64,000 nucleotides of DNA from Caulifigura coniformis. GTDB taxonomy: Bacteria > Planctomycetota > Planctomycetia > Planctomycetales > Planctomycetaceae. The stretch spans positions 3,980,314 through 4,044,313 of the forward strand of contig NZ_CP036271.1 in assembly GCF_007745175.1 (NCBI RefSeq), given 5' to 3'. Positions within the stretch are counted from its first letter, which is position 1; each line of letters opens with the position of its first letter. The position numbers and the translations under genes were made by a program. Under the pieces are notes generated by a model. It was not told where the DNA came from. It did no database searches and saw only the letters and a program-made list of their open reading frames with translations. Positions 1 through 64,000 of the stretch are shown in pieces.

Positions 1-1758
1 GTTGTATTCCAGCAGCGTTCCACGGCGGAGCTGCAGAGTTGCCAGGGCCTGGTTGTACTGCGTCACGCTTTCGTAGTACGTCTGTTCGGCCTGTGCCCGG
101 CGTTCATAGGCACGCAGCAGGACGTCGATCAGTTCTTCACCCAGCCGGAATCGCGGTTCGCGCCCGGCGACGTCTTCTTCTGCAGCGATGAACCGCAGGT
201 AGTTCGAACGCATCGTCTGGTACGACCGATCGACTTCCTGGAACGCGACGGCCAGTTCGTGACCGATTTCGAGTTCCTGTGCGGCCAGCAGCTTGCGGGC
301 GCGGGCCACACGCAGTTCATAGTTGCGCACCTGGGCATTCGCAGCCCGGAAACCGAGCGGGACGTTCATCTGCACGCCAGCCTGCCACCCCGTCTGGTCG
401 GCGCTCCCCAGCGACGAGAAGTACCCGCCGGAGGGGCTGCCATTGTTGTAGTCGAACAGGTTCTCGCCGAATGCGTTCACCTGGTAACCACCGACAGCAT
501 CCAGCCGCGGCTGGGTGAGGTCCTGGGCGGCGACGAGCTGCAGCTCCAGACTCTTGATGTTCCACTTCTGGCGGCGGAGTTCCACGCGCCGGTTCATCGC
601 GTCCGACAGGCTCACCTCCCAGTCGGGAAGCACTTCCGCCGTCACCGGCTCATCGATCGGCCGGATGACCGTGCCGTCGTTGACCGGCAATGCCAGCAGC
701 CGACGCAGACGGGTTTCCGCCGTGAAGATGTTCGACTGTGCGGTTTCCGCAATCGACCGCGATGCGTAGTAGGTGTTTCGTGCCTGGGCCTCGTCGGCCG
801 GCAGGACGTTTTCCACCTGGCCGGCCCGCTTCTTCGTGAGCCGCCACGCGTCGAGTGACGAGTTTCGCAGCGCGATCGCGGTGTCGAACTGGCGGTACGC
901 GAAGTAGAGATCCCAGTACGCGGTCTCGACGTCGAGCATCAGGTTCCGGGCTGCCAGCTCGAAGTCGGAGATCGCCAGGTCGTTGTTGATCTTCGCGATC
1001 AGAACACCCTGCGACACACCGGAGATGCCGCCGAAGCTGTTCGCGATCGGACCGGCGATCCGCGTGTATTCCGTACCCGCTCCAGCGAGCAACGGCTGGC
1101 GGTAGGTCACGCCGGCCGCACCCGAATAGTTCGACCCGAACAGACCGGGTGTGTTCGTCCGCAGGTAGTTGATCTCGTTGAACACCTGGATCGAGCCGCC
1201 GTTCGCGAAGTTCTTCGACAGGGCGTTCGAAAACTCGGCCGCGTTGGTGTCCTGGAACCCGAACGAGTTGTTGAAGTTCTGGTTGCCGGAGAAGTTCAGC
1301 ACCGAGTTGTACTGCACGTCGAAGTCGGCAAGAGCCGCCTCGACGCCTCGTCCGCCGAACAGCACCCCCGACTCCTGGATCGCAGGGTCGTACACCGTCC
1401 GCACCGCGCCGTCTGGATTCGTCAGCAGCGAGTTGCCGAGCGCCAGGAAGGTGCCGGCCGAGCGGATCACTTCACTGTTCTGCAGCGCGATGTGGACCGT
1501 TTCCGCGAGCGACATGTCGCGAACCTGCGTTCGGGCCCTGTCGCGGATCGTGTGCGGCTTGTGCGACGCCAGCAGGTCCGGGTTCGGACATTCCTCGATC
1601 ACCGGGTGATCGATTTCCGTCGCGTTCGTCTTGCAGACCTCGGCATGCGGCTCGCCAAAGTAGTCGATCTTCGGCTGGCCGTGATTACAGCCGGCTCCGG
1701 CGAATGCCATGAAGGACCAGGTACAGATCCTGGCCAGATTGCGGGCGGGGTAGGGCAT
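1..1758 (-). CDS. TolC-family outer-membrane efflux lipoprotein (3' end beyond window)
   Basis: Outer-membrane channel component of a tripartite efflux or type I export system. The reading frame is open for 586 codons from the ATG at 1758 to the left edge, so the C-terminus is missing. The N-terminus is a lipoprotein signal with lipobox AGAGC (Cys24), followed by a polar linker. A first OEP repeat begins near residue 82 (MSLAETVHIALQNS), and a second begins near residue 370 (VSLSDAMNRRVELRRQKW). Both have the long amphipathic helices typical of the family. GGAGAAGG lies 10-17 nt upstream of the ATG, and an in-frame TGA further upstream limits extension. No inner-membrane pump is visible. The only periplasmic adaptor gene in the window is at 55 kb, so partners may lie left of the window. 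Family assignment is firm; the substrate is unknown. Confidence 0.9.
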   Translation of the reverse strand, partial: MPYPARNLARICTWSFMAFAGAGCNHGQPKIDYFGEPHAEVCKTNATEIDHPVIEECPNPDLLASHKPHTIRDRARTQVRDMSLAETVHIALQNSEVIRSAGTFLALGNSLLTNPDGAVRTVYDPAIQESGVLFGGRGVEAALADFDVQYNSVLNFSGNQNFNNSFGFQDTNAAEFSNALSKNFANGGSIQVFNEINYLRTNTPGLFGSNYSGAAGVTYRQPLLAGAGTEYTRIAGPIANSFGGISGVSQGVLIAKINNDLAISDFELAARNLMLDVETAYWDLYFAYRQFDTAIALRNSSLDAWRLTKKRAGQVENVLPADEAQARNTYYASRSIAETAQSNIFTAETRLRRLLALPVNDGTVIRPIDEPVTAEVLPDWEVSLSDAMNRRVELRRQKWNIKSLELQLVAAQDLTQPRLDAVGGYQVNAFGENLFDYNNGSPSGGYFSSLGSADQTGWQAGVQMNVPLGFRAANAQVRNYELRVARARKLLAAQELEIGHELAVAFQEVDRSYQTMRSNYLRFIAAEEDVAGREPRFRLGEELIDVLLRAYERRAQAEQTYYESVTQYNQALATLQLRRGTLLEYN

Positions 1759-2122
1759 AAGGACGTCGCCTTCTCCGACAGACACGTACAACCGACGACC
1801 CCGGTCGATGCCGCAGCACCCAATCCGTGGTCATCTCTCGTATCGGCGGAACAATCGGCCCCGTTGCAGCCCGGCGCAGCCCGATTGCCGCGCCTGTCAC
1901 GCATTTCCGGACCTGCGCCACAAAGGCGGATCGACCACTCCGGCCGGAACCACCCGCACAGGTCCACCCCCGGGAATCACTGTCGCAACGCCGCTGACGC
2001 CCGGCGCCGAAGCCACTTGGCCAGCGCGTCACGAGGCCAGCAGTTTGGCTCAAGTCGGCGCAGGAGTTTCCGCCCGGAATCTCCCGCCCTCGAAGCGCGA
2101 CAGGAAAGTCGGTGCGACCGGA
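1759..2122. other. Intergenic gap without a recognisable gene
   Basis: This gap separates the sulfatase stop from the start of the TolC-like gene, both on the minus strand. Short frames cross it on both strands, but none has a signal sequence, a family motif or a convincing ribosome binding site. It presumably carries the promoter of the efflux gene. I see no clear -35/-10 pair or terminator hairpin. Confidence 0.4.
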
Positions 2123-3589
2123 TTATTCTTCCAGGCGGACAGCGACCGGATCCTTCAGCTCTCGCATCCGTGAAATAATCCGCGCGCGAAGCTTCGCCTT
2201 GGCCGCGACCGCGTCAGCCCGCTCCGACGCCATCAGGTTCTCCTCTTCCAGCGGATCTTTCGCGATGTGATACAGCTCATCGCGGAACGGCTCGAGGAAG
2301 TTGCAGGTCAGCTTCCACCCGCCCGAACGCAGACACCGCATGTCCGCCCGCAGCTGATTGTGGGGGCTGTACTCCGCATACAGATCGTCGTCCCATTCGA
2401 CGCTCTCGCCCCGCAGCAGCGGCGTCAGGTCCCGCCCGTGCAACCCGGCGACCGCAGGCGTCCGGGTGATCGCCAGCAGCGTCGGGAACCAGTCCAGCTG
2501 CGTCACCGTCCGGTCGATCACCGTTCCCGCCTTCACCACCCCCGGCCAGCGGATGCAGGTCGGAAGGAGCAGGGAGCTGTCGAGCATGTTCGGACGCCTC
2601 TGCGCCGGGACATTCTCTGTCTTCTCGGGAAACGACTTTGTCAGCCACATCCCGTTCCCCTTGTGCAGCACCCCATGGTGCCCCACGTTGTACCCGTGAT
2701 CGCTCGTGAATATGACGACCGTGTTGTCCGCAAGCTTCAGCGATTCCAGGCGGTCGAGCAGACGACCCACATTCCGGTCGACACTCGCCACGCTCGCCAG
2801 ATACCGCCGCGTGTTCGTCTTCCACTTCTCAACGTCGAGATCGGGATGTGAGGGAACCGGGCGCTGAGGCTCCAGGTTTTCAAACGGCTTCGAGTCTTCC
2901 GCCGACGCCGGCACCCACGGCGTGTGCGGCTCGCGGTAATGCACCGACAGGCTGAACGGCTGCTTCCCCGACGTCGCGTCCGCGGCCGACTCATCGAGAA
3001 ACTTCAAGGCCGCATCGGTGACGACGTCGACGATGAATCCCTCAGTCGGCTTCTTCGTCCAGGTCATGCGATCCGTCGCGACGGCAAACTCGAGCGGGAC
3101 GTTCTGCGTCGCCGATCCGCCGTTGCGGAACCCGGTGAACACATCGAACCCGAACACCGACGGATGAAACTCGTCGTTGACTCCGAGGTGCCATTTCCCC
3201 ATCAGCCCCAGTCGATAGCCCGCGTCATGCAGCGACTTCGTCCAGGTCGGCGTCGCCGGGGCCAGTCCCAGGTCCGGCTCGTTCTTCTCGTTGATCCAGT
3301 CGGTGATCCCCAGTTCGCTGCCGTACCGGCTGGTGATCAGGCTCGCCCGCGACGGGCTGCAGACCGGCGTCACCGTGAAACTCTTGCGCAGCCACGCCCC
3401 CGATCGGAACAGCCGGTCGAGATTCGGCGTCTTCGCATCAGGATGTCCGGAGACTCCGAGCGCCCAGGGTCCCTGGTCGTCCGTCTGGATGAATAACACA
3501 TTGGGCCGCGATGCGGCCGAGGCGTCCGCCGCCAGCCCTGCAGGCAGGATGATGAAGAAAATCCAGGCCAGACGAACAAATCGCTTCAT
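2123..3589 (-). CDS. Secreted sulfatase (type I, formylglycine-dependent)
   Basis: Hydrolyses sulfate esters, probably of algal or other sulfated polysaccharides, outside the cytoplasm. The 488-residue protein starts with a signal peptide ending near residue 25 (ADASA). The metal-binding TDDQG follows at about 36-40, and the signature CSPSR is at 77-81, where Cys77 would be oxidised to formylglycine. GKWHLG and FTSDHG supply further active-site residues. Length and order of motifs fit full-length bacterial sulfatases. The ATG at 3589 is preceded by GAGGAAG at good spacing. No formylglycine-generating enzyme or second sulfatase lies in the window. Planctomycetes encode many such enzymes; the substrate cannot be read from sequence. 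Confidence 0.95.
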   Translation of the reverse strand: MKRFVRLAWIFFIILPAGLAADASAASRPNVLFIQTDDQGPWALGVSGHPDAKTPNLDRLFRSGAWLRKSFTVTPVCSPSRASLITSRYGSELGITDWINEKNEPDLGLAPATPTWTKSLHDAGYRLGLMGKWHLGVNDEFHPSVFGFDVFTGFRNGGSATQNVPLEFAVATDRMTWTKKPTEGFIVDVVTDAALKFLDESAADATSGKQPFSLSVHYREPHTPWVPASAEDSKPFENLEPQRPVPSHPDLDVEKWKTNTRRYLASVASVDRNVGRLLDRLESLKLADNTVVIFTSDHGYNVGHHGVLHKGNGMWLTKSFPEKTENVPAQRRPNMLDSSLLLPTCIRWPGVVKAGTVIDRTVTQLDWFPTLLAITRTPAVAGLHGRDLTPLLRGESVEWDDDLYAEYSPHNQLRADMRCLRSGGWKLTCNFLEPFRDELYHIAKDPLEEENLMASERADAVAAKAKLRARIISRMRELKDPVAVRLEE

Positions 3590-3651
3590 GAATTTCTTCC
3601 TCGAGGAGTAAAGTCCTCCCGTGACTTCAAAGTGCGGAAGGCGAGACTCTC

Positions 3652-4278
3652 ATGACCGCCGACATCATTGCGGGCCGAACCGAAAAGTCACAGTCCGCCG
3701 CCCCCCTGAGGATCGATCCGAGACGCCGTTTCCCGCGATGGAGCCTCGCGCTCGTCTTGTTGCTGATGGTGCTATGCCTGGGAGGCTCGCTGCTTTCTCG
3801 GTCCACGCGTCTCGGCGGCGATGATCGATTTGTGGGAACTTGGCAACTGACTGGATTTGGCCCACCGGGCGTTGTCTCGGTCGCACGGTTTCATGCCGAC
3901 GGGACGGTCGACATCGAGTCGGTTGTCGAGACGCGACCGCGATTCCGGCAGGTCACGCCTTGGACATGGCGGGCGACTGATGGAGTCTTGGCTCTCCAGT
4001 TTGATCCCGTATTGGTCCGGTCCAGTTTCTTCAGCCAGTTGTGGTTCCGGTTCAGGCTGGCGATCAATCGTGTCGACCTGAAAATGACGATTCCCTTGCA
4101 GATCCGGTCCGTCGAACCGAACGGAATCAAACTCGAAAACCGTGAACGGCGATTGACGCAGCCAGACGTTCTCCTTCGGCGGCTGAAATCGGATGAAGCG
4201 GAAGAACTGCTGGAGGCTCGGATGAAAGCGCCTCTCCCCGCACCGCCGGTTTTTGAGGAAAGCGATGAAAGTTTGTGA
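3652..4278 (+). CDS. Membrane-anchored protein of unknown function, paralogue of 28367-28828
   Basis: 208 residues: a short basic cytoplasmic N-terminus, one transmembrane helix at about 31-48 (SLALVLLLMVLCLGG), then a soluble domain that begins FVGTWQLTGFGPPG. This start of domain, followed by FHADGTVDI, matches FLGTWSFSIGP and FHDDGRLDI in the protein at 28367-28828, and both proteins start with MTA. The pattern (GTW, then a hydrophobic strand, then DG-x-DI) suggests a small lipocalin-like or beta-sandwich fold, but that is inference. It is divergent from the sulfatase gene (62 nt apart), and purU follows after 102 nt. I do not recognise a named family. Confidence 0.75.
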   Translation: MTADIIAGRTEKSQSAAPLRIDPRRRFPRWSLALVLLLMVLCLGGSLLSRSTRLGGDDRFVGTWQLTGFGPPGVVSVARFHADGTVDIESVVETRPRFRQVTPWTWRATDGVLALQFDPVLVRSSFFSQLWFRFRLAINRVDLKMTIPLQIRSVEPNGIKLENRERRLTQPDVLLRRLKSDEAEELLEARMKAPLPAPPVFEESDESL

Positions 4279-4380
4279 GGCGTTGCGCTCGTTCTTGCAC
4301 GCGCGGGACATCGGTCCCAACATGATCAGTCTGCCTGCTCCACAGGGGCCAGCGCACTCAGCGTTCACCGAAAGTCATCC

Positions 4381-5253
4381 ATGCACGTCACTGTCACCGC
4401 CGTCGGACCCGATAACCGAGGGCTCGCCGACCCCATCGTCCACTACGTCGCGACGGCCGGGGCGAACATCCACGAAATCCAGATGTACGACCACGACTCC
4501 GAACGCCAGTTCGCCATGTTTCTCCGCATGGAATGGCCGGCCGACGAGGAGCCCGTCGCCGTTCTGCGGCAGCGCATGCGCGACATCGGAGAGGCCAAGG
4601 GACTCGCCATCCGCACATGGTCGCGCGAGGAACACAGCCGTCCCCCGCGACTCGCCATCTGCACCACCCACCGACCCGAAACGCCGCTCGCCCTGCTGCG
4701 CGACATCCGCGACAAACGCCTCAAGGCGACGCCCGCAGTCATCATCGGAAACCGCGACAGTTGCCGGGGCATCGCCGAGCAGTTCGAAGTCCCCTTCGTG
4801 AACATCGGCGACGCCAGGGGCGAACCGGACAACGACCTGTTCACCAGTCTCATCGATCAGTACGAGATCGATTACGTCATCCTCGCCCGCTATATGAGAA
4901 TCCTCCCCGCCAGCATCTGCTGGGAGTTCGCCGGGGGACGCATCATCAACCTCCACCACGGCCTGTTGCCCTCTTTCCCAGGGCCTCAGCCATATGCCGA
5001 CGCCTACGCCCGTCGCATGCTCACCTTCGGCGCCACCGCGCACTTCATCGTTCCGGAACTCGATGCGGGCAACCAGACCATCCACCAGGAAACGTTCAGC
5101 GTGCTCCCCGGCACGTCACTCGATGAAGTGATTCGCCTCGGCCAAAGCGACAACGAACCCCGCTGCCTGTCCGAGGGAGTCCGCCGCGTTGTCGACCGCG
5201 AGGTCGAGCTGCACTTCCACCGCGTCGTGAGCAGCCAGGCCCGAACCCCGTAG
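4381..5253 (+). CDS. purU: Formyltetrahydrofolate deformylase
   Basis: Hydrolyses 10-formyl-THF to THF and formate, balancing one-carbon pools and feeding formate to purine synthesis. The 290-residue protein has an N-terminal ACT domain (1-80, opening HVTVTAVGPDNRGLADPI) and a formyltransferase domain from about residue 88. In the latter, NLHHGLLPSFPG at 190-201 corresponds to the family HHSFLPAFxG loop, and Asp228 in ELDAG is the expected catalytic aspartate. Gly-Leu replaces Ser-Phe in the HHSF motif, a modest variation. Length is normal. It converges on the DUF1801 gene with an 11-nt gap. Confidence 0.92.
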   Translation: MHVTVTAVGPDNRGLADPIVHYVATAGANIHEIQMYDHDSERQFAMFLRMEWPADEEPVAVLRQRMRDIGEAKGLAIRTWSREEHSRPPRLAICTTHRPETPLALLRDIRDKRLKATPAVIIGNRDSCRGIAEQFEVPFVNIGDARGEPDNDLFTSLIDQYEIDYVILARYMRILPASICWEFAGGRIINLHHGLLPSFPGPQPYADAYARRMLTFGATAHFIVPELDAGNQTIHQETFSVLPGTSLDEVIRLGQSDNEPRCLSEGVRRVVDREVELHFHRVVSSQARTP

Positions 5254-5264
5254 CCCCCGGAGAA

Positions 5265-5813
5265 TCAACGGGCGCTGCGTTTCTTCGCGGCGGCGGCCTT
5301 CTTCTTCGTCGCCTGCTTTCTGACGGCCGCCTGACGCCGCTCTGCCCGCACCTCTTTCGGTTCGTTGAGAACCGATTCGTACTGCGCTATGTAAGACGCG
5401 ACCGGCGTCTTCCGGATCGCGTCTGCAATCACGTCCAGCGCCAGGTCATCCGCCTTCCTGAACCGGATGCAGCTCTTCCCCATGTCGAGCTTCTTGCCCG
5501 CCGTCTTCCAGGCGTCCCGGAACTCCTGCGCGACACGGGTCCCCTCGTACAGTCCCATCATGTACAGCGACAGGTAGTTCTTCTGCGACGCCAGGCAGAT
5601 GTAGGGCAGCGGCTGCTTCGGCGGGCAGTGATACCCCGGCGGGTAGACGCTGTACGGGATGAAGTACCCGATCATCCCGTACAGCATTCCTTCTTCGACC
5701 TGCTTGCGGTCGATGTTTTTCAGGATCACCTTGCGGACCGTTTCCACGGTCGCCCGACGGTCCATCGGCAGCTCGGCCAGGTATTGTTCAACCGTCGTCG
5801 CTTGGCTCTGCAT
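5265..5813 (-). CDS. DUF1801-domain protein with Lys/Ala-rich tail
   Basis: 182 residues from the ATG at 5813. An in-frame start at 5873 would add 20 residues unlike the family. The core (VEQYLAELPMDRRATVETVR at the start, later GMLYGMIGYFIP and LASQKNYLSLYMMG) matches the DUF1801/YdhG-like fold of small bacterial proteins, whose function is not firmly established. The last 30 or so residues are rich in lysine, arginine and alanine (QATKKKAAAAKKRSAR), resembling the disordered DNA-binding tails of histone H1-like proteins. It converges on purU and lies 69 nt downstream of the lipoprotein gene on the same strand. Family call good; role unknown. Confidence 0.85.
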   Translation of the reverse strand: MQSQATTVEQYLAELPMDRRATVETVRKVILKNIDRKQVEEGMLYGMIGYFIPYSVYPPGYHCPPKQPLPYICLASQKNYLSLYMMGLYEGTRVAQEFRDAWKTAGKKLDMGKSCIRFRKADDLALDVIADAIRKTPVASYIAQYESVLNEPKEVRAERRQAAVRKQATKKKAAAAKKRSAR

Positions 5814-5882
5814 GGTGACACGCCGGAGATCAGCGGGACGAAGAATCGCGAAGGTGACCGTCGCCAGCCGCACTCGAGCCTG

Positions 5883-6317
5883 CTATTTGCTCTCGAGCGC
5901 GAAGTCGATCGTGTTGACGCCCGATTTGACCGTCGCCTTCAGCGCGCCGGGCTGACGGTACTGTTTGGGAAGCGTCACTGGCGGCGGCGGTTCATTTCCG
6001 TCGGCTTTCATCTGCTCGATCTCGGACTTCGTGTACTTCGTCACTTCGAGATCGACTTCGTAGTCCCCCGGCATCGCGCCAGCGCTGTCGCGGCTGAACA
6101 TCAGCGTGTACTTGCCATCGCGATTCGTCCCGCCATAGGCAGGCGATGCGCCGGATCCCAACGGGCGAAAGACGACGCCGACTTTCGGAAGAGGCTTCCC
6201 GTCGAGCGTAATCACACCTGTGACGCTTGCCAGTTCGGGACCGGAGCTCCCGCAGCCGAGAAACTGAGACACCAGTACGCTGGTGACCAACAATGAAACC
6301 GCGCCGTTCAGCCGCAT
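5883..6317 (-). CDS. Small lipoprotein with transthyretin/carboxypeptidase-regulatory-like fold
   Basis: 144 residues with a lipoprotein signal and lipobox FLGC (Cys22). After a short linker comes VTGVITLDGKPLPKVGVVF, then TNRDGKYTLMF. This Gly-x-Val-x-Leu-Asp-Gly pattern marks the beta-sandwich lipoproteins that are abundant in planctomycetes. Such genes often sit directly downstream of a DUF1559 gene, as here (93-nt gap, same strand), so the two are probably co-transcribed and may work together at the cell surface. The molecular role is unknown. Confidence 0.88.
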   Translation of the reverse strand: MRLNGAVSLLVTSVLVSQFLGCGSSGPELASVTGVITLDGKPLPKVGVVFRPLGSGASPAYGGTNRDGKYTLMFSRDSAGAMPGDYEVDLEVTKYTKSEIEQMKADGNEPPPPVTLPKQYRQPGALKATVKSGVNTIDFALESK

Positions 6318-6410
6318 AAGTGGCTCACTGATGAAGAGACGGCAGTCCTCAGACTTCGGAAGTCCGGGACCGCCGTGGACCGGCAGAAAACGAACATTCG
6401 ACGCTGGCGT

Positions 6411-7439
6411 TCAGAACTCGCCGACGGGTTGGCCGTCAGCGATCGCGCCCAGCCGCTGGTAGGTCCCGTAAGGACCATTCAGGAACTGTTGGTTGTTGCC
6501 GATGCTCGTGCCGCTGTGATCGACGTTCTCGCTGATGAAGCGGACTGACCCGTCGCACAACGCAAACTGGGCGCCCCCGACATGCCGACTGTGAAATGCG
6601 CGGTGCAGGCTCGCAGCCTGCAGGTACGGACCGTTGATCTTCTTGCGGGTCGATCGCAGGTGATTGAAGCCGCCGTTGCTGTTGTAGCCGATCTGGTCGC
6701 AATTCGGGCCGCCGGCGGTCGTGATGTTGCCGTACTGGTACTGCCGTTCGGATCCGATGTTATCGCCGTTCACGTCAACCTGGTTGGCGATGTACATCGC
6801 CTCGGCGATCGCAATCGTATTCGAGGTTCCGTCAATCACGTCCCGAATTCGCTGGCAGCGATTCGGCGTCAGCAGACCATTGTTCCGCGCCGGAGACGAC
6901 ACGGGAGTCGTGCTCGTGACGCACACATCGCCATCGAAGGCGCCCAGGCAGCCCATGTAGTTCGAGAGGGCGTGATTCGCGACGCCGTTCCCCTGAGCGT
7001 TGCCCGAATTGTCGTTCCGCGTCGAAGGCCCGTTATCGGAAGGACAACGAAAGCCAGGCTGAATCACGGTCATCGCCTGCCGGTTTGCAGGCGTCGACAC
7101 CGAGCCATACGGGTGTTGATTGAAGTCGAGCGTGTTGTAGAGCGGAGCCTGGTCGATGTACGGCAGCAGGAAGGCATCCCATGCCCAGCCGCCATCCAGG
7201 TTGGCCGCGCCCCCCGGCACGATGTCGATGTAACCGAGCGGAAAGCACCCATAGGTGCTTTCATAGTTGTGCAGCGCGAGCCCGATCTGCTTCAGGTTGT
7301 TTTTGCATTGAGTCCTGCGGGCGGCCTCGCGGGCCTGCTGCACCGCGGGAAGCAGGAGGGCAATCAGAATCGCGATAATCGCAATGACGACAAGCAGCTC
7401 AATCAGCGTAAAGCCACGACGCGCCTTCAGAACAGCCAT
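6411..7439 (-). CDS. DUF1559 protein with type IV prepilin-like N-terminus
   Basis: 342 residues. The N-terminus is a class III (prepilin) signal: MAVLKARRG, then FTLIELLVVIAIIAILIALL, with cleavage expected after the Gly. It continues into QQAREAARRTQCKNNLKQ, diagnostic of the DUF1559 family that is expanded in planctomycetes. The C-terminal motif FALCDGSVRFI is also typical. An ATG six bases upstream (7445) is in frame, but the GGGGAGG ribosome binding site abuts it, whereas it sits 6 nt from the ATG at 7439, so I prefer the latter. Likely a pseudopilin-like surface or envelope protein; function not established. Confidence 0.93.
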   Translation of the reverse strand: MAVLKARRGFTLIELLVVIAIIAILIALLLPAVQQAREAARRTQCKNNLKQIGLALHNYESTYGCFPLGYIDIVPGGAANLDGGWAWDAFLLPYIDQAPLYNTLDFNQHPYGSVSTPANRQAMTVIQPGFRCPSDNGPSTRNDNSGNAQGNGVANHALSNYMGCLGAFDGDVCVTSTTPVSSPARNNGLLTPNRCQRIRDVIDGTSNTIAIAEAMYIANQVDVNGDNIGSERQYQYGNITTAGGPNCDQIGYNSNGGFNHLRSTRKKINGPYLQAASLHRAFHSRHVGGAQFALCDGSVRFISENVDHSGTSIGNNQQFLNGPYGTYQRLGAIADGQPVGEF

Positions 7440-7572
7440 TCCCATCCTCCCCCGAGTACATGGAATCGACCTGCACAGATCGTCAGGTGGGAATCCACCA
7501 GATAAAGACGATAGGAGTTCAGGGTATGGCGATGTCGCGGGAGCGTCAACGGGGGAGTAAGCCCCCCGCGTT

Positions 7573-8976
7573 TCAGAATTCCGCGTTCTTCGGAGTCCGC
7601 GGGAACGGAATCACGTCGCGGATGTTCTGCATCCCGGTCAGCAGCAGGATCATGCGCTCCAGTCCCAGGCCGAAGCCCGCGTGGGGAACCGTCCCGAACC
7701 GGCGCAGGTCGACGTACCACCAGTATTCCTCGGGATTCAGGTCGCACTCCTGCATCCGGGTCAGCAGCACGTCCAGATCTTCTTCGCGCTGGCTCCCGCC
7801 GATGATCTCTCCCACACGCGGCACCAGCACGTCCATCGCCCGCACGGTTTTTCCGTCCGCATTGCACTTCATGTAGAACGGCTTCAGCGTCCGCGGGTAG
7901 TCGTAAACGATGATCGGCTGCTTGAAGTGCTGCTCGGTCAGGTATCGCTCGTGCTCGGCCTGCAGATTGGCGCCCCACGAGACGGGATACTCCCATTCCT
8001 TTCCGCTCGCCAGCAGGATCTCGACCGCCTCCGTATACGTCACCCGCTTGAACTCGTGCGCCAGGATGTGGTTCAGCGTTTCCAGGATCGTCTTGTCGAT
8101 CCGCTCGTTGAAGAACGCCATGTCCTCCGCGCATTGGGCCAGCGCATCGCGGATGATCGTCTTGATGAAGTCCTCCGCCAGCTGCATGTTGTCAGCCAGC
8201 TCGTAGAAGGGGATCTCCGGCTCGATCATCCAGAACTCCGCCAGGTGTCGCGGCGTGTTGCTGTTCTCCGCCCGGAACGTCGGCCCGAACGTGTACACCG
8301 GACCCACCGCCGTGGCGTAGATCTCGCCTTCGAGCTGCCCCGACACCGTCAGCGACGCTTTCTTGCCGAAGAAGTCGTGGCCGTAGTTGACGCTCTTCGT
8401 CGCCGTCCCGGCCGCGAGCTTGTCGAGGGGCAGGGTCGTCACCTGGAACATCTCGCCCGCTCCCTCGCAGTCGCTCGTCGTGATGATCGGGGCGTGGACG
8501 TACAGGAATCCTCGCTCCTGGAAGAAGCGGTGGATCGAAAAGCTGACGCAGTTCCGCACCCGGGCGATCGCGCCGAACGTATTCGTCCGTGGCCTCAGAT
8601 GGGCGATTTCCCGCAGGAACTCGAAGCTGTGCCCCTTCTTCTGCAGGGGATACTTCACGGAGTCGGCGTCGCCGAGCACTTCCAGGCTCGACACATGCAG
8701 TTCCACCCGCTGTTTCGAGCCGGGCGACGCCTTGAGTTCGCCCGTGGCCTTCAGGCTCGCCCCGGTCGTGAGCCGTTTGACGTTGGATTCAAAGCCGGGG
8801 ACGCCCGCGTCGACGACGAGCTGCAGGTTCGCCATGCACGAACCGTCGTTCAGCTCGATGAACGAGAAGCCCTGCTTGGAATCGCGGCGGGTCCGCACCC
8901 ACCCGGCCACGGTCACGGTGGCTCCGGGCTGCCCCTCATGAAGAAGCGTTTTGACGGTTTGACGGACCAGGGACAT
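7573..8976 (-). CDS. asnS: Asparaginyl-tRNA synthetase
   Basis: Charges tRNA-Asn with asparagine. The 467-residue class II enzyme has an N-terminal OB-fold anticodon-binding domain (about 17-105; [20 protein letters not shown]). Motif 2 is seen in [21 protein letters not shown]-like sequence near 238, and motif 3 in [20 protein letters not shown] near the C-terminus. Length and motif order are normal for bacterial AsnRS, and the RHLAEF-x-M context favours Asn over Asp specificity. It is divergent from tatC across a 375-nt gap. The ATG at 8976 is the natural start. Confidence 0.96.
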
Positions 8977-9351
8977 GCAAAACTCCGGACGAACTGCTGG
9001 ACAGACTCCGCGCGGAGTTTAGAGCGACCAGCCTCAGCGTGGCGAGCGGATTCCCGGCAGGAGCGCCCCGGAGGACCATCTCACGAATTGTCCGAGGCCG
9101 GTCGCGGAGCCCGCCGACCCCTGATATAGTCGAAAACGTCTCCGCTCAACCCGCCTGCTGCTTGCGGTCGGACCGAGTGGGCGCCCGCTTTTGATCTTCG
9201 ATGCTGCTCGCCATAGCCGTGGCCGCCGGGCCGGCGCGGTCGGGCCGTTCAGGGATCAGCGCCAGCGGGGGACTTCACGTTGCTGACTGCGGACATGTTG
9301 CGCCGACGTCCAGCGCGTGAGGAGACCACTGAAACCAGTGAAAACGAACTC
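8977..9351. promoter_or_regulatory. Divergent intergenic region between asnS and tatC
   Basis: No gene is visible in this gap, which must hold the promoters of both flanking genes. On the plus strand there is an extended -10-like TGATATAGT (TATAGT at 9125-9130) about 220 nt upstream of tatC, but no recognisable -35 at the usual distance. GAGGAG at about 9319 would suit a start upstream of the tatC ATG I chose, so that start is not certain. Confidence 0.3.
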
Positions 9352-10407
9352 ATGGCCACCCGATCCAAAGACCTCTTCGACGATTCCGTGATGACCTTCG
9401 GCGAGCACCTCGAGGCTCTCCGGACCCACTTGTGGAAAGCGCTGCTCGGCCTGGGCATCGCGATGGGCCTCTGCCTCTGGAAGGGCGACATCGTCGTCCG
9501 CATCGTCCAGCGCCCTCTCGAAGCCGCTCTCAAGAAGTACGGCAACGAGACCAAGCTGCTGGACGACCTCAACTCCGACAAGCCGATGTGGCAGGCGCTC
9601 TGGGAAACGCTCAACCAGGACCCCGAATCGATCAACAGGACGCCCGGCGAGAAGCTGGTCCCGTCCGACTCGCTGACCGTTGAGCTGCCCGCGGCCGAAC
9701 TGCACTCCGCCCTCGCAACCGCCACCGGGAAACCGCTCGATCCGCTTCCGGAGGCCGATCAGGCGAAGCCAGTCGCCCTCACCTTCAAGAGCCCGTTCTT
9801 TTCCGAACTCCGTGGATTGATCTCGCAGTCGGAAAAGCCGGTGACGCTGAAGGTCGAAGAGGGCTTCATGACCTACCTGAAGCTCTCCGGAGTGGCCGGT
9901 CTCCTGCTGGCGAGTCCCTGGATCTTCTATCAGGTCTGGATGTTCGTGGCCGCCGGCCTGTACGCCCACGAGCGGAAGTATGTCTATGTGTTCGGCGGGA
10001 TGAGCCTTGCTCTGTTCCTGCTCGGCGTCGTGTTCTGCTACTACCTCGTGTTTCCGTTCGTGCTCCGCTTCCTGATCAGCTTCAACACGAGCCTCGGCCT
10101 GACCCTTCAGCCGCGGCTTTCGGAGTGGGTCACCTTCGCAATTATCCTCCCGCTGATGTTCGGAATCAGTTTCCAGCTCCCGCTGGTCATGCTGTTCCTC
10201 GAGCGGCTGCAGATTTTCGACACGAAGGTCTACATGCAGAACTGGCGATTCGCCGTGCTGGCGATCTCGTTCATCTCGATGATCCTGACGCCCGCCGATC
10301 CGATCAGCATGCTCCTGATGATGGCCCCGCTCATCGGGCTCTATTTCTTCGGCGTCCTGCTCTGCAGATACGCGTCATCCAGCGCCGAGCCCGCCGCCGC
10401 GACGTAA
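9352..10407 (+). CDS. tatC: Sec-independent protein translocase TatC with enlarged first periplasmic loop
   Basis: Core membrane receptor of the twin-arginine export pathway. 351 residues from the ATG at 9352, against roughly 250 in most bacteria. TFGEHLEALRTHLWKAL at about 14-30 is the conserved cytoplasmic N-terminus and start of TM1. The family motif VEEGFMTYLKLSG then resumes only near residue 168, so the loop between TM1 and TM2 carries about 100 additional, largely polar residues. After that the usual pattern follows (ASPWIFYQVWMFVAAGLY, HERKY, then four further helices, with LTPADPISM near the end). No tatA/tatB is adjacent. The frame extends 24 codons upstream to 9280, but that stretch is unlike TatC. 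Confidence 0.93.
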   Translation: MATRSKDLFDDSVMTFGEHLEALRTHLWKALLGLGIAMGLCLWKGDIVVRIVQRPLEAALKKYGNETKLLDDLNSDKPMWQALWETLNQDPESINRTPGEKLVPSDSLTVELPAAELHSALATATGKPLDPLPEADQAKPVALTFKSPFFSELRGLISQSEKPVTLKVEEGFMTYLKLSGVAGLLLASPWIFYQVWMFVAAGLYAHERKYVYVFGGMSLALFLLGVVFCYYLVFPFVLRFLISFNTSLGLTLQPRLSEWVTFAIILPLMFGISFQLPLVMLFLERLQIFDTKVYMQNWRFAVLAISFISMILTPADPISMLLMMAPLIGLYFFGVLLCRYASSSAEPAAAT

Positions 10408-10546
10408 GGTCGCCCGTCGGGAAGGCCGCCTCGGGGGGAGGGCGAAGCTCTGTCACCGGCCACGAAGTGTGGTCGGGGAATTGCGACACCGGGTTTGGTC
10501 GTTGCTTCCCCTGGGACTGAGCCCCGGCAGGGGCGGCACGTTTTAG

Positions 10547-10566
10547 CCACGGGCGTCAGCCCGTGG
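10547..10566. repeat. REP-like palindrome
   Basis: Perfect 8-bp stem CCACGGGC / GCCCGTGG around the 4-nt loop GTCA, between the convergent tatC and TPR-lipoprotein genes. It could act as a bidirectional terminator. The form (TAGCCACGGGC then GCCCGTGG) is of the REP-like type that I recall being dispersed in planctomycete intergenic DNA. Similar palindromes with other cores occur at 28154, 30100, 45127, 61406 and 61486. Confidence 0.6.
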
Positions 10567-10594
10567 AACACCGCCTGTGGGAACAGGTCCCCGG

Positions 10595-11737
10595 TTAGAA
10601 CGCCGGGACGACCATCGGCTGGGCCATCGTCGGCTGACTTCCGTAAACCGGCTGCTGCATTGGCATCGGCATCGCGCCGCTCGCCGGAATGACCTGGCCC
10701 GGTGCAGAGGGGGCCGGAGAGTACGGTGCGGGAGCCATCTGGGGAGCCATCTGAGGCGCCATCATCGGAGTTGCGGCCATCGCCGGCGACCACGCCGGAG
10801 TCGGAGCGGCGCTGAAGAACGCCGTGCCCGAGGCGCCGTAACCCGTCGGCTGCTGGGCCGCCATCATCCCGCCCTGGCCCAGGCCGCTCGGAGGCATCGG
10901 AACCGTCGCCGGCGTGCCCCATTGCGTGGGGGGAGCAAACGCAACGCCGGCCTGCGGACCATACGTCCCGCGGTAGATCGAGGGGCTCTGCTGGGCGATG
11001 TTGGCGGAGCCGATGTACGGAGCCTGCGGGACGCCCGCCGGAGGGGCGTACGACTGGAACGGCATCGGACCCGGCTGGAACGTCGGGTCATACATCGGCA
11101 TCTGCTGGGCCATCAGCAGGGCGGGGCTCTGGCCGTCGGCCATCATCGGCGAGTCCGGCTGCATGCCGGAGGAGTACGGATTCTGCATCTGGCCGCGGTA
11201 ACCCGCCATCTGCGAATCGCGACGGCGGTTCGCGCGGCGGCTGCGCGGGTTGGCCGCCAGCGCCCGATCATAAGACATGTCGGCGCCGGCCGTGTTTCCC
11301 ATGTTGTCCTGCATCCGCGCCAGCGTCAGGCTGGAATTCTCGTCGTACGGCTGCGTGTCCGACCATGCCGTCAGCAGCTGTTCCGCTTCACCCGTGCGAT
11401 CGTTGTTGTACAGCAGGTGCGCGAGGCCCTCGTAAGACGACTCGTGACCGGGATCGATCACCAGGGCGTGCTGGTACATCTTCTCGGCAGCCATCACGTC
11501 CCCCTGCTGCTGCATGGCGGCCGCGACGTTGTACGCGTAGTTGGGGTTCTCTGGGCTGTCCATCAGCGCCCGTTCGAACTCATGACGGGCCGCCGTGTAG
11601 TCGCCGCGGCGATAGTACGCCTTTCCCGACTCGTTCATGACGTAGCCGTTGACGCTCCCGCACCCGCACAGCGTGCTCGCGATGCAGATCCACGCCACGC
11701 CGGCGACGGTGAGTGTTCCACGAAAGATTCGGGCCAT
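10595..11737 (-). CDS. TPR-repeat lipoprotein with Met/Pro/Gln-rich C-terminal half
   Basis: 380 residues from the ATG at 11737. The N-terminus is a probable lipoprotein signal with LCGC (Cys26). Residues about 35-165 form tetratricopeptide repeats (GKAYYRRGDYTAARHEFERA, then NYAYNVAAAMQQQGDVMAAE and HESSYEGLAHLLYNNDRTGE), a protein-protein interaction scaffold. From about 180 to the end the sequence is low complexity, rich in Met, Pro, Gln, Ala and Gly, and probably disordered. The frame stays open far upstream to 12547, but that extension runs through the neighbouring mgtE-like gene and has no signal peptide. Partner and role unknown; probably faces the periplasm. Confidence 0.85.
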   Translation of the reverse strand: MARIFRGTLTVAGVAWICIASTLCGCGSVNGYVMNESGKAYYRRGDYTAARHEFERALMDSPENPNYAYNVAAAMQQQGDVMAAEKMYQHALVIDPGHESSYEGLAHLLYNNDRTGEAEQLLTAWSDTQPYDENSSLTLARMQDNMGNTAGADMSYDRALAANPRSRRANRRRDSQMAGYRGQMQNPYSSGMQPDSPMMADGQSPALLMAQQMPMYDPTFQPGPMPFQSYAPPAGVPQAPYIGSANIAQQSPSIYRGTYGPQAGVAFAPPTQWGTPATVPMPPSGLGQGGMMAAQQPTGYGASGTAFFSAAPTPAWSPAMAATPMMAPQMAPQMAPAPYSPAPSAPGQVIPASGAMPMPMQQPVYGSQPTMAQPMVVPAF

Positions 11738-12072
11738 GAGCGTATGTGTAGGGCCGGCCAGCATCGACGGAGAGTCGATCAGGGCCGGACAGGGGGTCAA
11801 CCGGGCGCGCATGGCGGAATGCCTCGCTGCGGAAGGGCAAAAGTCGGCGGGAAAGTCGAGGAACCGGCAAAGGCCGAACGGCCGATCGACGGTCTGTTGA
11901 GGGACGGGGCGGCGTGTTACTTGAACCAATTTCCACGGGCAAGATGAACCACCCTCCCGACCCCCTTCCCATCGGCAACAGCTGCCGATCCCGGCAGATC
12001 TCGCCGGAATGACTTGCACTTTCTGCCAGTAAGCAACGCCCATGCCCCTGCAGATCGACGTCCCGCCAACTG
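11738..12072. other. Intergenic gap, no gene seen
   Basis: This gap lies between two minus-strand genes. It contains one short hairpin, ATCGGCA / TGCCGAT with a 5-nt loop at 11971-11989, lying about 80 nt beyond the stop of the mgtE-like gene. There is no T-tract after it, so it is at best a weak or Rho-assisted terminator. Nothing else is recognisable. The TPR-lipoprotein promoter must lie here. Confidence 0.35.
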
Positions 12073-13257
12073 CTACAAGACCCACCGCCCCAGGTTGAAA
12101 TAGAACAGCAGCGTCACCACGTCGCTGAGCGCCAGCGCAATCGGCCCCGAGGCCAGTTGGGGATCGCGCCGCACCAGCCGCAGGACGAACGGAACGCTCA
12201 GCCCCACGACGGCCGACGCCGTCACGCCCCCTGCGATCCCCAGCATCAGGCTCATCGCGACCGCAAAGCTCCTCTTCCAGACGTACGCGATCAGCGCGAC
12301 GCCGACGCCGCAGGCGATCCCCAGCAGCGCTCCCACAACCACCTCGAAGGCCGCCTTGCGACAGAATGTCGCCCAGGTCGCCGGTTGCGCATGCAGGGCC
12401 TGCAAGGCCAGGCTGACTGACTGGATGCTCACGCTTTCCGCCAGCGCCGTCACGAGGGCAATGAACGGCGCCACGACCGCCAGGGTCGCGACGTCGTCGT
12501 AGGCGTCGGCAATGAACGCCGACAGCATCCCACCCAGAAGGTTGCACAGCAGCCAGGGAAATCGGCCATTGAAGGCCAGTCGCGGGCTTTTCTGGGCCGC
12601 TTCCGAAAGATGCACACCGATCAGCTGGAACAGGTCTTCGCTGTCCTGCCGACGGTCGATTTCCAGAATTTCGTTCGTGTACAGGTCGACATCCACCGCC
12701 CCCACGACTTTCTTCGTCTCATCGACGACGGGAAACGCCAGGAACTTGTGCAGCGTGAAAAACTCGCACGCCTCCAGCACGGTGCACCGCGACGGAATCG
12801 AGACGATCCGCTCGGACATGATCTCCCGGATCGACGTCTGCGGCGTCGCCAGCAGCAGACGCCGGCTCGGAACGACGCCCTGAAGACGGCAGTCGTCGTC
12901 GACGACATAGAAATAGACGACCCGACCGAGCTCCCGCGTCGTCCGCAGTTGCTCGAGCGCCTGCTCCACCGTCTGCCCGACCTTCAGCAGCGGCGACGCC
13001 GAACTCATGTGCCGCGTCACCGGATCGTCCAGAATGTCCCGCACGTTCGGTTTCGCGCGCCCGGCCGCCGCCGTCTCGTCCCCGCCAGCAGGGCAGGGGG
13101 CCTCCACTGTTGCCTCGACGGCCGATTCACGACACGACGCTTCGCTGTCCACCACGCGCCGAGTGACTGGCGTCGATTCTCCAGCCGTCTTCGTCGCCCC
13201 GTTCTCACAGGTTCCCGGCGTCTGTTTCGTCGTTGCGCGATCGTCCGGCGAAGCCAT
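12073..13257 (-). CDS. CBS-domain MgtE-like membrane transporter
   Basis: 394 residues from the ATG at 13257. About 75 polar, probably disordered residues replace the helical N domain of classical MgtE. Two CBS domains follow (about 75-195; VRDILDDPVTRHM, then IREIMSERIVSIPS and FPVVDETKKVVGAVDVD), then a five-helix MgtE membrane domain. The last helix keeps the key aspartate (ALSDVVTLLFYF). The pore motif usually written GGNxGxQ reads AESVSIQ here, keeping only Gln-Ser. By family this should move divalent cations, classically Mg2+, gated by the CBS domains. The altered pore makes the ion uncertain. I therefore give no gene symbol. Confidence 0.85.
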   Translation of the reverse strand: MASPDDRATTKQTPGTCENGATKTAGESTPVTRRVVDSEASCRESAVEATVEAPCPAGGDETAAAGRAKPNVRDILDDPVTRHMSSASPLLKVGQTVEQALEQLRTTRELGRVVYFYVVDDDCRLQGVVPSRRLLLATPQTSIREIMSERIVSIPSRCTVLEACEFFTLHKFLAFPVVDETKKVVGAVDVDLYTNEILEIDRRQDSEDLFQLIGVHLSEAAQKSPRLAFNGRFPWLLCNLLGGMLSAFIADAYDDVATLAVVAPFIALVTALAESVSIQSVSLALQALHAQPATWATFCRKAAFEVVVGALLGIACGVGVALIAYVWKRSFAVAMSLMLGIAGGVTASAVVGLSVPFVLRLVRRDPQLASGPIALALSDVVTLLFYFNLGRWVL

Positions 13258-13439
13258 CAATTCATCCCATCAAGTCGGCCACATTGAGAAAACCAGGTGA
13301 CGCTCTCCCCCAAACGCGGAACGCAGCATCGCCCGCCGTAGATCAGCAGAAATGCCGACGAAAGAAAACCCGCGTTGGGCCCGCACGCAAGGCGCGTAGC
13401 GTCAGCGTTCCATCAACTGTCGCCGCGCGGAGTCCGGCT

Positions 13440-14963
13440 CTATAAGAACGAGCCCAGTGTCGCCCGCCCGATCTCACGGATCGCCTCGAGCAGCTCCTGC
13501 AACTCCCGTCGGCCGGTGAGTGGATTCATCAACGTGCAACGCATCGCGCCGCCCCCGTTGAGAGGCGTTTGCGTGATGTAGAACCGGCCGGAATGAATCA
13601 GTCGCCGCCGGACCTCGCGGTTGAAGTTCCCGAGCACGTCCAGGTCAGCCGATCGCAACCGCTCGGGCAGATGCCGAAAAACCAGGATATTCGACTGCGG
13701 TTCGTGCAGCGGTTCAAAATCGTCTGCCGCCCGGAGCATGTCATGCAGCTCCCGCGTCATCGCGAACGTGACGTCCACCAGATCGCCGAACAGCGACGCC
13801 CCGCACAGCGACCACAGCCCCCACAGGCCATACGCCGCGGCCCGCTTGGTGCATTCGATTGTCATCAGCCCGCAGTCGTATTCCGCCGCCCCCGGGTTCG
13901 ACGGATCGAACAGGTAAGGCGCCGTCTGGCGGAACGCATCAAAACGATGCTCCCGGTTCTTGTAGAATACGAACGCGCACAGCGCCGGCGTGAACAGCAT
14001 TTTATGGGCGTCGCAGATCACGCTGTCCGCGCGATCGGCTCCTCGCAGGAGATGCCAATGCCGCTCGCTGAACGCCGTTCCCCCGCCGTGGGCCGCGTCC
14101 ACGTGCATCCATACATCCCGCCGCTCGCAGATGTCCGCAATTGGTTCCAACGGATCGAACGCCCCGGTCGGCGTCGCCCCGGCGCAGGCGACCACTGCGA
14201 TCACCTTTCGCCCCTCGTCCTGCAGTCGTCTGAGGATCAGGTTGAGCTGGCCCGGATCCATCCGCCTCTGATCGTCGAGCGGCGCTTTGATGATCGAGTC
14301 GGTCCCCAGTCCCAGGATTCCCGCCGAGCGCGCAATGCAGTAGTGCGCATCCGCCTGCACGACGAGGGCAGGGCGGTGTGCCGCCTGCACCCCCGTCTCG
14401 AAACAGCCTTCGAGCGCCACATTCCGGGCAGTCAGCAGCGCCGTCAGGTTCGCCAGTGAACCGCCGCTCGTGATCAGCCCGGCGAACGTCCCGGCCCGGT
14501 ATCCAATCGCTTCCCCCCACCGCTGAATCAGCGCCCGTTCGACCGCCGTCGCCCACGGCCCCATTTCATAGACGGCCATCACCTGGTTCGTGACCGTTCC
14601 CAGCGAATCGAACAGCCCGGCGATCGGAGACGGCGGTGGAACCTGGTGACCGATATACCGCGGGTCGTGAAGGTTCTGCCCCCGGGCGAGCGCCTCACCC
14701 GCGAGATCACGGAACCGCTGTTCCGCCCGTCCGAGATCCAGTCCTTCGCCCGGATCGCCCGCGTCCAGGAAACGGCCCGCCGCCTCGATATTGACGGGCG
14801 GATCATTCCAGTTGAGCACGTTCTCCCGGGATTCCGTCACCGACTTCAGGTGCGCAGTCAGAAGTTCGCCCCAGGCGCCCGCCAGTCGCGAAAACGTCTC
14901 CGGCGAATAGACAGCTGCCACGCGACGGCGAGCCTCCGCCAGCGGGTCCGTTCCAGTAGTCAC
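13440..14963 (-). CDS. PLP-dependent group II amino-acid decarboxylase
   Basis: 507 residues, aspartate aminotransferase fold, decarboxylase group II (DOPA/glutamate/2,4-diaminobutyrate decarboxylase type). The PLP-binding lysine is Lys321 in SVICDAHKMLF. Asp289 in WMHVDAAHGGG would contact the pyridine ring, and ITSGGSLANLTALL at 164-177 holds the phosphate. The start is GTG at 14963, overlapping the stop of the upstream 998-residue gene as GTGA, which implies translational coupling. The substrate cannot be assigned; L-2,4-diaminobutyrate, aspartate or an aromatic amino acid are all possible. The pairing with a large coiled-coil membrane protein is unusual for this enzyme. Confidence 0.9.
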   Translation of the reverse strand: MTTGTDPLAEARRRVAAVYSPETFSRLAGAWGELLTAHLKSVTESRENVLNWNDPPVNIEAAGRFLDAGDPGEGLDLGRAEQRFRDLAGEALARGQNLHDPRYIGHQVPPPSPIAGLFDSLGTVTNQVMAVYEMGPWATAVERALIQRWGEAIGYRAGTFAGLITSGGSLANLTALLTARNVALEGCFETGVQAAHRPALVVQADAHYCIARSAGILGLGTDSIIKAPLDDQRRMDPGQLNLILRRLQDEGRKVIAVVACAGATPTGAFDPLEPIADICERRDVWMHVDAAHGGGTAFSERHWHLLRGADRADSVICDAHKMLFTPALCAFVFYKNREHRFDAFRQTAPYLFDPSNPGAAEYDCGLMTIECTKRAAAYGLWGLWSLCGASLFGDLVDVTFAMTRELHDMLRAADDFEPLHEPQSNILVFRHLPERLRSADLDVLGNFNREVRRRLIHSGRFYITQTPLNGGGAMRCTLMNPLTGRRELQELLEAIREIGRATLGSFL

Positions 14964-17956
14964 TTCGAATCCTTTTCCTCAGACAGTCGACGGAAATACG
15001 CCTCCGCCGCATCCCGATATCCCACAGGCACGCCGCGCAGGTTCGTCCCGGACAGCCCCTCTCCGTTCCGGGACTGCGGAGTCAGGCTCTCGGCCGATGG
15101 CGTGTCACCTGTCACTCCCGGAAGGACGAAACGTCCCTTGCCGTCCGCCTGCATCGTTGCCGATTGGTCGGACGACTCCACCGCCTCCTGGGTTCGCGGC
15201 CCCATCACCTGCGCGTTGGAATCGCCTCGTCGTGCGCTCTGGCCGGGACGCATTCGGCCCTGGTTGCCGCCGCGAGACTGCCCGCCCGCAGATCCCCCCT
15301 CACTCTCTCCCTCGGAGTTCCCCGGGCTGCGTCCCCCTTTCTGGCCCCGCTGTCCCAGTCCCGGAGGACGACGGCTTCGCCGCATCTGGTCGAGCGTGTT
15401 GCGCACCTGCTGTTGCGAGAGTCGCAACGGCCCATCCAGACCTTCCTGGAGGCCCTCGGAATTCTGGGCATCCCCGGCCGCTTCCATCAGCGATTCCAGT
15501 TTTCGGGCCGCCGACTCCGCATGGCGATGGGCCGCGTCCCCCTGCTGGTCGCGGGCCTGCTGCGCGGCCGACATCTGTTCCTGCGAGATGGCCAGCTGGT
15601 CGAGCGACTCCACGAGCTGGCGAGCGCTCTCCGCCATTTTCGGCAGCTTCTCCTCGGCCTCACGGGCCGATTCCTCCAGTTGCTTGCGAACCGATTCCAG
15701 TTCCTGCGCGAGCAGCTCCTGCTCTTTGGCAAACTGGTCCGCCCGCGCCTGCTCATCCGGCATCAGCGACGTTTTCCCGGCGAGTTCCGACAGTCGGTTC
15801 GCCAGCTGCCGCTGCTCGGCGGTCACCGCCTGCAGTCTCTCCACCTGTTCATTCAATGCGTCCGCCTTCTGCAGCGTCTGGAGATCATCCGTCAGCTGCT
15901 CCATCTGGTCCTGGGTCGGCGCATCGAACGGCCCCGATTCCTTCAGGAACTGCTCGGCCGCATCCTCGAGTTCTTCGGACAGCTTCGGCGACGACGAGTC
16001 CTGCTGGTGCTTCAGGAGTTCCGCGATCCGCTCGGCATTCTCCGACTGGCTCGACAGTTCCTTCGCAAGCTTTTTCAGCTCCTCGGTGTATTGCTGCTCC
16101 AGGTCATATAGCGGCATTTCCTCGGCCCGCTCCTGGAGAGTCCGGGCGAGTTCCGCGGCGTCGCGGGCGAAGTCACCCATCTGTTTTTCCAGCCGCTCCA
16201 TCCGTTCCCGGTCAGCATCGGTCAACGCGTCCCCGGCCGCCTGCTTCCGGAGCAGCTCCTCGAGCTCCTTCGCGGCTTTCTGGCGCTCTTCGGCGAGACG
16301 CTCCAGTTCCTTGCGGAACGTTTCGAACTCCTCCGACAGCTCATCCAGTTGATACTGCTGCCTTGCGAAATCCTTGTACTCCTCTTCGGAGATCACCTGG
16401 ATTGTCGAGGTCGGCGTATCGGTCGACTGCGGGCGCCCGGACGCCCGGTCATCCGCCGAGGCGTAATACTCGATCACGTCTCCCGCTTTCGCTCCGAGTG
16501 CCCCAAGATCGAATTCCGTTTTGGCGAGCGCCACGCCCGCCTGATCCGTTTCGTGCGGAAGCGTGACGGCGCTCGGGCTCCAGCCGTTCACTCCGCGGAA
16601 CAACCGGATCCGTTCCACGCCAATGTCGTCAGATGCCTGGATCTCGACAGGAATCGTCCAGCCTTCGACGGCGATCAGCGTTTCCGCCGGCGCGGTGATC
16701 GCCACCAGCGGCGGCCGGTCGCGAAGTGCGACGATCGGCCCCGTCAGCACATCGCTCTCATGCCCCGATTCCGATCGGACGACAAGTTCGAACCGGCCAT
16801 TCGTCTCAATCGACACTTCGCCCCGCACGAGCTGCCGATCGCCGGAATCAGGCGTCAGCGGCAACACCACGTCGGCCGTCGTCCCCCCCTCAGCGGAGAA
16901 GATTTGAATCTCTCCCTCCTTGAGGACCAGGTTGCTGCGGACGGCGATCAGGCACTTCGTTCCGCGAAGTCCGCGCACGCCGCGATCGTCCAGCCGCTGC
17001 TCCCGGGGCTTCCATCCGGTGTAAGCAGGGAACGTCAGTGTGGCCCGCGCTTCTTCGATCAGCGGCGTCTGCGACACCTTCATCTCGAACCACCCGCTGC
17101 GCCCCCGCGGCGTCTCGATGTGGAATTCCGTGTCGACATCCACTCGCGCCACCTGCCCCGAGAACGTCGTCTCCGACTGGCGGAACATCGGAAGACGCTC
17201 CGTCGGGGCGCGGGTCTCGCCGGCGGGACGCAGGATCAGGACCGCTTCCTCAACCCGTTCCGGCCCCGTGATTTCGACAGTGACGAGAGCCGGCTTCCCG
17301 CGGTGCAGCGGATCGGGCTTCACCGTGGGGGCGAACGTCAGAAGCGTGAACGGCGGATGGTCCCCCAGCGGATCGAGAAACCGCGGGATGACGGTTGCGA
17401 ACAGCCGCGGGGCGATCAGCAGGGCAATGCCGAACGCCATCACGGCGGCCAGCCCGGCCAGCGTGGCACGGACCGCAGGGGAGGGGGGGGTGACTGCCGA
17501 CGCCGGCAACGTGGCGACGATCGAATCTGCAGATTGGACGACGCTGGCCCGCAGCGTTTCGCTCCCTGTCTCCAGCCCCGACCGGAACTCGACGGCATTG
17601 ATCAACAGGCTGTCCCGCCGGTGAAGCCCGTCTTCCGCAAGTCGCGCCACCGTCCGCGCGTGATAACGGCGACCAAACATTCGCCATCCCAGAACGACGG
17701 CCGATGTCAAAAGCCCCGCGGCCGCGACGAGATTCCAACCGATCCGCACGGCCGCAGGCCACGCGAAGAACGCGTCCGAGAACAGGGCGACCAGGACCGC
17801 GGCCACCGCGATCGCCAGGGTCCACCCGACGAACTCGCCGCCGCGAACGGCTTTCGCAAACAGGTCGACGCGCCGCAGGAAGTCGTCGAGCGGTGTGTCG
17901 CTCAGCCGCTGCCAGCTGGTTGAGGCGGGCCTGGGAATCCGCGGCTGCAAAGGCAT
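14960..17956 (-). CDS. Large membrane protein with long coiled coil (DUF4175-like)
   Basis: 998 residues. Two hydrophobic segments near the N-terminus (about 42-66 and 74-94) and a third at about 165-188 (LAGLAAVMAFGIALLIAP) anchor the protein. They are followed by beta-rich extracytoplasmic sequence to about 540. From about 545 to 840 it is a nearly continuous Glu/Lys/Arg/Gln/Leu-rich coiled coil (ELERLAEERQKAAKELEELL and similar). A Gly/Arg/Ser-rich linker and a short conserved tail (GVPVGYRDAAEAYFRRLSEE) close it. The layout resembles the DUF4175-type proteins of planctomycetes and proteobacteria; role unknown. It is first in a two-gene unit with the decarboxylase (4-nt overlap). Confidence 0.82.
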   Translation of the reverse strand: MPLQPRIPRPASTSWQRLSDTPLDDFLRRVDLFAKAVRGGEFVGWTLAIAVAAVLVALFSDAFFAWPAAVRIGWNLVAAAGLLTSAVVLGWRMFGRRYHARTVARLAEDGLHRRDSLLINAVEFRSGLETGSETLRASVVQSADSIVATLPASAVTPPSPAVRATLAGLAAVMAFGIALLIAPRLFATVIPRFLDPLGDHPPFTLLTFAPTVKPDPLHRGKPALVTVEITGPERVEEAVLILRPAGETRAPTERLPMFRQSETTFSGQVARVDVDTEFHIETPRGRSGWFEMKVSQTPLIEEARATLTFPAYTGWKPREQRLDDRGVRGLRGTKCLIAVRSNLVLKEGEIQIFSAEGGTTADVVLPLTPDSGDRQLVRGEVSIETNGRFELVVRSESGHESDVLTGPIVALRDRPPLVAITAPAETLIAVEGWTIPVEIQASDDIGVERIRLFRGVNGWSPSAVTLPHETDQAGVALAKTEFDLGALGAKAGDVIEYYASADDRASGRPQSTDTPTSTIQVISEEEYKDFARQQYQLDELSEEFETFRKELERLAEERQKAAKELEELLRKQAAGDALTDADRERMERLEKQMGDFARDAAELARTLQERAEEMPLYDLEQQYTEELKKLAKELSSQSENAERIAELLKHQQDSSSPKLSEELEDAAEQFLKESGPFDAPTQDQMEQLTDDLQTLQKADALNEQVERLQAVTAEQRQLANRLSELAGKTSLMPDEQARADQFAKEQELLAQELESVRKQLEESAREAEEKLPKMAESARQLVESLDQLAISQEQMSAAQQARDQQGDAAHRHAESAARKLESLMEAAGDAQNSEGLQEGLDGPLRLSQQQVRNTLDQMRRSRRPPGLGQRGQKGGRSPGNSEGESEGGSAGGQSRGGNQGRMRPGQSARRGDSNAQVMGPRTQEAVESSDQSATMQADGKGRFVLPGVTGDTPSAESLTPQSRNGEGLSGTNLRGVPVGYRDAAEAYFRRLSEEKDSK

Positions 17957-18184
17957 AGGTGGGGCCGAAAGGGCGTTGCAGCGGATACTTTAGTTGCCGC
18001 ACGGGACTTCATCCACAGGCTCGACAGGATGCCGGGGACTCCATCCTCTCCTCCCCCCGGGAGCGGCGAGGCGGGAGGGCAGGGATCACCTCATTTTCCC
18101 CTGACGGGACGGGGGACCGGTTGCATGCTCGTCGGCCTCCCCCTAAGACTGGATTCCCTCAAGTCACTTCCGGACTCCACGCTG

Positions 18185-18643
18185 ATGGCTCAATTCGAGA
18201 ACGAACTCTGGCTTCCCTGCGGCGTCGATGCCCTGTTCGAATTCCTCCTGCGCCCGGCAAACGTCCAGCGCATCAGCGATCCGCGCCTCGGACTCGTCTT
18301 CGAGCAGGCGCCGGACGTCGTCAACCCCGGCTGCATCATCGCCTTCAAGGTGCAGGCCTACGGCGTCGTCCAGAAGCTCGAGCACGAAATCACCGCTGTC
18401 GAGCGGCCGCGCCTGATCGTCGAAGAACAGATCAAGGGCCCCATGAAGGCTTGGCGGCACGAGCATCATTTCGAGGAGCATGATCAGGGCGTCAAGATGA
18501 CCGATCGCGTCATTTTCCAGCCCCCCGGCGGAATGCTCGGCTTCCTGGTCAAGGAATCGACGATTCTGGATGGACTCGAAGACGGATTCATCCATCGCGA
18601 ACAGGAGCTTCGACGGCTCGTCTCACAGGGCGAGATCACCTGA
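18185..18643 (+). CDS. SRPBCC (START/polyketide cyclase-like) protein
   Basis: 152 residues from the ATG at 18185; an in-frame extension to 18029 is low-quality sequence. The opening FENELWLPCGVDALFEFLL and the pattern HEITAVERPRLIVEEQIKGP, MTDRVIFQPPGG are typical of SRPBCC/CoxG-like helix-grip proteins, which bind small hydrophobic ligands or act as cyclases. The stop overlaps the start of the next gene as TGATG, so the two are co-translated. The ligand cannot be inferred. Confidence 0.85.
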   Translation: MAQFENELWLPCGVDALFEFLLRPANVQRISDPRLGLVFEQAPDVVNPGCIIAFKVQAYGVVQKLEHEITAVERPRLIVEEQIKGPMKAWRHEHHFEEHDQGVKMTDRVIFQPPGGMLGFLVKESTILDGLEDGFIHREQELRRLVSQGEIT

Positions 18644-18996
18644 TGGAACAGGACCGCGCCTCGCTGTCACGCCCGAGGCTGCCCCAACAGCGCGGGGGAC
18701 GCCCGACACAGAAAAGTGCGACATTCCTGGCGCTGGTCGGCCTGCTGACGGCTGGCCTCGGATTCGCCGTCCTGGTGACGGCCGTCCTGACCGGCTTTGC
18801 CCCTGCCGCAATCGCCGTCGTCCTTTTGATTATGGCGACCGTCGCATTTCTCTTCGGAGGCCACTACCTGCTCTGGGGCATCTGGCTGGATCGCAACCTC
18901 TCCTCGAGCGGACAGTCGCCGCCGGTCGAGTTCTGGAAGCGGGCGCCGCTCCCACCGATGCCTCCGGAGATCATGGACGAACCGACCGACGGCTGA
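18643..18996 (+). CDS. Small two-helix membrane protein, unknown function
   Basis: 117 residues with a basic, polar N-terminus and two transmembrane helices (about 25-50, LALVGLLTAGLGFAVLVTAV; and 52-80, AAIAVVLLIMATVAFLFGG). It ends in a short Pro-rich tail. Its ATG shares one base with the stop of the SRPBCC gene (TGATG), so expression is coupled. No named family recognised. Confidence 0.75.
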   Translation: MEQDRASLSRPRLPQQRGGRPTQKSATFLALVGLLTAGLGFAVLVTAVLTGFAPAAIAVVLLIMATVAFLFGGHYLLWGIWLDRNLSSSGQSPPVEFWKRAPLPPMPPEIMDEPTDG

Positions 18997-19254
18997 ACCG
19001 TCCGGTTAATCCGGCTGCGACGGTTCTCGCGGACACCACTGCACGACCTCGAAGTGCAATGAGACGACCGCGTTGACCCTGACGGAACCGGCTTCCATAA
19101 TCGCGGGAAAGCCCTTCCAATCCTGCACGTTCCAGCGTGCACTGGTCGATGCACTGGAACTTCCGGGGCCGCAAGCCTTTCAACGACTCACTGTTCGGTA
19201 TCGCGTCCCGTCTTCCCCGCGACTCAACCCACCCTTCCCCTCATTGCCGCTGCC

Positions 19255-20379
19255 ATGCCGGACGCATACGCGTCGATGCTGCGTTATGCCGTCGGGAATG
19301 CCACGCCGATCCGCCTGTTGGTTCGCGAAGGGCAGGGGAAGCCGCGCGTCGTTGAAGTCGATTCTCCCTACTGCGTCATCGGACGCGCCCGCGATTGCGA
19401 AGTCGTCCTGACGGACGAAAAATGCGCCTTCCGGCACGGTTACCTGCAGGTGATCGGCGGCCGCCTCGCCTACATCGACCTCTTCTCCCCCACCGGCACA
19501 CACTGGGATGGCCCCCCCTTTCGCGGCTGGGTCAATGTCGCCCACCGCTTCCGCATCGGAGACACCTGGATTCAGGTCTTCGATGACGGCTGGACCGACG
19601 ATGACCTCAAGGCGCCGACCGAATTCCGACCGCGCCACGACTCTCGCCCCGAATACGGGGTGCTCCCCACGGTCGATCTGGAACTCCTCAACTCCTCCGC
19701 GCGGGGAGCCCAGTGGCCCATCAACCGCATTATCACCCTCGTCGGTCGGGATCAGCGCTGCCGCATCTGCTGCGCGGACGAACACATCTCGAAGGTCCAT
19801 TGCGCCTTCCTGCTGCTCCCCACTGGACTCTGGGTCATCGACCTCCTCGGAAAGACCGGCGTCAAGGTGGGCGGCGAACTCGTTCGCTCCTGCCTCATTG
19901 CGGCCGATGTCGAAATCGAGATCGGTCCTTACAAGATGAGGCCGACCTACCGCGTTGCCCAGCAGGCGGTCTTTGCTCCGCAGGTGGGACACGTCGGCGA
20001 TGCCGAGAAGGCGGAATTCCTCACCCGCCACAACCGGCTGTTCCTGGCCGAAGCGTATCTCGACACCCTCATCCTTTCGCCCGTCGGCAACCTGCCGCAC
20101 ATGAGCTACAAGGAGATTCACACCGAGAGCAGCCGGATTTCCGAACTGCAGTCCAATCACGGCTTCTCGAACTTCATCGTCGACTACAGCCACGCCCCCA
20201 TTCTCTCCTCGATGGTCTTCGATGCCATCATCGGCTTCTGCCGCGCAGCGACCGGCAAGGTGGCCATGTGTCACCTCTCCGAGGAAATCCGCGAAAGCGT
20301 CCGCAGCATGAACCTCGACCGCATCTGGCCCTGCGTCGAGTCGCGCGCCGAAGCGTTCTCACACGTCTACGCCCCGTGA
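19255..20379 (+). CDS. Tandem FHA-domain protein with C-terminal STAS-like domain
   Basis: 374 residues. FHA domain 1 spans about 18-110 (YCVIGRARDCEVVLTD, phosphate-contact Arg44, His61). FHA domain 2 spans about 138-235 (LVGRDQRCRICCADEHISKVHC, with Arg165, Ser179 and His182). Residues about 266-370 follow the STAS/anti-anti-sigma pattern (NFIVDYSHAPILSSMVFDA, then GKVAMCHLSEEIRESVR, MNLDRIW, ESRAEAF). FHA domains bind phosphothreonine peptides, so this looks like an adaptor linking Ser/Thr kinase output to a STAS-type partner switch. A second ATG at 19276 is possible. The GT4 gene starts 17 nt downstream, so the two probably form an operon. FHA calls are firm; the STAS call rests on pattern matching. 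Confidence 0.85.
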   Translation: MPDAYASMLRYAVGNATPIRLLVREGQGKPRVVEVDSPYCVIGRARDCEVVLTDEKCAFRHGYLQVIGGRLAYIDLFSPTGTHWDGPPFRGWVNVAHRFRIGDTWIQVFDDGWTDDDLKAPTEFRPRHDSRPEYGVLPTVDLELLNSSARGAQWPINRIITLVGRDQRCRICCADEHISKVHCAFLLLPTGLWVIDLLGKTGVKVGGELVRSCLIAADVEIEIGPYKMRPTYRVAQQAVFAPQVGHVGDAEKAEFLTRHNRLFLAEAYLDTLILSPVGNLPHMSYKEIHTESSRISELQSNHGFSNFIVDYSHAPILSSMVFDAIIGFCRAATGKVAMCHLSEEIRESVRSMNLDRIWPCVESRAEAFSHVYAP

Positions 20380-20395
20380 CGGGCTCGCTCACGAC

Positions 20396-21553
20396 ATGAA
20401 CGTCGTCCACGTCATCACCCGGCTGATCGTTGGCGGCGCGCAGGAAAACACGCTCCTCACCGTCGAAGAGCAGCATCGGGCCTGGAACGACAATGTCACG
20501 CTCGTGACCGGTCCGCCGCTCGGGCCGGAAGGCAGCCTCCTCGATCGGGCCCGCGGCGGCGGCTTTCCGGTGGTCGTCGTTGACGAACTCCGTCGGAACA
20601 TTGATCCCTCGAAGGACTGGAAGTCCTGGCGGACTCTCAAACGCCTGTTCCGCGAACTCAAGCCCGACATCGTCCACACCCACAGCTCGAAGGCCGGCAT
20701 CATCGGTCGCGCCGCGGCCCATGCGCTCGGCATCCCGGTAGTCCACACGATCCATGGCGCCGCGTTTCATTTCGGCCAGTCGCGATGGGCCTACAACCTC
20801 TATCGCCGTGCCGAACAATGGGCCGCACGGCGCACCGATCACTTCATCAGCGTCGCGGATGACATGACGGCCGAATACGTCGCCGCAGGAATCGCCTCGC
20901 CTGACCGCTTCACGACCGTCTACAGCGGCTTCGATGTCGAGCCGTTCCTCAATCCGGCCCGATCCCCCGCCCAGGTACGCGCCGCGTGGAACATCCCTGA
21001 CGACGCCGTGATCGTTGGAAAGATCGGCCGGCTATTCCCGCTGAAAGGGCACGAGTTCGTCATCGCGGCCGCCCCGGAAATCATCAGGCGCTGCCCGAAT
21101 GCGTACTTCGTGCTCGTCGGCGACGGCATCCTGCGGGAGGAATATGAACGCCGGATCCAGCAGGCCGGGATTGCCGACCGCTTCCGGTTCACCGGCCTCG
21201 TCCGTCCCGAGGAGATTCCAGATCTCCTTCCCGGGATGGATCTCCTCGTCCACACCAGCCAGTGGGAAGGCCTGGCCCGCGTGTTGCCTCAGGCGCTCAT
21301 CGCCGGCCGCGCTGTCGTCAGCTTCGATGTCGGTGGCGCCCGCGAAGTGGTGATCCCCGGGCAGACCGGCTGCCTCATCCCGCGCGACGACACCGCCTCC
21401 CTGATCGATGCCGTCTGCCACCTGATCAACGATCCCGCGGAGCGCCTCCGCTTCGGAACCGAGGGGCGTCGACGCTTCACCGACCAGTTTCGCTACCAGA
21501 CGATGACCCGCAGGATCCGCGAGGTCTACGCCCGCGTCCTCGCCGCGAACTGA
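20396..21553 (+). CDS. Glycosyltransferase family 4
   Basis: 385 residues, GT-B fold. The N-terminal domain opens HVITRLIVGGAQENTLLTVE, a characteristic GT4 start with the GGAQ acceptor-side loop. The C-terminal Rossmann domain shows VGKIGRLFPLKGHEFVIAAA, YFVLVGDGILREEYE and the nucleotide-sugar motif HTSQWEGLARVLPQALIAGR with the catalytic Glu. It likely transfers a sugar from a nucleotide donor to a lipid or polysaccharide on the cytoplasmic face. The acceptor is unknown, and no polysaccharide cluster surrounds it. It follows the FHA-STAS gene closely. Confidence 0.93.
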   Translation: MNVVHVITRLIVGGAQENTLLTVEEQHRAWNDNVTLVTGPPLGPEGSLLDRARGGGFPVVVVDELRRNIDPSKDWKSWRTLKRLFRELKPDIVHTHSSKAGIIGRAAAHALGIPVVHTIHGAAFHFGQSRWAYNLYRRAEQWAARRTDHFISVADDMTAEYVAAGIASPDRFTTVYSGFDVEPFLNPARSPAQVRAAWNIPDDAVIVGKIGRLFPLKGHEFVIAAAPEIIRRCPNAYFVLVGDGILREEYERRIQQAGIADRFRFTGLVRPEEIPDLLPGMDLLVHTSQWEGLARVLPQALIAGRAVVSFDVGGAREVVIPGQTGCLIPRDDTASLIDAVCHLINDPAERLRFGTEGRRRFTDQFRYQTMTRRIREVYARVLAAN

Positions 21554-21915
21554 CACCCGCGGCCCGCCTTCTCGCTCGCCCGCCTCCGCTCTCGCCACGG
21601 CCGATCCTGCAGACGCCTTCCAGGCGAATCGCCGCCGGGCTTCCTCGCTTGCCCAGTCTCTCCGCTTCTCCAGCCCTCGTCGCCAGCGGCTCGGAAATTC
21701 CCTCAGATCCCGCACACTTTGACCGGATGGAACAACCCGCGCGGCCGATAACTCTCATACGACCGATTTTATCGGAACCGGTTCAGAATTTGCGCAGTCG
21801 GTCTGTGCTCGTTTGACCGGAGTTCGCACCGTCGGGCGGATGGATGCGTATGAGCAGTCACGAGCGGACAACTCGCACCCCACGTGGATTCCTCTCCGGA
21901 AAGGGAGCGTCCCTG
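21554..21915. promoter_or_regulatory. Upstream region of the outer-membrane barrel gene
   Basis: No gene is supported here. A small AT-richer hairpin, CCGAT/ATCGG with loop TTT, lies at 21763-21775, in a stretch (about 21740-21800) that is less GC-rich than its surroundings and may contain the promoter of the BBP7 gene. TTGACC at 21719-21724 is a possible -35, but the best nearby -10 candidate (GATAACT from 21747) is spaced too widely at 22 nt. Confidence 0.3.
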
Positions 21916-23226
21916 ATGGCGGTTTTCAGCGGCGCTGCCCGGCGGGCCTCTGCCTGCCTGACGGCCTTCGTCTGCATGACGCAAGGCGCGGCTTTTGCGC
22001 AGTACCCTAATCCCAATTACAGCTATCTCCCCTATCCGACGCCGCACCCTTACGCGCCGGCGCAGCCGCTACCGGCCCCCTGCGAACAGCCAGTCCCGAG
22101 ACTCGTCCCGGATGACGGATTCTTCTACGACAGCGATGCGCAGATCGACCTCGTGATCCGCGAGACGATTCGCGGCACCTACATGCGGCTCGAGTACCTC
22201 GGCTGGGATATCCAGGAACCCGGGAACAACCTGCTCGGAGTCAACATCGCCGGCGTCGCCAATCCGCGTGACCCCTTCCTTGTGCAGACCGCTTCCGGCA
22301 GCGTCGGAGTCGCCGAGTCGCTCAGCACCGACCGCGTCGACTTCCAGGAAATCAACGGCATCCGCGGCACCGTCGGCATCCCCTTCGAGTACGGAACTCT
22401 CGAAGGCAGCTTCTGGGGCCTCGCGGAAGGTTCCCACACCATCGAAGACCGTCCCTTCCTCCGGGACAACAGCGCCGTCAGTCCGCGATTCATCGCGATC
22501 GGCCTCATGACGAACGGACAGGTCGGTGACCGCGTCCTGCTCTTCGATCAGTCGTTCTCCGCCGACTACAGCGCCTCTGCGTGGGGCAGCGACGTCAACT
22601 TCCTCTACGCCGCCAAGAACCCCCGCCTCGGGCTCGGCTTCCAGCCCCTCGCCGGCTTCCGCTTCCTGAACTACGACGAATCGCTCTCGATGCGCGGCGT
22701 CTTCGACAACAGCTCGGGCGCTTACACCGATTTCGGCATCATCGCCGATCCCTACGAGTCCCGCATCCGATCGGAAGTCAACAACAACGTCTACGCCCTG
22801 CAGGTCGGCTTCAAGGCCGACTTCAAGCACCAGTTCTTCTCTCTGGCCTTCGAGCCCAAGCTCGCCTTCGGTGCCAACGACTACTCGACCCGCGTCACGA
22901 CGAACGATCTCCGGTCCTTCGACGATCCGACGCTCGATCCCGGGCCGAACGACATCGATGACCCCGCCACGAACTCCACCACCGGCCGCACCGTCTTCTC
23001 GCCGACGATCGACCTGGGCTTCTCCGCCAAGGTCCATCTCTCCGAGTGGTTCCACGTCCGGGCCGGCTACAACTTTATCTGGACCGGAAACCTCGCTCGG
23101 GCCGACCGCGCCATCAACTACAACGACATCAGCATCGCCGATCCGCCGGCCGTCACAGCCCGCCAGCGCACCGATTCCATCCTGATCCAGGGCTTCTCGA
23201 TCGGCGGCGAAATCATCCTGCCGTAA
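21916..23226 (+). CDS. BBP7-family outer-membrane beta-barrel protein
   Basis: 436 residues from the ATG at 21916, chosen because GGGAG lies about 10 nt upstream and a clean signal peptide follows (MAVFSGAARRASACLTAFVC to AAFAQ). An ATG at 21844 would add 24 charged residues. The mature protein has a Pro/Tyr-rich linker, then alternating-residue beta strands. GTYMRLEYLGWDIQ, GIPFEYGTLEGSFWGLA, NPRLGLGFQPLAGFRFLNYD and a final VRAGYNFIWTGNLARAD match the BBP7-like porin family of planctomycetes. Likely an abundant outer-membrane protein. A double hairpin follows the stop. Confidence 0.9.
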   Translation: MAVFSGAARRASACLTAFVCMTQGAAFAQYPNPNYSYLPYPTPHPYAPAQPLPAPCEQPVPRLVPDDGFFYDSDAQIDLVIRETIRGTYMRLEYLGWDIQEPGNNLLGVNIAGVANPRDPFLVQTASGSVGVAESLSTDRVDFQEINGIRGTVGIPFEYGTLEGSFWGLAEGSHTIEDRPFLRDNSAVSPRFIAIGLMTNGQVGDRVLLFDQSFSADYSASAWGSDVNFLYAAKNPRLGLGFQPLAGFRFLNYDESLSMRGVFDNSSGAYTDFGIIADPYESRIRSEVNNNVYALQVGFKADFKHQFFSLAFEPKLAFGANDYSTRVTTNDLRSFDDPTLDPGPNDIDDPATNSTTGRTVFSPTIDLGFSAKVHLSEWFHVRAGYNFIWTGNLARADRAINYNDISIADPPAVTARQRTDSILIQGFSIGGEIILP

Positions 23227-23238
23227 CCGCTGCGCCAG

Positions 23239-23299
23239 GGAAGGGGAGCATCTCGCGCCCCTTCCAGTCGCGGCCCGGCCCTGCCGCTCCGGCAGGGCC
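23239..23299 (+). terminator. Double hairpin after the BBP7 gene
   Basis: Two perfect stems lie immediately after the stop at 23226. The first is GGAAGGGG/CCCCTTCC with an 11-nt loop (23239-23265). The second is GGCCCTGCCG/CGGCAGGGCC with loop CTC (23277-23299). No T-run follows, so termination may need Rho, or the stems may protect an abundant mRNA from 3' decay. Confidence 0.65.
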
Positions 23300-23375
23300 C
23301 GCTGGCCTCCCGCCATCGCAGTTCATAACGTGTGCGCCGCTCGCGCACCGTGAACCTCAACTGCGATCCGCCCCG

Positions 23376-24758
23376 ATGCCAGTCCCTGCTTCCGCCGCCT
23401 TCGCGGACACCGAGGAACTCTCCCGCGGACTCGCCTCCGGCGAATGGACCTCCGTCGAACTCGCGAAGTTCTTCCTCGAGCGCTGCCGCACACACGGCCC
23501 GCGCCTGAACGCCCTCGCCACGCTCCTCGAAAACGAAGCTCTCGCGGCGGCCGAAAAATCCGACGACGACCGACGCGCCGGAAAAATCCGCGGCCCGCTG
23601 CATGGAATCCCGTTCGGCGCCAAGGACCTGCTTGCGTTTCCCGGCCATCCCACCACCTGGGGCGCGGCCCCCTATCGCGATCGCGCCATTGATCAGGAAG
23701 CGACCGTCCTCAAGCAACTCCGTGATGCCGGCGCGGTCCTGATCGCCAAGCTGTCGATGGTCGAGATCGCCGGCGGCATGGGGTACACCTCGGCCGAGGC
23801 CGCGTTCAATGGTCCCGGGCGAAATCCGTGGAAAACGGATCGCTGGTCGGGAGGCTCCTCCAGCGGTAGCGGGTCCGCTGTCGCCGCCGGCCTGGTTCCC
23901 TTCGCCATCGGCTCCGAAACCTGGGGCTCCATCACCAGCCCCGCCGGAAACTGCGGCGTGACAGGCCTCCGCCCGACCTACGACACCGTCAGCCGCGACG
24001 GCGCCATGGTCCTTTCGTGGACAATGGACAAGGTCGGCCCGCTCGCCCGCACCGCGCGCGACGCCGCGAAGGTCCTCCAGGCCATCCGCCTTCCAGAACT
24101 TCCGCCAATCCCTGCGGGAGTCGACCTCAAAACCCGCCGCGCCAGAATCGGAGTCCTTCGGAACGCCGCCGATAAATGTCAGCCCGAAGTCGCAGCCAAC
24201 TATGAAGCCTCGCTCACGCTGCTTCGCGATTTCGCCGACATCGAGGAGGTCGAGCTCCCCGATCTCCCGTACAACGCCGTCGCCGACATGGTGATCGCCT
24301 GCGAGGCTGCGGCCGCTCACGAAGATCTCATCGATTCCGGGCAGGTGGCCAACCTCACGCACCCGGACGACAAATGGCGGGTCTATCCCGACCTCATGAT
24401 CCCCGCGGTCGATTACATCCGCGCGATGCGCGTCCGCACCGTCATGATCCGCCAGTTCGGCGAGTTTCTGCAGCGATTCGACGCCGTGGCGACTCCCACC
24501 CTTCCCACCGTCAGCTGCCCTGTTGACGTGCGGTTCTCCGTCTGGGGGAAGGGGTTCGAGTTGTCGCAGATCAGCGCCGCCTCGAATCTCACGGGGGCTC
24601 CGGCCATCACGATTCCCAACGGTTTCGGGGCCGACCACCTTCCGACGGGCCTCCAGCTCGTCGCCGCCGTCCATCGCGAGCAGTCGCTCGTCAACCTGGC
24701 CGCCGCCGTTCAGGAGCGAACCCGCTGGCATCGGGAATCGCCGCCCGAGTTCGCGTAG
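23376..24758 (+). CDS. Amidase-signature enzyme
   Basis: 460 residues from the ATG at 23376; the open frame continues upstream into the barrel gene but is not plausible there. The Ser-Ser-Lys triad of the amidase signature family is visible: Lys83 in FGAKDLL, the cis-serine in SGGSSSGSGSA (159-167), and nucleophile Ser185 in GSETWGSITSPAG. The residue before Gly-Ser is Trp183, where most members have Gly (TGGS). Substrate unknown. GatA is an alternative name but unlikely, because no gatB/gatC is nearby and asnS is present. Codon use and base composition match the neighbours. Confidence 0.88.
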   Translation: MPVPASAAFADTEELSRGLASGEWTSVELAKFFLERCRTHGPRLNALATLLENEALAAAEKSDDDRRAGKIRGPLHGIPFGAKDLLAFPGHPTTWGAAPYRDRAIDQEATVLKQLRDAGAVLIAKLSMVEIAGGMGYTSAEAAFNGPGRNPWKTDRWSGGSSSGSGSAVAAGLVPFAIGSETWGSITSPAGNCGVTGLRPTYDTVSRDGAMVLSWTMDKVGPLARTARDAAKVLQAIRLPELPPIPAGVDLKTRRARIGVLRNAADKCQPEVAANYEASLTLLRDFADIEEVELPDLPYNAVADMVIACEAAAAHEDLIDSGQVANLTHPDDKWRVYPDLMIPAVDYIRAMRVRTVMIRQFGEFLQRFDAVATPTLPTVSCPVDVRFSVWGKGFELSQISAASNLTGAPAITIPNGFGADHLPTGLQLVAAVHREQSLVNLAAAVQERTRWHRESPPEFA

Positions 24759-24847
24759 GTCGTCCGGACGCACCCGGGCGGCAACTCCCGTTGACCCCGC
24801 CCGTCGTTTTCCGGGATACCTCCGCCACCCGAACTTCAGGTGGACGC

Positions 24848-25108
24848 ATGCCCAATTCGCACCCTCTCCGTTCCGCCTCATCCTGGACGCGGCTTCTTCT
24901 CGCGGCGCTCGGGCTGACCCTCTTCGCACTGGGCATTTCCGGATTTCTCTCGGCCATCCTCAACGCCGCCGGCGATGGCGTCGGCAGCCGGGCGTTTTCC
25001 GGCCTGAAGGGCGGATTGGCGTGGCTGGCCGCGGGGGAGTGCATCGGCATGCTTCTCCTGCTCGCGATTCGGCTGGAATGGGATCCCCGTCGAGCGGTTT
25101 CGGAGTAA
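24848..25108 (+). CDS. Small two-helix membrane protein, unknown function
   Basis: 86 residues from the ATG at 24848 with AGGTGG upstream; a longer in-frame start at 24791 is less likely. Two transmembrane helices (about 14-40, LLLAALGLTLFALGISGFL; and 55-73, LAWLAAGECIGMLLLLA) end in a short charged tail. It sits between the amidase and aceE on the same strand. No family recognised. Confidence 0.6.
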   Translation: MPNSHPLRSASSWTRLLLAALGLTLFALGISGFLSAILNAAGDGVGSRAFSGLKGGLAWLAAGECIGMLLLLAIRLEWDPRRAVSE

Positions 25109-25283
25109 TGGCGGGGCTCCTCCGGCAAGGTTTTCCGCTGCTTCGGACGGCCGATTCTCACGCCGAGGGTCGACCTAGCCTCATCGGTCAGGCCTGCTAG
25201 AATCCGGACGCACGACGGAGGACGGCCCGCGCGGCGAGTGCGCTCGCGGGTCGCCGTTCGGCTATTGCGCAGGAGAATGTCTG

Positions 25284-28004
25284 ATGTCTGTTGAAGATGC
25301 GGTAGATGGCGCCCTCCACGGGATCGATCCGAGTGAGCTCAACGACTGGTTTGAGTCTCTTGAAGATGTCCTCCACCGTTACGGCCCGGAACGCACCCAG
25401 CAACTGCTGGTGAATCTCAGCGAACGCGCCTACCTGCGCGGCGTCATGATGCCGTTCTCGGCCACCACGCCGTACATCAACACCATCGCCACCGAGGATC
25501 AGCCCCGCTATCCCGGCAACCGCGAGATCGAACGCCGAATCAAGAGCATCATTCGCTGGAATGCGCTCGCGATGGTGCTCCGCGCCAACAAGAAGACCAA
25601 GGCCGGCGGGGCCGTGGGCGGTCACATTTCGACCTATGCGTCCTCAGCGACGCTGTACGAAATCGGCTTCAACCACTTCTTCCACGCCAAGACCGCCGAT
25701 CACACCGGCGACATGGTCTACTTCCAGGGCCATGCTTCACCCGGCATGTACTCCCGCGCCTTCCTCGAAGGTCGGCTGAGCGAATCGCATCTCGAAAACT
25801 TCCGCCAGGAAACGACCCGCGGCACGGGCCTCTCGTCCTATCCGCACCCCTGGCTGATGGAAGACTTCTGGCAGTTCCCGACGGTCTCCATGGGACTCGG
25901 CCCGATCTGCTCGATCTATCACGCCCGGTTCCTCCGTTACATGGAGCACCGCGGCCTGCTCGATACCTCGAAGTCCCGCGTCTGGGCCTTCCTCGGCGAC
26001 GGCGAAATCGATGAGCCCGAATCGCTCGGCGCCATCACGCTCGCCTCCCGCGAAAAGCTCGACAACCTCACCTGGGTCGTGAACTGCAACCTGCAGCGGC
26101 TCGATGGTCCGGTCCGCGGCAACGGCAAGATCATCCAGGAACTCGAAGGTGCCTTCCGCGGCGCCGGCTGGAACGTCATCAAGGTCGTCTGGGGCGGAGA
26201 CTGGGATTCGCTTCTCGCCAAAGACCCCGAAGGCAAGCTCGTCCGCCGGATGGGTGAAGTCGTCGACGGCCAGTACCAGAAGTACGTCGTCTCCGACGGC
26301 GCCTACATCCGCGACCACTTCTTCGGAACCGATCCCGATCTGCTCGAAATCGTCGACAACCTGACCGACGAGCAGCTCCAGAACCTCCGCCGCGGCGGCC
26401 ACGACCCTGAGAAGGTGTTCGCCGCCTATCACTCGGCCGTCAATCACAAGGGCGCCCCGACCGTCATCCTCGTGAAGACGATCAAGGGCTACGGAGTGGC
26501 TGAAGCCGAAGGCAAGAACATCGCGCACAACGCGAAGACCTTCGACAAGGACTCGTCCGTCAAGAAGTTCCGCGACCGCTTCGGCGTTCCGATCTCCGAT
26601 GCGGATCTCGACAAGCTCCCCTTCTACCGGCCGGCCGAAGACAGCCAGGAAATGGCCTACCTCCGCGCCCGTCGCGAACAGCTTGGGGGCTATCTGCCCG
26701 AGCGCAAGCCGACGACCGAGAAGCTTGATGTGCCGGCGATTGACGATAAGGCTTTCGCCCGCCAGCTGAAGCCGAACGAAGGAACGCATGCCTCCACGAC
26801 ACAGGCCTACGGAGCGATCCTCCAGGGCCTGATGCGCAACAAGGCGATCGGCAAGTACATCGTGCCGATCATTCCGGACGAAGCCCGCACGTTCGGCATG
26901 GAGTCGTTCTTCAGCACGTTCGGCATCTACTCCAGCAAGGGCCAGCTCTACGAGCCGGTCGACAAGCTGCTGCCGGACGGCTCGCCGAGCCTGATGTACT
27001 ACAAGGAAGCCACCGACGGCCAGGTCCTCGAAGAGGGCATCAACGAAGCCGGCGCGATGGGTTCCTTCGTCGCCGCGGGAACGGCCTACGCCAACCTTGG
27101 CGTGCAGATGATCCCGTTCTACATCTACTACTCGATGTTCGGGTTCCAGCGCGTCGGCGACCTCATCTGGCTCGCCGCCGATTCCCGCTGCAAAGGCTTC
27201 CTCGTCGGCGGGACGTCCGGACGGACGACGCTGAACGGCGAAGGCCTCCAGCACGAAGATGGCCACAGCCAGGTCGTAGCCAGCACGGTCCCCACGATCG
27301 TCGCATACGACCCGGCCTACGCCTACGAATTGGCGGTCATCATCCAGGATGGTCTCCGCCGGATGTACGCCGAGAACGAGAACATCTTCTTCTACCTCTC
27401 GGTCTACAACGAAGCGATCGATCAGCCCGTGATGCCCGAAGGCGTCAACGAAGGCATCCTCCGCGGGATGTACAAGCTGAAGGGCACCGATTCGGCTCAG
27501 GGGCAGGTGAAGCGGCCGCAGCTGTTCGGCAGCGGCACGATCCTCCCCGGAGTCATCAAGGCCCAGTCGATCCTGAAGGAGAAGTACGGGATCGGGACGG
27601 ACGTGTGGTCGGTGACGAGCTACAACGAGCTCAGCCGCGACGCGATGGCCGCCACCCGCTGGAACCGCCTGCATCCGACCGAAGCTCCGAAGAAGAGCTA
27701 CATCGAAACGCAGCTGGCCGGTGCGGAAGGCCCGTTCATCTCCGCCAGCGACAACATCCGCGCCTGGGCCGATCAGGTTCGCGAGTGGGTCCCGGGGACG
27801 TACACGGTGCTCGGAACTGATGGCTTCGGCCGGTCGGACACCCGCCCGACCCTCCGCCGCCACTTCGAGATTGATGCCGAATGCACCGTCTACGCCACGC
27901 TCCACGCGCTGGCCCACGACGGAGCCTTCGACAAGGCCCGCCTGCCGGAAGTCATCAAGGAACTCGGCATCGACCCCGAAAAGGTCGATCCCCGGACAGC
28001 CTGA
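25284..28004 (+). CDS. aceE: Pyruvate dehydrogenase E1 component, homodimeric type
   Basis: Thiamine-diphosphate-dependent decarboxylation of pyruvate, first step of the pyruvate dehydrogenase complex. The 906-residue length and layout are those of the homodimeric E1 of proteobacteria and actinobacteria, not the alpha2beta2 form. The ThDP motif begins GDGEIDEPESLGAI (residues about 236-249) and closes about 25 residues later at VVNCNLQRLDGPVRG. AGGAG sits upstream of the ATG, and TAGAAT at 25198-25203 is a possible -10. No E2 or E3 gene is adjacent, and a strong hairpin ends the unit, so aceE is transcribed alone here. Confidence 0.97.
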   Translation: MSVEDAVDGALHGIDPSELNDWFESLEDVLHRYGPERTQQLLVNLSERAYLRGVMMPFSATTPYINTIATEDQPRYPGNREIERRIKSIIRWNALAMVLRANKKTKAGGAVGGHISTYASSATLYEIGFNHFFHAKTADHTGDMVYFQGHASPGMYSRAFLEGRLSESHLENFRQETTRGTGLSSYPHPWLMEDFWQFPTVSMGLGPICSIYHARFLRYMEHRGLLDTSKSRVWAFLGDGEIDEPESLGAITLASREKLDNLTWVVNCNLQRLDGPVRGNGKIIQELEGAFRGAGWNVIKVVWGGDWDSLLAKDPEGKLVRRMGEVVDGQYQKYVVSDGAYIRDHFFGTDPDLLEIVDNLTDEQLQNLRRGGHDPEKVFAAYHSAVNHKGAPTVILVKTIKGYGVAEAEGKNIAHNAKTFDKDSSVKKFRDRFGVPISDADLDKLPFYRPAEDSQEMAYLRARREQLGGYLPERKPTTEKLDVPAIDDKAFARQLKPNEGTHASTTQAYGAILQGLMRNKAIGKYIVPIIPDEARTFGMESFFSTFGIYSSKGQLYEPVDKLLPDGSPSLMYYKEATDGQVLEEGINEAGAMGSFVAAGTAYANLGVQMIPFYIYYSMFGFQRVGDLIWLAADSRCKGFLVGGTSGRTTLNGEGLQHEDGHSQVVASTVPTIVAYDPAYAYELAVIIQDGLRRMYAENENIFFYLSVYNEAIDQPVMPEGVNEGILRGMYKLKGTDSAQGQVKRPQLFGSGTILPGVIKAQSILKEKYGIGTDVWSVTSYNELSRDAMAATRWNRLHPTEAPKKSYIETQLAGAEGPFISASDNIRAWADQVREWVPGTYTVLGTDGFGRSDTRPTLRRHFEIDAECTVYATLHALAHDGAFDKARLPEVIKELGIDPEKVDPRTA

Positions 28005-28028
28005 CCCGCATCGATCGATTCGCACCTC

Positions 28029-28065
28029 AAGCACCCCGGCTGCTCACAAGCAGCCGGGGTGCTTT
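28029..28065 (+). terminator. Terminator hairpin of aceE
   Basis: Perfect 15-bp stem AAGCACCCCGGCTGC / GCAGCCGGGGTGCTT (28029-28043 and 28050-28064) with loop TCACAA, 25 nt after the aceE stop. It is followed by a short T-stretch (TTTGCGTTT), the clearest factor-independent terminator in the window. Confidence 0.85.
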
Positions 28066-28366
28066 GCGTTTGGAGCGACGCAACCGCGAGACACACCGAG
28101 CTCATAGTTTGAGGACGCACGGTGTTTGAGTGACATCTGCCACCCCCCCAAGCCGACGGCTTGCCGTCGTAAACATTCCCAACTCACCCGCCGCGTGAGC
28201 GGCGCTGGCCTCCGGTCCATTCGATGCCAGCGATCCCGCAACGCATCACAGATCAAACGGACGAAGCCGAATCGGGATGAACCGGAAACTTTCAACGGTC
28301 GTCATCCGTGTGCGCCGTCCGATTCGTGGTTCTCATTCCTGTTCAGCAGGTAAGATCATTGGCCGG
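28066..28366. other. Intergenic gap with a REP-like palindrome
   Basis: This gap lies between the aceE terminator and the next gene. Stem CGACGGC/GCCGTCG with loop TT is at 28154-28169, part of the dispersed palindrome set. No gene is supported; a frame starting at 28277 is the upstream extension of the following gene. Confidence 0.5.
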
Positions 28367-28828
28367 ATGACCGCCGAAACCGCGAAGCCGAACCGGAAAC
28401 GCTGGCGATGGATCATCGCTGGCGTTTTGCTGTTTGTGGTGGCTCTCGCAACCGCGTGGTACTGGCCTGGAGTGGACCAGCGATTCCTGGGGACGTGGAG
28501 TTTCTCGATTGGGCCGACGATTTCCGTGCGCTGGACCTTTCACGACGACGGTCGTCTCGACATCTGGAGGAAGAGCGGAGCACTTGAAGACACGACCCAC
28601 GAACGCTGGTTTGTCAGCGGGCGTCGGTTCTACCACGTTCCAGATCAATCGCGACGCGATCACGTAGTCAACTCCGTCGCCCGGTGGTGGGCGATTCTGA
28701 ATGACAGGGCGATTCCCCTGAAAATCGTCATCGACGAAGTTGGCGCCGACCGAATCAGGCTGCGGCAGGTCTTTCCGGGACCATTTGACGAGTCGCACGT
28801 CATGACCCTGACTCGGGTCGCCGAATGA
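28367..28828 (+). CDS. Membrane-anchored protein of unknown function, paralogue of 3652-4278
   Basis: 153 residues from the ATG at 28367. Layout: basic N-terminus (MTAETAKPNRKRWRW), one transmembrane helix at about 16-36 (IIAGVLLFVVALATAWYW), then FLGTWSFSIGPTISVRWTFH and DDGRLDIW. That order and those motifs match the protein at 3652-4278, which is longer at the C-terminus; the start at MTA is conserved between the two. An upstream in-frame ATG at 28277 would disrupt this symmetry, so I reject it. The soluble part presumably sits in the periplasm or a membrane-bounded compartment. No named family recognised. Confidence 0.75.
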   Translation: MTAETAKPNRKRWRWIIAGVLLFVVALATAWYWPGVDQRFLGTWSFSIGPTISVRWTFHDDGRLDIWRKSGALEDTTHERWFVSGRRFYHVPDQSRRDHVVNSVARWWAILNDRAIPLKIVIDEVGADRIRLRQVFPGPFDESHVMTLTRVAE

Positions 28829-28946
28829 CCGCTGAGAACGTTGTGTGGCAATCGTGTTTCAAACGGGACCACGATCCGGCTCCCGCACCGCGGATCTGGT
28901 AGCCCTCACCGTAACATCAGACATCAGGGCTTCTTACGACTTTCCG

Positions 28947-28963
28947 CGCAACCACCCACCCTC
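28947..28963 (-). repeat. Copy of a short dispersed non-coding repeat
   Basis: On the minus strand this reads GAGGGTGGGTGGTTGCG. It matches 16 of 17 bases at 30237-30253 on the other side of the AAA ATPase gene. Part of it (GGGTGGT) recurs in the repeat at the right end of the window. It lies 42 nt upstream of the ATPase start. Confidence 0.5.
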
Positions 28964-29004
28964 AGGTAGAGGAGCACGTACCACAACTCAGGCCGGAGAA
29001 CCGC

Positions 29005-30075
29005 ATGCCCAAAGCATCACAGCCGCCTGATCGAGAGCATCTTCCGCAGCCACTCCGGCTCGATCGCTGCGCGGAACGGGAGATCGCCTGGCTCTGGCAT
29101 CCACGAATACCGCTCGGCAAGGTCACGCTCCTCGTTGGCGACCCCGATTCCGGTAAGTCGTTCTTTGCACTCGATCTCGCGGCCCGAGTCTCGCGCGGCC
29201 TCGGCGTCCCTCCCGAGCCGGGAATGGAAAAGCCCGGACAGGTGCTGCTGTTGTCCGCCGACGACGATCTGCACGACACGATCCTGCCTCGGCTTCGAGC
29301 CGCCGAAGCCGACCTGCATCGGATCACGCTTCTCCCGGCGTATTGCACACGAGGAAACGGCGCACAGCCACTGTCGCTGAACAGGGAATTTCAGTGGTTT
29401 GAGGACGTCGTCAAACCCCTCAAGAACCTGCGTTTGATCATCATCGATCCGATCTCCGCCTACCTGCGCGGAGCCGCGGCCTACGATCACTTCACGATTC
29501 GCCAGTTTCTTCAGCGGCTCGCGACCATCGCTCGCGAAAAACAGGCCGCCGTCATTCTCGTCTCGCATCAACGCAAGCAGGGGGGCTCGATCGCCATCCA
29601 TCGTCCGCTGGGTTCGCTCGCCTTCGCGGCCGTCGCACGCATTGTCCTGTTCCTGAAGACCGACCCCTCCGTGATCGGTCGTCGGCTCCTCCTCCCGGCC
29701 AAGATGACGCTCCAGTCCGAAGCGTCCGCCCGTGCGTTCACGATCGAAGAGGGGCGAGTCTCATGGGAACCCGCGATCATTCCGGTCGCCTCTGGCGATC
29801 TCCACGAGTTCGTCTTCTCGACGGAAGAGATCGACGATCAGCGCGGCCGCGCGAAGGAATGGCTCATCGAACAACTCGAAAAGAAACGCGTTCCCGCCGA
29901 CGAAATGAAACGGCGCGCCAGGGAACTTCGCATTCCCTGGAGGGTGCTGAGACAGGCCAAAAAGGACGCCAAAGTTCGCTCCGTCCATGACGGCGCTGAA
30001 AACCGCTGGTACTGGCAGATGCCTGACAACTGGATTCGCGACTTCCAGGGCATCGCATTCCCCATCGTCATTTAA
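29005..30075 (+). CDS. RepA/RecA-like AAA ATPase (AAA_25 type)
   Basis: 356 residues. Walker A is GDPDSGKSFFA (Lys51), followed by the RepA-like LLLSADDDLHDTILPRL (about 81-97). Walker B is LRLIIIDPISAYLRG (Asp148), and ILVSHQRK near 185 is the hexameric-helicase-type sensor. A winged-helix-like segment (KRRARELRIPWRVLRQAKKD) lies near the C-terminus. Related ATPases drive plasmid replication and are common as solitary or phage-linked genes in planctomycetes, often regulating primase or DNA-binding partners. None is present here: no primase, integrase or excisionase gene adjoins it. Short related repeats flank it on both sides. Confidence 0.85.
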   Translation: MPKASQPPDREHLPQPLRLDRCAEREIAWLWHPRIPLGKVTLLVGDPDSGKSFFALDLAARVSRGLGVPPEPGMEKPGQVLLLSADDDLHDTILPRLRAAEADLHRITLLPAYCTRGNGAQPLSLNREFQWFEDVVKPLKNLRLIIIDPISAYLRGAAAYDHFTIRQFLQRLATIAREKQAAVILVSHQRKQGGSIAIHRPLGSLAFAAVARIVLFLKTDPSVIGRRLLLPAKMTLQSEASARAFTIEEGRVSWEPAIIPVASGDLHEFVFSTEEIDDQRGRAKEWLIEQLEKKRVPADEMKRRARELRIPWRVLRQAKKDAKVRSVHDGAENRWYWQMPDNWIRDFQGIAFPIVI

Positions 30076-30099
30076 CAGGCTGCCGCCAAAGGTGCGTGC

Positions 30100-30118
30100 C
30101 ACGGCTCTGTGAGCCGTG
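30100..30118. repeat. REP-like palindrome
   Basis: Perfect 8-bp stem CACGGCTC/GAGCCGTG around loop TGT, 25 nt after the AAA ATPase stop. It may end that transcript, and it belongs to the set of intergenic palindromes in this window. The wording GTGCCACGGCTCTGTGAGCC is one I recall from planctomycete genomes. Confidence 0.6.
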
Positions 30119-30236
30119 CAAACGTCGAGCACGCTTCGAAATCAAAGGGCTCGAAACGGAGTGGAAATGGCGAATAAGTTCTGCACTAGCTCGTAATGTC
30201 TGCTGGACCAGACGCGCCAACCAGGACCGAGGAGTA

Positions 30237-30274
30237 CGCAACCACCCACACTCGCGCCCTCCTCGGTCGCCCTC
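30237..30274 (-). repeat. Dispersed non-coding repeat, copy A
   Basis: Positions 30254-30274 are identical to 63939-63959 (21 nt). An 8-nt block, ACCACCCA, precedes both at the same spacing (30241-30248 and 63926-63933, then 5 unmatched bases). Outside this block the flanks do not align. The left part also matches 28947-28963. No coding function is visible in either copy. Confidence 0.65.
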
Positions 30275-30346
30275 CCTGAGTTTCGGAGACAGGCATTTCG
30301 AAACCGCTCCTGCCATGATTCAACGGAACCTGCCGGAGCAGCACAC

Positions 30347-31345
30347 GTGAGCCACATTCGCACCGCGGTCCTCGGCCTGGCGCTGGCAGCCGTCGTCCCT
30401 GCCGTCGCGGCTGAAGGCATTGCCTCCCGCTATCCCGGCGACGCCGGCATCGAACGCGACCCGGCCGTCATCCTCGTCGAGAACTTCGAGGCCCCGCTGG
30501 CGGATCTTCACAATCGCTGGGAAACGGTCGTCTCTCCGGAAGACCATCGCGCATCGAACGACGTCGCCCCCGGCAGCAGCGGGAAGAAGTCGCTCGTCAT
30601 CGATCGGAATTCGTCGTCATCGCCCGGGCTGTACACGCGGCTGAAGAACCCGGCCGGCGGATTCGGTTTCGACAAGGTCCACGCCCGCTACTACGTGAAG
30701 TTCGCCGAGGACTGCGGCGAGATCCATCACTTCGGGACCTGCCTGGGAGGGAACAACCCGGCGACGGCCTGGCCGAGCGTGAAGGCAGGGCAGCCGACGG
30801 AAGGGGGCAAGTCGTTCTGGTCGGGGATCGAACCGTTTGGATCGAGCTGGACGTGGGACTACTACACGTACTGGCATGCGATGCGCGGGAGCCCGCCCCG
30901 CGGCCAGACGTGGGGGAACACGTTCATCCGCGACCCGTCGCTGAAGGTCGAGAAGGGGAAGTGGATCTGCATCGAGCAGATGATCCGGATGAACGACGTC
31001 GGCCAGTCGAACGGCGAGCAGGCGCTGTGGATCGACGGAAAACTCGTCAGTCACCTGAAGCCGGGCGAGCCGAAGGGCGTCTGGATCTTCGACAAGTTCA
31101 CGCCGGGGAAGGGGGGACAGGGCGTCCGCTGGAGCAAAGAGAAGGGGGACCGGGAGACGTTCGACGTCCCGGCCGAGGGGGCTCCCTTCGAAGGCTTCGA
31201 GTGGCGGACCGATCCGCGGCTGAACGTGAACTTCGTGTGGCTGTACGCCTACACCCAGAAGCCGGCAGGGCACCGGATCAGGGTGTGGTTTGATGATGTG
31301 GTGGTGGCGACGGACTACATCGGGCCGATTCAGAAGTCGCGTTGA
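30347..31345 (+). CDS. Secreted protein with LamG/polysaccharide-lyase-like jelly roll
   Basis: 332 residues from a GTG at 30347 with CGGAGC upstream. Signal peptide ends near residue 22 (AAVVPAVAA). The mature part is beta-rich with many Trp and Gly residues: VHARYYVKFAEDCGEIHHFG, WICIEQMIRMND, GEQALWIDGKLVSHL and a closing VWFDDVVVATDYIGP. This is the pattern of concanavalin-like folds used by polysaccharide lyases and carbohydrate-binding proteins. No catalytic residues can be named, so binding or lysis of a polysaccharide is inference. It stands alone, converging on the minus-strand gene at 31433. Confidence 0.75.
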   Translation: MSHIRTAVLGLALAAVVPAVAAEGIASRYPGDAGIERDPAVILVENFEAPLADLHNRWETVVSPEDHRASNDVAPGSSGKKSLVIDRNSSSSPGLYTRLKNPAGGFGFDKVHARYYVKFAEDCGEIHHFGTCLGGNNPATAWPSVKAGQPTEGGKSFWSGIEPFGSSWTWDYYTYWHAMRGSPPRGQTWGNTFIRDPSLKVEKGKWICIEQMIRMNDVGQSNGEQALWIDGKLVSHLKPGEPKGVWIFDKFTPGKGGQGVRWSKEKGDRETFDVPAEGAPFEGFEWRTDPRLNVNFVWLYAYTQKPAGHRIRVWFDDVVVATDYIGPIQKSR

Positions 31346-31432
31346 TGAAAGGGAGTTTCGGGGCGGTGCGTGCTCCCAAGCGGAGGCAGATACTTGGAAC
31401 ATGGCAATCCCAGCATTTCGCCATTGCTGCCA

Positions 31433-32125
31433 TCATGGCCCGCCAGAAGCAGCATCCCACCACGACTTGATTCTGCTAAGCACTCCTCCGTCTCTCTTCC
31501 TGTACTCGGAGAGTTCCAGCATGATTTCGTCGTAATCGGGATCATCGACGCGTCGTCCCAGCATCCGCCCGGCCATCACGTCAAACACAAGGTCCTCGCC
31601 GCGACATTCCCGATCGACCTGCGCCATTGGACATTCGCGCAGGACGCCTGCTTCCTCCGGCAGTGGTTCGCCTTCGTTCGCAAACAGTGGATCATCGGCG
31701 GTTCCAGCGGCGACGCGGATCAGCTTTCCGCGGGAATAGACGGCGTAACCCCACAGGTTCACCACGCTGCTCAGAACGACTGCCAAGACTTCTCCATTCG
31801 GGTAAATCTGCAGGAAACGCGACCGGAAATCGGTCCCGGCGACGCGACCTGCCGACTTTCCAATGATGCGGTACGAAACGTCGTCGAAGAAATCGGCCGA
31901 GCGATCGACGTCGCAGAGGATCGCGCCGTGAGGGTAGGCGCCAAGAAACAGCGTCCCGGAATCGGGATACATGGCCTCATCGAAAATCGACCGCCCCACT
32001 CGCTCGTGGTCTGAAAGACCAAGTTTCTCCCGCAGACGGTCGGCTGCTTCCGGGTCGTGAGGAGGCAGCGACGAGAAATACGCCGGTACGTCGGTTGCAA
32101 AGACCGCGAAGCACTTCCAGCCCAT
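31433..32125 (-). CDS. Conserved protein of unknown function (DUF6928-like in layout)
   Basis: 230 residues from the ATG at 32125 (MGWKCFAVFATDVPAYF). The frame is open further upstream to 32614, but that part overlaps the neighbouring gene in the wrong frame. Features: a MG-W-K-x-x-A-V-F start, a central GTLFLGAYPHGAILCDVDRS, a hydrophobic strand SVVNLWGYAVYSRGKLIRVA and NEGEPLPEE. The order is reminiscent of DUF6928 proteins (self-name start, YP-G-x-L-C-D, W-x-F-AV-x-x-G, GEPLP-E), but I cannot confirm membership. No signal peptide or membrane helix; probably cytoplasmic. It is 64 nt downstream of the next gene on the same strand. Confidence 0.7.
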   Translation of the reverse strand: MGWKCFAVFATDVPAYFSSLPPHDPEAADRLREKLGLSDHERVGRSIFDEAMYPDSGTLFLGAYPHGAILCDVDRSADFFDDVSYRIIGKSAGRVAGTDFRSRFLQIYPNGEVLAVVLSSVVNLWGYAVYSRGKLIRVAAGTADDPLFANEGEPLPEEAGVLRECPMAQVDRECRGEDLVFDVMAGRMLGRRVDDPDYDEIMLELSEYRKRDGGVLSRIKSWWDAASGGP

Positions 32126-32189
32126 GAGGTAACCTCGGAATGATTTTCGCACTCGTCGATGGATAACGCGTCCAGACGTCAGCGATCCG

Positions 32190-33071
32190 CTACATCCGGA
32201 TTCCGATTTTGGCGAGATTGTTCCGCGCCTGTTCGGCCGGCGTGGTGTCGGGATAGGCCTCGACGAGTTCGCGGAGCACTTTGACCGCGCCGTCGCGGTC
32301 CCCCGCCTTCGCGCGGCGGCGGGCGTCGTCCAGCAGGCGCCGCGCCGTCTGCTCGGCCTCCACCGGCGAGGTCCGCGGGGCTGCCTCCGCCACCGGCGGC
32401 TGCCAGCCGACATCGGGTTCCTCCTCGACGGCGTCGTCGTCTTCCCCGACATCGTCCGCTGCAAAACCGGGCGTCGAGTTTTCGTGGGAGATCGGCGCGG
32501 GGACGCCCGATCCCCCGGCTTCGGCCAGCATCCGGATTGTCCGCTGGATGTTGACGAGGTCCGCAAACCCGAACAGTCGGTTCTTGATCCGGCCCGATTC
32601 GAGAACGACGGCAATCGGAAGACCGCTTTGCGAGAAGATGGCGATCAGCAGCCGGCGCTTGAGGAAGTAGGTGACGATCAGCGCCACGCCGAGTACGCAG
32701 ATCAGCAGCCCGATGATCTGCAGCGGAGCCAGGTCGGCCGCGAAGTAGTTCGACGCTCCAAAGAACAGGAAGAAGGCCCCGAGGACGGCCTTGGGCAGCG
32801 GGCGATACTCGGCGACGTGGATGTCCGCCACCCGGGCGATCGGGATGAGCTCGACCGAGCTACCGGTGAAGGTCGTCGTCTCGCAGTTGACTTCCTCGTG
32901 CGTGACGAGAAGCCGCGCGGTCGATTTCAGTCCCACCAGTCCGAGCAGAAATGGGACGAGCCCTTTGCGGCGTCCGAGCAGGTCGACCAGCGGCGGGGCG
33001 GGGGGCGTCGGCCTGGGGACGAGGGAATAGCGCTGCGGAGTCTGGACGTTCTGCAGAGGTGGAATCAGCAC
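32190..33071 (-). CDS. Membrane protein with C-terminal helical repeat, unknown function
   Basis: 293 residues from a GTG at 33071. The N-terminal half holds a Pro-rich start, then a beta-rich stretch (TARLLVTHEEVNCETTTF) and two transmembrane helices at about 93-112 and 115-136 (LQIIGLLICVLGVALIVTYF), resembling membrane-embedded PH-like proteins. An acidic linker (DDVGEDDDAVEEEPD) leads to a TPR-like helical pair (ARRRAKAGDRDGAVKVLREL, YPDTTPAEQARNNLAKIG). It probably shares a transcript with the gene at 31433. No named family recognised. Confidence 0.72.
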   Translation of the reverse strand: MLIPPLQNVQTPQRYSLVPRPTPPAPPLVDLLGRRKGLVPFLLGLVGLKSTARLLVTHEEVNCETTTFTGSSVELIPIARVADIHVAEYRPLPKAVLGAFFLFFGASNYFAADLAPLQIIGLLICVLGVALIVTYFLKRRLLIAIFSQSGLPIAVVLESGRIKNRLFGFADLVNIQRTIRMLAEAGGSGVPAPISHENSTPGFAADDVGEDDDAVEEEPDVGWQPPVAEAAPRTSPVEAEQTARRLLDDARRRAKAGDRDGAVKVLRELVEAYPDTTPAEQARNNLAKIGIRM

Positions 33072-33179
33072 GGCGGCCCTGGCGAATGCGGACGAAGAAC
33101 CACGCCCAGGTCCGCGGTCGTCAATGGCCCCGGACCGACATCACGCCATCATGCCCGCTGCCGCGAGCCGAATCCATCG

Positions 33180-34265
33180 TCAACCGATGGCGAACGCGTC
33201 GAGCGGGAGTTCGGTCGATTCGCCGGTCATCCGCTGTTTCATCAGGCGGGCGGTCACCGGCGAGAGGTGGAGCCCGGCCCGGAAGTGGCCGGCGGCGATG
33301 AACAGGTTGTCGTAGCCCGGCGCCGCGCCGAGGTAGGGTTGTCCGCGGCGGGCATGCGGACGGAAGCCGGCCCAGGTTTTTTCCACTTCGGCCTGCTTGA
33401 GAGACGGGACGAGGCGGTGGGCGAACTCGATCAGGCCGCGAACGCCCTGCTCGGTGTTTTCCTTCACGAAGCCGACCCACTCCTCCGTGGAGCCGGCCAG
33501 CACGCGGCCGTCGCTTCTGGGGACGACATATTGCTTGCCGATTTCGACGGTGTGGCGCAACTGCCGCTTCGGCGTGCGGAACAGCACCATCTGACCGCGG
33601 ACGGGCTCGATTTCGAGAGGAATCCCAACGCTCTTCAGGATCTCGCCGCTCCAGGCGCCGCCGGCGACGAGAAACTGGTCGCCCGAAACCGGACCGGCCG
33701 CGGTGGTGACCGAGTGGACTCGCCCGCCGCGGGCTTCGAAGCCGGTCACCTTCCGGTTCGTCGTGAGGCGCACGCCACGTTTCCGGCAGGCGGCTTCGAG
33801 CGCATGCATGTGCCACGGATTGCGGACCTGGGTGCCATCCGGAAGGAGGAACCCTGCGCCGAGGCCTTCGGCGACCATCGGCTCCAACTCACGAATGCGC
33901 TGTTCCGACAGGGCCTCGGCTTTGACGCCGTTGACGATCCACTCCCGCATTTCAGCGTCGACCGACTGGCCGGGCTTCAGGATCTGGATTTCGGGGCAGG
34001 GCTCGAAGCCGTTGTCGACGCCCGATTCCTCTTTCAGTTCACGGGAGATGACAGGCCACATCTCGGTGGCGCGGCGAAGCAGGGGGACCAGCGGGTCGTT
34101 CGGATCGCCGCGATGCCCGGGAGGAAGCAAGCCGGCGCCTGCCCATGAGGCTTCCTGGCCCAGTTCCGACTGATCGATGACTTCGACCGTTCTTCCTGCC
34201 TTCGCGAGTTCCCAGGCGGTGGTCAGCCCCATCACGCCGCCGCCGATAATCACCACATCTGACAT
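33180..34265 (-). CDS. thiO: FAD-dependent glycine/D-amino-acid oxidase
   Basis: 361 residues. The FAD Rossmann motif is at the N-terminus ([20 protein letters not shown]), followed by the DAO-type loop [15 protein letters not shown] at about 37-51. The C-terminus has the second FAD contact ([19 protein letters not shown]). Length and loop are those of glycine oxidase, which makes the imine of glyoxylate for the thiazole half of thiamine. Other DAO-fold oxidases cannot be excluded, because no thiS, thiG or thiE lies nearby. The gene is separated from rho by 30 nt containing short imperfect direct repeats (GGATTCA, GGATCAG). Confidence 0.8.
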
Positions 34266-34295
34266 CAGGATTCAGGATTCGTGCAGGATCAGGGA

Positions 34296-35768
34296 TCAGG
34301 TGAGGTTCATGCTGAGGAGGAACTCGTCGTTCGTCTTGGTGCGCTTCATGCGGTTGACGAGCAGTTCCATGGCTTCGACGGGGTTCATGTCGTTGAGCAC
34401 GCGGCGGAGGATCCAGACCCGCTTGAGCTCTTCCTCGCTCATGAGCAGCTCTTCGCGGCGCGTGCCGGAGCGATTGACGTCGATGGCGGGCCAGATGCGT
34501 TTTTCGACCATGCGGCGGTCGAGGTGAAGCTCGGTGTTTCCGGTCCCTTTGAACTCTTCGAAAATCACCTCGTCCATCTTCGAGCCGGTGTCGATGAGGG
34601 CCGTCGCGATGATCGTGAGGCTGCCTCCCTCTTCGACGCAGCGCGCGGCGCCGAAGAAGCGCTTGGGATGCTGCAGGGCATTGGCGTCGACGCCGCCGGA
34701 GAGGATTTTTCCGGAGTGGGGGACTTCGGTGTTCCAGGCGCGGGCGAGACGGGTGATCGAGTCGAGGAAAATCACGACATCGACGCCGAACTCCACCATC
34801 CGCTTGGCCTTCTCGATGACCATTTCGGCCACCTGGATGTGCCGGCTGGGCGGTTCATCGAACGTGCTGGAGATGACTTCGCAGTTGGGCCCTTTGACCT
34901 GACGCTCCATGTCGGTCACTTCTTCGGGCCGCTCATCGATCAGCAGCACGATGACGTAGGCGTCGGGATGATTTTCCAGCACGGCTTTCGCCAGCCGCTG
35001 CAGGAGGACCGTTTTGCCGGCGCGGGGGGGAGAGACGATCAGTCCGCGCTGGCCCATGCCAATGGGCGTGACGAGGTCCATGACGCGCGTGCTGAGTTCA
35101 TCCGGCGTCGTCGCGAGCTTCAGCCGCTTCTGCGGATGGAGCGGGGTGAGGTCGTCGAACGGGACGCGCGTCGACTGGACGTTCGGGTCGTGGCCGTTGA
35201 TCGCTTCGACGCGGAGGAGCGCGAAATAGCGTTCGTTCTCCTTGGGAGGCCGGATCGCGCCGGCAACGGTGGCTCCGTTCTTCAGGCCGAAGCGCCGGAT
35301 CTGGCTGGGGGAGACGTAGATGTCGTCGGGGCAGGGGAGGTAGTGGTAATCGGGGCTTCTGAGGAAGCCGAAGCCGTCCGGGAGGATTTCGAGCGTGCCC
35401 TCGCCGAACATCAGACCGTGCATCTTCGTCCGCTCTTTCAGGATGCGGAAGATGAGGTCCTGTTTCTTCAGCCCGGCGTATTCGGAGATGTTCTCACGCT
35501 GGGCGAGGTCGAGAAGCTCCTTCATCGTCAGCCGCTGAAGGGCCGCGATGTGGATGTCGCCCTTTTTGACTTCTTCGTATTTCAGATCGGCCTGGGCGAG
35601 GAACTCGGGGTATTCCTCTTCGTCCTCGTCAGCATTCGCAGGACGTCCGTCGACGGCGCCGGCTGACGCTGCGCCTGTGGACGTGCGTTTGATGGGCGGA
35701 TCGGATGGATCGAATCCACCATCGCTCCGGAGAGGGCGCGGCGACGCGGGCTTGATGGGACGTGCCAT
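34296..35768 (-). CDS. rho: Transcription termination factor Rho
   Basis: 490 residues, ATP-dependent RNA helicase that ends factor-dependent transcripts. About 75 N-terminal residues are Pro/Ser/Ala-rich and then acidic ([13 protein letters not shown]). The Rho_N helical domain follows ([15 protein letters not shown]), then the RNA-binding cold-shock domain ([20 protein letters not shown]) and the RecA-type motor. The motor carries P-loop [14 protein letters not shown], Walker [15 protein letters not shown] and the R/Q loops. All functional motifs are present, so only the N-terminal extension is unusual; such extensions occur in several phyla. Many genes in this window lack T-tract terminators, consistent with a prominent role for Rho. 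Confidence 0.97.
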
Positions 35769-35879
35769 GGCAACAGTCTGCGCGAACGCGCAAGGGGGGA
35801 GGTGCAGGACGCGGAGGGAGGATGTGTCGAACCGGCAACCAGATGTCGCCGGGGGGATGTGATGATCGGTTGCGAACTC

Positions 35880-36500
35880 CTATTTCGCGGCCGAGGCGAC
35901 CAGGCGCTGGATATATTCGTACATCTGACTCCCTGAGTTGTCGAGGGTCCGGCCGTTGTCGACGATGAAATCGGCCTCAGCCCGCTTGCGTTCGATGGGC
36001 CACTGACTGGCCTCCCTTCGGCTCAGCTCCTCACTGTTCCAGCCACGGGCGTGGACCCGCTGGAGGCGGATCTCGCGAGGGACTTCGATGAAGACGACGG
36101 CGTCGCAACGATGCTTCCAGCCGGCTTCCAGGAGGAGGGGGGCATCCAGCAGAACAGCCGTAATTGTTTCCCCGTCGTCGAATTCGGCCAGCTGCTGCTC
36201 GCGGAGGCGTTCGATGGCGGGGTGAACGATCTGTTCGAGACGCAGGCGGGCGGCCTGCTGTTCGGCAGATGGCCCGAAGACCCGGGCGGCCAGGGCAGGG
36301 CGGCTCACCAGGCCATCAGGGCCGAGGATGTCGGGGCCGAATTCAGCCTGGAGCTGGTCGCGGACGTCCGGCAGGGCGAGTGCTCGATGGCCGTCGCGGT
36401 CGGCATCGATGACGCGGATCGACGGGTCGCGCTCGGCCACCCAGCGGCAGACCGCTGATTTTCCGGATCCGATTCCCCCAACGACGCCGACGATAATCAT
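35880..36500 (-). CDS. coaE: Dephospho-CoA kinase
   Basis: Final step of coenzyme A synthesis, phosphorylating the ribose 3'-OH of dephospho-CoA. 206 residues from the ATG at 36500 (MIIVGVVGGIGSGKSAV, P-loop at 8-15). The lid and CoA-binding parts show VIDADRDGHRAL, IVHPAIERLREQQL and VVFIEVPREIRLQRV. The frame remains open upstream to 37058, but that lies inside the opposite-strand permease gene and carries no domain. It is divergent from the permease gene. Confidence 0.93.
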   Translation of the reverse strand: MIIVGVVGGIGSGKSAVCRWVAERDPSIRVIDADRDGHRALALPDVRDQLQAEFGPDILGPDGLVSRPALAARVFGPSAEQQAARLRLEQIVHPAIERLREQQLAEFDDGETITAVLLDAPLLLEAGWKHRCDAVVFIEVPREIRLQRVHARGWNSEELSRREASQWPIERKRAEADFIVDNGRTLDNSGSQMYEYIQRLVASAAK

Positions 36501-36647
36501 AGTTTGGTGTGCAGTGGCCAGTGGCGGAGGGAGGAAAATGGCGGAGTCTGGGAGGTGGCTGGACTCTTCTGGACTCGGTTTTGTCATCCTGCAACAATTG
36601 CCGAACGGACAGGATTCCCGTCTCTGCAACTGCCACGGATCGGCACG

Positions 36648-38306
36648 ATGTACAAACTGCTGCTTTCGAGCCGGTATCTTCGCACACGGTTCATTGCGCT
36701 CGCCAGCATTGTCAGTGTGATGCTTGGCGTCGCCACGATGATCGTGGTGAACAGCGTGATGACGGGCTTCAGCATGCAGATGCGTGAGCGGATTCACGGT
36801 ATTCTCGCGGACGTGATGATCGAGACGCAGAGCGCCGACGGCGAAGATCATCCCGAACACTACATCCGGGCGATCGAAGACGCCGCAGGGCAGTACATCG
36901 AGGCGATCACGCCGACCGTCGAGGTGTACGGCATGATGACCTTTCATTTCATGGGGATGCCTTTCAACCGGCCGGTCACGCTGATCGGAATTGATCCGCA
37001 CGGGAAGGATCTCGTCAGTCCGCTGAAGGAATACCTCCGCAGCCGCCAGACACGGCATGAAGGAGAGACTCTGGTCGGCCCGGAACGCCCGGTCGATGAG
37101 CCGCTGGACTGGTCACTGTCGGAGCCGGCACGGAAGTATCGGGAAAACTGGGCTCCCTACGAGCGCAACCGCCAGGAAATGGCTGCGATGGAAGGGGAGC
37201 TGGCCGCGCCGAACGTCGTGATGGCCTCGGCCGATTCGAATTCGTCGACGGCCGTCGAGCCGGCCGATGTTTCACCGTTTGGCCCCGTGGACGGGATGGT
37301 CGATCCGTTCGGGGAGTCGTCGGGGACGTCGCCCGATTCCACGGCCCCGCAGCCGGCCCGGCTGTTTGTCGGGGAAGGCCTGTTTTCGTTCCTCGAGACG
37401 GGCGAAGACGGCAAGCCGGTCCAGAAGTTCGTCGTCCTGCCAGGTGAGGACGTGAGCATTACCACCGTCAAGCAGGGCAAGCCTGAGCCGGTCAGCTTCA
37501 AGGCAACGGTGGTCGACCTCTTCAAAAGCGGGATGAGCGAATACGACTCGACGCTCGTGTTCTGCAGCCTGGAGCATCTCCAGAAGTTCCGCGGGATGAT
37601 GTCGCCGCCGGAAAAGCCAGGCGCGGGTGCGACTCAGCCGCAGATTGAAAAATGGATGGCCGCGATGAACGGCTGGCAGAGCAACGAGAACCTCGACTGG
37701 CGGAACGGGAAGTTCACGACGCTGCAGATCAAGCTGAAGGACCCGCGGACTGCGGGAACCGTCGTGGACCTTCTCCGGAGGTGCCGCGACCTCGAATTCC
37801 ATCGGTTCCAGGTGAAAACGTGGGAGCAGAAGCAGGGGCCGCTGCTGGAAGCCGTTGAAGTGGAGTCGGCGATCCTGAACGTGCTGCTGTTTCTGATCAT
37901 TACGGTGGCCGGGTTCGGCATTCTCGCGATCTTCTACATGATCGTGGTCGAGAAAACGCGCGACATCGGGATCCTGAAGGCGCTCGGCGCAAGCTCGCGG
38001 GGCGTGATGTCGATCTTCCTGGGATACGGACTGGCGCTCGGAATCGTAGGAAGTGGCGTCGGGGTGGGAATCGGCCTGCTGTTCGTCCACTACATCAACG
38101 AGATCGAGCATGTCATCTCGTGGATCCTGGGACGCAAGGTGTTCGACGAAAACATTTACTACTTCCACGAGATCCCGACCGTCGTGCAGCCCGGCATGGT
38201 GGCCTGGGTGGCGCTGGGGGCCGTGGTGATCGCGGTGCTGGCGAGCGTGTTGCCGGCGCGTCGCGCGTCGTCGCTGCATCCGGTCCGCGCCCTGCGTTTT
38301 GAGTAA
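36648..38306 (+). CDS. Lipoprotein-release ABC transporter permease (LolC/LolE family)
   Basis: 552 residues from the ATG at 36648; typical LolC/LolE is about 400-415. TM1 at about 18-42 (FIALASIVSVMLGVATMIVV) is followed by a long periplasmic domain (about 45-400). It includes a Ser/Pro/Ala-rich insertion near 190-240 (SADSNSSTAVEPADVSPFGP region). Three C-terminal FtsX-type helices follow, with the coupling loop EKTRDIGILKALGASSRGVM. With the ATPase gene 79 nt downstream it would extract lipoproteins from the inner membrane for transfer to the outer membrane. Only one permease gene is present, so a homodimeric arrangement is likely. Confidence 0.9.
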   Translation: MYKLLLSSRYLRTRFIALASIVSVMLGVATMIVVNSVMTGFSMQMRERIHGILADVMIETQSADGEDHPEHYIRAIEDAAGQYIEAITPTVEVYGMMTFHFMGMPFNRPVTLIGIDPHGKDLVSPLKEYLRSRQTRHEGETLVGPERPVDEPLDWSLSEPARKYRENWAPYERNRQEMAAMEGELAAPNVVMASADSNSSTAVEPADVSPFGPVDGMVDPFGESSGTSPDSTAPQPARLFVGEGLFSFLETGEDGKPVQKFVVLPGEDVSITTVKQGKPEPVSFKATVVDLFKSGMSEYDSTLVFCSLEHLQKFRGMMSPPEKPGAGATQPQIEKWMAAMNGWQSNENLDWRNGKFTTLQIKLKDPRTAGTVVDLLRRCRDLEFHRFQVKTWEQKQGPLLEAVEVESAILNVLLFLIITVAGFGILAIFYMIVVEKTRDIGILKALGASSRGVMSIFLGYGLALGIVGSGVGVGIGLLFVHYINEIEHVISWILGRKVFDENIYYFHEIPTVVQPGMVAWVALGAVVIAVLASVLPARRASSLHPVRALRFE

Positions 38307-38385
38307 GAGGCATCAGGGGGCTGACGCCCCCCGCTCGCCTGACTTCGACAGTTCACTCCTGACCACATTCCTTTCAGGCGAACCG

Positions 38386-39135
38386 ATGCCAGCGGCCACT
38401 CCTTCGATCGTCCCCATGCAGAAATCGGCATCGCCCTATCTCGCCGCCCAGGCGCTCGACAAGGCCTACCGCAAAGGGCAGTGTGCGGTGCCCGTGCTCC
38501 GCGGAGTCGACATCACGGTGCAGAAAGGGGAGTTCCTTTCCATCGTCGGCCAGTCGGGCTCGGGGAAAAGCACGCTGCTGCACCTGCTCGGCCTGCTCGA
38601 CGTTCCCGACATGGGACGGGTGTCACTGAACGGCAAACGGATCGACGACCTGCCGGCATCGACGCGCGACGAACTCCGCAATCGTGTGTTCGGATTCGTC
38701 TTCCAGTTCTACCATCTCCTCCCGGAACTCACGCTGCTGGAGAACGTGCTCTCAACGCTCATGATCCGGCATTCCGTGTTCGAATACTGGCGGATGCGGG
38801 GCCAGTTCCGCGACGCGGCCTGCTCGATGATCGAGAAGGTCGGCCTGGCGCATCGTCTGAAGCACCGGCCCTCGGAGCTTTCGGGCGGCGAGATGCAGCG
38901 GGCGGCGATTGCCCGGGCACTGGTCGGCCAGCCGGAAGTCCTGCTGGCGGATGAACCGACCGGAAATCTCGACGTCCAGACGGGGCGGGAGATCATGTCG
39001 CTGCTGACGAAGCTGAACGCCGACGAGAAGCTGACGATCGTCATGGTGACGCACGACGACGCGATCGCCCGCCGGGCGGAGCGGATCGTGAACCTGCGCG
39101 AAGGGCGGCTACAGTCGCTCGAAGACGCGGCCTGA
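38386..39135 (+). CDS. lolD: Lipoprotein-release ABC transporter ATPase (LolD family)
   Basis: 249 residues from the ATG at 38386; an in-frame TTG at 38299 inside the permease gene and an ATG at 38416 are alternatives. Walker A SIVGQSGSGKSTLLHLL, Q-loop FVFQFYHLLPELTLLENV, signature LSGGEMQRAAIARAL, Walker B VLLADEPTGNLD and the switch His in VMVTHDDA are all present. The LSGGEMQR/NLD wording is typical of LolD and MacB-like ATPases. It powers the upstream permease. About 25 extra N-terminal residues precede the usual domain start. Confidence 0.92.
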   Translation: MPAATPSIVPMQKSASPYLAAQALDKAYRKGQCAVPVLRGVDITVQKGEFLSIVGQSGSGKSTLLHLLGLLDVPDMGRVSLNGKRIDDLPASTRDELRNRVFGFVFQFYHLLPELTLLENVLSTLMIRHSVFEYWRMRGQFRDAACSMIEKVGLAHRLKHRPSELSGGEMQRAAIARALVGQPEVLLADEPTGNLDVQTGREIMSLLTKLNADEKLTIVMVTHDDAIARRAERIVNLREGRLQSLEDAA

Positions 39136-39389
39136 AGTCGATCGCCGTCCATTTCCTCCGTGTGGCGCTGTCGACTCCGTGTCTTCCAGGGCCAGCGGAT
39201 TGACGATTCGCCCAGCGGCCTGCTCAAGACCGTTTCAGCCCGACCGTTCTTCGTTGACGCCGTTGGCGGGCGGTGATTCCTGTCTGCGAACTCACAAGCA
39301 GGGCAGGGTGTCTGGAGAATGGCTGCTGTCGGATTTAGACTCCGGGCGAGTCATCCCGAGTCTTTCATTTTCAGCTGATTGAGTCTGCC

Positions 39390-40253
39390 ATGCAGGTGTA
39401 CGTCAACGGGGCCCTCCTTCCGAAGGAACAGGCTGTCGTCAGTGTTTTCGACCACGGGCTGCTGTATGGCGATGGCGTGTTCGAGGGGATCCGCGTCTAT
39501 GGAGGGAAGGTGTTCCTCCTGGGCGAGCACATCGAGCGGCTGTACGAAAGCGCGCGGGCGATCCGGCTGGTGATGCCCATCTCGCCGGCGGAGATGACCG
39601 CGGCCGTTGAGAAGACCGTGGCCGCGAACGGCATCAGGGATGGATACGTGCGTCTGGTCGTGACGCGCGGCTCGGGGTCTTTGGGTCTCGACATCCGGAA
39701 GACGAGCGATCCGCAGGTGATCGTGATCGCCGATACGATCTCGCTCTATCCGGCCGAATTGTACGAAAAGGGAATGCAGATCATCACGGCGAGCACGATC
39801 CGGAATCATCCGGCGGCGCTCAGCCCGCGGATCAAGTCGCTCAACTACCTGAACAACATCCTCGCGAAGATCGAGGCGACGGATGCCGGGGCTCCCGAAG
39901 CGATCATGCTCAACCACAAAGGGGACGTCGCCGAGTGCACGGGCGACAACCTGTTCCTGGTGAAGAAGGGGGAACTGCTGACGCCCCCGGTCGATTCGGG
40001 CGTCCTCGATGGCGTCACGCGGCGGGCCGTGATGCGGCTGGCCGAAGGGGCAGGGGTGACGGTCCGCGAAGTCACGCTTCAGCGGCACGACGTGTATGTC
40101 GCGGACGAGTGTTTCCTGACCGGGACGGCGGCGGAAGTGATTCCGGTCGTGGGCGTCGATGGTCGGATGATCGGCGACGGGAAGCCGGGGCCGGTCACGC
40201 AGGATCTGCGCCAGCGATTCCAGCGACTGACGCGGGGCGAACTCACGTTGTAA
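39390..40253 (+). CDS. ilvE: Branched-chain amino-acid aminotransferase (class IV)
   Basis: 287-residue fold-type IV PLP enzyme, last step of Leu/Ile/Val synthesis. VFDHGLLYGDGVFEGIRVYGG at 19-39 is the family N-terminus. The PLP lysine is Lys149 in PRIKSLNYLNNILAK. GDNLFLVKKGELLTPPVDSGV, LDGVTRR and CFLTGTAAEVIPV follow in order. D-amino-acid aminotransferase is a close relative, but the motif set and length fit IlvE best. A hairpin lies 7 nt past the stop. Confidence 0.9.
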   Translation: MQVYVNGALLPKEQAVVSVFDHGLLYGDGVFEGIRVYGGKVFLLGEHIERLYESARAIRLVMPISPAEMTAAVEKTVAANGIRDGYVRLVVTRGSGSLGLDIRKTSDPQVIVIADTISLYPAELYEKGMQIITASTIRNHPAALSPRIKSLNYLNNILAKIEATDAGAPEAIMLNHKGDVAECTGDNLFLVKKGELLTPPVDSGVLDGVTRRAVMRLAEGAGVTVREVTLQRHDVYVADECFLTGTAAEVIPVVGVDGRMIGDGKPGPVTQDLRQRFQRLTRGELTL

Positions 40254-40259
40254 CGACCC

Positions 40260-40280
40260 GGCTCCCGGTTAGTGGGAGCC
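40260..40280 (+). terminator. Hairpin just after ilvE
   Basis: 7-bp perfect stem GGCTCCC/GGGAGCC with a 7-nt loop, starting 7 nt after the ilvE stop. No T-tract follows, so it may mark a factor-dependent terminator or a 3' stability element. Confidence 0.5.
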
Positions 40281-40328
40281 AGGGCCGTCCGCACGGTGGC
40301 CAAATTCAGACCGGGGTGCGAATCCGGA

Positions 40329-40526
40329 TCAGTGTCCGAAATCGGACGAGGCGGCGTTCGGCCTGTCGCCGAGGATGTCCTGGCGGCGCCGGGACTCGGC
40401 TTTGACGCCGAGCATCGTGAGCAGGACGAGCGCCGAAACGACGAGACCGCAGACGAGCAGGGCGACGCTGGGATCGACGCCCGCGCTGCGGACCTGGACG
40501 TTGGATCGGAGGCGTTCTCGGGACAT
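40329..40526 (-). CDS. Possible single-pass membrane microprotein
   Basis: 65 residues from the ATG at 40526 in an otherwise gene-free 559-nt gap. One clear hydrophobic helix (VALLVCGLVVSALVLLTMLG) is at about 21-40, with basic residues on both sides and a polar tail. The frame is open further upstream, but that part is not hydrophobic or conserved-looking. No good Shine-Dalgarno precedes the ATG, so this is a candidate only. The rest of the gap (40527-40753) shows no gene. Confidence 0.35.
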   Translation of the reverse strand: MSRERLRSNVQVRSAGVDPSVALLVCGLVVSALVLLTMLGVKAESRRRQDILGDRPNAASSDFGH

Positions 40527-40753
40527 CGGATCGTTTCTGGAGGAAGGCAGCCGGAAGTCTCTGATCCCGTGCAGCGTCCATACCGTGGGCCGGGCGATCG
40601 GGAGTCGTGCCGGAACCTTGGAAAAGAGCGGGGCGCAGCCTGCGGGGCGCGCACAGGCTGTTTCGATTTCTGAACATCGGCGCCAATCTTCCGAAGCGCC
40701 GATTCCGGCCGAAATCGGAGAGTCCTTCGTCGTCAAGGCCCTTGAGGGTGCGC

Positions 40754-40759
40754 TATAAT
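40754..40759 (+). promoter_or_regulatory. Possible -10 element of the kinase gene
   Basis: Exact consensus TATAAT 53 nt upstream of the kinase GTG. The region 17 nt further upstream does not resemble TTGACA, so support rests on the -10 alone. Confidence 0.4.
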
Positions 40760-40812
40760 CGGTTGGCGCGTCGACGGCGCGTCTCTACGGCCCCGCGGAA
40801 GGACGGACTATC

Positions 40813-42291
40813 GTGGCGAATACGATCATCGACGACTACGAGCTCGTGAACTGCCTGGCCACGGGCAATATTTCACAGATCTGGGAAGTGAAGCAGGTCT
40901 CGTCGAGCCAGACTTTCGCGATGAAGCTGCTGCTGCCGGAAGCGCTCGCGGACGCCGATCACAAGGCGTCGCTCAAGCACGAAGCGTCGGTGGGGAAGAG
41001 GTTCGACCACCCCAACATCATCCGCATTCTCGACCTGAAGCTCTCCAAGAAGCACGGCTACTTCACGATGGAGTACTTCCGGGCTCCGAACCTGAAGTCG
41101 ATGCTGCGGAGCGACCTGACGGGCGCTCGGGTGCGCGTGAAGAAGCTGATGGAATGCGTCACCCAGGCCCTGGCCCACATCCATGAAAAGGGATGGGTGC
41201 ACCGCGACGTGAAGCCGGACAACATCCTCATCAGCAAAGGATCGGAAATCCGCGTCATCGACTTTTCGCTGGCGGCTCCCCCCAAGGGGGGAGTGGGGCG
41301 TCTCCTCCACAGCAGGAAGGGGGCCGTCATTTCAGGCACGAAGACCTATCTACCTCCCGAGTTAATCCAGCGCGAGCCGCTGGGGATTGCCGCCGATATC
41401 TACAGTCTGGGAGTGACGCTCTACGAAGTGCTGTGCGGACGCCCGCCGTTCATCAGCGGGAATCCGAACGAACTGCTGATGATGCATGTGCGCGACAGGC
41501 CCGAGAAGCCGTCGGGCTGGAACGATAACGTGACGCCCGAGTGTGATGCGCTCGTGCTGTCGATGCTGGCCAAGAAGCCGAAGGACCGCCCCGCGAACAT
41601 GCAGGAGATCTTCGCGGCAGTCCGGAACCTGAAGTTCTTCAAGGTTGAGGCGGACGACTACGCAAAGCAGAAGGCCTCCCAGAAGGAAGAAGACTTTTCC
41701 AAGAGCCTGAGCGCGCGGCTCGACAGCCGCGTTGATGCCGGCCGAACCGACGAGGAGAAGGCGTTCGTCGCTGCGGAGGCCAAGAGAATCGCCACTGAAA
41801 AAGCGGCGATGCTCGACGCAGCAAAACGGCGGCTGGCGAAGAAGGGGAGTTCGAGCACCCCGGTTCCCGCAAAGCCCGGCGCCGCCGCGGCGGCCCCACA
41901 GTCGCCCGCTCCGATGCCAATGCCGATGCCCGTGGCGCCGCCGGCATACGGCTACCCGCCGGGCTACCCGCAGCCGATGATGCCGGGTTACGCCCCGATG
42001 CCTGGGATGCCGATGCCCGGCATGCCCGGCGCAGGAATGCCGATGCCCGGTATGCCGGGTTACGCCCCAATGCCTGGGATGCCCATGCCGGGCATGGCGC
42101 CAGGAATGATGCCCGGCGCCCAGATGCCGGGGATGCCTCCCGGAGCGATGCCCGGTTTCCCGGCGGCTCCGCTGCGTCCTCCCCTGGCGCCGGCCCCCCT
42201 GCCTCCTTCCGCGAAGGCAGCGCCCGCGCCCCAGCCCGCGAAGCCCGCCGAAGAGATTCCGCTGATGGAAGAGCTTCCGGACGTGCTCTGA
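40813..42291 (+). CDS. Ser/Thr protein kinase with Met/Pro/Gly repeat tail
   Basis: 492 residues from a GTG. Hanks-type kinase at 8-275: Lys38 (AMKLL), Glu57, catalytic loop HRDVKPDN (130-137) and Asp150 are kept. The glycine-rich loop reads LATGNISQIW, without the GxGxxG pattern. The DFG motif is DFS (150-152), and APE is PPE (181-183). A charged helical linker (about 280-350) leads to a tail rich in Met, Pro, Gly and Ala, with a 24-residue repeat. No transmembrane helix or sensor domain is visible, so it is probably cytoplasmic. The catalytic set suggests an active enzyme with a loose nucleotide loop; reduced activity is also possible. FHA readers such as the protein at 19255 could be partners, but this is inference. 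Confidence 0.9.
   Translation: MANTIIDDYELVNCLATGNISQIWEVKQVSSSQTFAMKLLLPEALADADHKASLKHEASVGKRFDHPNIIRILDLKLSKKHGYFTMEYFRAPNLKSMLRSDLTGARVRVKKLMECVTQALAHIHEKGWVHRDVKPDNILISKGSEIRVIDFSLAAPPKGGVGRLLHSRKGAVISGTKTYLPPELIQREPLGIAADIYSLGVTLYEVLCGRPPFISGNPNELLMMHVRDRPEKPSGWNDNVTPECDALVLSMLAKKPKDRPANMQEIFAAVRNLKFFKVEADDYAKQKASQKEEDFSKSLSARLDSRVDAGRTDEEKAFVAAEAKRIATEKAAMLDAAKRRLAKKGSSSTPVPAKPGAAAAAPQSPAPMPMPMPVAPPAYGYPPGYPQPMMPGYAPMPGMPMPGMPGAGMPMPGMPGYAPMPGMPMPGMAPGMMPGAQMPGMPPGAMPGFPAAPLRPPLAPAPLPPSAKAAPAPQPAKPAEEIPLMEELPDVL
41980..42105 (+). repeat. 72-nt in-frame repeat in the kinase tail
   Basis: A 72-nt unit (24 residues, beginning MPGYAPMPGMPMPG) runs from 41980 to 42051 and starts again at 42052, where about 54 nt are clearly repeated before diverging. 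Shorter MPGM motifs continue to about 42160. Such repeats can change length by slippage. Confidence 0.75.
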
Positions 42292-42426
42292 GGCATCCCG
42301 ATTGGGGCGACGCCTGCTACACTCTGCCCCGATCAACCTGCGCGCCGCGTCGAGGCCCGGCCGCTCCACAATCTCCTGACATCGCCGGGGCTTCCTGCAC
42401 GGAGGAGCCAGGGCGCCACGATTCGC

Positions 42427-43416
42427 ATGGCCGCATTGAATCCACTCCCCTTCGAGAAGCCGATTTTCGACCTCGAAGCCCAGATCGAGCAGCTGGAACG
42501 CCAGCCCCATTCGTCGGACGAATTGAAGGAGTCGATCCGGCAACTTCGTCTCGAACTCGTGCGTCGCACGCGCGAAATCTACGAAGGACTGAAGCCCTGG
42601 GAAGTGGTCAGCGTGGCGCGGCATCCCAACCGTCCGCAGACGATGGATTACGTCGAGCTGATCTTCGACGAGTTCGTCGAACTGCACGGCGATCGGGCGT
42701 TCGGCGACGACCGCGCGATCCTCTCGGGGCTGGCCCGCATCGATGACCAGAAGGTGGTCTTCATCGGTCAGCACAAGGGACGGAACCTCGATGAGCGGAT
42801 CGAGCACAACTACGGAATGGCGCATCCCGAGGGGTATCGCAAGGCCCTGCTCCGGATGGAGATGGCCGCGAAGTACCACCTGCCGGTCGTCTGCTTCATC
42901 GACACCGCGGGAGCGTATCCCGGCATCGGCGCCGAAGAGCGCGGCCAGGCCTACCAGATCGCGCTCAACCTGCGGGAGATGTCCCGCGTCAAGACGCCGA
43001 TCGTGTGCATCGTGATCGGCGAAGGCGGCTCGGGCGGCGCTCTCGGAATTGGCATCGGCGATCATGTCGCCGTTCTGCAGTATGCGTACTACTCGGTCAT
43101 CAGCCCGGAAGGCTGCGCCGGCATTCTCTGGAAGCATCCGAAGTTCGCCGACAAGGCCGCGGACGCCCTGCGCTTCACGGCGAAGGATCTGCTGCAGTTC
43201 GGCGTGGTGGATGAAGTGATCGCCGAGCCGCTCGGCGGCGCGCATCGCGATCATCGTCGCATGGCCATTTCGCTCAAGGCGTCGATCCTGCAGGCGCTCA
43301 AGCAACTGCGCCCGCTGTCGCTCGAGCAGGTTCTCGACCGGCGTTACGAGAAGTTTCGCCGGATCGGCATGTTCGAAGAGAACGCCGCGGAGATCGTCGC
43401 GGCGGAAGCCGGCTGA
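42427..43416 (+). CDS. accA: Acetyl-CoA carboxylase carboxyltransferase, alpha subunit
   Basis: 329 residues. Transfers CO2 from carboxybiotin to acetyl-CoA, making malonyl-CoA for fatty acids. The N-terminal helical segment PFEKPIFDLEAQIEQLER, the crotonase-fold core (FIGQHKGRNLDERIEHNYGM) and the oxyanion region VCIVIGEGGSGGALGIGIGD are all typical, as is the length. A 9-bp imperfect hairpin with an internal extended -10-like TGCTACACT (42315-42323) lies in the 135-nt upstream gap. The other carboxylase subunits are not in this window. Confidence 0.96.
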   Translation: MAALNPLPFEKPIFDLEAQIEQLERQPHSSDELKESIRQLRLELVRRTREIYEGLKPWEVVSVARHPNRPQTMDYVELIFDEFVELHGDRAFGDDRAILSGLARIDDQKVVFIGQHKGRNLDERIEHNYGMAHPEGYRKALLRMEMAAKYHLPVVCFIDTAGAYPGIGAEERGQAYQIALNLREMSRVKTPIVCIVIGEGGSGGALGIGIGDHVAVLQYAYYSVISPEGCAGILWKHPKFADKAADALRFTAKDLLQFGVVDEVIAEPLGGAHRDHRRMAISLKASILQALKQLRPLSLEQVLDRRYEKFRRIGMFEENAAEIVAAEAG

Positions 43417-43470
43417 AGCGAGTTCGCCGCGACGCGCAACAGGGGCCGTTCTTCTGCATGAGAGCACACC

Positions 43471-45024
43471 ATGGTTCGCGCACTTGTCGTCTTCCTCGTT
43501 GTTGTCGGCGTTCCCTGCTGTCACCTGTCCGCCGCCGATCCGCAGCCGTGGAGGAAAGCGATCGAGGAGCTTCAGGCCCGGCCGGAATACCGGCATTCGC
43601 ACTGGGGCATACTGGTCGCTGATCTCAAGACCGGTGACACCGTTTTCGAGATGAACAGCGACAAGCTGTTCGCGCCGGCGTCCGTCACGAAGCTGTTCAG
43701 CGTCTCGGCGGCATGGGCCGAACTGGGACCGGACCACCGGTTTTACACTCCGGTGTTCCGCCGCGGGGAAGTGGTCGACGGCGGCCGCCTGGAAGGGGAT
43801 CTGATTCTCCAGTCGGTCGGCGATCTGACGCTCGGCGGACGGACGACTCCCGAGGGTCGGATCGCGTTCCGCAACGTCGACCATACGTACGCCAACGGCA
43901 ATCACTCCGCGCAGCTCGTGGAGGAAGATCCGCTGGCGGGGGTGCGATCGTTGGCGCGGCAGGTGAAACAATCGGGCATCGCCCGGATCACCGGCGAGAT
44001 CCTGGTGGATGACCGGCTGTTCGACTCCGCTCCGAGCACCGGGAGTGGTCCGACGCGGGTCACTCCGGTGCTCCTCAACGACAATGTCCTCGACATCCTG
44101 GTGACGCCGGCGGAAGCGGGGCAGCCGGCGAGGGTCGCCACGCGTCCCGAGGGGTCGGTCATTCGCGTCGACTCACTGGTCGAAACGATCGCGGCGGACG
44201 GCAAGGTGAATCTTCGCTACTTTTGGGGCGGCCCGGGGCGTGTTGTGGTCCGCGGAGAGATTCCGGCCGGCCGGCCGCCGGTCGTGAAGGTGCTCGAATG
44301 GGGCGATCCCGACTTCACGCTGCGGGCGGCGTTCATCGACTCACTCAGGGCCGAGGGCGTGACGGTCGACGCGAGCGCGTTCGTGCCGCAGCGCTCCGGA
44401 AGCCTGCCGCCGGCTGCGTGGTATTCCGGCGCTCCGCTGGTGGCGTCTCTCGAGTCGCCGACGTTCGCCGAAAACGCGCGGCTGATTTTGAAGGTCAGCC
44501 ACAACCTGCATGCCAGCACGCTGCCGCTGCTCCTGGCCGCCCGGCGCGGACGGCGCACGCTCTCTGAGGGGCTCCAGGTGGAGGGTGAGATTCTCGCCCG
44601 TCTGGGGGTCGACCGGGACACGATTTCTTTCGGAGGAGGAGCAGGGGGAGACAGGGCCGATTTCGTGACTCCGCGGGCAACGCTTCAGCTGCTCCGATCG
44701 TGGTCGGTCCGTCCTGATTTCGATCGCTTCCGGGACTGCCTGCCGATCCTGGGTGTCGACGGGACGCTGGCGACGATTGGCGTCGACAGCCCGGCCAAAG
44801 GGAAAGTTTTTGCGAAGACCGGCACGCTCTACTGGGACAACCTGTTGAACGACCGGACCGTCCTGACGGCCAAGGGACTGGCGGGCTACATCGACGCGGC
44901 GAGCGGCCGGAAGCTGGCCTTCGCGTTCTTCGTCGGCATGACCCATTTGCCGAACTCGGAGGCGACGGTGCGGGAGGGCAAGACGCTGGGCCAGCTGGCG
45001 GAGATCTTCCAGCAGGCCTTCTGA
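43471..45024 (+). CDS. dacB: D-alanyl-D-alanine carboxypeptidase/endopeptidase, PBP4 type (S13)
   Basis: 517 residues. Signal peptide ends near residue 21 (CCHLSAAD). Active-site motifs are in order: SVTK at 71-74 (Ser71 nucleophile), SHN near 345 (LKVSHNLHAST), and KTG near 450 (VFAKTGTLYW). The large insertion between SxxK and SxN characteristic of class C PBPs is present. It would cleave peptidoglycan cross-links or terminal D-Ala in the periplasm, which fits the finding that planctomycetes do have a peptidoglycan wall. Confidence 0.93.
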   Translation: MVRALVVFLVVVGVPCCHLSAADPQPWRKAIEELQARPEYRHSHWGILVADLKTGDTVFEMNSDKLFAPASVTKLFSVSAAWAELGPDHRFYTPVFRRGEVVDGGRLEGDLILQSVGDLTLGGRTTPEGRIAFRNVDHTYANGNHSAQLVEEDPLAGVRSLARQVKQSGIARITGEILVDDRLFDSAPSTGSGPTRVTPVLLNDNVLDILVTPAEAGQPARVATRPEGSVIRVDSLVETIAADGKVNLRYFWGGPGRVVVRGEIPAGRPPVVKVLEWGDPDFTLRAAFIDSLRAEGVTVDASAFVPQRSGSLPPAAWYSGAPLVASLESPTFAENARLILKVSHNLHASTLPLLLAARRGRRTLSEGLQVEGEILARLGVDRDTISFGGGAGGDRADFVTPRATLQLLRSWSVRPDFDRFRDCLPILGVDGTLATIGVDSPAKGKVFAKTGTLYWDNLLNDRTVLTAKGLAGYIDAASGRKLAFAFFVGMTHLPNSEATVREGKTLGQLAEIFQQAF

Positions 45025-45459
45025 TGGCCCGGCGGCAATCAGCGTGAATCCCTCGGAAAACCCCCATCCCAAGGGAACATAACGGACATTATCGGACGTT
45101 GGAGAACAGGTCTTTTCGGGATGTCACACGGCTCTTGCGGCCGTGCGACCCCTTCGCCTCGCTGCCCGGCTGTGGGCCGCGGCGCTTGTCGACATGGTCT
45201 CTCGCCTGGTCATGAATCCTCTGTTCGCGGCTGTGTCGGAGTGATCGCTCGAAGGTGGGCCGGACGGATCGGATTCGATCGGCGGCGTGCCTCGGGCGCC
45301 GCGATCCGGGATTCCGGATGCGGGTTCGTTCTCCCCCTGCCGGAAATGTGATACGAACCGATCCGGGGGTGCAAGCCCCTCCCTCGGGCCACCCCTCGCC
45401 CCGGTCACGGTCGACCTGGCGGCGGCGCCTGAAACTGGATCAGCAGAAGCGAGTCAGGA
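45025..45459. other. Intergenic gap between dacB and tyrS
   Basis: No gene is supported. Stem CACGGC/GCCGTG with a 7-nt loop at 45127-45145 belongs to the REP-like set. Several further GC-rich inverted segments lie between 45280 and 45390. I looked for a T-box or other tRNA-sensing leader before tyrS and saw no T-box sequence or terminator/antiterminator pair. Confidence 0.4.
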
Positions 45460-46683
45460 ATGAGTTTCCCGGAAGTCAGCCAGCAGCTCGAAGTCATCCG
45501 CCGCGGCGTCGAGAAGATCGTGCCCGAAGCGGAGCTGGCGGACCGTCTGAAGAAGAGCCGGGAGACCGGGACGCCCCTGCGGGTGAAATACGGAATCGAC
45601 CCGACCGGGATCGACGTCCACCTGGGGCATACCGTCCCTCTGAGGAAGCTCCGGCAGTTCCAGGACCTCGGGCACCAGGCGGTCATCATCATCGGGAACG
45701 CCACGGCGATGGTGGGCGATCCCAGCGGCCGGGATCACGCGAGGGCCAAACGTCTCTCGGCCGAGGATGTCGAAGCGAATGCCCGCGACTACCTGACCCA
45801 GGTGGGAAAGGTCGTCGACCTCTCGAAGGCCGAGGTGCACCGGAACGGCGACTGGTTCGGGAAGATGTCGTTTGCGGACATCCTGAACCTGTGCGGCAAG
45901 GTGACCGTCGCTCAGCTGCTGACCCGGGACGACTTCGCCAAGCGAATGGCGGCCAGCTCGCCGATCTTCCTGCACGAGTGCCTGTACCCGATCATGCAGG
46001 CCTGGGACTCGGTGATGATCCGTTCGGACATCGAGCTCGGCGGGACCGAGCAGCTGTACAGTTTCATGCTCGCCCGCGATCTCCAGCGCGACGCCGGACT
46101 GCCCGAGCAGATTGGCGTGATGTCTCCGATCCTCGTGGGCCTCGACGGCGTCCGCAGGATGGGGAAGAGCCTCGGGAACTACATCGGCATCCACGAGCCG
46201 GCCTACGAGATGATGAAGAAGTTCATGCAGCTTCCGGATGCCTGCATGAGAATGTTCTACGAACTGCTGACCCAGGTTCCGCTGCCTGAGATCGAAACGC
46301 TGCTCGCGGGGCACCCGAAAGAGTGCAAGTTGACGCTCGGCCGGCTTGTCATCGCGCAGTACCACGGCGAAGCGGCCGCCGAGGAAGCGGCCGCGCGGTG
46401 GCAGCGTGAGATTTCAGACGGGGCGCTGCCGGCCGACATTCCGACGGCGACCCTGTCGCGGAGCACGCTCCAGGGGGACGGAATGCTGGCGGCCCACCTG
46501 CTCAAGTCTCTGGGCCTGTGTTCATCGACCAGCGAGGCGCGCCGCGCCATTCAGCAGGGAGGCGCGTTCACCGGCGAAGAGAAGACTCCGCTGACCGCTC
46601 ACGACCAGGTGGTTCCGCTCTCGACCGGGCTGCTGGTGTGGGTCGGCAAGAAACGCGTGAAGCGGATCGAGCTCGTCGATTGA
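45460..46683 (+). CDS. tyrS: Tyrosyl-tRNA synthetase
   Basis: 407 residues, class I. The HIGH-type motif is HLGH in GIDPTGIDVHLGHTVPLRKL. The KMSKS-type loop is RRMGKSLGNY near 230. A C-terminal S4 RNA-binding domain (about 345-407; CSSTSEARRAIQQGGAF, LLVWVGKKRVKRIEL) binds the anticodon arm. It follows the TyrS form with HLGH and GKS, as in the TyrZ-like subgroup. folC starts 13 nt after the stop. Confidence 0.95.
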   Translation: MSFPEVSQQLEVIRRGVEKIVPEAELADRLKKSRETGTPLRVKYGIDPTGIDVHLGHTVPLRKLRQFQDLGHQAVIIIGNATAMVGDPSGRDHARAKRLSAEDVEANARDYLTQVGKVVDLSKAEVHRNGDWFGKMSFADILNLCGKVTVAQLLTRDDFAKRMAASSPIFLHECLYPIMQAWDSVMIRSDIELGGTEQLYSFMLARDLQRDAGLPEQIGVMSPILVGLDGVRRMGKSLGNYIGIHEPAYEMMKKFMQLPDACMRMFYELLTQVPLPEIETLLAGHPKECKLTLGRLVIAQYHGEAAAEEAAARWQREISDGALPADIPTATLSRSTLQGDGMLAAHLLKSLGLCSSTSEARRAIQQGGAFTGEEKTPLTAHDQVVPLSTGLLVWVGKKRVKRIELVD

Positions 46684-46696
46684 TCAACACTCCGCG

Positions 46697-48082
46697 ATGA
46701 CTCACTCGTCTGCAATACCGGAAGGAACGAACGCGAACGGCGACGCCGCCTATCGCGCAGCGATGGACTACATCCTGCTGCGGCTGAACTACGAACGCGT
46801 TTCACACGATTCGTACAGCGTCGAAGACTTTCGTCTCGCACGCATGGCCCGACTGCTCGAGCTCCTGGGCCAGCCTCAGGCGACCCTGCCCGTCGTTCAC
46901 GTGGCCGGCACCAAGGGGAAGGGTTCCACGTCCGCAATGCTGGCGTCGATGCTGCGGGCCGCGGGCCTGCGGGTCGGCCTGTTCACCTCGCCGCACATCG
47001 TGCGTTTCGAAGAACGGATGACGATCAACGGCGTCGAGCCCTCGGCGGAAGAGATCGTCTCGCTTGTCGCGCGGATCCGGCCGGCCGTCGAAACGCTCGT
47101 TGAGGAGATGCCTCCGGGCCCCACATACTTCGAGGTGACGACTGCCCTCGCCTGGCTGCACTTCCAGTCGTCTCGCTGCGACATCGCGGTGATGGAAGTG
47201 GGGCTGGGGGGACGCCTCGATTCCACCAACCTCTGCAATCCGGTCTGCTGCATCATCACGAGCATCAGCCGCGACCACATGCGACTTCTCGGCGACACGC
47301 TGCCGAAGATCGCCGCCGAGAAAGCAGGGATCATCAAGCCCGGTGTGCCGGTCATCTCCGGGGCCGAACAGCCGGAAGTCGTCGAGGTGATTTCGAAGAC
47401 GGCCGACCGCGCCGGCGCGCCGCTCTATCGCCTGTCGAAGGAGATCGGACTGGCTGTCGGCGACATCGACGCATCGCGCGAACTTCCGCAGCACCGGGCA
47501 ACAGTGGAAACGCCCTGGGGACGTCACAACGCTCTGAAAACTCCCCTCCCCGGCGCTCACCAGTGTCGGAATCTTGCCCTCGCCGTGACGGCCTTCGATC
47601 TGCTGAATCACTCGTGGAGAACTCTGGATTCCGGGGCGATTGCCCGCGGCCTCGACAGCCTCCGCTGGCCGTTGCGCATCGAAGAAGTGCGACGCAATCC
47701 GAGGGTGATCCTCGACAGCGCGCACAACGACGCGTCGGCCGCGGCGCTATGCGCGACGCTCGAACCTCTGCAGGCGTCACGCCGAGTGCTGATCTACGCG
47801 ACGTCGCGTGATAAAGACGCCGCGTCGATGCTGAAGATCTTCAATCGCGGCTTCGACGAGGTGATCCTGACTCGCTACATCCACAATCCGCGTGCGCTGC
47901 CGGTCGACCTGCTCGCCCAGCTCGCGGCCCAGGAACTGTCGATCCCCTGGTCCACCGCTCCCGATCCGCAGGCCGCATGGAATGCGGCGCTCAAGGCGGT
48001 CGATTCCCACGGGCTGATCTGCGTCAGTGGGTCGGTGTTCCTCGCTGCGGAGATGCAGCCAATCGCCGGAGGCCTGGAATGA
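46697..48082 (+). CDS. folC: Folylpolyglutamate synthase / dihydrofolate synthase
   Basis: 461 residues, Mur-ligase fold. Adds glutamate to folates. P-loop HVAGTKGKGSTSAMLASML, the GLGGRLDSTNLCNP motif, TSISRDHMRLLGDTLPKIAAEKAG and the C-terminal-domain ILDSAHNDASAAAL are all recognisable. About 30 extra N-terminal residues precede the usual start. The last codons overlap phoR as ATGA (48079-48082). With tyrS it heads the strand-wise run into the phosphate genes. Confidence 0.94.
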   Translation: MTHSSAIPEGTNANGDAAYRAAMDYILLRLNYERVSHDSYSVEDFRLARMARLLELLGQPQATLPVVHVAGTKGKGSTSAMLASMLRAAGLRVGLFTSPHIVRFEERMTINGVEPSAEEIVSLVARIRPAVETLVEEMPPGPTYFEVTTALAWLHFQSSRCDIAVMEVGLGGRLDSTNLCNPVCCIITSISRDHMRLLGDTLPKIAAEKAGIIKPGVPVISGAEQPEVVEVISKTADRAGAPLYRLSKEIGLAVGDIDASRELPQHRATVETPWGRHNALKTPLPGAHQCRNLALAVTAFDLLNHSWRTLDSGAIARGLDSLRWPLRIEEVRRNPRVILDSAHNDASAAALCATLEPLQASRRVLIYATSRDKDAASMLKIFNRGFDEVILTRYIHNPRALPVDLLAQLAAQELSIPWSTAPDPQAAWNAALKAVDSHGLICVSGSVFLAAEMQPIAGGLE

Positions 48083-49359
48083 GTCGGGCCGGTGGAAGCG
48101 GCTGGCTGGTCGCCATCGGGCCCGCGCTGTTCATCGCGGTGGCCTGTGCCTTCGTCGGAGACTTCACCGCCGGTTGGGCCCTGGCGATGGCCCTGCTCGC
48201 AGTCGTCGTCGGCGCGATCGGACGGCTCGTCGCCGGCAGGGAATCCGCCTCGTTCGAGCCGGGCGACGCGCCCCCTTCGAGGCCGGCGGCCCGCCCTCTC
48301 ACGCGCCCGTCGGCCGAACTGTTCGAGGCCGTCCTAGGGACAATGATCGACGGCGTCGTTGTCGCCAATCGGTCCCAGAGCCTGCTCTACGTCAACCGGG
48401 CGGCCCGCAACCTTCTCGACCTCGGAGAAAAGTCGGTCGCGGGACGGCTGATTTCCGAAGTGTCGCGCTCGGCCCAGCTGCAGGAAGTCATCGAGACCGC
48501 GCTCTCGACCCGCCTGCACCAGCGCACCGAGCTGCAGCTGATCCGGCAGAAGCTGACGCTCGCCGTCTCGGTCGCCCCGCTCGATCTCGAGCCGGCAGGC
48601 GGAGTGCTGATCGTCCTGCACGACGTCACTGAACTCCGCCGGCTGGAACGGATGCGACGCGAGTTCGTCTCGAATGTGTCGCACGAACTCAAGACTCCTC
48701 TCACCTCGATCCAGGCATATGCGGAAACGCTCCTGAGCGGGGGTCTTGAAGACGACGCGAACAATCGGAAGTTCGTCGAACGCATCCAGGAACAGGCCGA
48801 GCGACTGCAGACGCTGATTCTCGACCTCCTTCGGCTGGCGAGAATCGAGTCGGACGAGGTCGCGTTCGAGATCCGCGCCGTCGATGTCGGGGACATCGTG
48901 CTCGACTGCGTTCGAGACCGGCAGGACCTCGCGACGGCGAAAGGGCTATCCCTGGTCACGAAGTCTCCCGATGGTCCGATCATGGCCACCGCCGAGGCCG
49001 AGGGACTCTCAACGATTCTGAGCAACCTCGTCGACAACGCGATCAACTACACCCCTTCCGGGGGGCGGGTGGAGATCGAATGGAGTCAGCCCGGCGAAGA
49101 AGTCGTGATCTCCGTGACGGACACGGGAGTCGGCATTCCGCTGGAGCATCAGCCGCGCGTTTTCGAGCGGTTCTATCGTGTGGATCGCGCGCGGTCTCGC
49201 GAACTGGGAGGGACGGGCCTCGGCCTGTCGATTGTGAAGCATCTCGTGCACGCGTTTCGCGGACGCATCGAACTGGAAAGCCAGCAGGGACGCGGAAGCC
49301 GGTTCACAATCTGGCTGCCGGCCGGAGAGTCCGAAACGCGTTCCCTCCCCCGTTCGTGA
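48079..49359 (+). CDS. phoR: Phosphate-responsive sensor histidine kinase (PhoR type)
   Basis: 426 residues from the ATG overlapping the folC stop. Two close N-terminal helices (about 8-28 and 30-51) leave almost no periplasmic loop, as in PhoR, which senses phosphate through PstSCAB/PhoU rather than directly. A PAS domain (about 78-185; LFEAVLGTMIDGVVVANRSQ), HisKA with His202 (FVSNVSHELKTPLTS) and HATPase with NLVDNAINYTPSGG, TDTGVGIP and GGTGLGLSIVK follow. The placement directly before pstS and the phoB gene at the other end of the cluster make PhoR the best name. Confidence 0.9.
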   Translation: MSRAGGSGWLVAIGPALFIAVACAFVGDFTAGWALAMALLAVVVGAIGRLVAGRESASFEPGDAPPSRPAARPLTRPSAELFEAVLGTMIDGVVVANRSQSLLYVNRAARNLLDLGEKSVAGRLISEVSRSAQLQEVIETALSTRLHQRTELQLIRQKLTLAVSVAPLDLEPAGGVLIVLHDVTELRRLERMRREFVSNVSHELKTPLTSIQAYAETLLSGGLEDDANNRKFVERIQEQAERLQTLILDLLRLARIESDEVAFEIRAVDVGDIVLDCVRDRQDLATAKGLSLVTKSPDGPIMATAEAEGLSTILSNLVDNAINYTPSGGRVEIEWSQPGEEVVISVTDTGVGIPLEHQPRVFERFYRVDRARSRELGGTGLGLSIVKHLVHAFRGRIELESQQGRGSRFTIWLPAGESETRSLPRS

Positions 49360-49522
49360 ACGCAATCCATTGAAAGGCACGGAATTGGAGATTGTGACCG
49401 TCTCCAGGAGTGGACGCGAAACTCGCCATCCCTTCGCGGGATCTTAACAATTGCCTCCTATACCAGACCGGGAAACGGGCCGTCGGCCCGGTGCACTGCA
49501 TGTTGTCCGATCGGGTTTCCAG
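49360..49522. promoter_or_regulatory. Gap upstream of pstS
   Basis: 163 nt between phoR and pstS, long enough for a separate promoter. It contains TTAACA at 49444-49449, a possible -10 TATACC at 49459-49464 and a CGGGCC/GGCCCG hairpin near 49480-49495. A PhoB box would be expected here, but I cannot point to a pair of 7-nt direct repeats with confidence. Confidence 0.3.
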
Positions 49523-50524
49523 ATGAATTTCGGCATCCAGGTTCGTCGCGCGTTGATTGCCGTCGTCGGGGCATGCGTCATTTCCGCCTGCGGCTGCACC
49601 GTGCGTGTGGCAGATGCGGAGGGGCGAAAGGCGTCCTCGGGCGACCAGATTGCCGGGACGATCCTGATCGACGGTTCGAGCACGGTTTACCCGATTACCC
49701 AGGCGATTTCCGAAGCGTTCAGCGGCCTTCATCAGGACGTCCAGGCTCCGGTCGGAAGCGGCGGAACCTCCAGTGGATTCAAGAAGCTGATCCAGGGCGA
49801 GATCGACATCGCCGGCGCCTCGCGCCCGATCACGGCGAAGGAGTCGGACGCCCTGAAGGCGAAAGGAATCGAAGTCCTCGAGCTGGAAGTCGCGCTCGAC
49901 GGCATTTCGATCGTCGTGAATCCCGGCAACGACTGGTGCTCTGCCCTGACCGTCAAACAGCTCCACCAGATCTGGAATCCCGACAACGGCGCCCGACGCT
50001 GGCGCGACCTCGATCCCGCCTGGCCCGAGACCGAGATCAAACTTTTCGGGGCCGGGACGAATTCCGGAACCTTTGAATACTTCACGGAAGTCGTGAACGG
50101 CAAGAAAGGTGTCAGTCGATCCGACTACAGCCAGAGCGAAGACGACAATCAGCTCGTGATCGGCATCGCTGGCGATCAGCACTCACTCGGGTATTTTGGG
50201 TACTCGTATTTCGATGAAAACCGGGATCGGCTGAAGATCGTGAAGATCGCTGCGGGTGACGACATCGCTGCGGCGATTGAGCCGTCGAAGGCCACCATCG
50301 AGGGCGGAACCTACACGCCACTGTCGCGTCCGGTTTATATCTACGTTTCGAGGAAGTCGCTGACCCGCAGGGAAGTCGCCGAGTTTGTGCGGTTTTACCT
50401 GTCCGATGAAGGTCAGAAACTGGTGGAAACGGCGCACTGCATTCCCCTGCACGCTGACCGGCTGAAGGAACAGCGAAAACGGCTCGACGAGGCCATCGCC
50501 ACGTCGAGCCTCGCCGCAAACTGA
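49523..50524 (+). CDS. pstS: Phosphate ABC transporter substrate-binding lipoprotein
   Basis: 333 residues from the ATG at 49523. Lipoprotein signal with Cys in ACVISACGC. Phosphate-binding segments are visible: IDGSSTVYPITQAISEAF, the loop VGSGGTSSGFKKL, and GAGTNSGTFEYFTEVV. This is the binding-protein family with the DGSST start. It delivers phosphate to PstCA. The first part of the open frame upstream (from 49451) lacks a signal and is rejected. Confidence 0.95.
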   Translation: MNFGIQVRRALIAVVGACVISACGCTVRVADAEGRKASSGDQIAGTILIDGSSTVYPITQAISEAFSGLHQDVQAPVGSGGTSSGFKKLIQGEIDIAGASRPITAKESDALKAKGIEVLELEVALDGISIVVNPGNDWCSALTVKQLHQIWNPDNGARRWRDLDPAWPETEIKLFGAGTNSGTFEYFTEVVNGKKGVSRSDYSQSEDDNQLVIGIAGDQHSLGYFGYSYFDENRDRLKIVKIAAGDDIAAAIEPSKATIEGGTYTPLSRPVYIYVSRKSLTRREVAEFVRFYLSDEGQKLVETAHCIPLHADRLKEQRKRLDEAIATSSLAAN

Positions 50525-50554
50525 AGGTTGTCCGCGGATCTCCCAGCCGATTTC

Positions 50555-51547
50555 ATGTCCTCCTCCCTGCCATCCCCGGCCCTTCCCGCGCCCGTCGACG
50601 CTCGACACCTGCAGCGCCGTCTGACGGGCCGCCGCTTCCTGGAATGGATCATCCAGTCGCTGCTGTTCCTGTGCGCGCTGGCTTCAATCCTGACGACCCT
50701 CGGCATCCTCTACATGCTGGCGTCGGAAACGATCTATTCGGCGAACCCGGACGACCCGGCCTTCTTCCAGCAGGTTTCGCTGGCGGAGTTCTTCGGCGAC
50801 ACCGCCTGGCGGCCCAACTTCGAACCCGCGCGATTCGGAATCTGGCCTCTCCTCAGCGGCACTTTCCTGATCACGACAATCGCCGGGTTCGTCGGCCTGC
50901 CCATCGGCATCCTGAGCGCCATCTACCTCAGCGAATATGCGAAGGCCAGGACCCGGACCTGGGTGAAACCCGCCCTGGAACTGCTCGCGGGTGTTCCCAC
51001 GATCGTTTACGGCTATTTCGGACTGATGTTCGTGACGCCTTACATCATCAACCCGCTCTTCAGCCAGCTGCTGGGCTTCGAAGTTCAGGGGTTGAATGCG
51101 CTCAGCGGCGGCATCGTGGTCGGGCTGATGCTGATTCCGATGGTCTGCTCGCTCAGTGAAGACGCCCTGCGGGCCGTTCCCCGGAGTCTGCGGGAGGCCG
51201 GTTACGCCCTCGGATCCACGAAGTTCGACGTCTCGGTGAAGGTCGTCGTGCCCGCGGCCTTCTCGGGGATCGTGGCCTCCTTCCTGCTGGCCCTGTCGCG
51301 AGCCGTCGGCGAGACGATGGCCGTCGCGATCGCGGCGGGTAACCGTCCCACGTTGACGCTGAACCCTCTGGAGAGCACTCAGACGATGACGAGCTTCATC
51401 GTCAACATGACAATGGGGGACGTGAGCGCCGGAACGATCACCTACAAGAGCCTCTTCGCAGTCGCCACCTGCCTGTTCCTGGTGACGCTGGTGATGAACG
51501 TGATTTCCCAATGGGTCATGCAGCGGTATCGGGAGACGTACCAATGA
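50555..51547 (+). CDS. pstC: Phosphate ABC transporter permease
   Basis: 330 residues from the ATG at 50555 (a TTG at 50528 is an alternative). Six transmembrane helices, with the first at about 31-55. The EAA-type coupling loop reads [48 protein letters not shown] is the conserved PstC segment. Its stop overlaps the pstA start as ATGA. Confidence 0.95.
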
Positions 51548-52590
51548 CCTCTCCCCTTCCGCCCTCCGCCGGGCATTCACAGCCCGTGCGTGGATCGAAT
51601 TCCCTCGATCGCTCGTCGCGCGAAGGCTGGCTCTTCGAGGCCTCCTGTCGCGCTGCGGCCTGGTCGAGCTTCGCTTTCCTCGCCGTTATCCTGGGAACGA
51701 TTTTCTACGAGGCCAGCGGCGCGCTGACCTGGCGGTTCCTGACAAGCTTCGACTCGGCCCATCCCGATCGGGCCGGCATCCTGGCTGGCCTGTGGGGTTC
51801 GTTCTGGCTGGTCCTGCTCACGGGCCTGATCTCGATTCCGCTGGGAGTCGGAGCGGCCATCTTCCTCGAGGAATACGCCTCCGATACCTGGATCGTCCGT
51901 ATCATCCGGACGAACCTCGCGAATCTCGCCGGCGTTCCGTCGGTCGTTTATGGACTGCTCGGCCTCGCGGCCTTCGTGCGGGCGTTCGGCCTCTTCGATA
52001 CGAATGGTCCGCTGCACCGGATGACGGGCATGGACATCGAAGGCGTCACCATCGCGGGAGTCGATATCCCGCTGCCGTTCGGCCGGTCGATCTTTTCGGG
52101 GGCATTGACGCTCGCCCTGCTGCTGTTGCCGACAATCATCGTGGCGTCGCAGGAGGCTCTGCGGGGCGTCCCGTCGACCATCCGGCATGCGGCGCTCGCG
52201 CTCGGCGCGACGCGCTGGCAGACCATCAGCGGACAGGTGTTGCCCTCTGCCCTGCCGGGGATTGTGACGGGCGTGATCCTCGCACTCTCCCGCGCCATCG
52301 GAGAGACCGCCCCGTTGATCGTGGCCGGCGCGTTTACGTTCGTGAACTATGCCCCCGGACGGATCGATTCGCCGGCCAAGGTGTTCACCAACCCGGCCGG
52401 TGTGCTCGAAGCACCGTTCTCCAGTTACACGGTGATTCCCATGCAGGTCTACAGCTGGATCGAGAAGCCGCAGCCGGCGTTCCACCAGCTCGCCTCGGCG
52501 GGCATTCTCGTGCTGCTCGGCCTGCTGCTCGTGATGAACGGTATCGCGGTTTACATCCGGTTCCGATCCCAGAAACATATGAAATGGTGA
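51544..52590 (+). CDS. pstA: Phosphate ABC transporter permease
   Basis: 348 residues; ATG shared with the pstC stop (ATGA). Six helices. Conserved parts: [53 protein letters not shown] and [20 protein letters not shown]. It pairs with PstC to form the membrane channel. Confidence 0.95.
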
Positions 52591-52613
52591 CCCCCAGAGG
52601 GGCTCCTTCCATC

Positions 52614-53471
52614 ATGCCGACACTGACGCCCAACGCAGGATCCCGGAAACTCGAGTCCATGCCTTCGTATACCGACGTGGTGAAAGATCGACAGCCCTCG
52701 ACGGCCGCCGGTCCGCAGCCGACGAAGATCGAAACCCGCGGTCTCAATTTCTTCTACGGGGAACGTCAGGCGCTCTTCGACATCTCGCTGGCGATTCCGG
52801 AACGTTCGGTGATGGCCTTCATCGGTCCGTCCGGCTGCGGCAAGAGCACCTTCCTGCGGACGCTGAACCGCATGAACGACATTGTCGAAGGCTCGCGGCA
52901 CACGGGTGAAGTGCTCCTGGAAGGAGTCGACATCTACGCGCCGCAGATCGACGTGGTGGCCCTGCGCAAACGCGTGGGCATGGTGTTCCAGAAATCGACT
53001 CCCTTCCCCAAGTCGATCTTCGACAATATCGCCTACGGTCCGAAAGTGGCCGGTGAACGGGACCGGCGGAAGCTCACGTCGATCGTCGAATCGTCGCTGC
53101 AGCGCGCGGGCCTGTGGGAGGAAGTGAAAGACCGGATGAACTCGTCGGCCCTGGCGCTCTCAGGCGGTCAGCAGCAGCGGCTGTGTATCGCGCGGGCGTT
53201 GGCCACGAGCCCCGACGTCCTCCTGATGGACGAGCCGGCCTCCGCGCTCGATCCGGCGAGCACCGCCCGCGTGGAGGACCTGATCTTCGAGCTCAAAGAG
53301 AACTACACGATCGTGATCGTGACCCACAACATGCAGCAGGCCGCGCGCATCAGCGATTCCACCGCGTTCTTCTACCAGGGGCAGCTCATCGAAGTCGGAC
53401 GGACCCGGGAGCTGTTCACCAAGCCCAAAGAGAAGCAGACGGAAGACTACATCACCGGACGTTTCGGCTGA
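52614..53471 (+). CDS. pstB: Phosphate ABC transporter ATPase
   Basis: 285 residues from the ATG at 52614; an ATG at 52659 is also possible. About 40 N-terminal residues precede the ATPase start ([16 protein letters not shown]). Walker [22 protein letters not shown] is the diagnostic PstB form. Then [21 protein letters not shown], signature [15 protein letters not shown], Walker [14 protein letters not shown] and the switch His in [10 protein letters not shown] follow. Confidence 0.96.
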
Positions 53472-53527
53472 TCCTCCAGGTCTGCCCCGCACGTTTCTCT
53501 CTCAGCGAACATTGAAACTACCAGGCC

Positions 53528-54208
53528 ATGTCGGTTCACCTGCAGCTTGATCTTCACGACCTCCACAAGGATCTGCTGTCGATGTGCGCGGCAGTCGAGG
53601 ACATGATCCACCGGGCGGTGGACCAGCTCTCGAGTCCGAGCATGGAAGACACGCGCCGGCTGATGTCGGAAGACACCGACATCGACCGCTGGGACGTGCG
53701 GATCGAAGAGTCGTGCCTCAAGATTCTCGCGCTTCACCAGCCCGTCGCCATCGACCTGCGCCGCATCACGACGGTGCTCAAGATTTCGGGCGAACTGGAA
53801 CGCGTCGCCGACCTCGCCGTGAACATCGCCGAGCGGGCAGTCGGCCTGCTGGATGGCCCCAGCGTGCAGGTGCCCGACCGGCTGAAGGACATGGCGGCGC
53901 GGGCCGTCGACATGCTCCACCGAAGTATCGATTCCTATGTGGAGCTGGACAGCAAGAAAGCCCGGCTCGTCTGCACTGAAGACGACGCGATCGACGAGAC
54001 GAATCGCATCCTCATCGGCGAGATGATCCAGTACATGCACCAGAGCCCCGATCGGCTCGATTCCCTGCTGCACCTGTTTTCCGCGGTGCGCCAGGTGGAA
54101 CGCGTCGCCGATCACGCCACGAACATCGCCGAAGACGTCGTTTACCTGGTGGAGGGCCGGATCATCCGGCACGCCAAGAAGCTCGAGCGCCTTGATACCA
54201 AGGCCTGA
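53528..54208 (+). CDS. phoU: Phosphate signalling protein PhoU
   Basis: 226 residues, two three-helix bundles with the repeated metal-binding ED-x-x-ID motifs (MSEDTDIDRWDVRIEE, CTEDDAIDETNRIL) and the closing VERVADHATNIAEDVVYL. Links PstSCAB transport state to PhoR, keeping the Pho regulon off when phosphate is plentiful. It sits between pstB and phoB. Confidence 0.95.
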   Translation: MSVHLQLDLHDLHKDLLSMCAAVEDMIHRAVDQLSSPSMEDTRRLMSEDTDIDRWDVRIEESCLKILALHQPVAIDLRRITTVLKISGELERVADLAVNIAERAVGLLDGPSVQVPDRLKDMAARAVDMLHRSIDSYVELDSKKARLVCTEDDAIDETNRILIGEMIQYMHQSPDRLDSLLHLFSAVRQVERVADHATNIAEDVVYLVEGRIIRHAKKLERLDTKA

Positions 54209-54240
54209 GCCATCGACTGCAGAATTGCGCTTTCGAGACA

Positions 54241-54269
54241 GGGCCGCCTGCACCTTCTGCAGGCGGCCC
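54241..54269 (+). promoter_or_regulatory. Perfect hairpin between phoU and phoB
   Basis: 12-bp stem GGGCCGCCTGCA/TGCAGGCGGCCC with loop CCTTC, 32 nt after the phoU stop and 28 nt before the phoB ATG. No T-tract follows. It may be a partial terminator or a processing/stability site that lowers phoB output relative to pst, or an element of the REP type. Confidence 0.6.
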
Positions 54270-54297
54270 CGAAGTGATCCATTTGCCGCAGGAACTG

Positions 54298-55008
54298 ATG
54301 TCCAAACCACGCGTATTGATCGTGGATGATGAACCTTCGATTTCCGAAGTGCTCGTCTACAACCTGGCCAAAGAGAATTTTGACGTCGCGACCGCCGCTG
54401 ATGGTCAGTCGGCCATCAAACGGGCACAGGCCTTTCTGCCCGAACTCGTCGTTCTCGACCTGATGCTGCCCGTCATGGACGGACTGCAGGTCTGCCGGCA
54501 GCTTCGCAGCGATCCCCGCACCAGGAACACGCGGATCCTGATGCTGACCGCGAAGGGAGACGAGACCGATGAGATCGTCGGTTTCAACCTTGGGGCGGAT
54601 GACTACGTCGCCAAACCGTTCCGGATCAAACCGCTCATCGAACGGATCAAGGCCCTGCTGCGCCGGCCCCGCGCCGGCGCGGAGGATGACGCCAAGGTGA
54701 TCGACGTCGGAACTCTCCGCATCGATCGGATCCGTCATGGCGCCATGCTCGAGTCGACGGACCTGCAGCTGACTCCCACCGAATTCCGGCTGCTGTGGAC
54801 CCTCGCTCGCCAGCCTGGCCGGACCTTCACCCGCAACGAACTGCTCGATTGCAGCCGCGGCGAGGATGCAAACTCCATGGAACGGACGATCGACGTTCAC
54901 GTCCGGGCGCTGCGGAAGAAGCTCGACAGCATTGCGGAATGCATCGAAACGGTGCGCGGCGTCGGTTACCGGTTCGACTCGGCCGCAGTCACCGGATCAA
55001 AAGCTTGA
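54298..55008 (+). CDS. phoB: Response regulator PhoB (OmpR family)
   Basis: 236 residues from the ATG at 54298, with GCAGGAA upstream. Receiver domain: Asp10, Asp11, phospho-acceptor Asp54 (VVLDLMLPVMDG), Thr in LMLTAKGDETD and Lys in DDYVAKPFRIK. A C-terminal winged helix (TPTEFRLLWTLARQPGRTFT, then ERTIDVHVRALRKKL and VRGVGYRF) binds DNA. Partner of the kinase at 48079. Its last 12 nt overlap the end of the convergent adaptor gene. Confidence 0.95.
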   Translation: MSKPRVLIVDDEPSISEVLVYNLAKENFDVATAADGQSAIKRAQAFLPELVVLDLMLPVMDGLQVCRQLRSDPRTRNTRILMLTAKGDETDEIVGFNLGADDYVAKPFRIKPLIERIKALLRRPRAGAEDDAKVIDVGTLRIDRIRHGAMLESTDLQLTPTEFRLLWTLARQPGRTFTRNELLDCSRGEDANSMERTIDVHVRALRKKLDSIAECIETVRGVGYRFDSAAVTGSKA

Positions 55009-56130
55009 GCCTGAGCTCGGGCGGGGAGCATCGGGCTTCGAGGCGCCCGCAGCCGGCGCGGCCGTTTCCGCCGCCACGACGCGGGCCCCGTCGAGCAGCG
55101 GCTCGGAACTCTTCAGCACGAGTTCGTCGGAGACGCCGAAGCGTCCGCTGACGAAGACGTACGCCTCTCCCTGTTGACCGAGCGGCTGGATGCGGATGTC
55201 GCGCACGATGCCGTCGCGGATCACCTGGACCTTTCGCTCGCCGTCGCCGGCGTTCGAAATGGCGGACGTCGGGACCTCCGTGACTGCCTGCCGCGGGATC
55301 ATCGGCGAATAGGCGGTCTGCCCCACCTTGAACTTCCCTCCCGAGTTGTCGATCGCCAGGACGCCGGATGAGATCGACAGAAAGAGATCGCGCAGCGGCT
55401 CGAAGCGGTCGTTGAGCGGGACGATCGCTTCGACCGTGCCGGTCACGGGCTGGTCTTCGACGAGAATCTGGACCGTGCCGCCGGCCGTCACCGTTTTCGA
55501 ATCGACGGGGACATCGATCCGGAGCTTCGTGGGATCGACGACGGTGGCAATCGGTTCGCCCGCCCGGACGAACTGCCCTTCCGTGACATGCAGCTGCGTG
55601 ACGATTCCCGTGAGTGGGCTCCGCAGGTTGCAGTAGTCGAGTCTCAGTGCCGCCAGTTCGACGCTCGCCTTGGCCTCTTCGATTCGTGCATCGGCGACCC
55701 CCGCGGCATTGCCGGTGTTGGCAGTGCGTTCGGCCTGTGCGGCGCGGAGCGCGGCCTGGGCCCGGGCCAGTTCCAGCTGCCGCTCCTGCGATTCCAGTCG
55801 AGCGACTTCCGCCTGCGTCTGGATGCGATCGCCAAGCCGGGTCAGGATCGTCGCGACGACTCCGTCGACCCGCGCCGAGACACGCACCGATTTGGCCGCG
55901 TCGAGTTTCAGAGGGATCTGGAACCGGGTGCTGTCCCTGAGAATCAAAGGAGCCCGCTCGATGATGGCCGGCTTCCCTTCAACGGGTTTGGCGGCGGGAG
56001 TCGCGGCCGGCTGGGCGCCGAACTGCGCTGCGGCCGGTGATGACGCGCCCAGCAGGAGCATCGCCGCAGCGCCGGCGGACGCCCCAAGCCCGCGCATCCG
56101 GCGGCCCTGAAACATGGTCGTGGACTTCAT
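54997..56130 (-). CDS. Periplasmic adaptor (membrane fusion) protein of RND/HlyD type
   Basis: 377 residues from the ATG at 56130; the frame extends 28 codons further but the signal peptide starts here (MFQGRRMRGLGASAGAAAML to AAAQ). Barrel-sandwich halves (VSARVDGVVATILTRLGDRI and RSPLTGIVTQLHVTEGQFVR) flank a short Ala/Arg/Glu-rich helical hairpin. The beta-barrel then follows (LRIDVPVDSKTVTAGGTVQI). It would bridge an inner-membrane pump and a TolC-like channel. No pump gene adjoins it, and the TolC-like gene is 53 kb away. Convergent with phoB, with a 12-nt overlap. Confidence 0.88.
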   Translation of the reverse strand: MKSTTMFQGRRMRGLGASAGAAAMLLLGASSPAAAQFGAQPAATPAAKPVEGKPAIIERAPLILRDSTRFQIPLKLDAAKSVRVSARVDGVVATILTRLGDRIQTQAEVARLESQERQLELARAQAALRAAQAERTANTGNAAGVADARIEEAKASVELAALRLDYCNLRSPLTGIVTQLHVTEGQFVRAGEPIATVVDPTKLRIDVPVDSKTVTAGGTVQILVEDQPVTGTVEAIVPLNDRFEPLRDLFLSISSGVLAIDNSGGKFKVGQTAYSPMIPRQAVTEVPTSAISNAGDGERKVQVIRDGIVRDIRIQPLGQQGEAYVFVSGRFGVSDELVLKSSEPLLDGARVVAAETAAPAAGASKPDAPRPSSGSSF

Positions 56131-56339
56131 GCCTGACCCTTGAGTGATGGCTCCATCGATACCGACGTGACAGTATGCCGCGGCATCCCGTCCGTCAACG
56201 ACCCGGTTTGACACCGCTGGACCTCTCGAATTCTCGGATCAAGGGAGGTCGATTGGACTGGCAACCGTGGATCGAACCGTCACGATGTCAGAGAGACACC
56301 CTTCCGAAGTTCGACCGCGCCCTCGAAAGTTCTTCTGAC

Positions 56340-57665
56340 GTGCGAACACTGATCAAGAATGCGAATTGCGTCCTCCCCTCGGGAGTCCAGAAGGTCGACG
56401 TCCTCGTCGACAACAGCACCATCCTCGGAATCGCGCCGCCCGCCGGCGCGGCGGCCGACGAGGTGATCGACGCCGCGGGACTCCACCTGATTCCAGGCGT
56501 GATCGATGACCAGGTCCACTTCCGCGAGCCGGGGCTCGAACACAAGGAAGACCTCCACACCGGAAGCGTCGCCTGCGCCAAGGGGGGCGTGACGACATTT
56601 CTCGAGATGCCGAACACCCGGCCGACGACCACCACGCCCGAAGCCCTCCTGGACAAACTGCAGCGCGCGGCGTCGAAGTCGGTCGTGAACTTCGGCTTCT
56701 ATATCGGGGCGACGTACGACCAGGCGACCGCCAGCTCCAATATCGACGTGCTGAAGTCGGTCTCGCGCACGCCCGGCATCAAGATTTTCATTGGTTCGAG
56801 CACCGGCGATCTGCTGGTCGACGATCAGTCGGCCCTCGAGCAGATCTTCGCGGAAACGACGCTCCCGATCTGCGCTCACTGCGAAGACGAAACGACCGTT
56901 CGCGAAAACATCCAGCGTTACGCCAGCACCGGTAACGTGGCCGATCACTCGCGCATTCGCGACACCTCGGCCGCCTACATCGCCACGAAGCGGGCAATCG
57001 ACCTCGCCACGCGGCACCACCATCCGTTCCACGTCCTGCATGTCTCGACGCGCCTCGAAACCGAGCTGCTCCGGTCCGCCCCCGAATGGGTCACGGCCGA
57101 GGCCTGCCCGCATCACCTGTTCTTCTCCGTCGACGATTACGAGCGCCTCGGAACGTTGATCCAGATGAATCCCTCGGTGAAAACGGCCGATGACGTGGCC
57201 GGACTGTGGGAGGCCCTGCACGACGGCCGGATCGAAGTCATCGCGACCGATCATGCGCCGCACACCCTCGATGAGAAGCGGCAGCCCTATCCCAAATCTC
57301 CCTCCGGGCTCCCGGCGGTCGAAAACTCCCTGGCGCTCATGCTCGATGCGGCATCGAAGGGAAAATGCACGCTGGAAGAGATTGTCGGCTGGATGTGCGA
57401 AGCGCCCGCACGCATCTGGCAGATCGACCGCAAGGGGCGGATCGAGGAAGGCTTCGATGCCGACCTGGTGCTGGTCGATCTTCAGCGCCGGCATACGATT
57501 GAGAATCAGAACCAGTTGACGAAGAGCGGCTGGAGCCCGTGGCACGGCGAGACGCTGACCGGCCAGCCCGTCCGAACCATCGTGATGGGACAGACGGTAT
57601 TCGCCGAAGGACGTGTGAAGACGGACGTCCGCGGTCGGGAGGCGACCTTTCGCGCCGCGCGCTGA
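56340..57665 (+). CDS. pyrC: Dihydroorotase (class I)
   Basis: 441 residues from a GTG at 56340 ([15 protein letters not shown], the family N-terminus). The open frame begins at an ATG at 56175, but the extra 55 residues are not family-like. Third step of pyrimidine synthesis. The first metal motif, usually DxHxHxR, reads [10 protein letters not shown], so one His is Gln. HVLHVST, CPHHLFF and ATDHAPH are intact. The [10 protein letters not shown] form is one I recall from Bacteroidetes dihydroorotases, so activity is plausible. It is divergent from the adaptor gene. Confidence 0.88.
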
Positions 57666-57748
57666 GGCCGCGCCTCTCCCCCTTGACCACGGCGATTCGC
57701 GTCCGCGACACTCGCGCGACGCCTGTTCACTTTGACGGACCGTTTCCC

Positions 57749-58144
57749 ATGCACCGCCGCCACTCTCTGCTCCTGCTGTTGCTGTTCGCGGCCGGGTGTA
57801 ACTCCAAGTCCGATTTCTCGACGATTGCCCCGCCGGAGGACGCCTGGTTCGCTGAAGAAGTCACGTCTCAGCCCATGCCGGTACTGGTCGACTTCACCGC
57901 CAGCTGGTGCGGTCCGTGCAAGATGATCAAGCCGTTCCTCGAGAAAATGAAAGAGGAACACGCCGGCAAGGTGAAGGTCGTGGAAATCGACGTCGATGCC
58001 CGGGGCGACCTGGCCGCTCACTACAAGGTCAGCGGGTATCCGACCCTGGTCATGATTCACGGCGGCAACGTGGTCGACATTTGCCGAGGCGCGCCGCCGA
58101 GCTATGAAGCATTGATGCAATGGGCTGGTCCCCATCTGAAGTAA
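57749..58144 (+). CDS. Thioredoxin-fold lipoprotein
   Basis: 131 residues from the ATG at 57749. Lipoprotein signal with lipobox FAAGC (Cys17), then a thioredoxin domain with the active site FTASWCGPCKMIKPF and the cis-proline in SGYPTLVMIHGG. Membrane-tethered on the outer face, it could reduce or shuffle periplasmic disulfides. Proximity to haem genes and the CcsA-like gene suggests a possible role in keeping apocytochrome thiols reduced, but this is inference. hemQ starts 32 nt later. Confidence 0.88.
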   Translation: MHRRHSLLLLLLFAAGCNSKSDFSTIAPPEDAWFAEEVTSQPMPVLVDFTASWCGPCKMIKPFLEKMKEEHAGKVKVVEIDVDARGDLAAHYKVSGYPTLVMIHGGNVVDICRGAPPSYEALMQWAGPHLK

Positions 58145-58176
58145 CCCCAACGCTTGCGCACTGAAAACTGGATTCG

Positions 58177-59034
58177 ATGAACGCTCCCCAGCGCCCGCAC
58201 GGACACTCCGCTCCTCCCCTGCCGGAACCGACGGCCCGCCTCGCCGAAGGCTGGCACTCACTGCACATGTACTACCGCGTGGACGCGGCCCGGCTCGCGC
58301 AGCTGGACAGCGCGACGCGGACACGCGGCGGCGAAGAACTGGCCGCGGCGCTCACCGAGCGCGAGGGCGGTCCCGAACGACTGCAGACGTTCGTCGTCTC
58401 GGGGCACAAGGCCGATTTCGGAATGTTCCTCCTCGATCCTGATCCCCTGAAGATCGATGCGGTCAAGCAGGCGGTGCGTGCGAGTGGTTTGGGCCCGGCG
58501 CTCGTGCCGACCTATTCCTTCGTCTCGATCACCGAGGTGTCGGAATACGTTCCGACGGCCGAGCAGTATGCGGAGCGGCTGCGGCACGAAGGGACGTCGC
58601 CTGATGACCCTGCCTACAAGGCGAAGGTCGCGGCTTATGAGCAGCGGCTGCCGATGATGAACAAGCAGCGGCTCTACCCCGACATTCCGGCGTGGCCCGT
58701 CTTCTGCTTCTACCCGATGAACAAGATCCGCGACCCGCACGCCAACTGGTACGACCTGCCGTTCAGCCAGCGCTCGGCGCTGATGGCCGAGCATGCCACC
58801 AGCGGCATCAAGTTCGCCGGCAAGGTGTCACAGCTCATCACGGCGTCGACAGGCTTCGACGACTACGAATGGGGCGTCACCCTGTGGGGCCGCGCTCCGG
58901 AATACATCAAAGACATCGTGTACACGATGCGATACGACAAGGCCTCAGCCCGCTACGCCGAGTTCGGCCCGTTCTATCTCGGGTACAGCACGCCGATTGA
59001 CGAGATTCTCAAGCATCTGAAGCTCAAGGCCTGA
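58177..59034 (+). CDS. hemQ: Coproheme decarboxylase (chlorite dismutase-like)
   Basis: 285 residues. Converts coproheme to protohaem with peroxide, the last step of the coproporphyrin-dependent haem pathway. Family signatures: YPMNKIRDPHANWYDLPF with the catalytic Tyr, haem-ligand His in LMAEHATSG, KVSQLITASTGFDDYEWGVT and ARYAEFGPFYLGY. About 25 extra N-terminal residues precede the usual start (GWHSLHMYYRVD). True chlorite dismutases are shorter or carry other residues, so HemQ is preferred. Confidence 0.93.
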   Translation: MNAPQRPHGHSAPPLPEPTARLAEGWHSLHMYYRVDAARLAQLDSATRTRGGEELAAALTEREGGPERLQTFVVSGHKADFGMFLLDPDPLKIDAVKQAVRASGLGPALVPTYSFVSITEVSEYVPTAEQYAERLRHEGTSPDDPAYKAKVAAYEQRLPMMNKQRLYPDIPAWPVFCFYPMNKIRDPHANWYDLPFSQRSALMAEHATSGIKFAGKVSQLITASTGFDDYEWGVTLWGRAPEYIKDIVYTMRYDKASARYAEFGPFYLGYSTPIDEILKHLKLKA

Positions 59035-59102
59035 TCCCGAGCATCAGCGCCTGGGCTCAATCGACCGTTCGGCGGGGCCTCGATCCCGAGGTCCCGTCGG
59101 TC

Positions 59103-59444
59103 TCAAGACGCCGGGTCGAAGCCGAACACCCGCAGTTCCTGCTGGCAGCGACAGGCCTTCGCAAGGCGCGCGGCCCAGGTGATGGCTTCCTCGCGCGAGG
59201 CGATTTCGAGCACCGCGAACCCGCCATTGAGCGGCGGCGCCCACGAGTAGCCGCCTTCCGTGAACGTGCCGTCGGCCGCGACCAGAACCGGAGGGACCGA
59301 TTCATCGATGCCCCCGCCGAAGACGTAGACGCCAGCGGCCTTGGCTTCTTCGATGACCGCGTGCGAGTCGCGACTCACCGCGTCCCAGTCACCATCGGGG
59401 ACGACCATCGCCGCGCTGGGGAACGAGATCAGATATTTCGCCAT
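59103..59444 (-). CDS. YCII-domain protein
   Basis: 113 residues. MAKYLISFPSAAMVVPDGDW, VYVFGGGIDESVPPVLVAAD, GGYSWAPPLNGGFAVLEIAS and AITWAARLAKACRC follow the YciI/DGPF fold (ferredoxin-like; some members accompany ECF sigma factors). No sigma factor is adjacent. Biochemical role unknown. It converges on hemQ. Confidence 0.85.
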   Translation of the reverse strand: MAKYLISFPSAAMVVPDGDWDAVSRDSHAVIEEAKAAGVYVFGGGIDESVPPVLVAADGTFTEGGYSWAPPLNGGFAVLEIASREEAITWAARLAKACRCQQELRVFGFDPAS

Positions 59445-59502
59445 GGAACTCGTTCTTCAGGGATGGAGAAGGTCGCGGTGAGGCGGCTTATCCTCGCTCG
59501 CC

Positions 59503-59877
59503 TCAGCCTCGCGACGAAGAAGTTCCACCGGGATGCTGCACGATCACGTTCGTTCGGATCCCGCCGCGGGGCGTGAAGGCCGCTTCGATCTTCATGTGCT
59601 TCGGCTGGGTGACGGCGACCAGGTCGTCGAGAATCCGGTTCGTCACGTCCTCATAGAACGAGCCGATGTTCCGGTACTGCTGAAGGTAGAGCTTCAGCGA
59701 CTTCAGCTCGAAGCACTTCGCGCCGGGCGTGTAGATGATCGTCAGCGTGCCGAAATCGGGCTGGCCCGTCTTGGGGCACAGCGACGTGAACTCGGGGCAC
59801 ACCGTCTCGATGATGTAATCCCGCTGGGGGTGCGGGTTTTCAAACGTCTCCAGAATTCCACGGTCCGCGGCTGACAT
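59503..59877 (-). CDS. queF: NADPH-dependent preQ0 reductase
   Basis: 124 residues from the ATG at 59877 (an in-frame TTG at 59898 is an alternative). Reduces preQ0 to preQ1 in queuosine synthesis. Catalytic Cys34 in [13 protein letters not shown] with Asp41, the QueF motif [16 protein letters not shown] (Glu57), and the C-terminal [11 protein letters not shown]. Short, single-domain (YkvM-type) form. No queC/D/E nearby. Confidence 0.93.
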
Positions 59878-59972
59878 CCCGATTCCACTCTTCCTCAAGC
59901 AGTCTGGCGACTGCGTTTCGATGACAATTGGAGAACAAACACTCGTGATTCAAGACGGCTCGCCGGCGATGG

Positions 59973-60533
59973 CTACGGTGTCGCCGCGACGGCGCCTTCC
60001 AGCTGCAGAAGCCGGGTTTTCATGGAGAGGCCCTGCGGAGACGAATATCCCCCCAGGCGGCCTCCGCTGGCGACGACGCGATGGCACGGTATGACCAGCG
60101 GAATCCGGTTCCGGGCCATGATATTCCCGACCGCCCGCGACGCCCTGGGCGAGCCGCTCTGGGCGGCGACTTCCGTGTAACTCAACACCTTCCCTGCCGG
60201 AATCCTGCGAACGGCTGCGATCACACGCGAGGCGAACGGAGTCGATTCCGTGACCGCGGTTTCGACGTCCCGGAAGTCGTCGCACACGTCGCCGGCAAGG
60301 AAACGCTGAACGCGGGTCCGCAATTCGGGATTCCAGTCGTCGATGACGGCTCCCGATGCCAGCAGGTCCTGGAATCGGGCCAGGCATTCCGCCTGGGAGG
60401 AGTGTCCCAGGACCAGCGAATGAAGCAGCAGTCCCTCGCCGGCCATTCCTACCCAGCCCACGGCAGTCCGAAAGAGGCTGACTGCGCACGAATCGACGCA
60501 AGTCGCCTCTGAGATTGCACTTTGACCGAGCAT
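59973..60533 (-). CDS. ogt: Methylated-DNA-protein-cysteine methyltransferase
   Basis: 186 residues. Removes O6-alkyl groups from guanine onto its own Cys150 in IPLVIPCHRVVASGG. The helix-turn-helix SYTEVAAQSGSPRASRAVGN precedes it. The ATG at 60533 is fixed by an excellent Shine-Dalgarno AGGAGGT (60539-60545, 5 nt away). The longer open frame to 60695 crosses the divergent gene and is rejected. queF follows after 95 nt on the same strand. Confidence 0.93.
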   Translation of the reverse strand: MLGQSAISEATCVDSCAVSLFRTAVGWVGMAGEGLLLHSLVLGHSSQAECLARFQDLLASGAVIDDWNPELRTRVQRFLAGDVCDDFRDVETAVTESTPFASRVIAAVRRIPAGKVLSYTEVAAQSGSPRASRAVGNIMARNRIPLVIPCHRVVASGGRLGGYSSPQGLSMKTRLLQLEGAVAATP

Positions 60534-60538
60534 TCCAG

Positions 60539-60545
60539 ACCTCCT
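60539..60545 (-). promoter_or_regulatory. Strong Shine-Dalgarno of ogt
   Basis: AGGAGGT on the minus strand, 5 nt before the ATG at 60533. It is the best anti-16S match I noticed in the window, and it settles the start of ogt. Confidence 0.75.
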
Positions 60546-60654
60546 AACATTCCATCGGCGTGAATCGTTGCTTGTGACGATCCATTTGCCAAGGGACCCG
60601 GCGGACTCCGGCCGGGCGAGGATTGCGTCGGGCGTGCTCCCGAAACCAGGTGAA

Positions 60655-61398
60655 ATGAATCCATACGCCTCAATGGCCGACGACACGTTCGTCAACCTGA
60701 ACCTGAATACCGAGATGCCGCTTCCCCAGCAGCGGGAGACGGTGCTGGAATTCTTCGGACGCGTTCAGAAGTCGTACCCGTCGATGCGCAATTTCTTCGC
60801 GCGCGAAACCGGCGACTTCGTGCTGGAAGAAGACAAGGATCAGCCGGCCTATCGGTGGATGAGTCTCGAAACGAAACGGATCTGCAGCGGGTTCGTGAAC
60901 CCTCCCAGCATCGATGAGGCGATGAAGCAGCATTTCCTCGCCCTCGACCTCGCGCCGTACATGCTCTCGGTCAGCCCGCTCGACTGCGAGGCGATGGATT
61001 TCCTGATGGGCTTCGATTTTGCCTACAAGGGGAACCATGACGAACTGGTCGCCGAGGCGTTCGGCAGCGGATCGCTGATGGAAAGCCTGCTGTCCACCCC
61101 CGGCTCCCGGGCTCTGAAGTTCGACCCTTCGATCACCATCAGTCTCGACGAGACCTGCCGGCGGCAATGTCGGCTGTCGATCGAAACCCGGACCAACGCT
61201 TACCAGGTGCGACGGAACGACTTCGGGGAAGAGCCAATCAGCGTCTATTTCACAGTCCGTCAGTATGGCAGCCAGGCGCACGATTCCTCGCTGTCGGCAA
61301 CGTTCAACGAACTGCGGGAGGCCGCCGAGACGCTGCTCCAGGAGCATGTGGTCGAACAGGTTCTGAAGCCGCTTGCCGCCGCCATCAGCCGGCGGTAG
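60655..61398 (+). CDS. Conserved cytoplasmic protein of unknown function
   Basis: 247 residues from the ATG at 60655 with CCAGGTGAA upstream. No signal peptide, no membrane helix and no catalytic motif that I recognise. The sequence is mixed alpha/beta, with an acidic N-terminal half (ETGDFVLEEDKDQPAYRWMS), LDCEAMDFLMGFDFAYKGNH in the middle and a helical C-terminus (REAAETLLQEHVVEQVL). The stretch FDPSITISLDETCRRQCRLS, ETRT contains a Cys pair. It is divergent from ogt and separated from the ccsA/hemA pair by two palindromes. Appears well formed and codon-typical, so probably a real lineage-specific gene. Confidence 0.75.
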   Translation: MNPYASMADDTFVNLNLNTEMPLPQQRETVLEFFGRVQKSYPSMRNFFARETGDFVLEEDKDQPAYRWMSLETKRICSGFVNPPSIDEAMKQHFLALDLAPYMLSVSPLDCEAMDFLMGFDFAYKGNHDELVAEAFGSGSLMESLLSTPGSRALKFDPSITISLDETCRRQCRLSIETRTNAYQVRRNDFGEEPISVYFTVRQYGSQAHDSSLSATFNELREAAETLLQEHVVEQVLKPLAAAISRR

Positions 61399-61405
61399 AT
61401 CGTAG

Positions 61406-61424
61406 CCGACGCTGCCAGCGTCGG
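61406..61424. repeat. REP-like palindrome, left of a pair
   Basis: 8-bp stem CCGACGCT/AGCGTCGG with loop GCC, 8 nt after the stop at 61398. Its core GACGCTGCCAGCGTC is the reverse complement of the core at 61488-61504, so the two units form an inverted pair about 60 nt apart. Confidence 0.65.
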
Positions 61425-61485
61425 TTCCGTGGCGGTCGGCGGTCGCCTCCGGTCATCTCCTGCCATCATTGCCGATTGCTGATCC

Positions 61486-61506
61486 GTCGACGCTGGCAGC
61501 GTCGAC
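61486..61506. repeat. REP-like palindrome, right of a pair
   Basis: 9-bp stem GTCGACGCT/AGCGTCGAC with loop GGC, ending 21 nt before the ccsA-like ATG. Inverted partner of 61406-61424. Being so close to the start codon, it could affect translation of the haem gene pair. Confidence 0.65.
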
Positions 61507-61527
61507 AACGGATGTACAACGTTAAGC

Positions 61528-62448
61528 ATGAGCCTCGCCAACACATCGCTGACCTGCTTCCTCGCCAGCTACGCGCTCGCCGCGGCGCTGGAGGCCACGC
61601 GACTGCTGCGCCCCATGCCGATCAACCGCTGGGCCGCATGGCTCGCCGCCGCGGCTGGCTTCGTGGCCCAGACGATCTACCTCCTGTCCCGCAGCCGGGC
61701 CATCGATCTCCCGCCGCTTCTGGCGTCGACCCACGACTGGCTGCTCGTCGTCGCCTGGCTCACCGTTCCCGTCTATCTCCTGATCGCGCTCCTCCACAAG
61801 GACGTGCCGGTCGGGCTGTTCATTCTTCCCGCGGCCCTGTTGTTCGTCATCGCGTCCCGATTCGTCAGTCGCGAGCCGAACGCGCATCTCGATTCTCTCC
61901 GCTGGTGGGGCATGGCCCACGCCGCATTCCTCGTGCTGGGGATCGCCGGCGTCGTGATCGCTGGCGGATTCAGCGTGATGTACCTGATCCAGTATTCGCG
62001 GCTCCGCCATCGCACCGGGGAAACCGAAGGCTTCCGGCTCTTCAGCCTCGAGCGGACGGCCCGCCTGAACTGGTGGTGCATCGTGATCTCCGTGCCGCTG
62101 CTCACCCTCGGGATGGCGACAGGGGCGTTGCTCACGTGGCTGAGCCAGAAAACCAGCCAGCCCGTGTCGCTGTTGAACTGGTCGTTCCTCGTCAGTGGAG
62201 TGGCGTGGCTGGCACTGGTGGTACTGTTCGGCTGGCTGCTGACGTCGCGCCGGCCGACAGGCCGCATCGTCGCATGGAGGACCCTGCTCGCCGGCGGATT
62301 CGTCCTTGCGACCGTCGTCACGCTGGGAATTGTCAGCGGCGGCATGCACGGGCGCGGCCGATCCGCCAAAGCAGCCGGGCCGGCGAACGTCGGACAGGCT
62401 GCCACGATCGGGCTCCCCTCGACGCCTTCCACAGGGAGGCCGTCATGA
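61528..62448 (+). CDS. Cytochrome c assembly CcsA/HemX-like membrane protein
   Basis: 306 residues with about eight transmembrane helices. The conserved haem-handling part (RWWGMAHAAFLVLGIAGVVI, then SVMYLIQYSRLRHR and LTLGMATGALLTWL) matches the CcsA/CcmC/HemX superfamily. It lacks an obvious WWD motif, which favours the HemX-type relatives found beside hemA. The stop overlaps the hemA start as ATGA, so dosage is tied to glutamyl-tRNA reductase. HemX is known in Bacillus to lower HemA levels; the same role here is inference. Confidence 0.85.
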   Translation: MSLANTSLTCFLASYALAAALEATRLLRPMPINRWAAWLAAAAGFVAQTIYLLSRSRAIDLPPLLASTHDWLLVVAWLTVPVYLLIALLHKDVPVGLFILPAALLFVIASRFVSREPNAHLDSLRWWGMAHAAFLVLGIAGVVIAGGFSVMYLIQYSRLRHRTGETEGFRLFSLERTARLNWWCIVISVPLLTLGMATGALLTWLSQKTSQPVSLLNWSFLVSGVAWLALVVLFGWLLTSRRPTGRIVAWRTLLAGGFVLATVVTLGIVSGGMHGRGRSAKAAGPANVGQAATIGLPSTPSTGRPS

Positions 62449-63728
62449 AGCTGCAGGTCGTGTACTGCAACTACCGGTCGGCCGACCTGTCGGTCCGCGA
62501 ACGGCTGGCATTCGCCACCGATGATTCGCTCTGCCGCGCGTTCGAAGAACTGCGGATTCGATTTCCGACGGCCGAGAACGTCATCGTCTCCACCTGCAAC
62601 CGCGTGGAGATCTACTCCGCCCCGCAGTCTCCCGACTCCGGGCCGACCTTCCAGGACATCGCGCGGTTCCTCTCCGAGTTCCACGGCGTCCCGCTGGATG
62701 ACTTTCTCGACGATCTCGTTTTCAGCACCGATGACGAAGCGGTGCGACACCTGTTTGCCGTTGCCGCGAGCGTCGACAGCATGGTGGTCGGCGAGAGCCA
62801 GATCGTCAGCCAGGTGAAAAAGTCGTACGAGCTCGCCTCACGCTGCGAAGCGAGCGGCCCCGTGACGAATGCCCTGTTCCAGAGGGCCCTCGCAGTTTCG
62901 GCCCGCGTCCGTAGTGAAACGAAGCTGGTGGAAGGGCGCGTGTCGATCGCGAGCGTGGCGGTCGGCGACTTCGGCCGGAGCATTTTCGACCGGTTCGACG
63001 ATAAGACGACGCTGGTAATCGGCGCGGGCGAGATGGCCGAGGAGACTCTCCGCTATCTGAAGGATGAAGGGGTCGGCCGGATTCTCGTCTGCAACCGCAG
63101 CCGGGAACGGGCCGAGCGTGTGGCCGATCAGTTCGGCGGCGAAGTTCGGCCGTGGGAAGACCTGGACCGCCTGCTGGGGACAGCGGACGTGATCGTCGGG
63201 GCGGCCGGCGGGGACAAGCCCCTGGTCGACGCGGCCCGGTTCCGCGCAGCCCGGAATGCCGGCGATGGAAACTCGGTGTTCATCCTCGATCTGGGCGCGC
63301 CGCGGATTTTCACGCCCGATGTCGCCACCGTCGATGACGCCGTATTCCTCTACGACATCGACAGTCTGGAGGCCACCTGCCTGAAAAACCGCGACGCCCG
63401 CCGGCAGGAAATCTCACGGGCGGAGTCCCTCATCGGCGAGGAAACCGCCCGTTTCCTGGCCGACCTGTCGCACAAGGCGACCGGCCCGATCATCCGGCAA
63501 CTGCGGGAATCGTGGCATGACGTCAGCAGGCAGGAACTGGAACTCGTGTTCCGGAAACTGCCCGCCCTGACGCCGGCCGACCGCCAGGTGATTGAACGCG
63601 GGGTCGAGCGGATCGTGAACAAGCTGCTGCATCCCCCGCTGGAAACTCTCAAAGACGAGGCGCAGGCCGGGACGCACCACGGACTTCTGGATGCAATCCG
63701 CCGACTCTTCCGGATCACCGATCCCTGA
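62445..63728 (+). CDS. hemA: Glutamyl-tRNA reductase
   Basis: 427 residues from the ATG at 62445, with GGGAGG upstream. First committed step of tetrapyrrole synthesis by the C5 route, reducing Glu-tRNA to glutamate semialdehyde. Catalytic Cys in VIVSTCNRVEIYSA, GESQIVSQVKKSYELA and the NADPH-binding TTLVIGAGEMAEETLRYL are present. So are DLGAPRIFTPDV and a C-terminal dimerisation helix. The very long open frame upstream belongs to other reading frames. Confidence 0.96.
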   Translation: MKLQVVYCNYRSADLSVRERLAFATDDSLCRAFEELRIRFPTAENVIVSTCNRVEIYSAPQSPDSGPTFQDIARFLSEFHGVPLDDFLDDLVFSTDDEAVRHLFAVAASVDSMVVGESQIVSQVKKSYELASRCEASGPVTNALFQRALAVSARVRSETKLVEGRVSIASVAVGDFGRSIFDRFDDKTTLVIGAGEMAEETLRYLKDEGVGRILVCNRSRERAERVADQFGGEVRPWEDLDRLLGTADVIVGAAGGDKPLVDAARFRAARNAGDGNSVFILDLGAPRIFTPDVATVDDAVFLYDIDSLEATCLKNRDARRQEISRAESLIGEETARFLADLSHKATGPIIRQLRESWHDVSRQELELVFRKLPALTPADRQVIERGVERIVNKLLHPPLETLKDEAQAGTHHGLLDAIRRLFRITDP

Positions 63729-64000
63729 GCTGGGACCAGGCCCGCCACTTCGCGCGCAACCCCTCACGTCCTGTGGAGGGACTATGCACGCGACCACAGG
63801 ATTGATTTCTGAGAGCCACACACGCAACGCCAGTCCCTGGCGATGGCCGGCGTGGCGGCGCTCCCAGCCTCCTGGCTTCGGGGAAACCACCCACTTGGCC
63901 TCGGGAAAGAGGGCAAGAAGTCGGGACCACCCATCCAAGCGCCCTCCTCGGTCGCCCTCGGCATCGAATGTGACCGCAAATGGGTGATTCCGGGGGCTGT
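63729..64000. other. Right-end region without a recognisable gene
   Basis: A small minus-strand frame (63782-63979) and plus-strand frames cross here, but none resembles a known protein, and the base pattern is that of the dispersed repeat. I treat the region as non-coding. Confidence 0.4.
63926..63959 (-). repeat. Dispersed non-coding repeat, copy B
   Basis: 63939-63959 is identical to 30254-30274, and ACCACCCA at 63926-63933 matches 30241-30248 at the same distance, giving 29 of 34 bases. AACCACCCAC also occurs at 63885-63894 within the same region. Confidence 0.65.

Follow-up and report, generated by a model that had tools for sequence, protein, structure and literature searches.

A tandem-FHA and STAS fusion protein of one planctomycete family, often encoded beside a GT4 glycosyltransferase gene

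FHA and STAS domains are widespread bacterial phospho-signaling modules, and a single gene in the 64,000-nucleotide stretch of Caulifigura coniformis DNA analyzed here (the window) seems to place both in one polypeptide. The original prediction described the product (P0001) as two FHA domains followed by a STAS domain, with a GT4 glycosyltransferase gene linked to it. The locus raises the question of whether this architecture is real and, if so, what signals such a protein might receive and what output it might control.

Comparison of sequences and profiles makes the FHA-FHA-STAS architecture of P0001 secure (Table 1). In Pfam, PF16697 matches the protein in two stretches (2.2e-16), the best being residues 25-109, and PF00498 does the same (1.6e-14) with its best stretch at residues 162-224. 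The STAS model PF01740 aligns with residues 268-367 at an E value of 1e-4 with a score of 22.4 bits (cut-off 22.6); in a six-frame scan of the genome the stretch scores 25.5 bits, which is above the cut-off. A profile made from the C-terminal regions of the 20 known full-length orthologues finds STAS proteins for all of its first seven matches in the PDB, including 3t6o (1.1e-7), SpoIIAA (1th8; 2.7e-6), TM1081 (5e-6), and TM1442 (7e-5). Both FHA and PF01740 are matched by every one of these orthologues (20/20; E<=0.1), and an FHA profile of 17 of the 20 members matches the GarA, TB39.8, and OdhI chains. The C-terminal STAS assignment of the original prediction is borne out by these matches. 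AlphaFold models computed without an alignment are too poor for use (mean pLDDT of 33.2 for the whole protein and 43.1 for residues 246-374). The reading frame is under purifying selection. Over FHA1, FHA2, and STAS, the pairs G176/G172 and G175/G174 have dN/dS ratios of 0.02-0.11; the pair formed by the source genome (G000) and its congener (G001), in which dS is high, has ratios of 0.18-0.31, with 0.31 for STAS alone.

Table 1. Features of the fused gene and its downstream neighbor (window coordinates)
Feature	Position	Strand	Basis
FHA-FHA-STAS protein P0001, 374 aa	19255..20379	+	ATG-to-stop ORF; translation
FHA1, residues 25-109; Arg44 kept, Ala58 in place of Ser	19327..19581	+	PF16697 stretch; residue counts; gapless GarA pairing (6i2q_B); codons
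FHA2, about residues 145-230; Arg165 and Ser179 kept, Thr201 in place of Asn	19687..19944	+	PF00498 stretch 162-224; gapless GarA pairing (2kkl_A); bounds approximate, taken from the G001 orthologue
STAS domain, residues 253-372	20011..20370	+	PF01740 268-367; orthologue profile vs PDB
Thr257, F-x-T motif at the FHA2/STAS joint	20023..20025	+	Thr in 20/20 fused proteins, 9/33 FHA-less STAS
Ser319, aligned with SpoIIAA Ser58	20209..20211	+	Ser 10 / Thr 1 / His 9 in 20 members
GT4 glycosyltransferase, 385 aa, 16 nt downstream of P0001	20396..21553	+	PF00534 1.8e-32; other GT4 models

The fused protein is confined to a small part of one family in the samples searched. When 170 genomes of the source family were searched with P0001 (at most 11 candidates scored per genome), 25 matched at E<=1e-30. 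Full-length FHA-FHA-STAS proteins account for 20 of these and fall in 9 of the 58 genera; the remainder are a fragment at a contig end (G169, left out of the counts) and four genomes that match over the FHA pair only (G004, G024, G167, and G168). The presence of the same domain order in further genomes of the source family is confirmed by alignment of the full-length members. In a phylum sample of 392 genomes (four candidates scored per genome), nine match over the full alignment at E<=1e-50. All nine belong to the source family, eight with the full-length protein and one (G004) with the FHA part only. In a class sample of 397 genomes the STAS profile matches 117 at E<=1e-14, ten of them outside the source family; four of these ten, among the matches listed, have open frames of 125-162 aa, which are too short for the fusion. 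FHA is present at 15 examined STAS loci of the class sample, all among the 20 known members. Neither the class nor the phylum sample, among the matches listed, shows an FHA-FHA-STAS fusion outside the source family. A Brevundimonas locus, the sole match in a scan of genome contigs (43% over residues 90-128, E 5e-5), was rejected as a short chance or distant match to the FHA region.

The origin of the fusion can be approached through the STAS domain. In a tree of 58 STAS domains, the 20 fused domains form one clade with two FHA-less sequences (support 95/86), which come from the source genome (728447; L090:7358-7924) and G110 (L180), have Ala at position 319, and sit on long branches. The tree requires two changes in FHA fusion state, and this fits, but does not prove, one fusion followed by one loss of the FHA part. 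A tandem-FHA module and a STAS domain from a planctomycete subfamily were probably joined a single time. Proteins with this tandem-FHA module but other C-termini also occur (L008, L009-L013, L016-L018, and L022); the better matches have identities of about 27-39%, and L011, L012, L017, L018, and L022 have a recurrent C-terminal motif, read by eye, resembling W/F...LQ.ER..RW.KI..LL.

The proposed input side of the protein would depend on the FHA pockets. The Asn of the Arg/Ser/Asn trio is part of the canonical FHA pocket, and gapless alignment with GarA chains places the trio at R44/A58/T80 in FHA1 and R165/S179/T201 in FHA2. In FHA1, Arg44 is found in all 20 members, Ser58 in 13 (Ala in P0001), and Asn80 in 6 (Thr in P0001). 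In FHA2, the corresponding counts are 18 for Arg165, 20 for Ser179, and 1 for Asn201 (Thr in P0001). By these residues the FHA1 pocket of P0001 is degenerate, and FHA2, the better preserved of the two, is the candidate for phosphopeptide binding. The idea of two phosphothreonine-reading modules thus stands only in part, in that both FHA domains are there but FHA1 of P0001 retains Arg44 alone of the trio and FHA2 is without the Asn.

Loss of these pocket residues raises the possibility that the protein is purely a structural scaffold, its FHA and STAS domains no longer responding to phosphorylation. The degenerate FHA1, the absence of the FHA2 Asn from 19 of 20 members, and a His at position 319 of the STAS domain in 9 of 20 all point that way, but the near-constancy of Arg165 and Ser179 in FHA2 does not, nor does the restriction of position 319 to Ser, Thr, and His in the fused set, which looks like constraint and not drift. 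We consider a pure scaffold very improbable.

Phosphorylation could also act within the protein. Arg81 and Ser95 of GarA (Rv1827) contact the phosphothreonine pThr22, as given in PMC6151718, and the Arg and Ser of FHA2 pair with these contact residues. In a GarA/OdhI-type intramolecular switch, a Ser/Thr kinase would phosphorylate Thr257 at the FHA2/STAS joint, and FHA2 would fold back on it and hide or expose a surface of the STAS domain. Thr257 is invariant in the fused proteins and is Thr in only 9 of the 33 FHA-less STAS sequences compared, as such a role would have it. However, Phe255 is invariant too (20/20 fused vs 8/33 FHA-less), so Thr257 may be structural, and the canonical FHA2 Asn is missing in 19/20. 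The switch is accordingly rated improbable, if less so than the scaffold.

The STAS domain offers a further site for phosphorylation. In classical partner switching, the STAS domain would be an anti-anti-sigma factor, with an RsbW-type kinase adding phosphate to Ser319 and a SpoIIE-type phosphatase removing it, and the FHA domains would serve only to bring it to phosphorylated complexes. Either Ser318 or Ser319 had been put forward as the phosphorylatable residue. Position 319 pairs in the profile alignment with SpoIIAA Ser58, which is the phosphorylated serine (PMC3517971). Ser318 was rejected as a phospho-site since only 2 of the 20 members have Ser there (Gly 12, Asp 5, Ala 1). Ser319 is thus the better candidate but is not conserved, since the start of helix 2 holds Ser or Thr in 11 of the fused proteins (Ser 10, Thr 1) and His in the other nine. 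Among 38 FHA-less STAS sequences of the same subfamily (a selection of high-scoring or long-frame loci and not a complete survey, two duplicates having been left out), the position is Ser in 34, Ala in 2, Gly in 2, and His in none.

The nine His319 proteins form one clade, both in the full-length tree (97/95) and in a STAS tree with FHA-less outgroups from which column 319 was removed (99/91). In the three His pairs tested, dN/dS of the STAS domain is 0.02, 0.06, and, in a pair with high dS, 0.18, suggesting that the His form is maintained and not decaying. Since nine of 20 members have His at 319, Ser phosphorylation cannot be a mechanism common to all of them. The split between Ser/Thr and His at the switch position offers a natural experiment for asking if a STAS domain requires phosphorylation.

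The enzymes for partner switching are available in these bacteria. HATPase_c_2 (E<=1e-7) and SpoIIE (E<=1e-5) are found in all 20 genomes with the fused protein, including those with His, so that the His cannot be put down to missing kinases of this type. The source genome has 12 STAS stretches above the cut-off, an adjacent HATPase_c_2/STAS pair (6384084-6384970), and five SpoIIE matches above the cut-off. Two of the five lie in FHA-GAF-SpoIIE phosphatases (67523-68095, L099; 5871035-5871601, L101), so that this genome already couples FHA to partner-switching enzymes. The original prediction took FHA and STAS to belong to different signaling logics brought together here. The fusion is real, but the separateness of the two is weakened by these FHA-GAF-SpoIIE proteins and by the precedent of the anti-anti-sigma protein Rv0516c, which is phosphorylated by the Ser/Thr kinase PknD (PMC4601284).

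The location of these enzymes speaks less for partner switching. No HATPase_c_2 or SpoIIE gene was found beside the fused gene, and same-contig matches are at least about 117 kb away (the nearest a SpoIIE in G110), although several of the fused genes sit on contigs shorter than 20 kb and, in the source genome, an open frame of 514 aa about 29 kb from the fused gene has a HATPase match below the cut-off. So far, the fused gene looks like an orphan of partner-switching partners. Together with the maintained His clade, this leaves classical partner switching an unlikely explanation, yet a likelier one than an intramolecular switch.

The output side of the protein is suggested by its neighbor. In 13 of the 20 genomes, representing seven of the nine genera (G000, G001, G012, G018, G085, G108, G109, G170, and G172-G176), the fused gene is followed directly by the GT4 gene in the same orientation, with gaps of -8 to +116 nt as placed by a simple gene caller whose start sites are approximate. 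The predicted conserved linkage is found in this majority. The GT4 gene is not adjacent to the fused gene in G005, G016, G091, G092, G093, and G110, and a GT4 match is absent from G090, a 72% complete genome. These seven genomes show that the pairing is not obligatory. The GT4 itself is nearly universal, with 151 of 170 family genomes matching at E<=1e-100, mostly without the fused protein. A set of 20 GT4 loci, drawn from 16 genomes that lack the fused protein and four in which the pair is split, yielded no FHA gene (GT4 was recognised in 19 of the loci). In one of these 20 loci (G007), an FHA-less STAS gene (L190:3110-3514) lies two genes upstream of GT4, with a TrkA-domain gene between them.

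Little else around the pair is shared between genera. When six genomes were compared over 18-20 kb (BLAST, E<=1e-5), only the P0001/GT4 pair (GT4 in four of the six) and two other pairs were common between genera; the other cross-genus matches have 25% identity (G018/G005) and 69% identity (G001/G016). The upstream window genes at 18029-18996 match only the congener among the six. Farther downstream, the window encodes a BBP7 beta-barrel porin-like protein (21844-23226; PF07585, 2.4e-22) of a family that we take to be planctomycetal. The notion that tandem-FHA proteins generally lie beside glycan genes was rejected: at 13 other loci, with the FHA-FHA gene in 11, glycan neighbors (O-antigen ligase, Glycos_transf_4, or GT4) were absent within three genes on each side, some of the loci ending at a contig edge. 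A tandem-FHA paralogue in the source genome (L092:6378-12366) does adjoin O-antigen ligase and Glycos_transf_4 (WecA-type) genes.

An envelope-related output, as originally proposed, may be inferred from the presence of the putative GT4 partner gene. The reading that we tentatively prefer, and hold to fall a little short of an even chance, is that the fused protein is an accessory regulator, found in one planctomycete family, that couples Ser/Thr-kinase signals to a core GT4 through docking of its STAS domain in a SypA-like manner. The fused gene would most likely be co-transcribed with GT4 and would act on GT4 output. A Ser/Thr kinase would phosphorylate a partner, or the fused protein itself, and FHA2 would dock on the resulting phosphothreonine. 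Docking could then alter the choice of a putative STAS binding partner, and glycan synthesis would be tuned post-translationally through an effect on GT4, as proposed for SypA, and not through a sigma factor. In the Ser/Thr319 lineages a phospho-switch at position 319 may provide a second, optional input; in the His lineage this input would be removed or altered.

Besides the conserved architecture and the GT4 linkage, three kinds of precedent speak for this GT4-tuning adaptor, namely SypA, a STAS-glycosyltransferase protein, and kinase action on a STAS protein, the last being that of PknD on Rv0516c. SypA, from the syp polysaccharide locus of Vibrio fischeri, is a STAS protein that controls biofilm formation, and the 2015 account describes antagonism of an anti-sigma factor by SypA as without evidence at that time (PMC4517449). 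The Anabaena protein all4160 is a fusion of STAS with a glycosyltransferase (PMC8256260). However, the SypA precedent for sigma-free action is not firm, as the same 2021 review states that SypA partners may include sigma factors and mentions transcription of biofilm genes (PMC8256260). The seven genomes lacking adjacency and the absence of a full canonical pocket from either FHA also count against the adaptor. A bolder version is a long shot. In it, the fused protein would control GT4 directly, the STAS site would have undergone a single change from Ser/Thr to His, since maintained, so that this lineage responds to phosphohistidine or is locked, the sister lineages would read phosphoserine, and Thr257 would be an internal ligand of FHA2. 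The occurrence of the fused gene beside one GT4 in seven genera provides a genetic handle on how kinase signals might reach planctomycete glycans.

A description of an FHA-STAS fusion was not found in the literature searched, which included the portions consulted of PMC7159879, PMC4601284, PMC2877116, PMC2887360, and PMC6151718 and covered subscription journals thinly. Several known proteins share a part of the architecture. Among them are the FHA-less STAS proteins of the planctomycete subfamily, which mostly have residues such as P276, E291, D310, G334, C339, W358, R364, and A367 in common with the fused proteins and whose best solved chain by profile is 3t6o. They differ in that FHA was not found in them, in that their switch position is never His in the 38 compared, and in that a hydrophobic stretch within a long tail is present in some. 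In L171-L177 and L179, which come from other genera of the same family, a strongly hydrophobic segment and then an extended tail come after the STAS domain, and these proteins look membrane-anchored. A 19-residue hydropathy mean of at least 1.87 is reached by 8 of the 11 long-tailed proteins, whereas L170, L178, and L184 are weaker. The planctomycete FHA-FHA proteins share the tandem FHA but end in a coil-like tail or, in L008 (G024), a kinase-like domain (both read by eye). The FHA-SpoIIE fusions, one of which has been noted in Sorangium (PMC2887360), likewise join FHA to a partner-switching component, but this component is a phosphatase and not a STAS domain, and in the source genome it is accompanied by a single FHA and a GAF domain.

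Other known systems resemble P0001 in part. GarA (Rv1827) and OdhI are comparable to FHA2 with its phosphothreonine-contacting Arg and Ser, but P0001 has two FHA domains and a STAS domain and is missing the usual Asn. SpoIIAA and RsbV share the STAS domain and, through SpoIIAA Ser58, the alignment of Ser319; they differ from the P0001 family, in which STAS is fused to a tandem FHA, a cognate gene was not found in the vicinity, and the site is not a conserved Ser/Thr. SypA is similar in being a STAS protein encoded with glycan genes, as the fused gene is where GT4 adjoins it. However, SypA consists of one STAS domain, is phosphorylated at Ser56, and is served by a dedicated regulator (SypE), whereas in the P0001 family STAS is combined with two FHA domains, neither a kinase nor a phosphatase gene was found in the vicinity, and nearly half of the members (9/20) carry His at the corresponding site.
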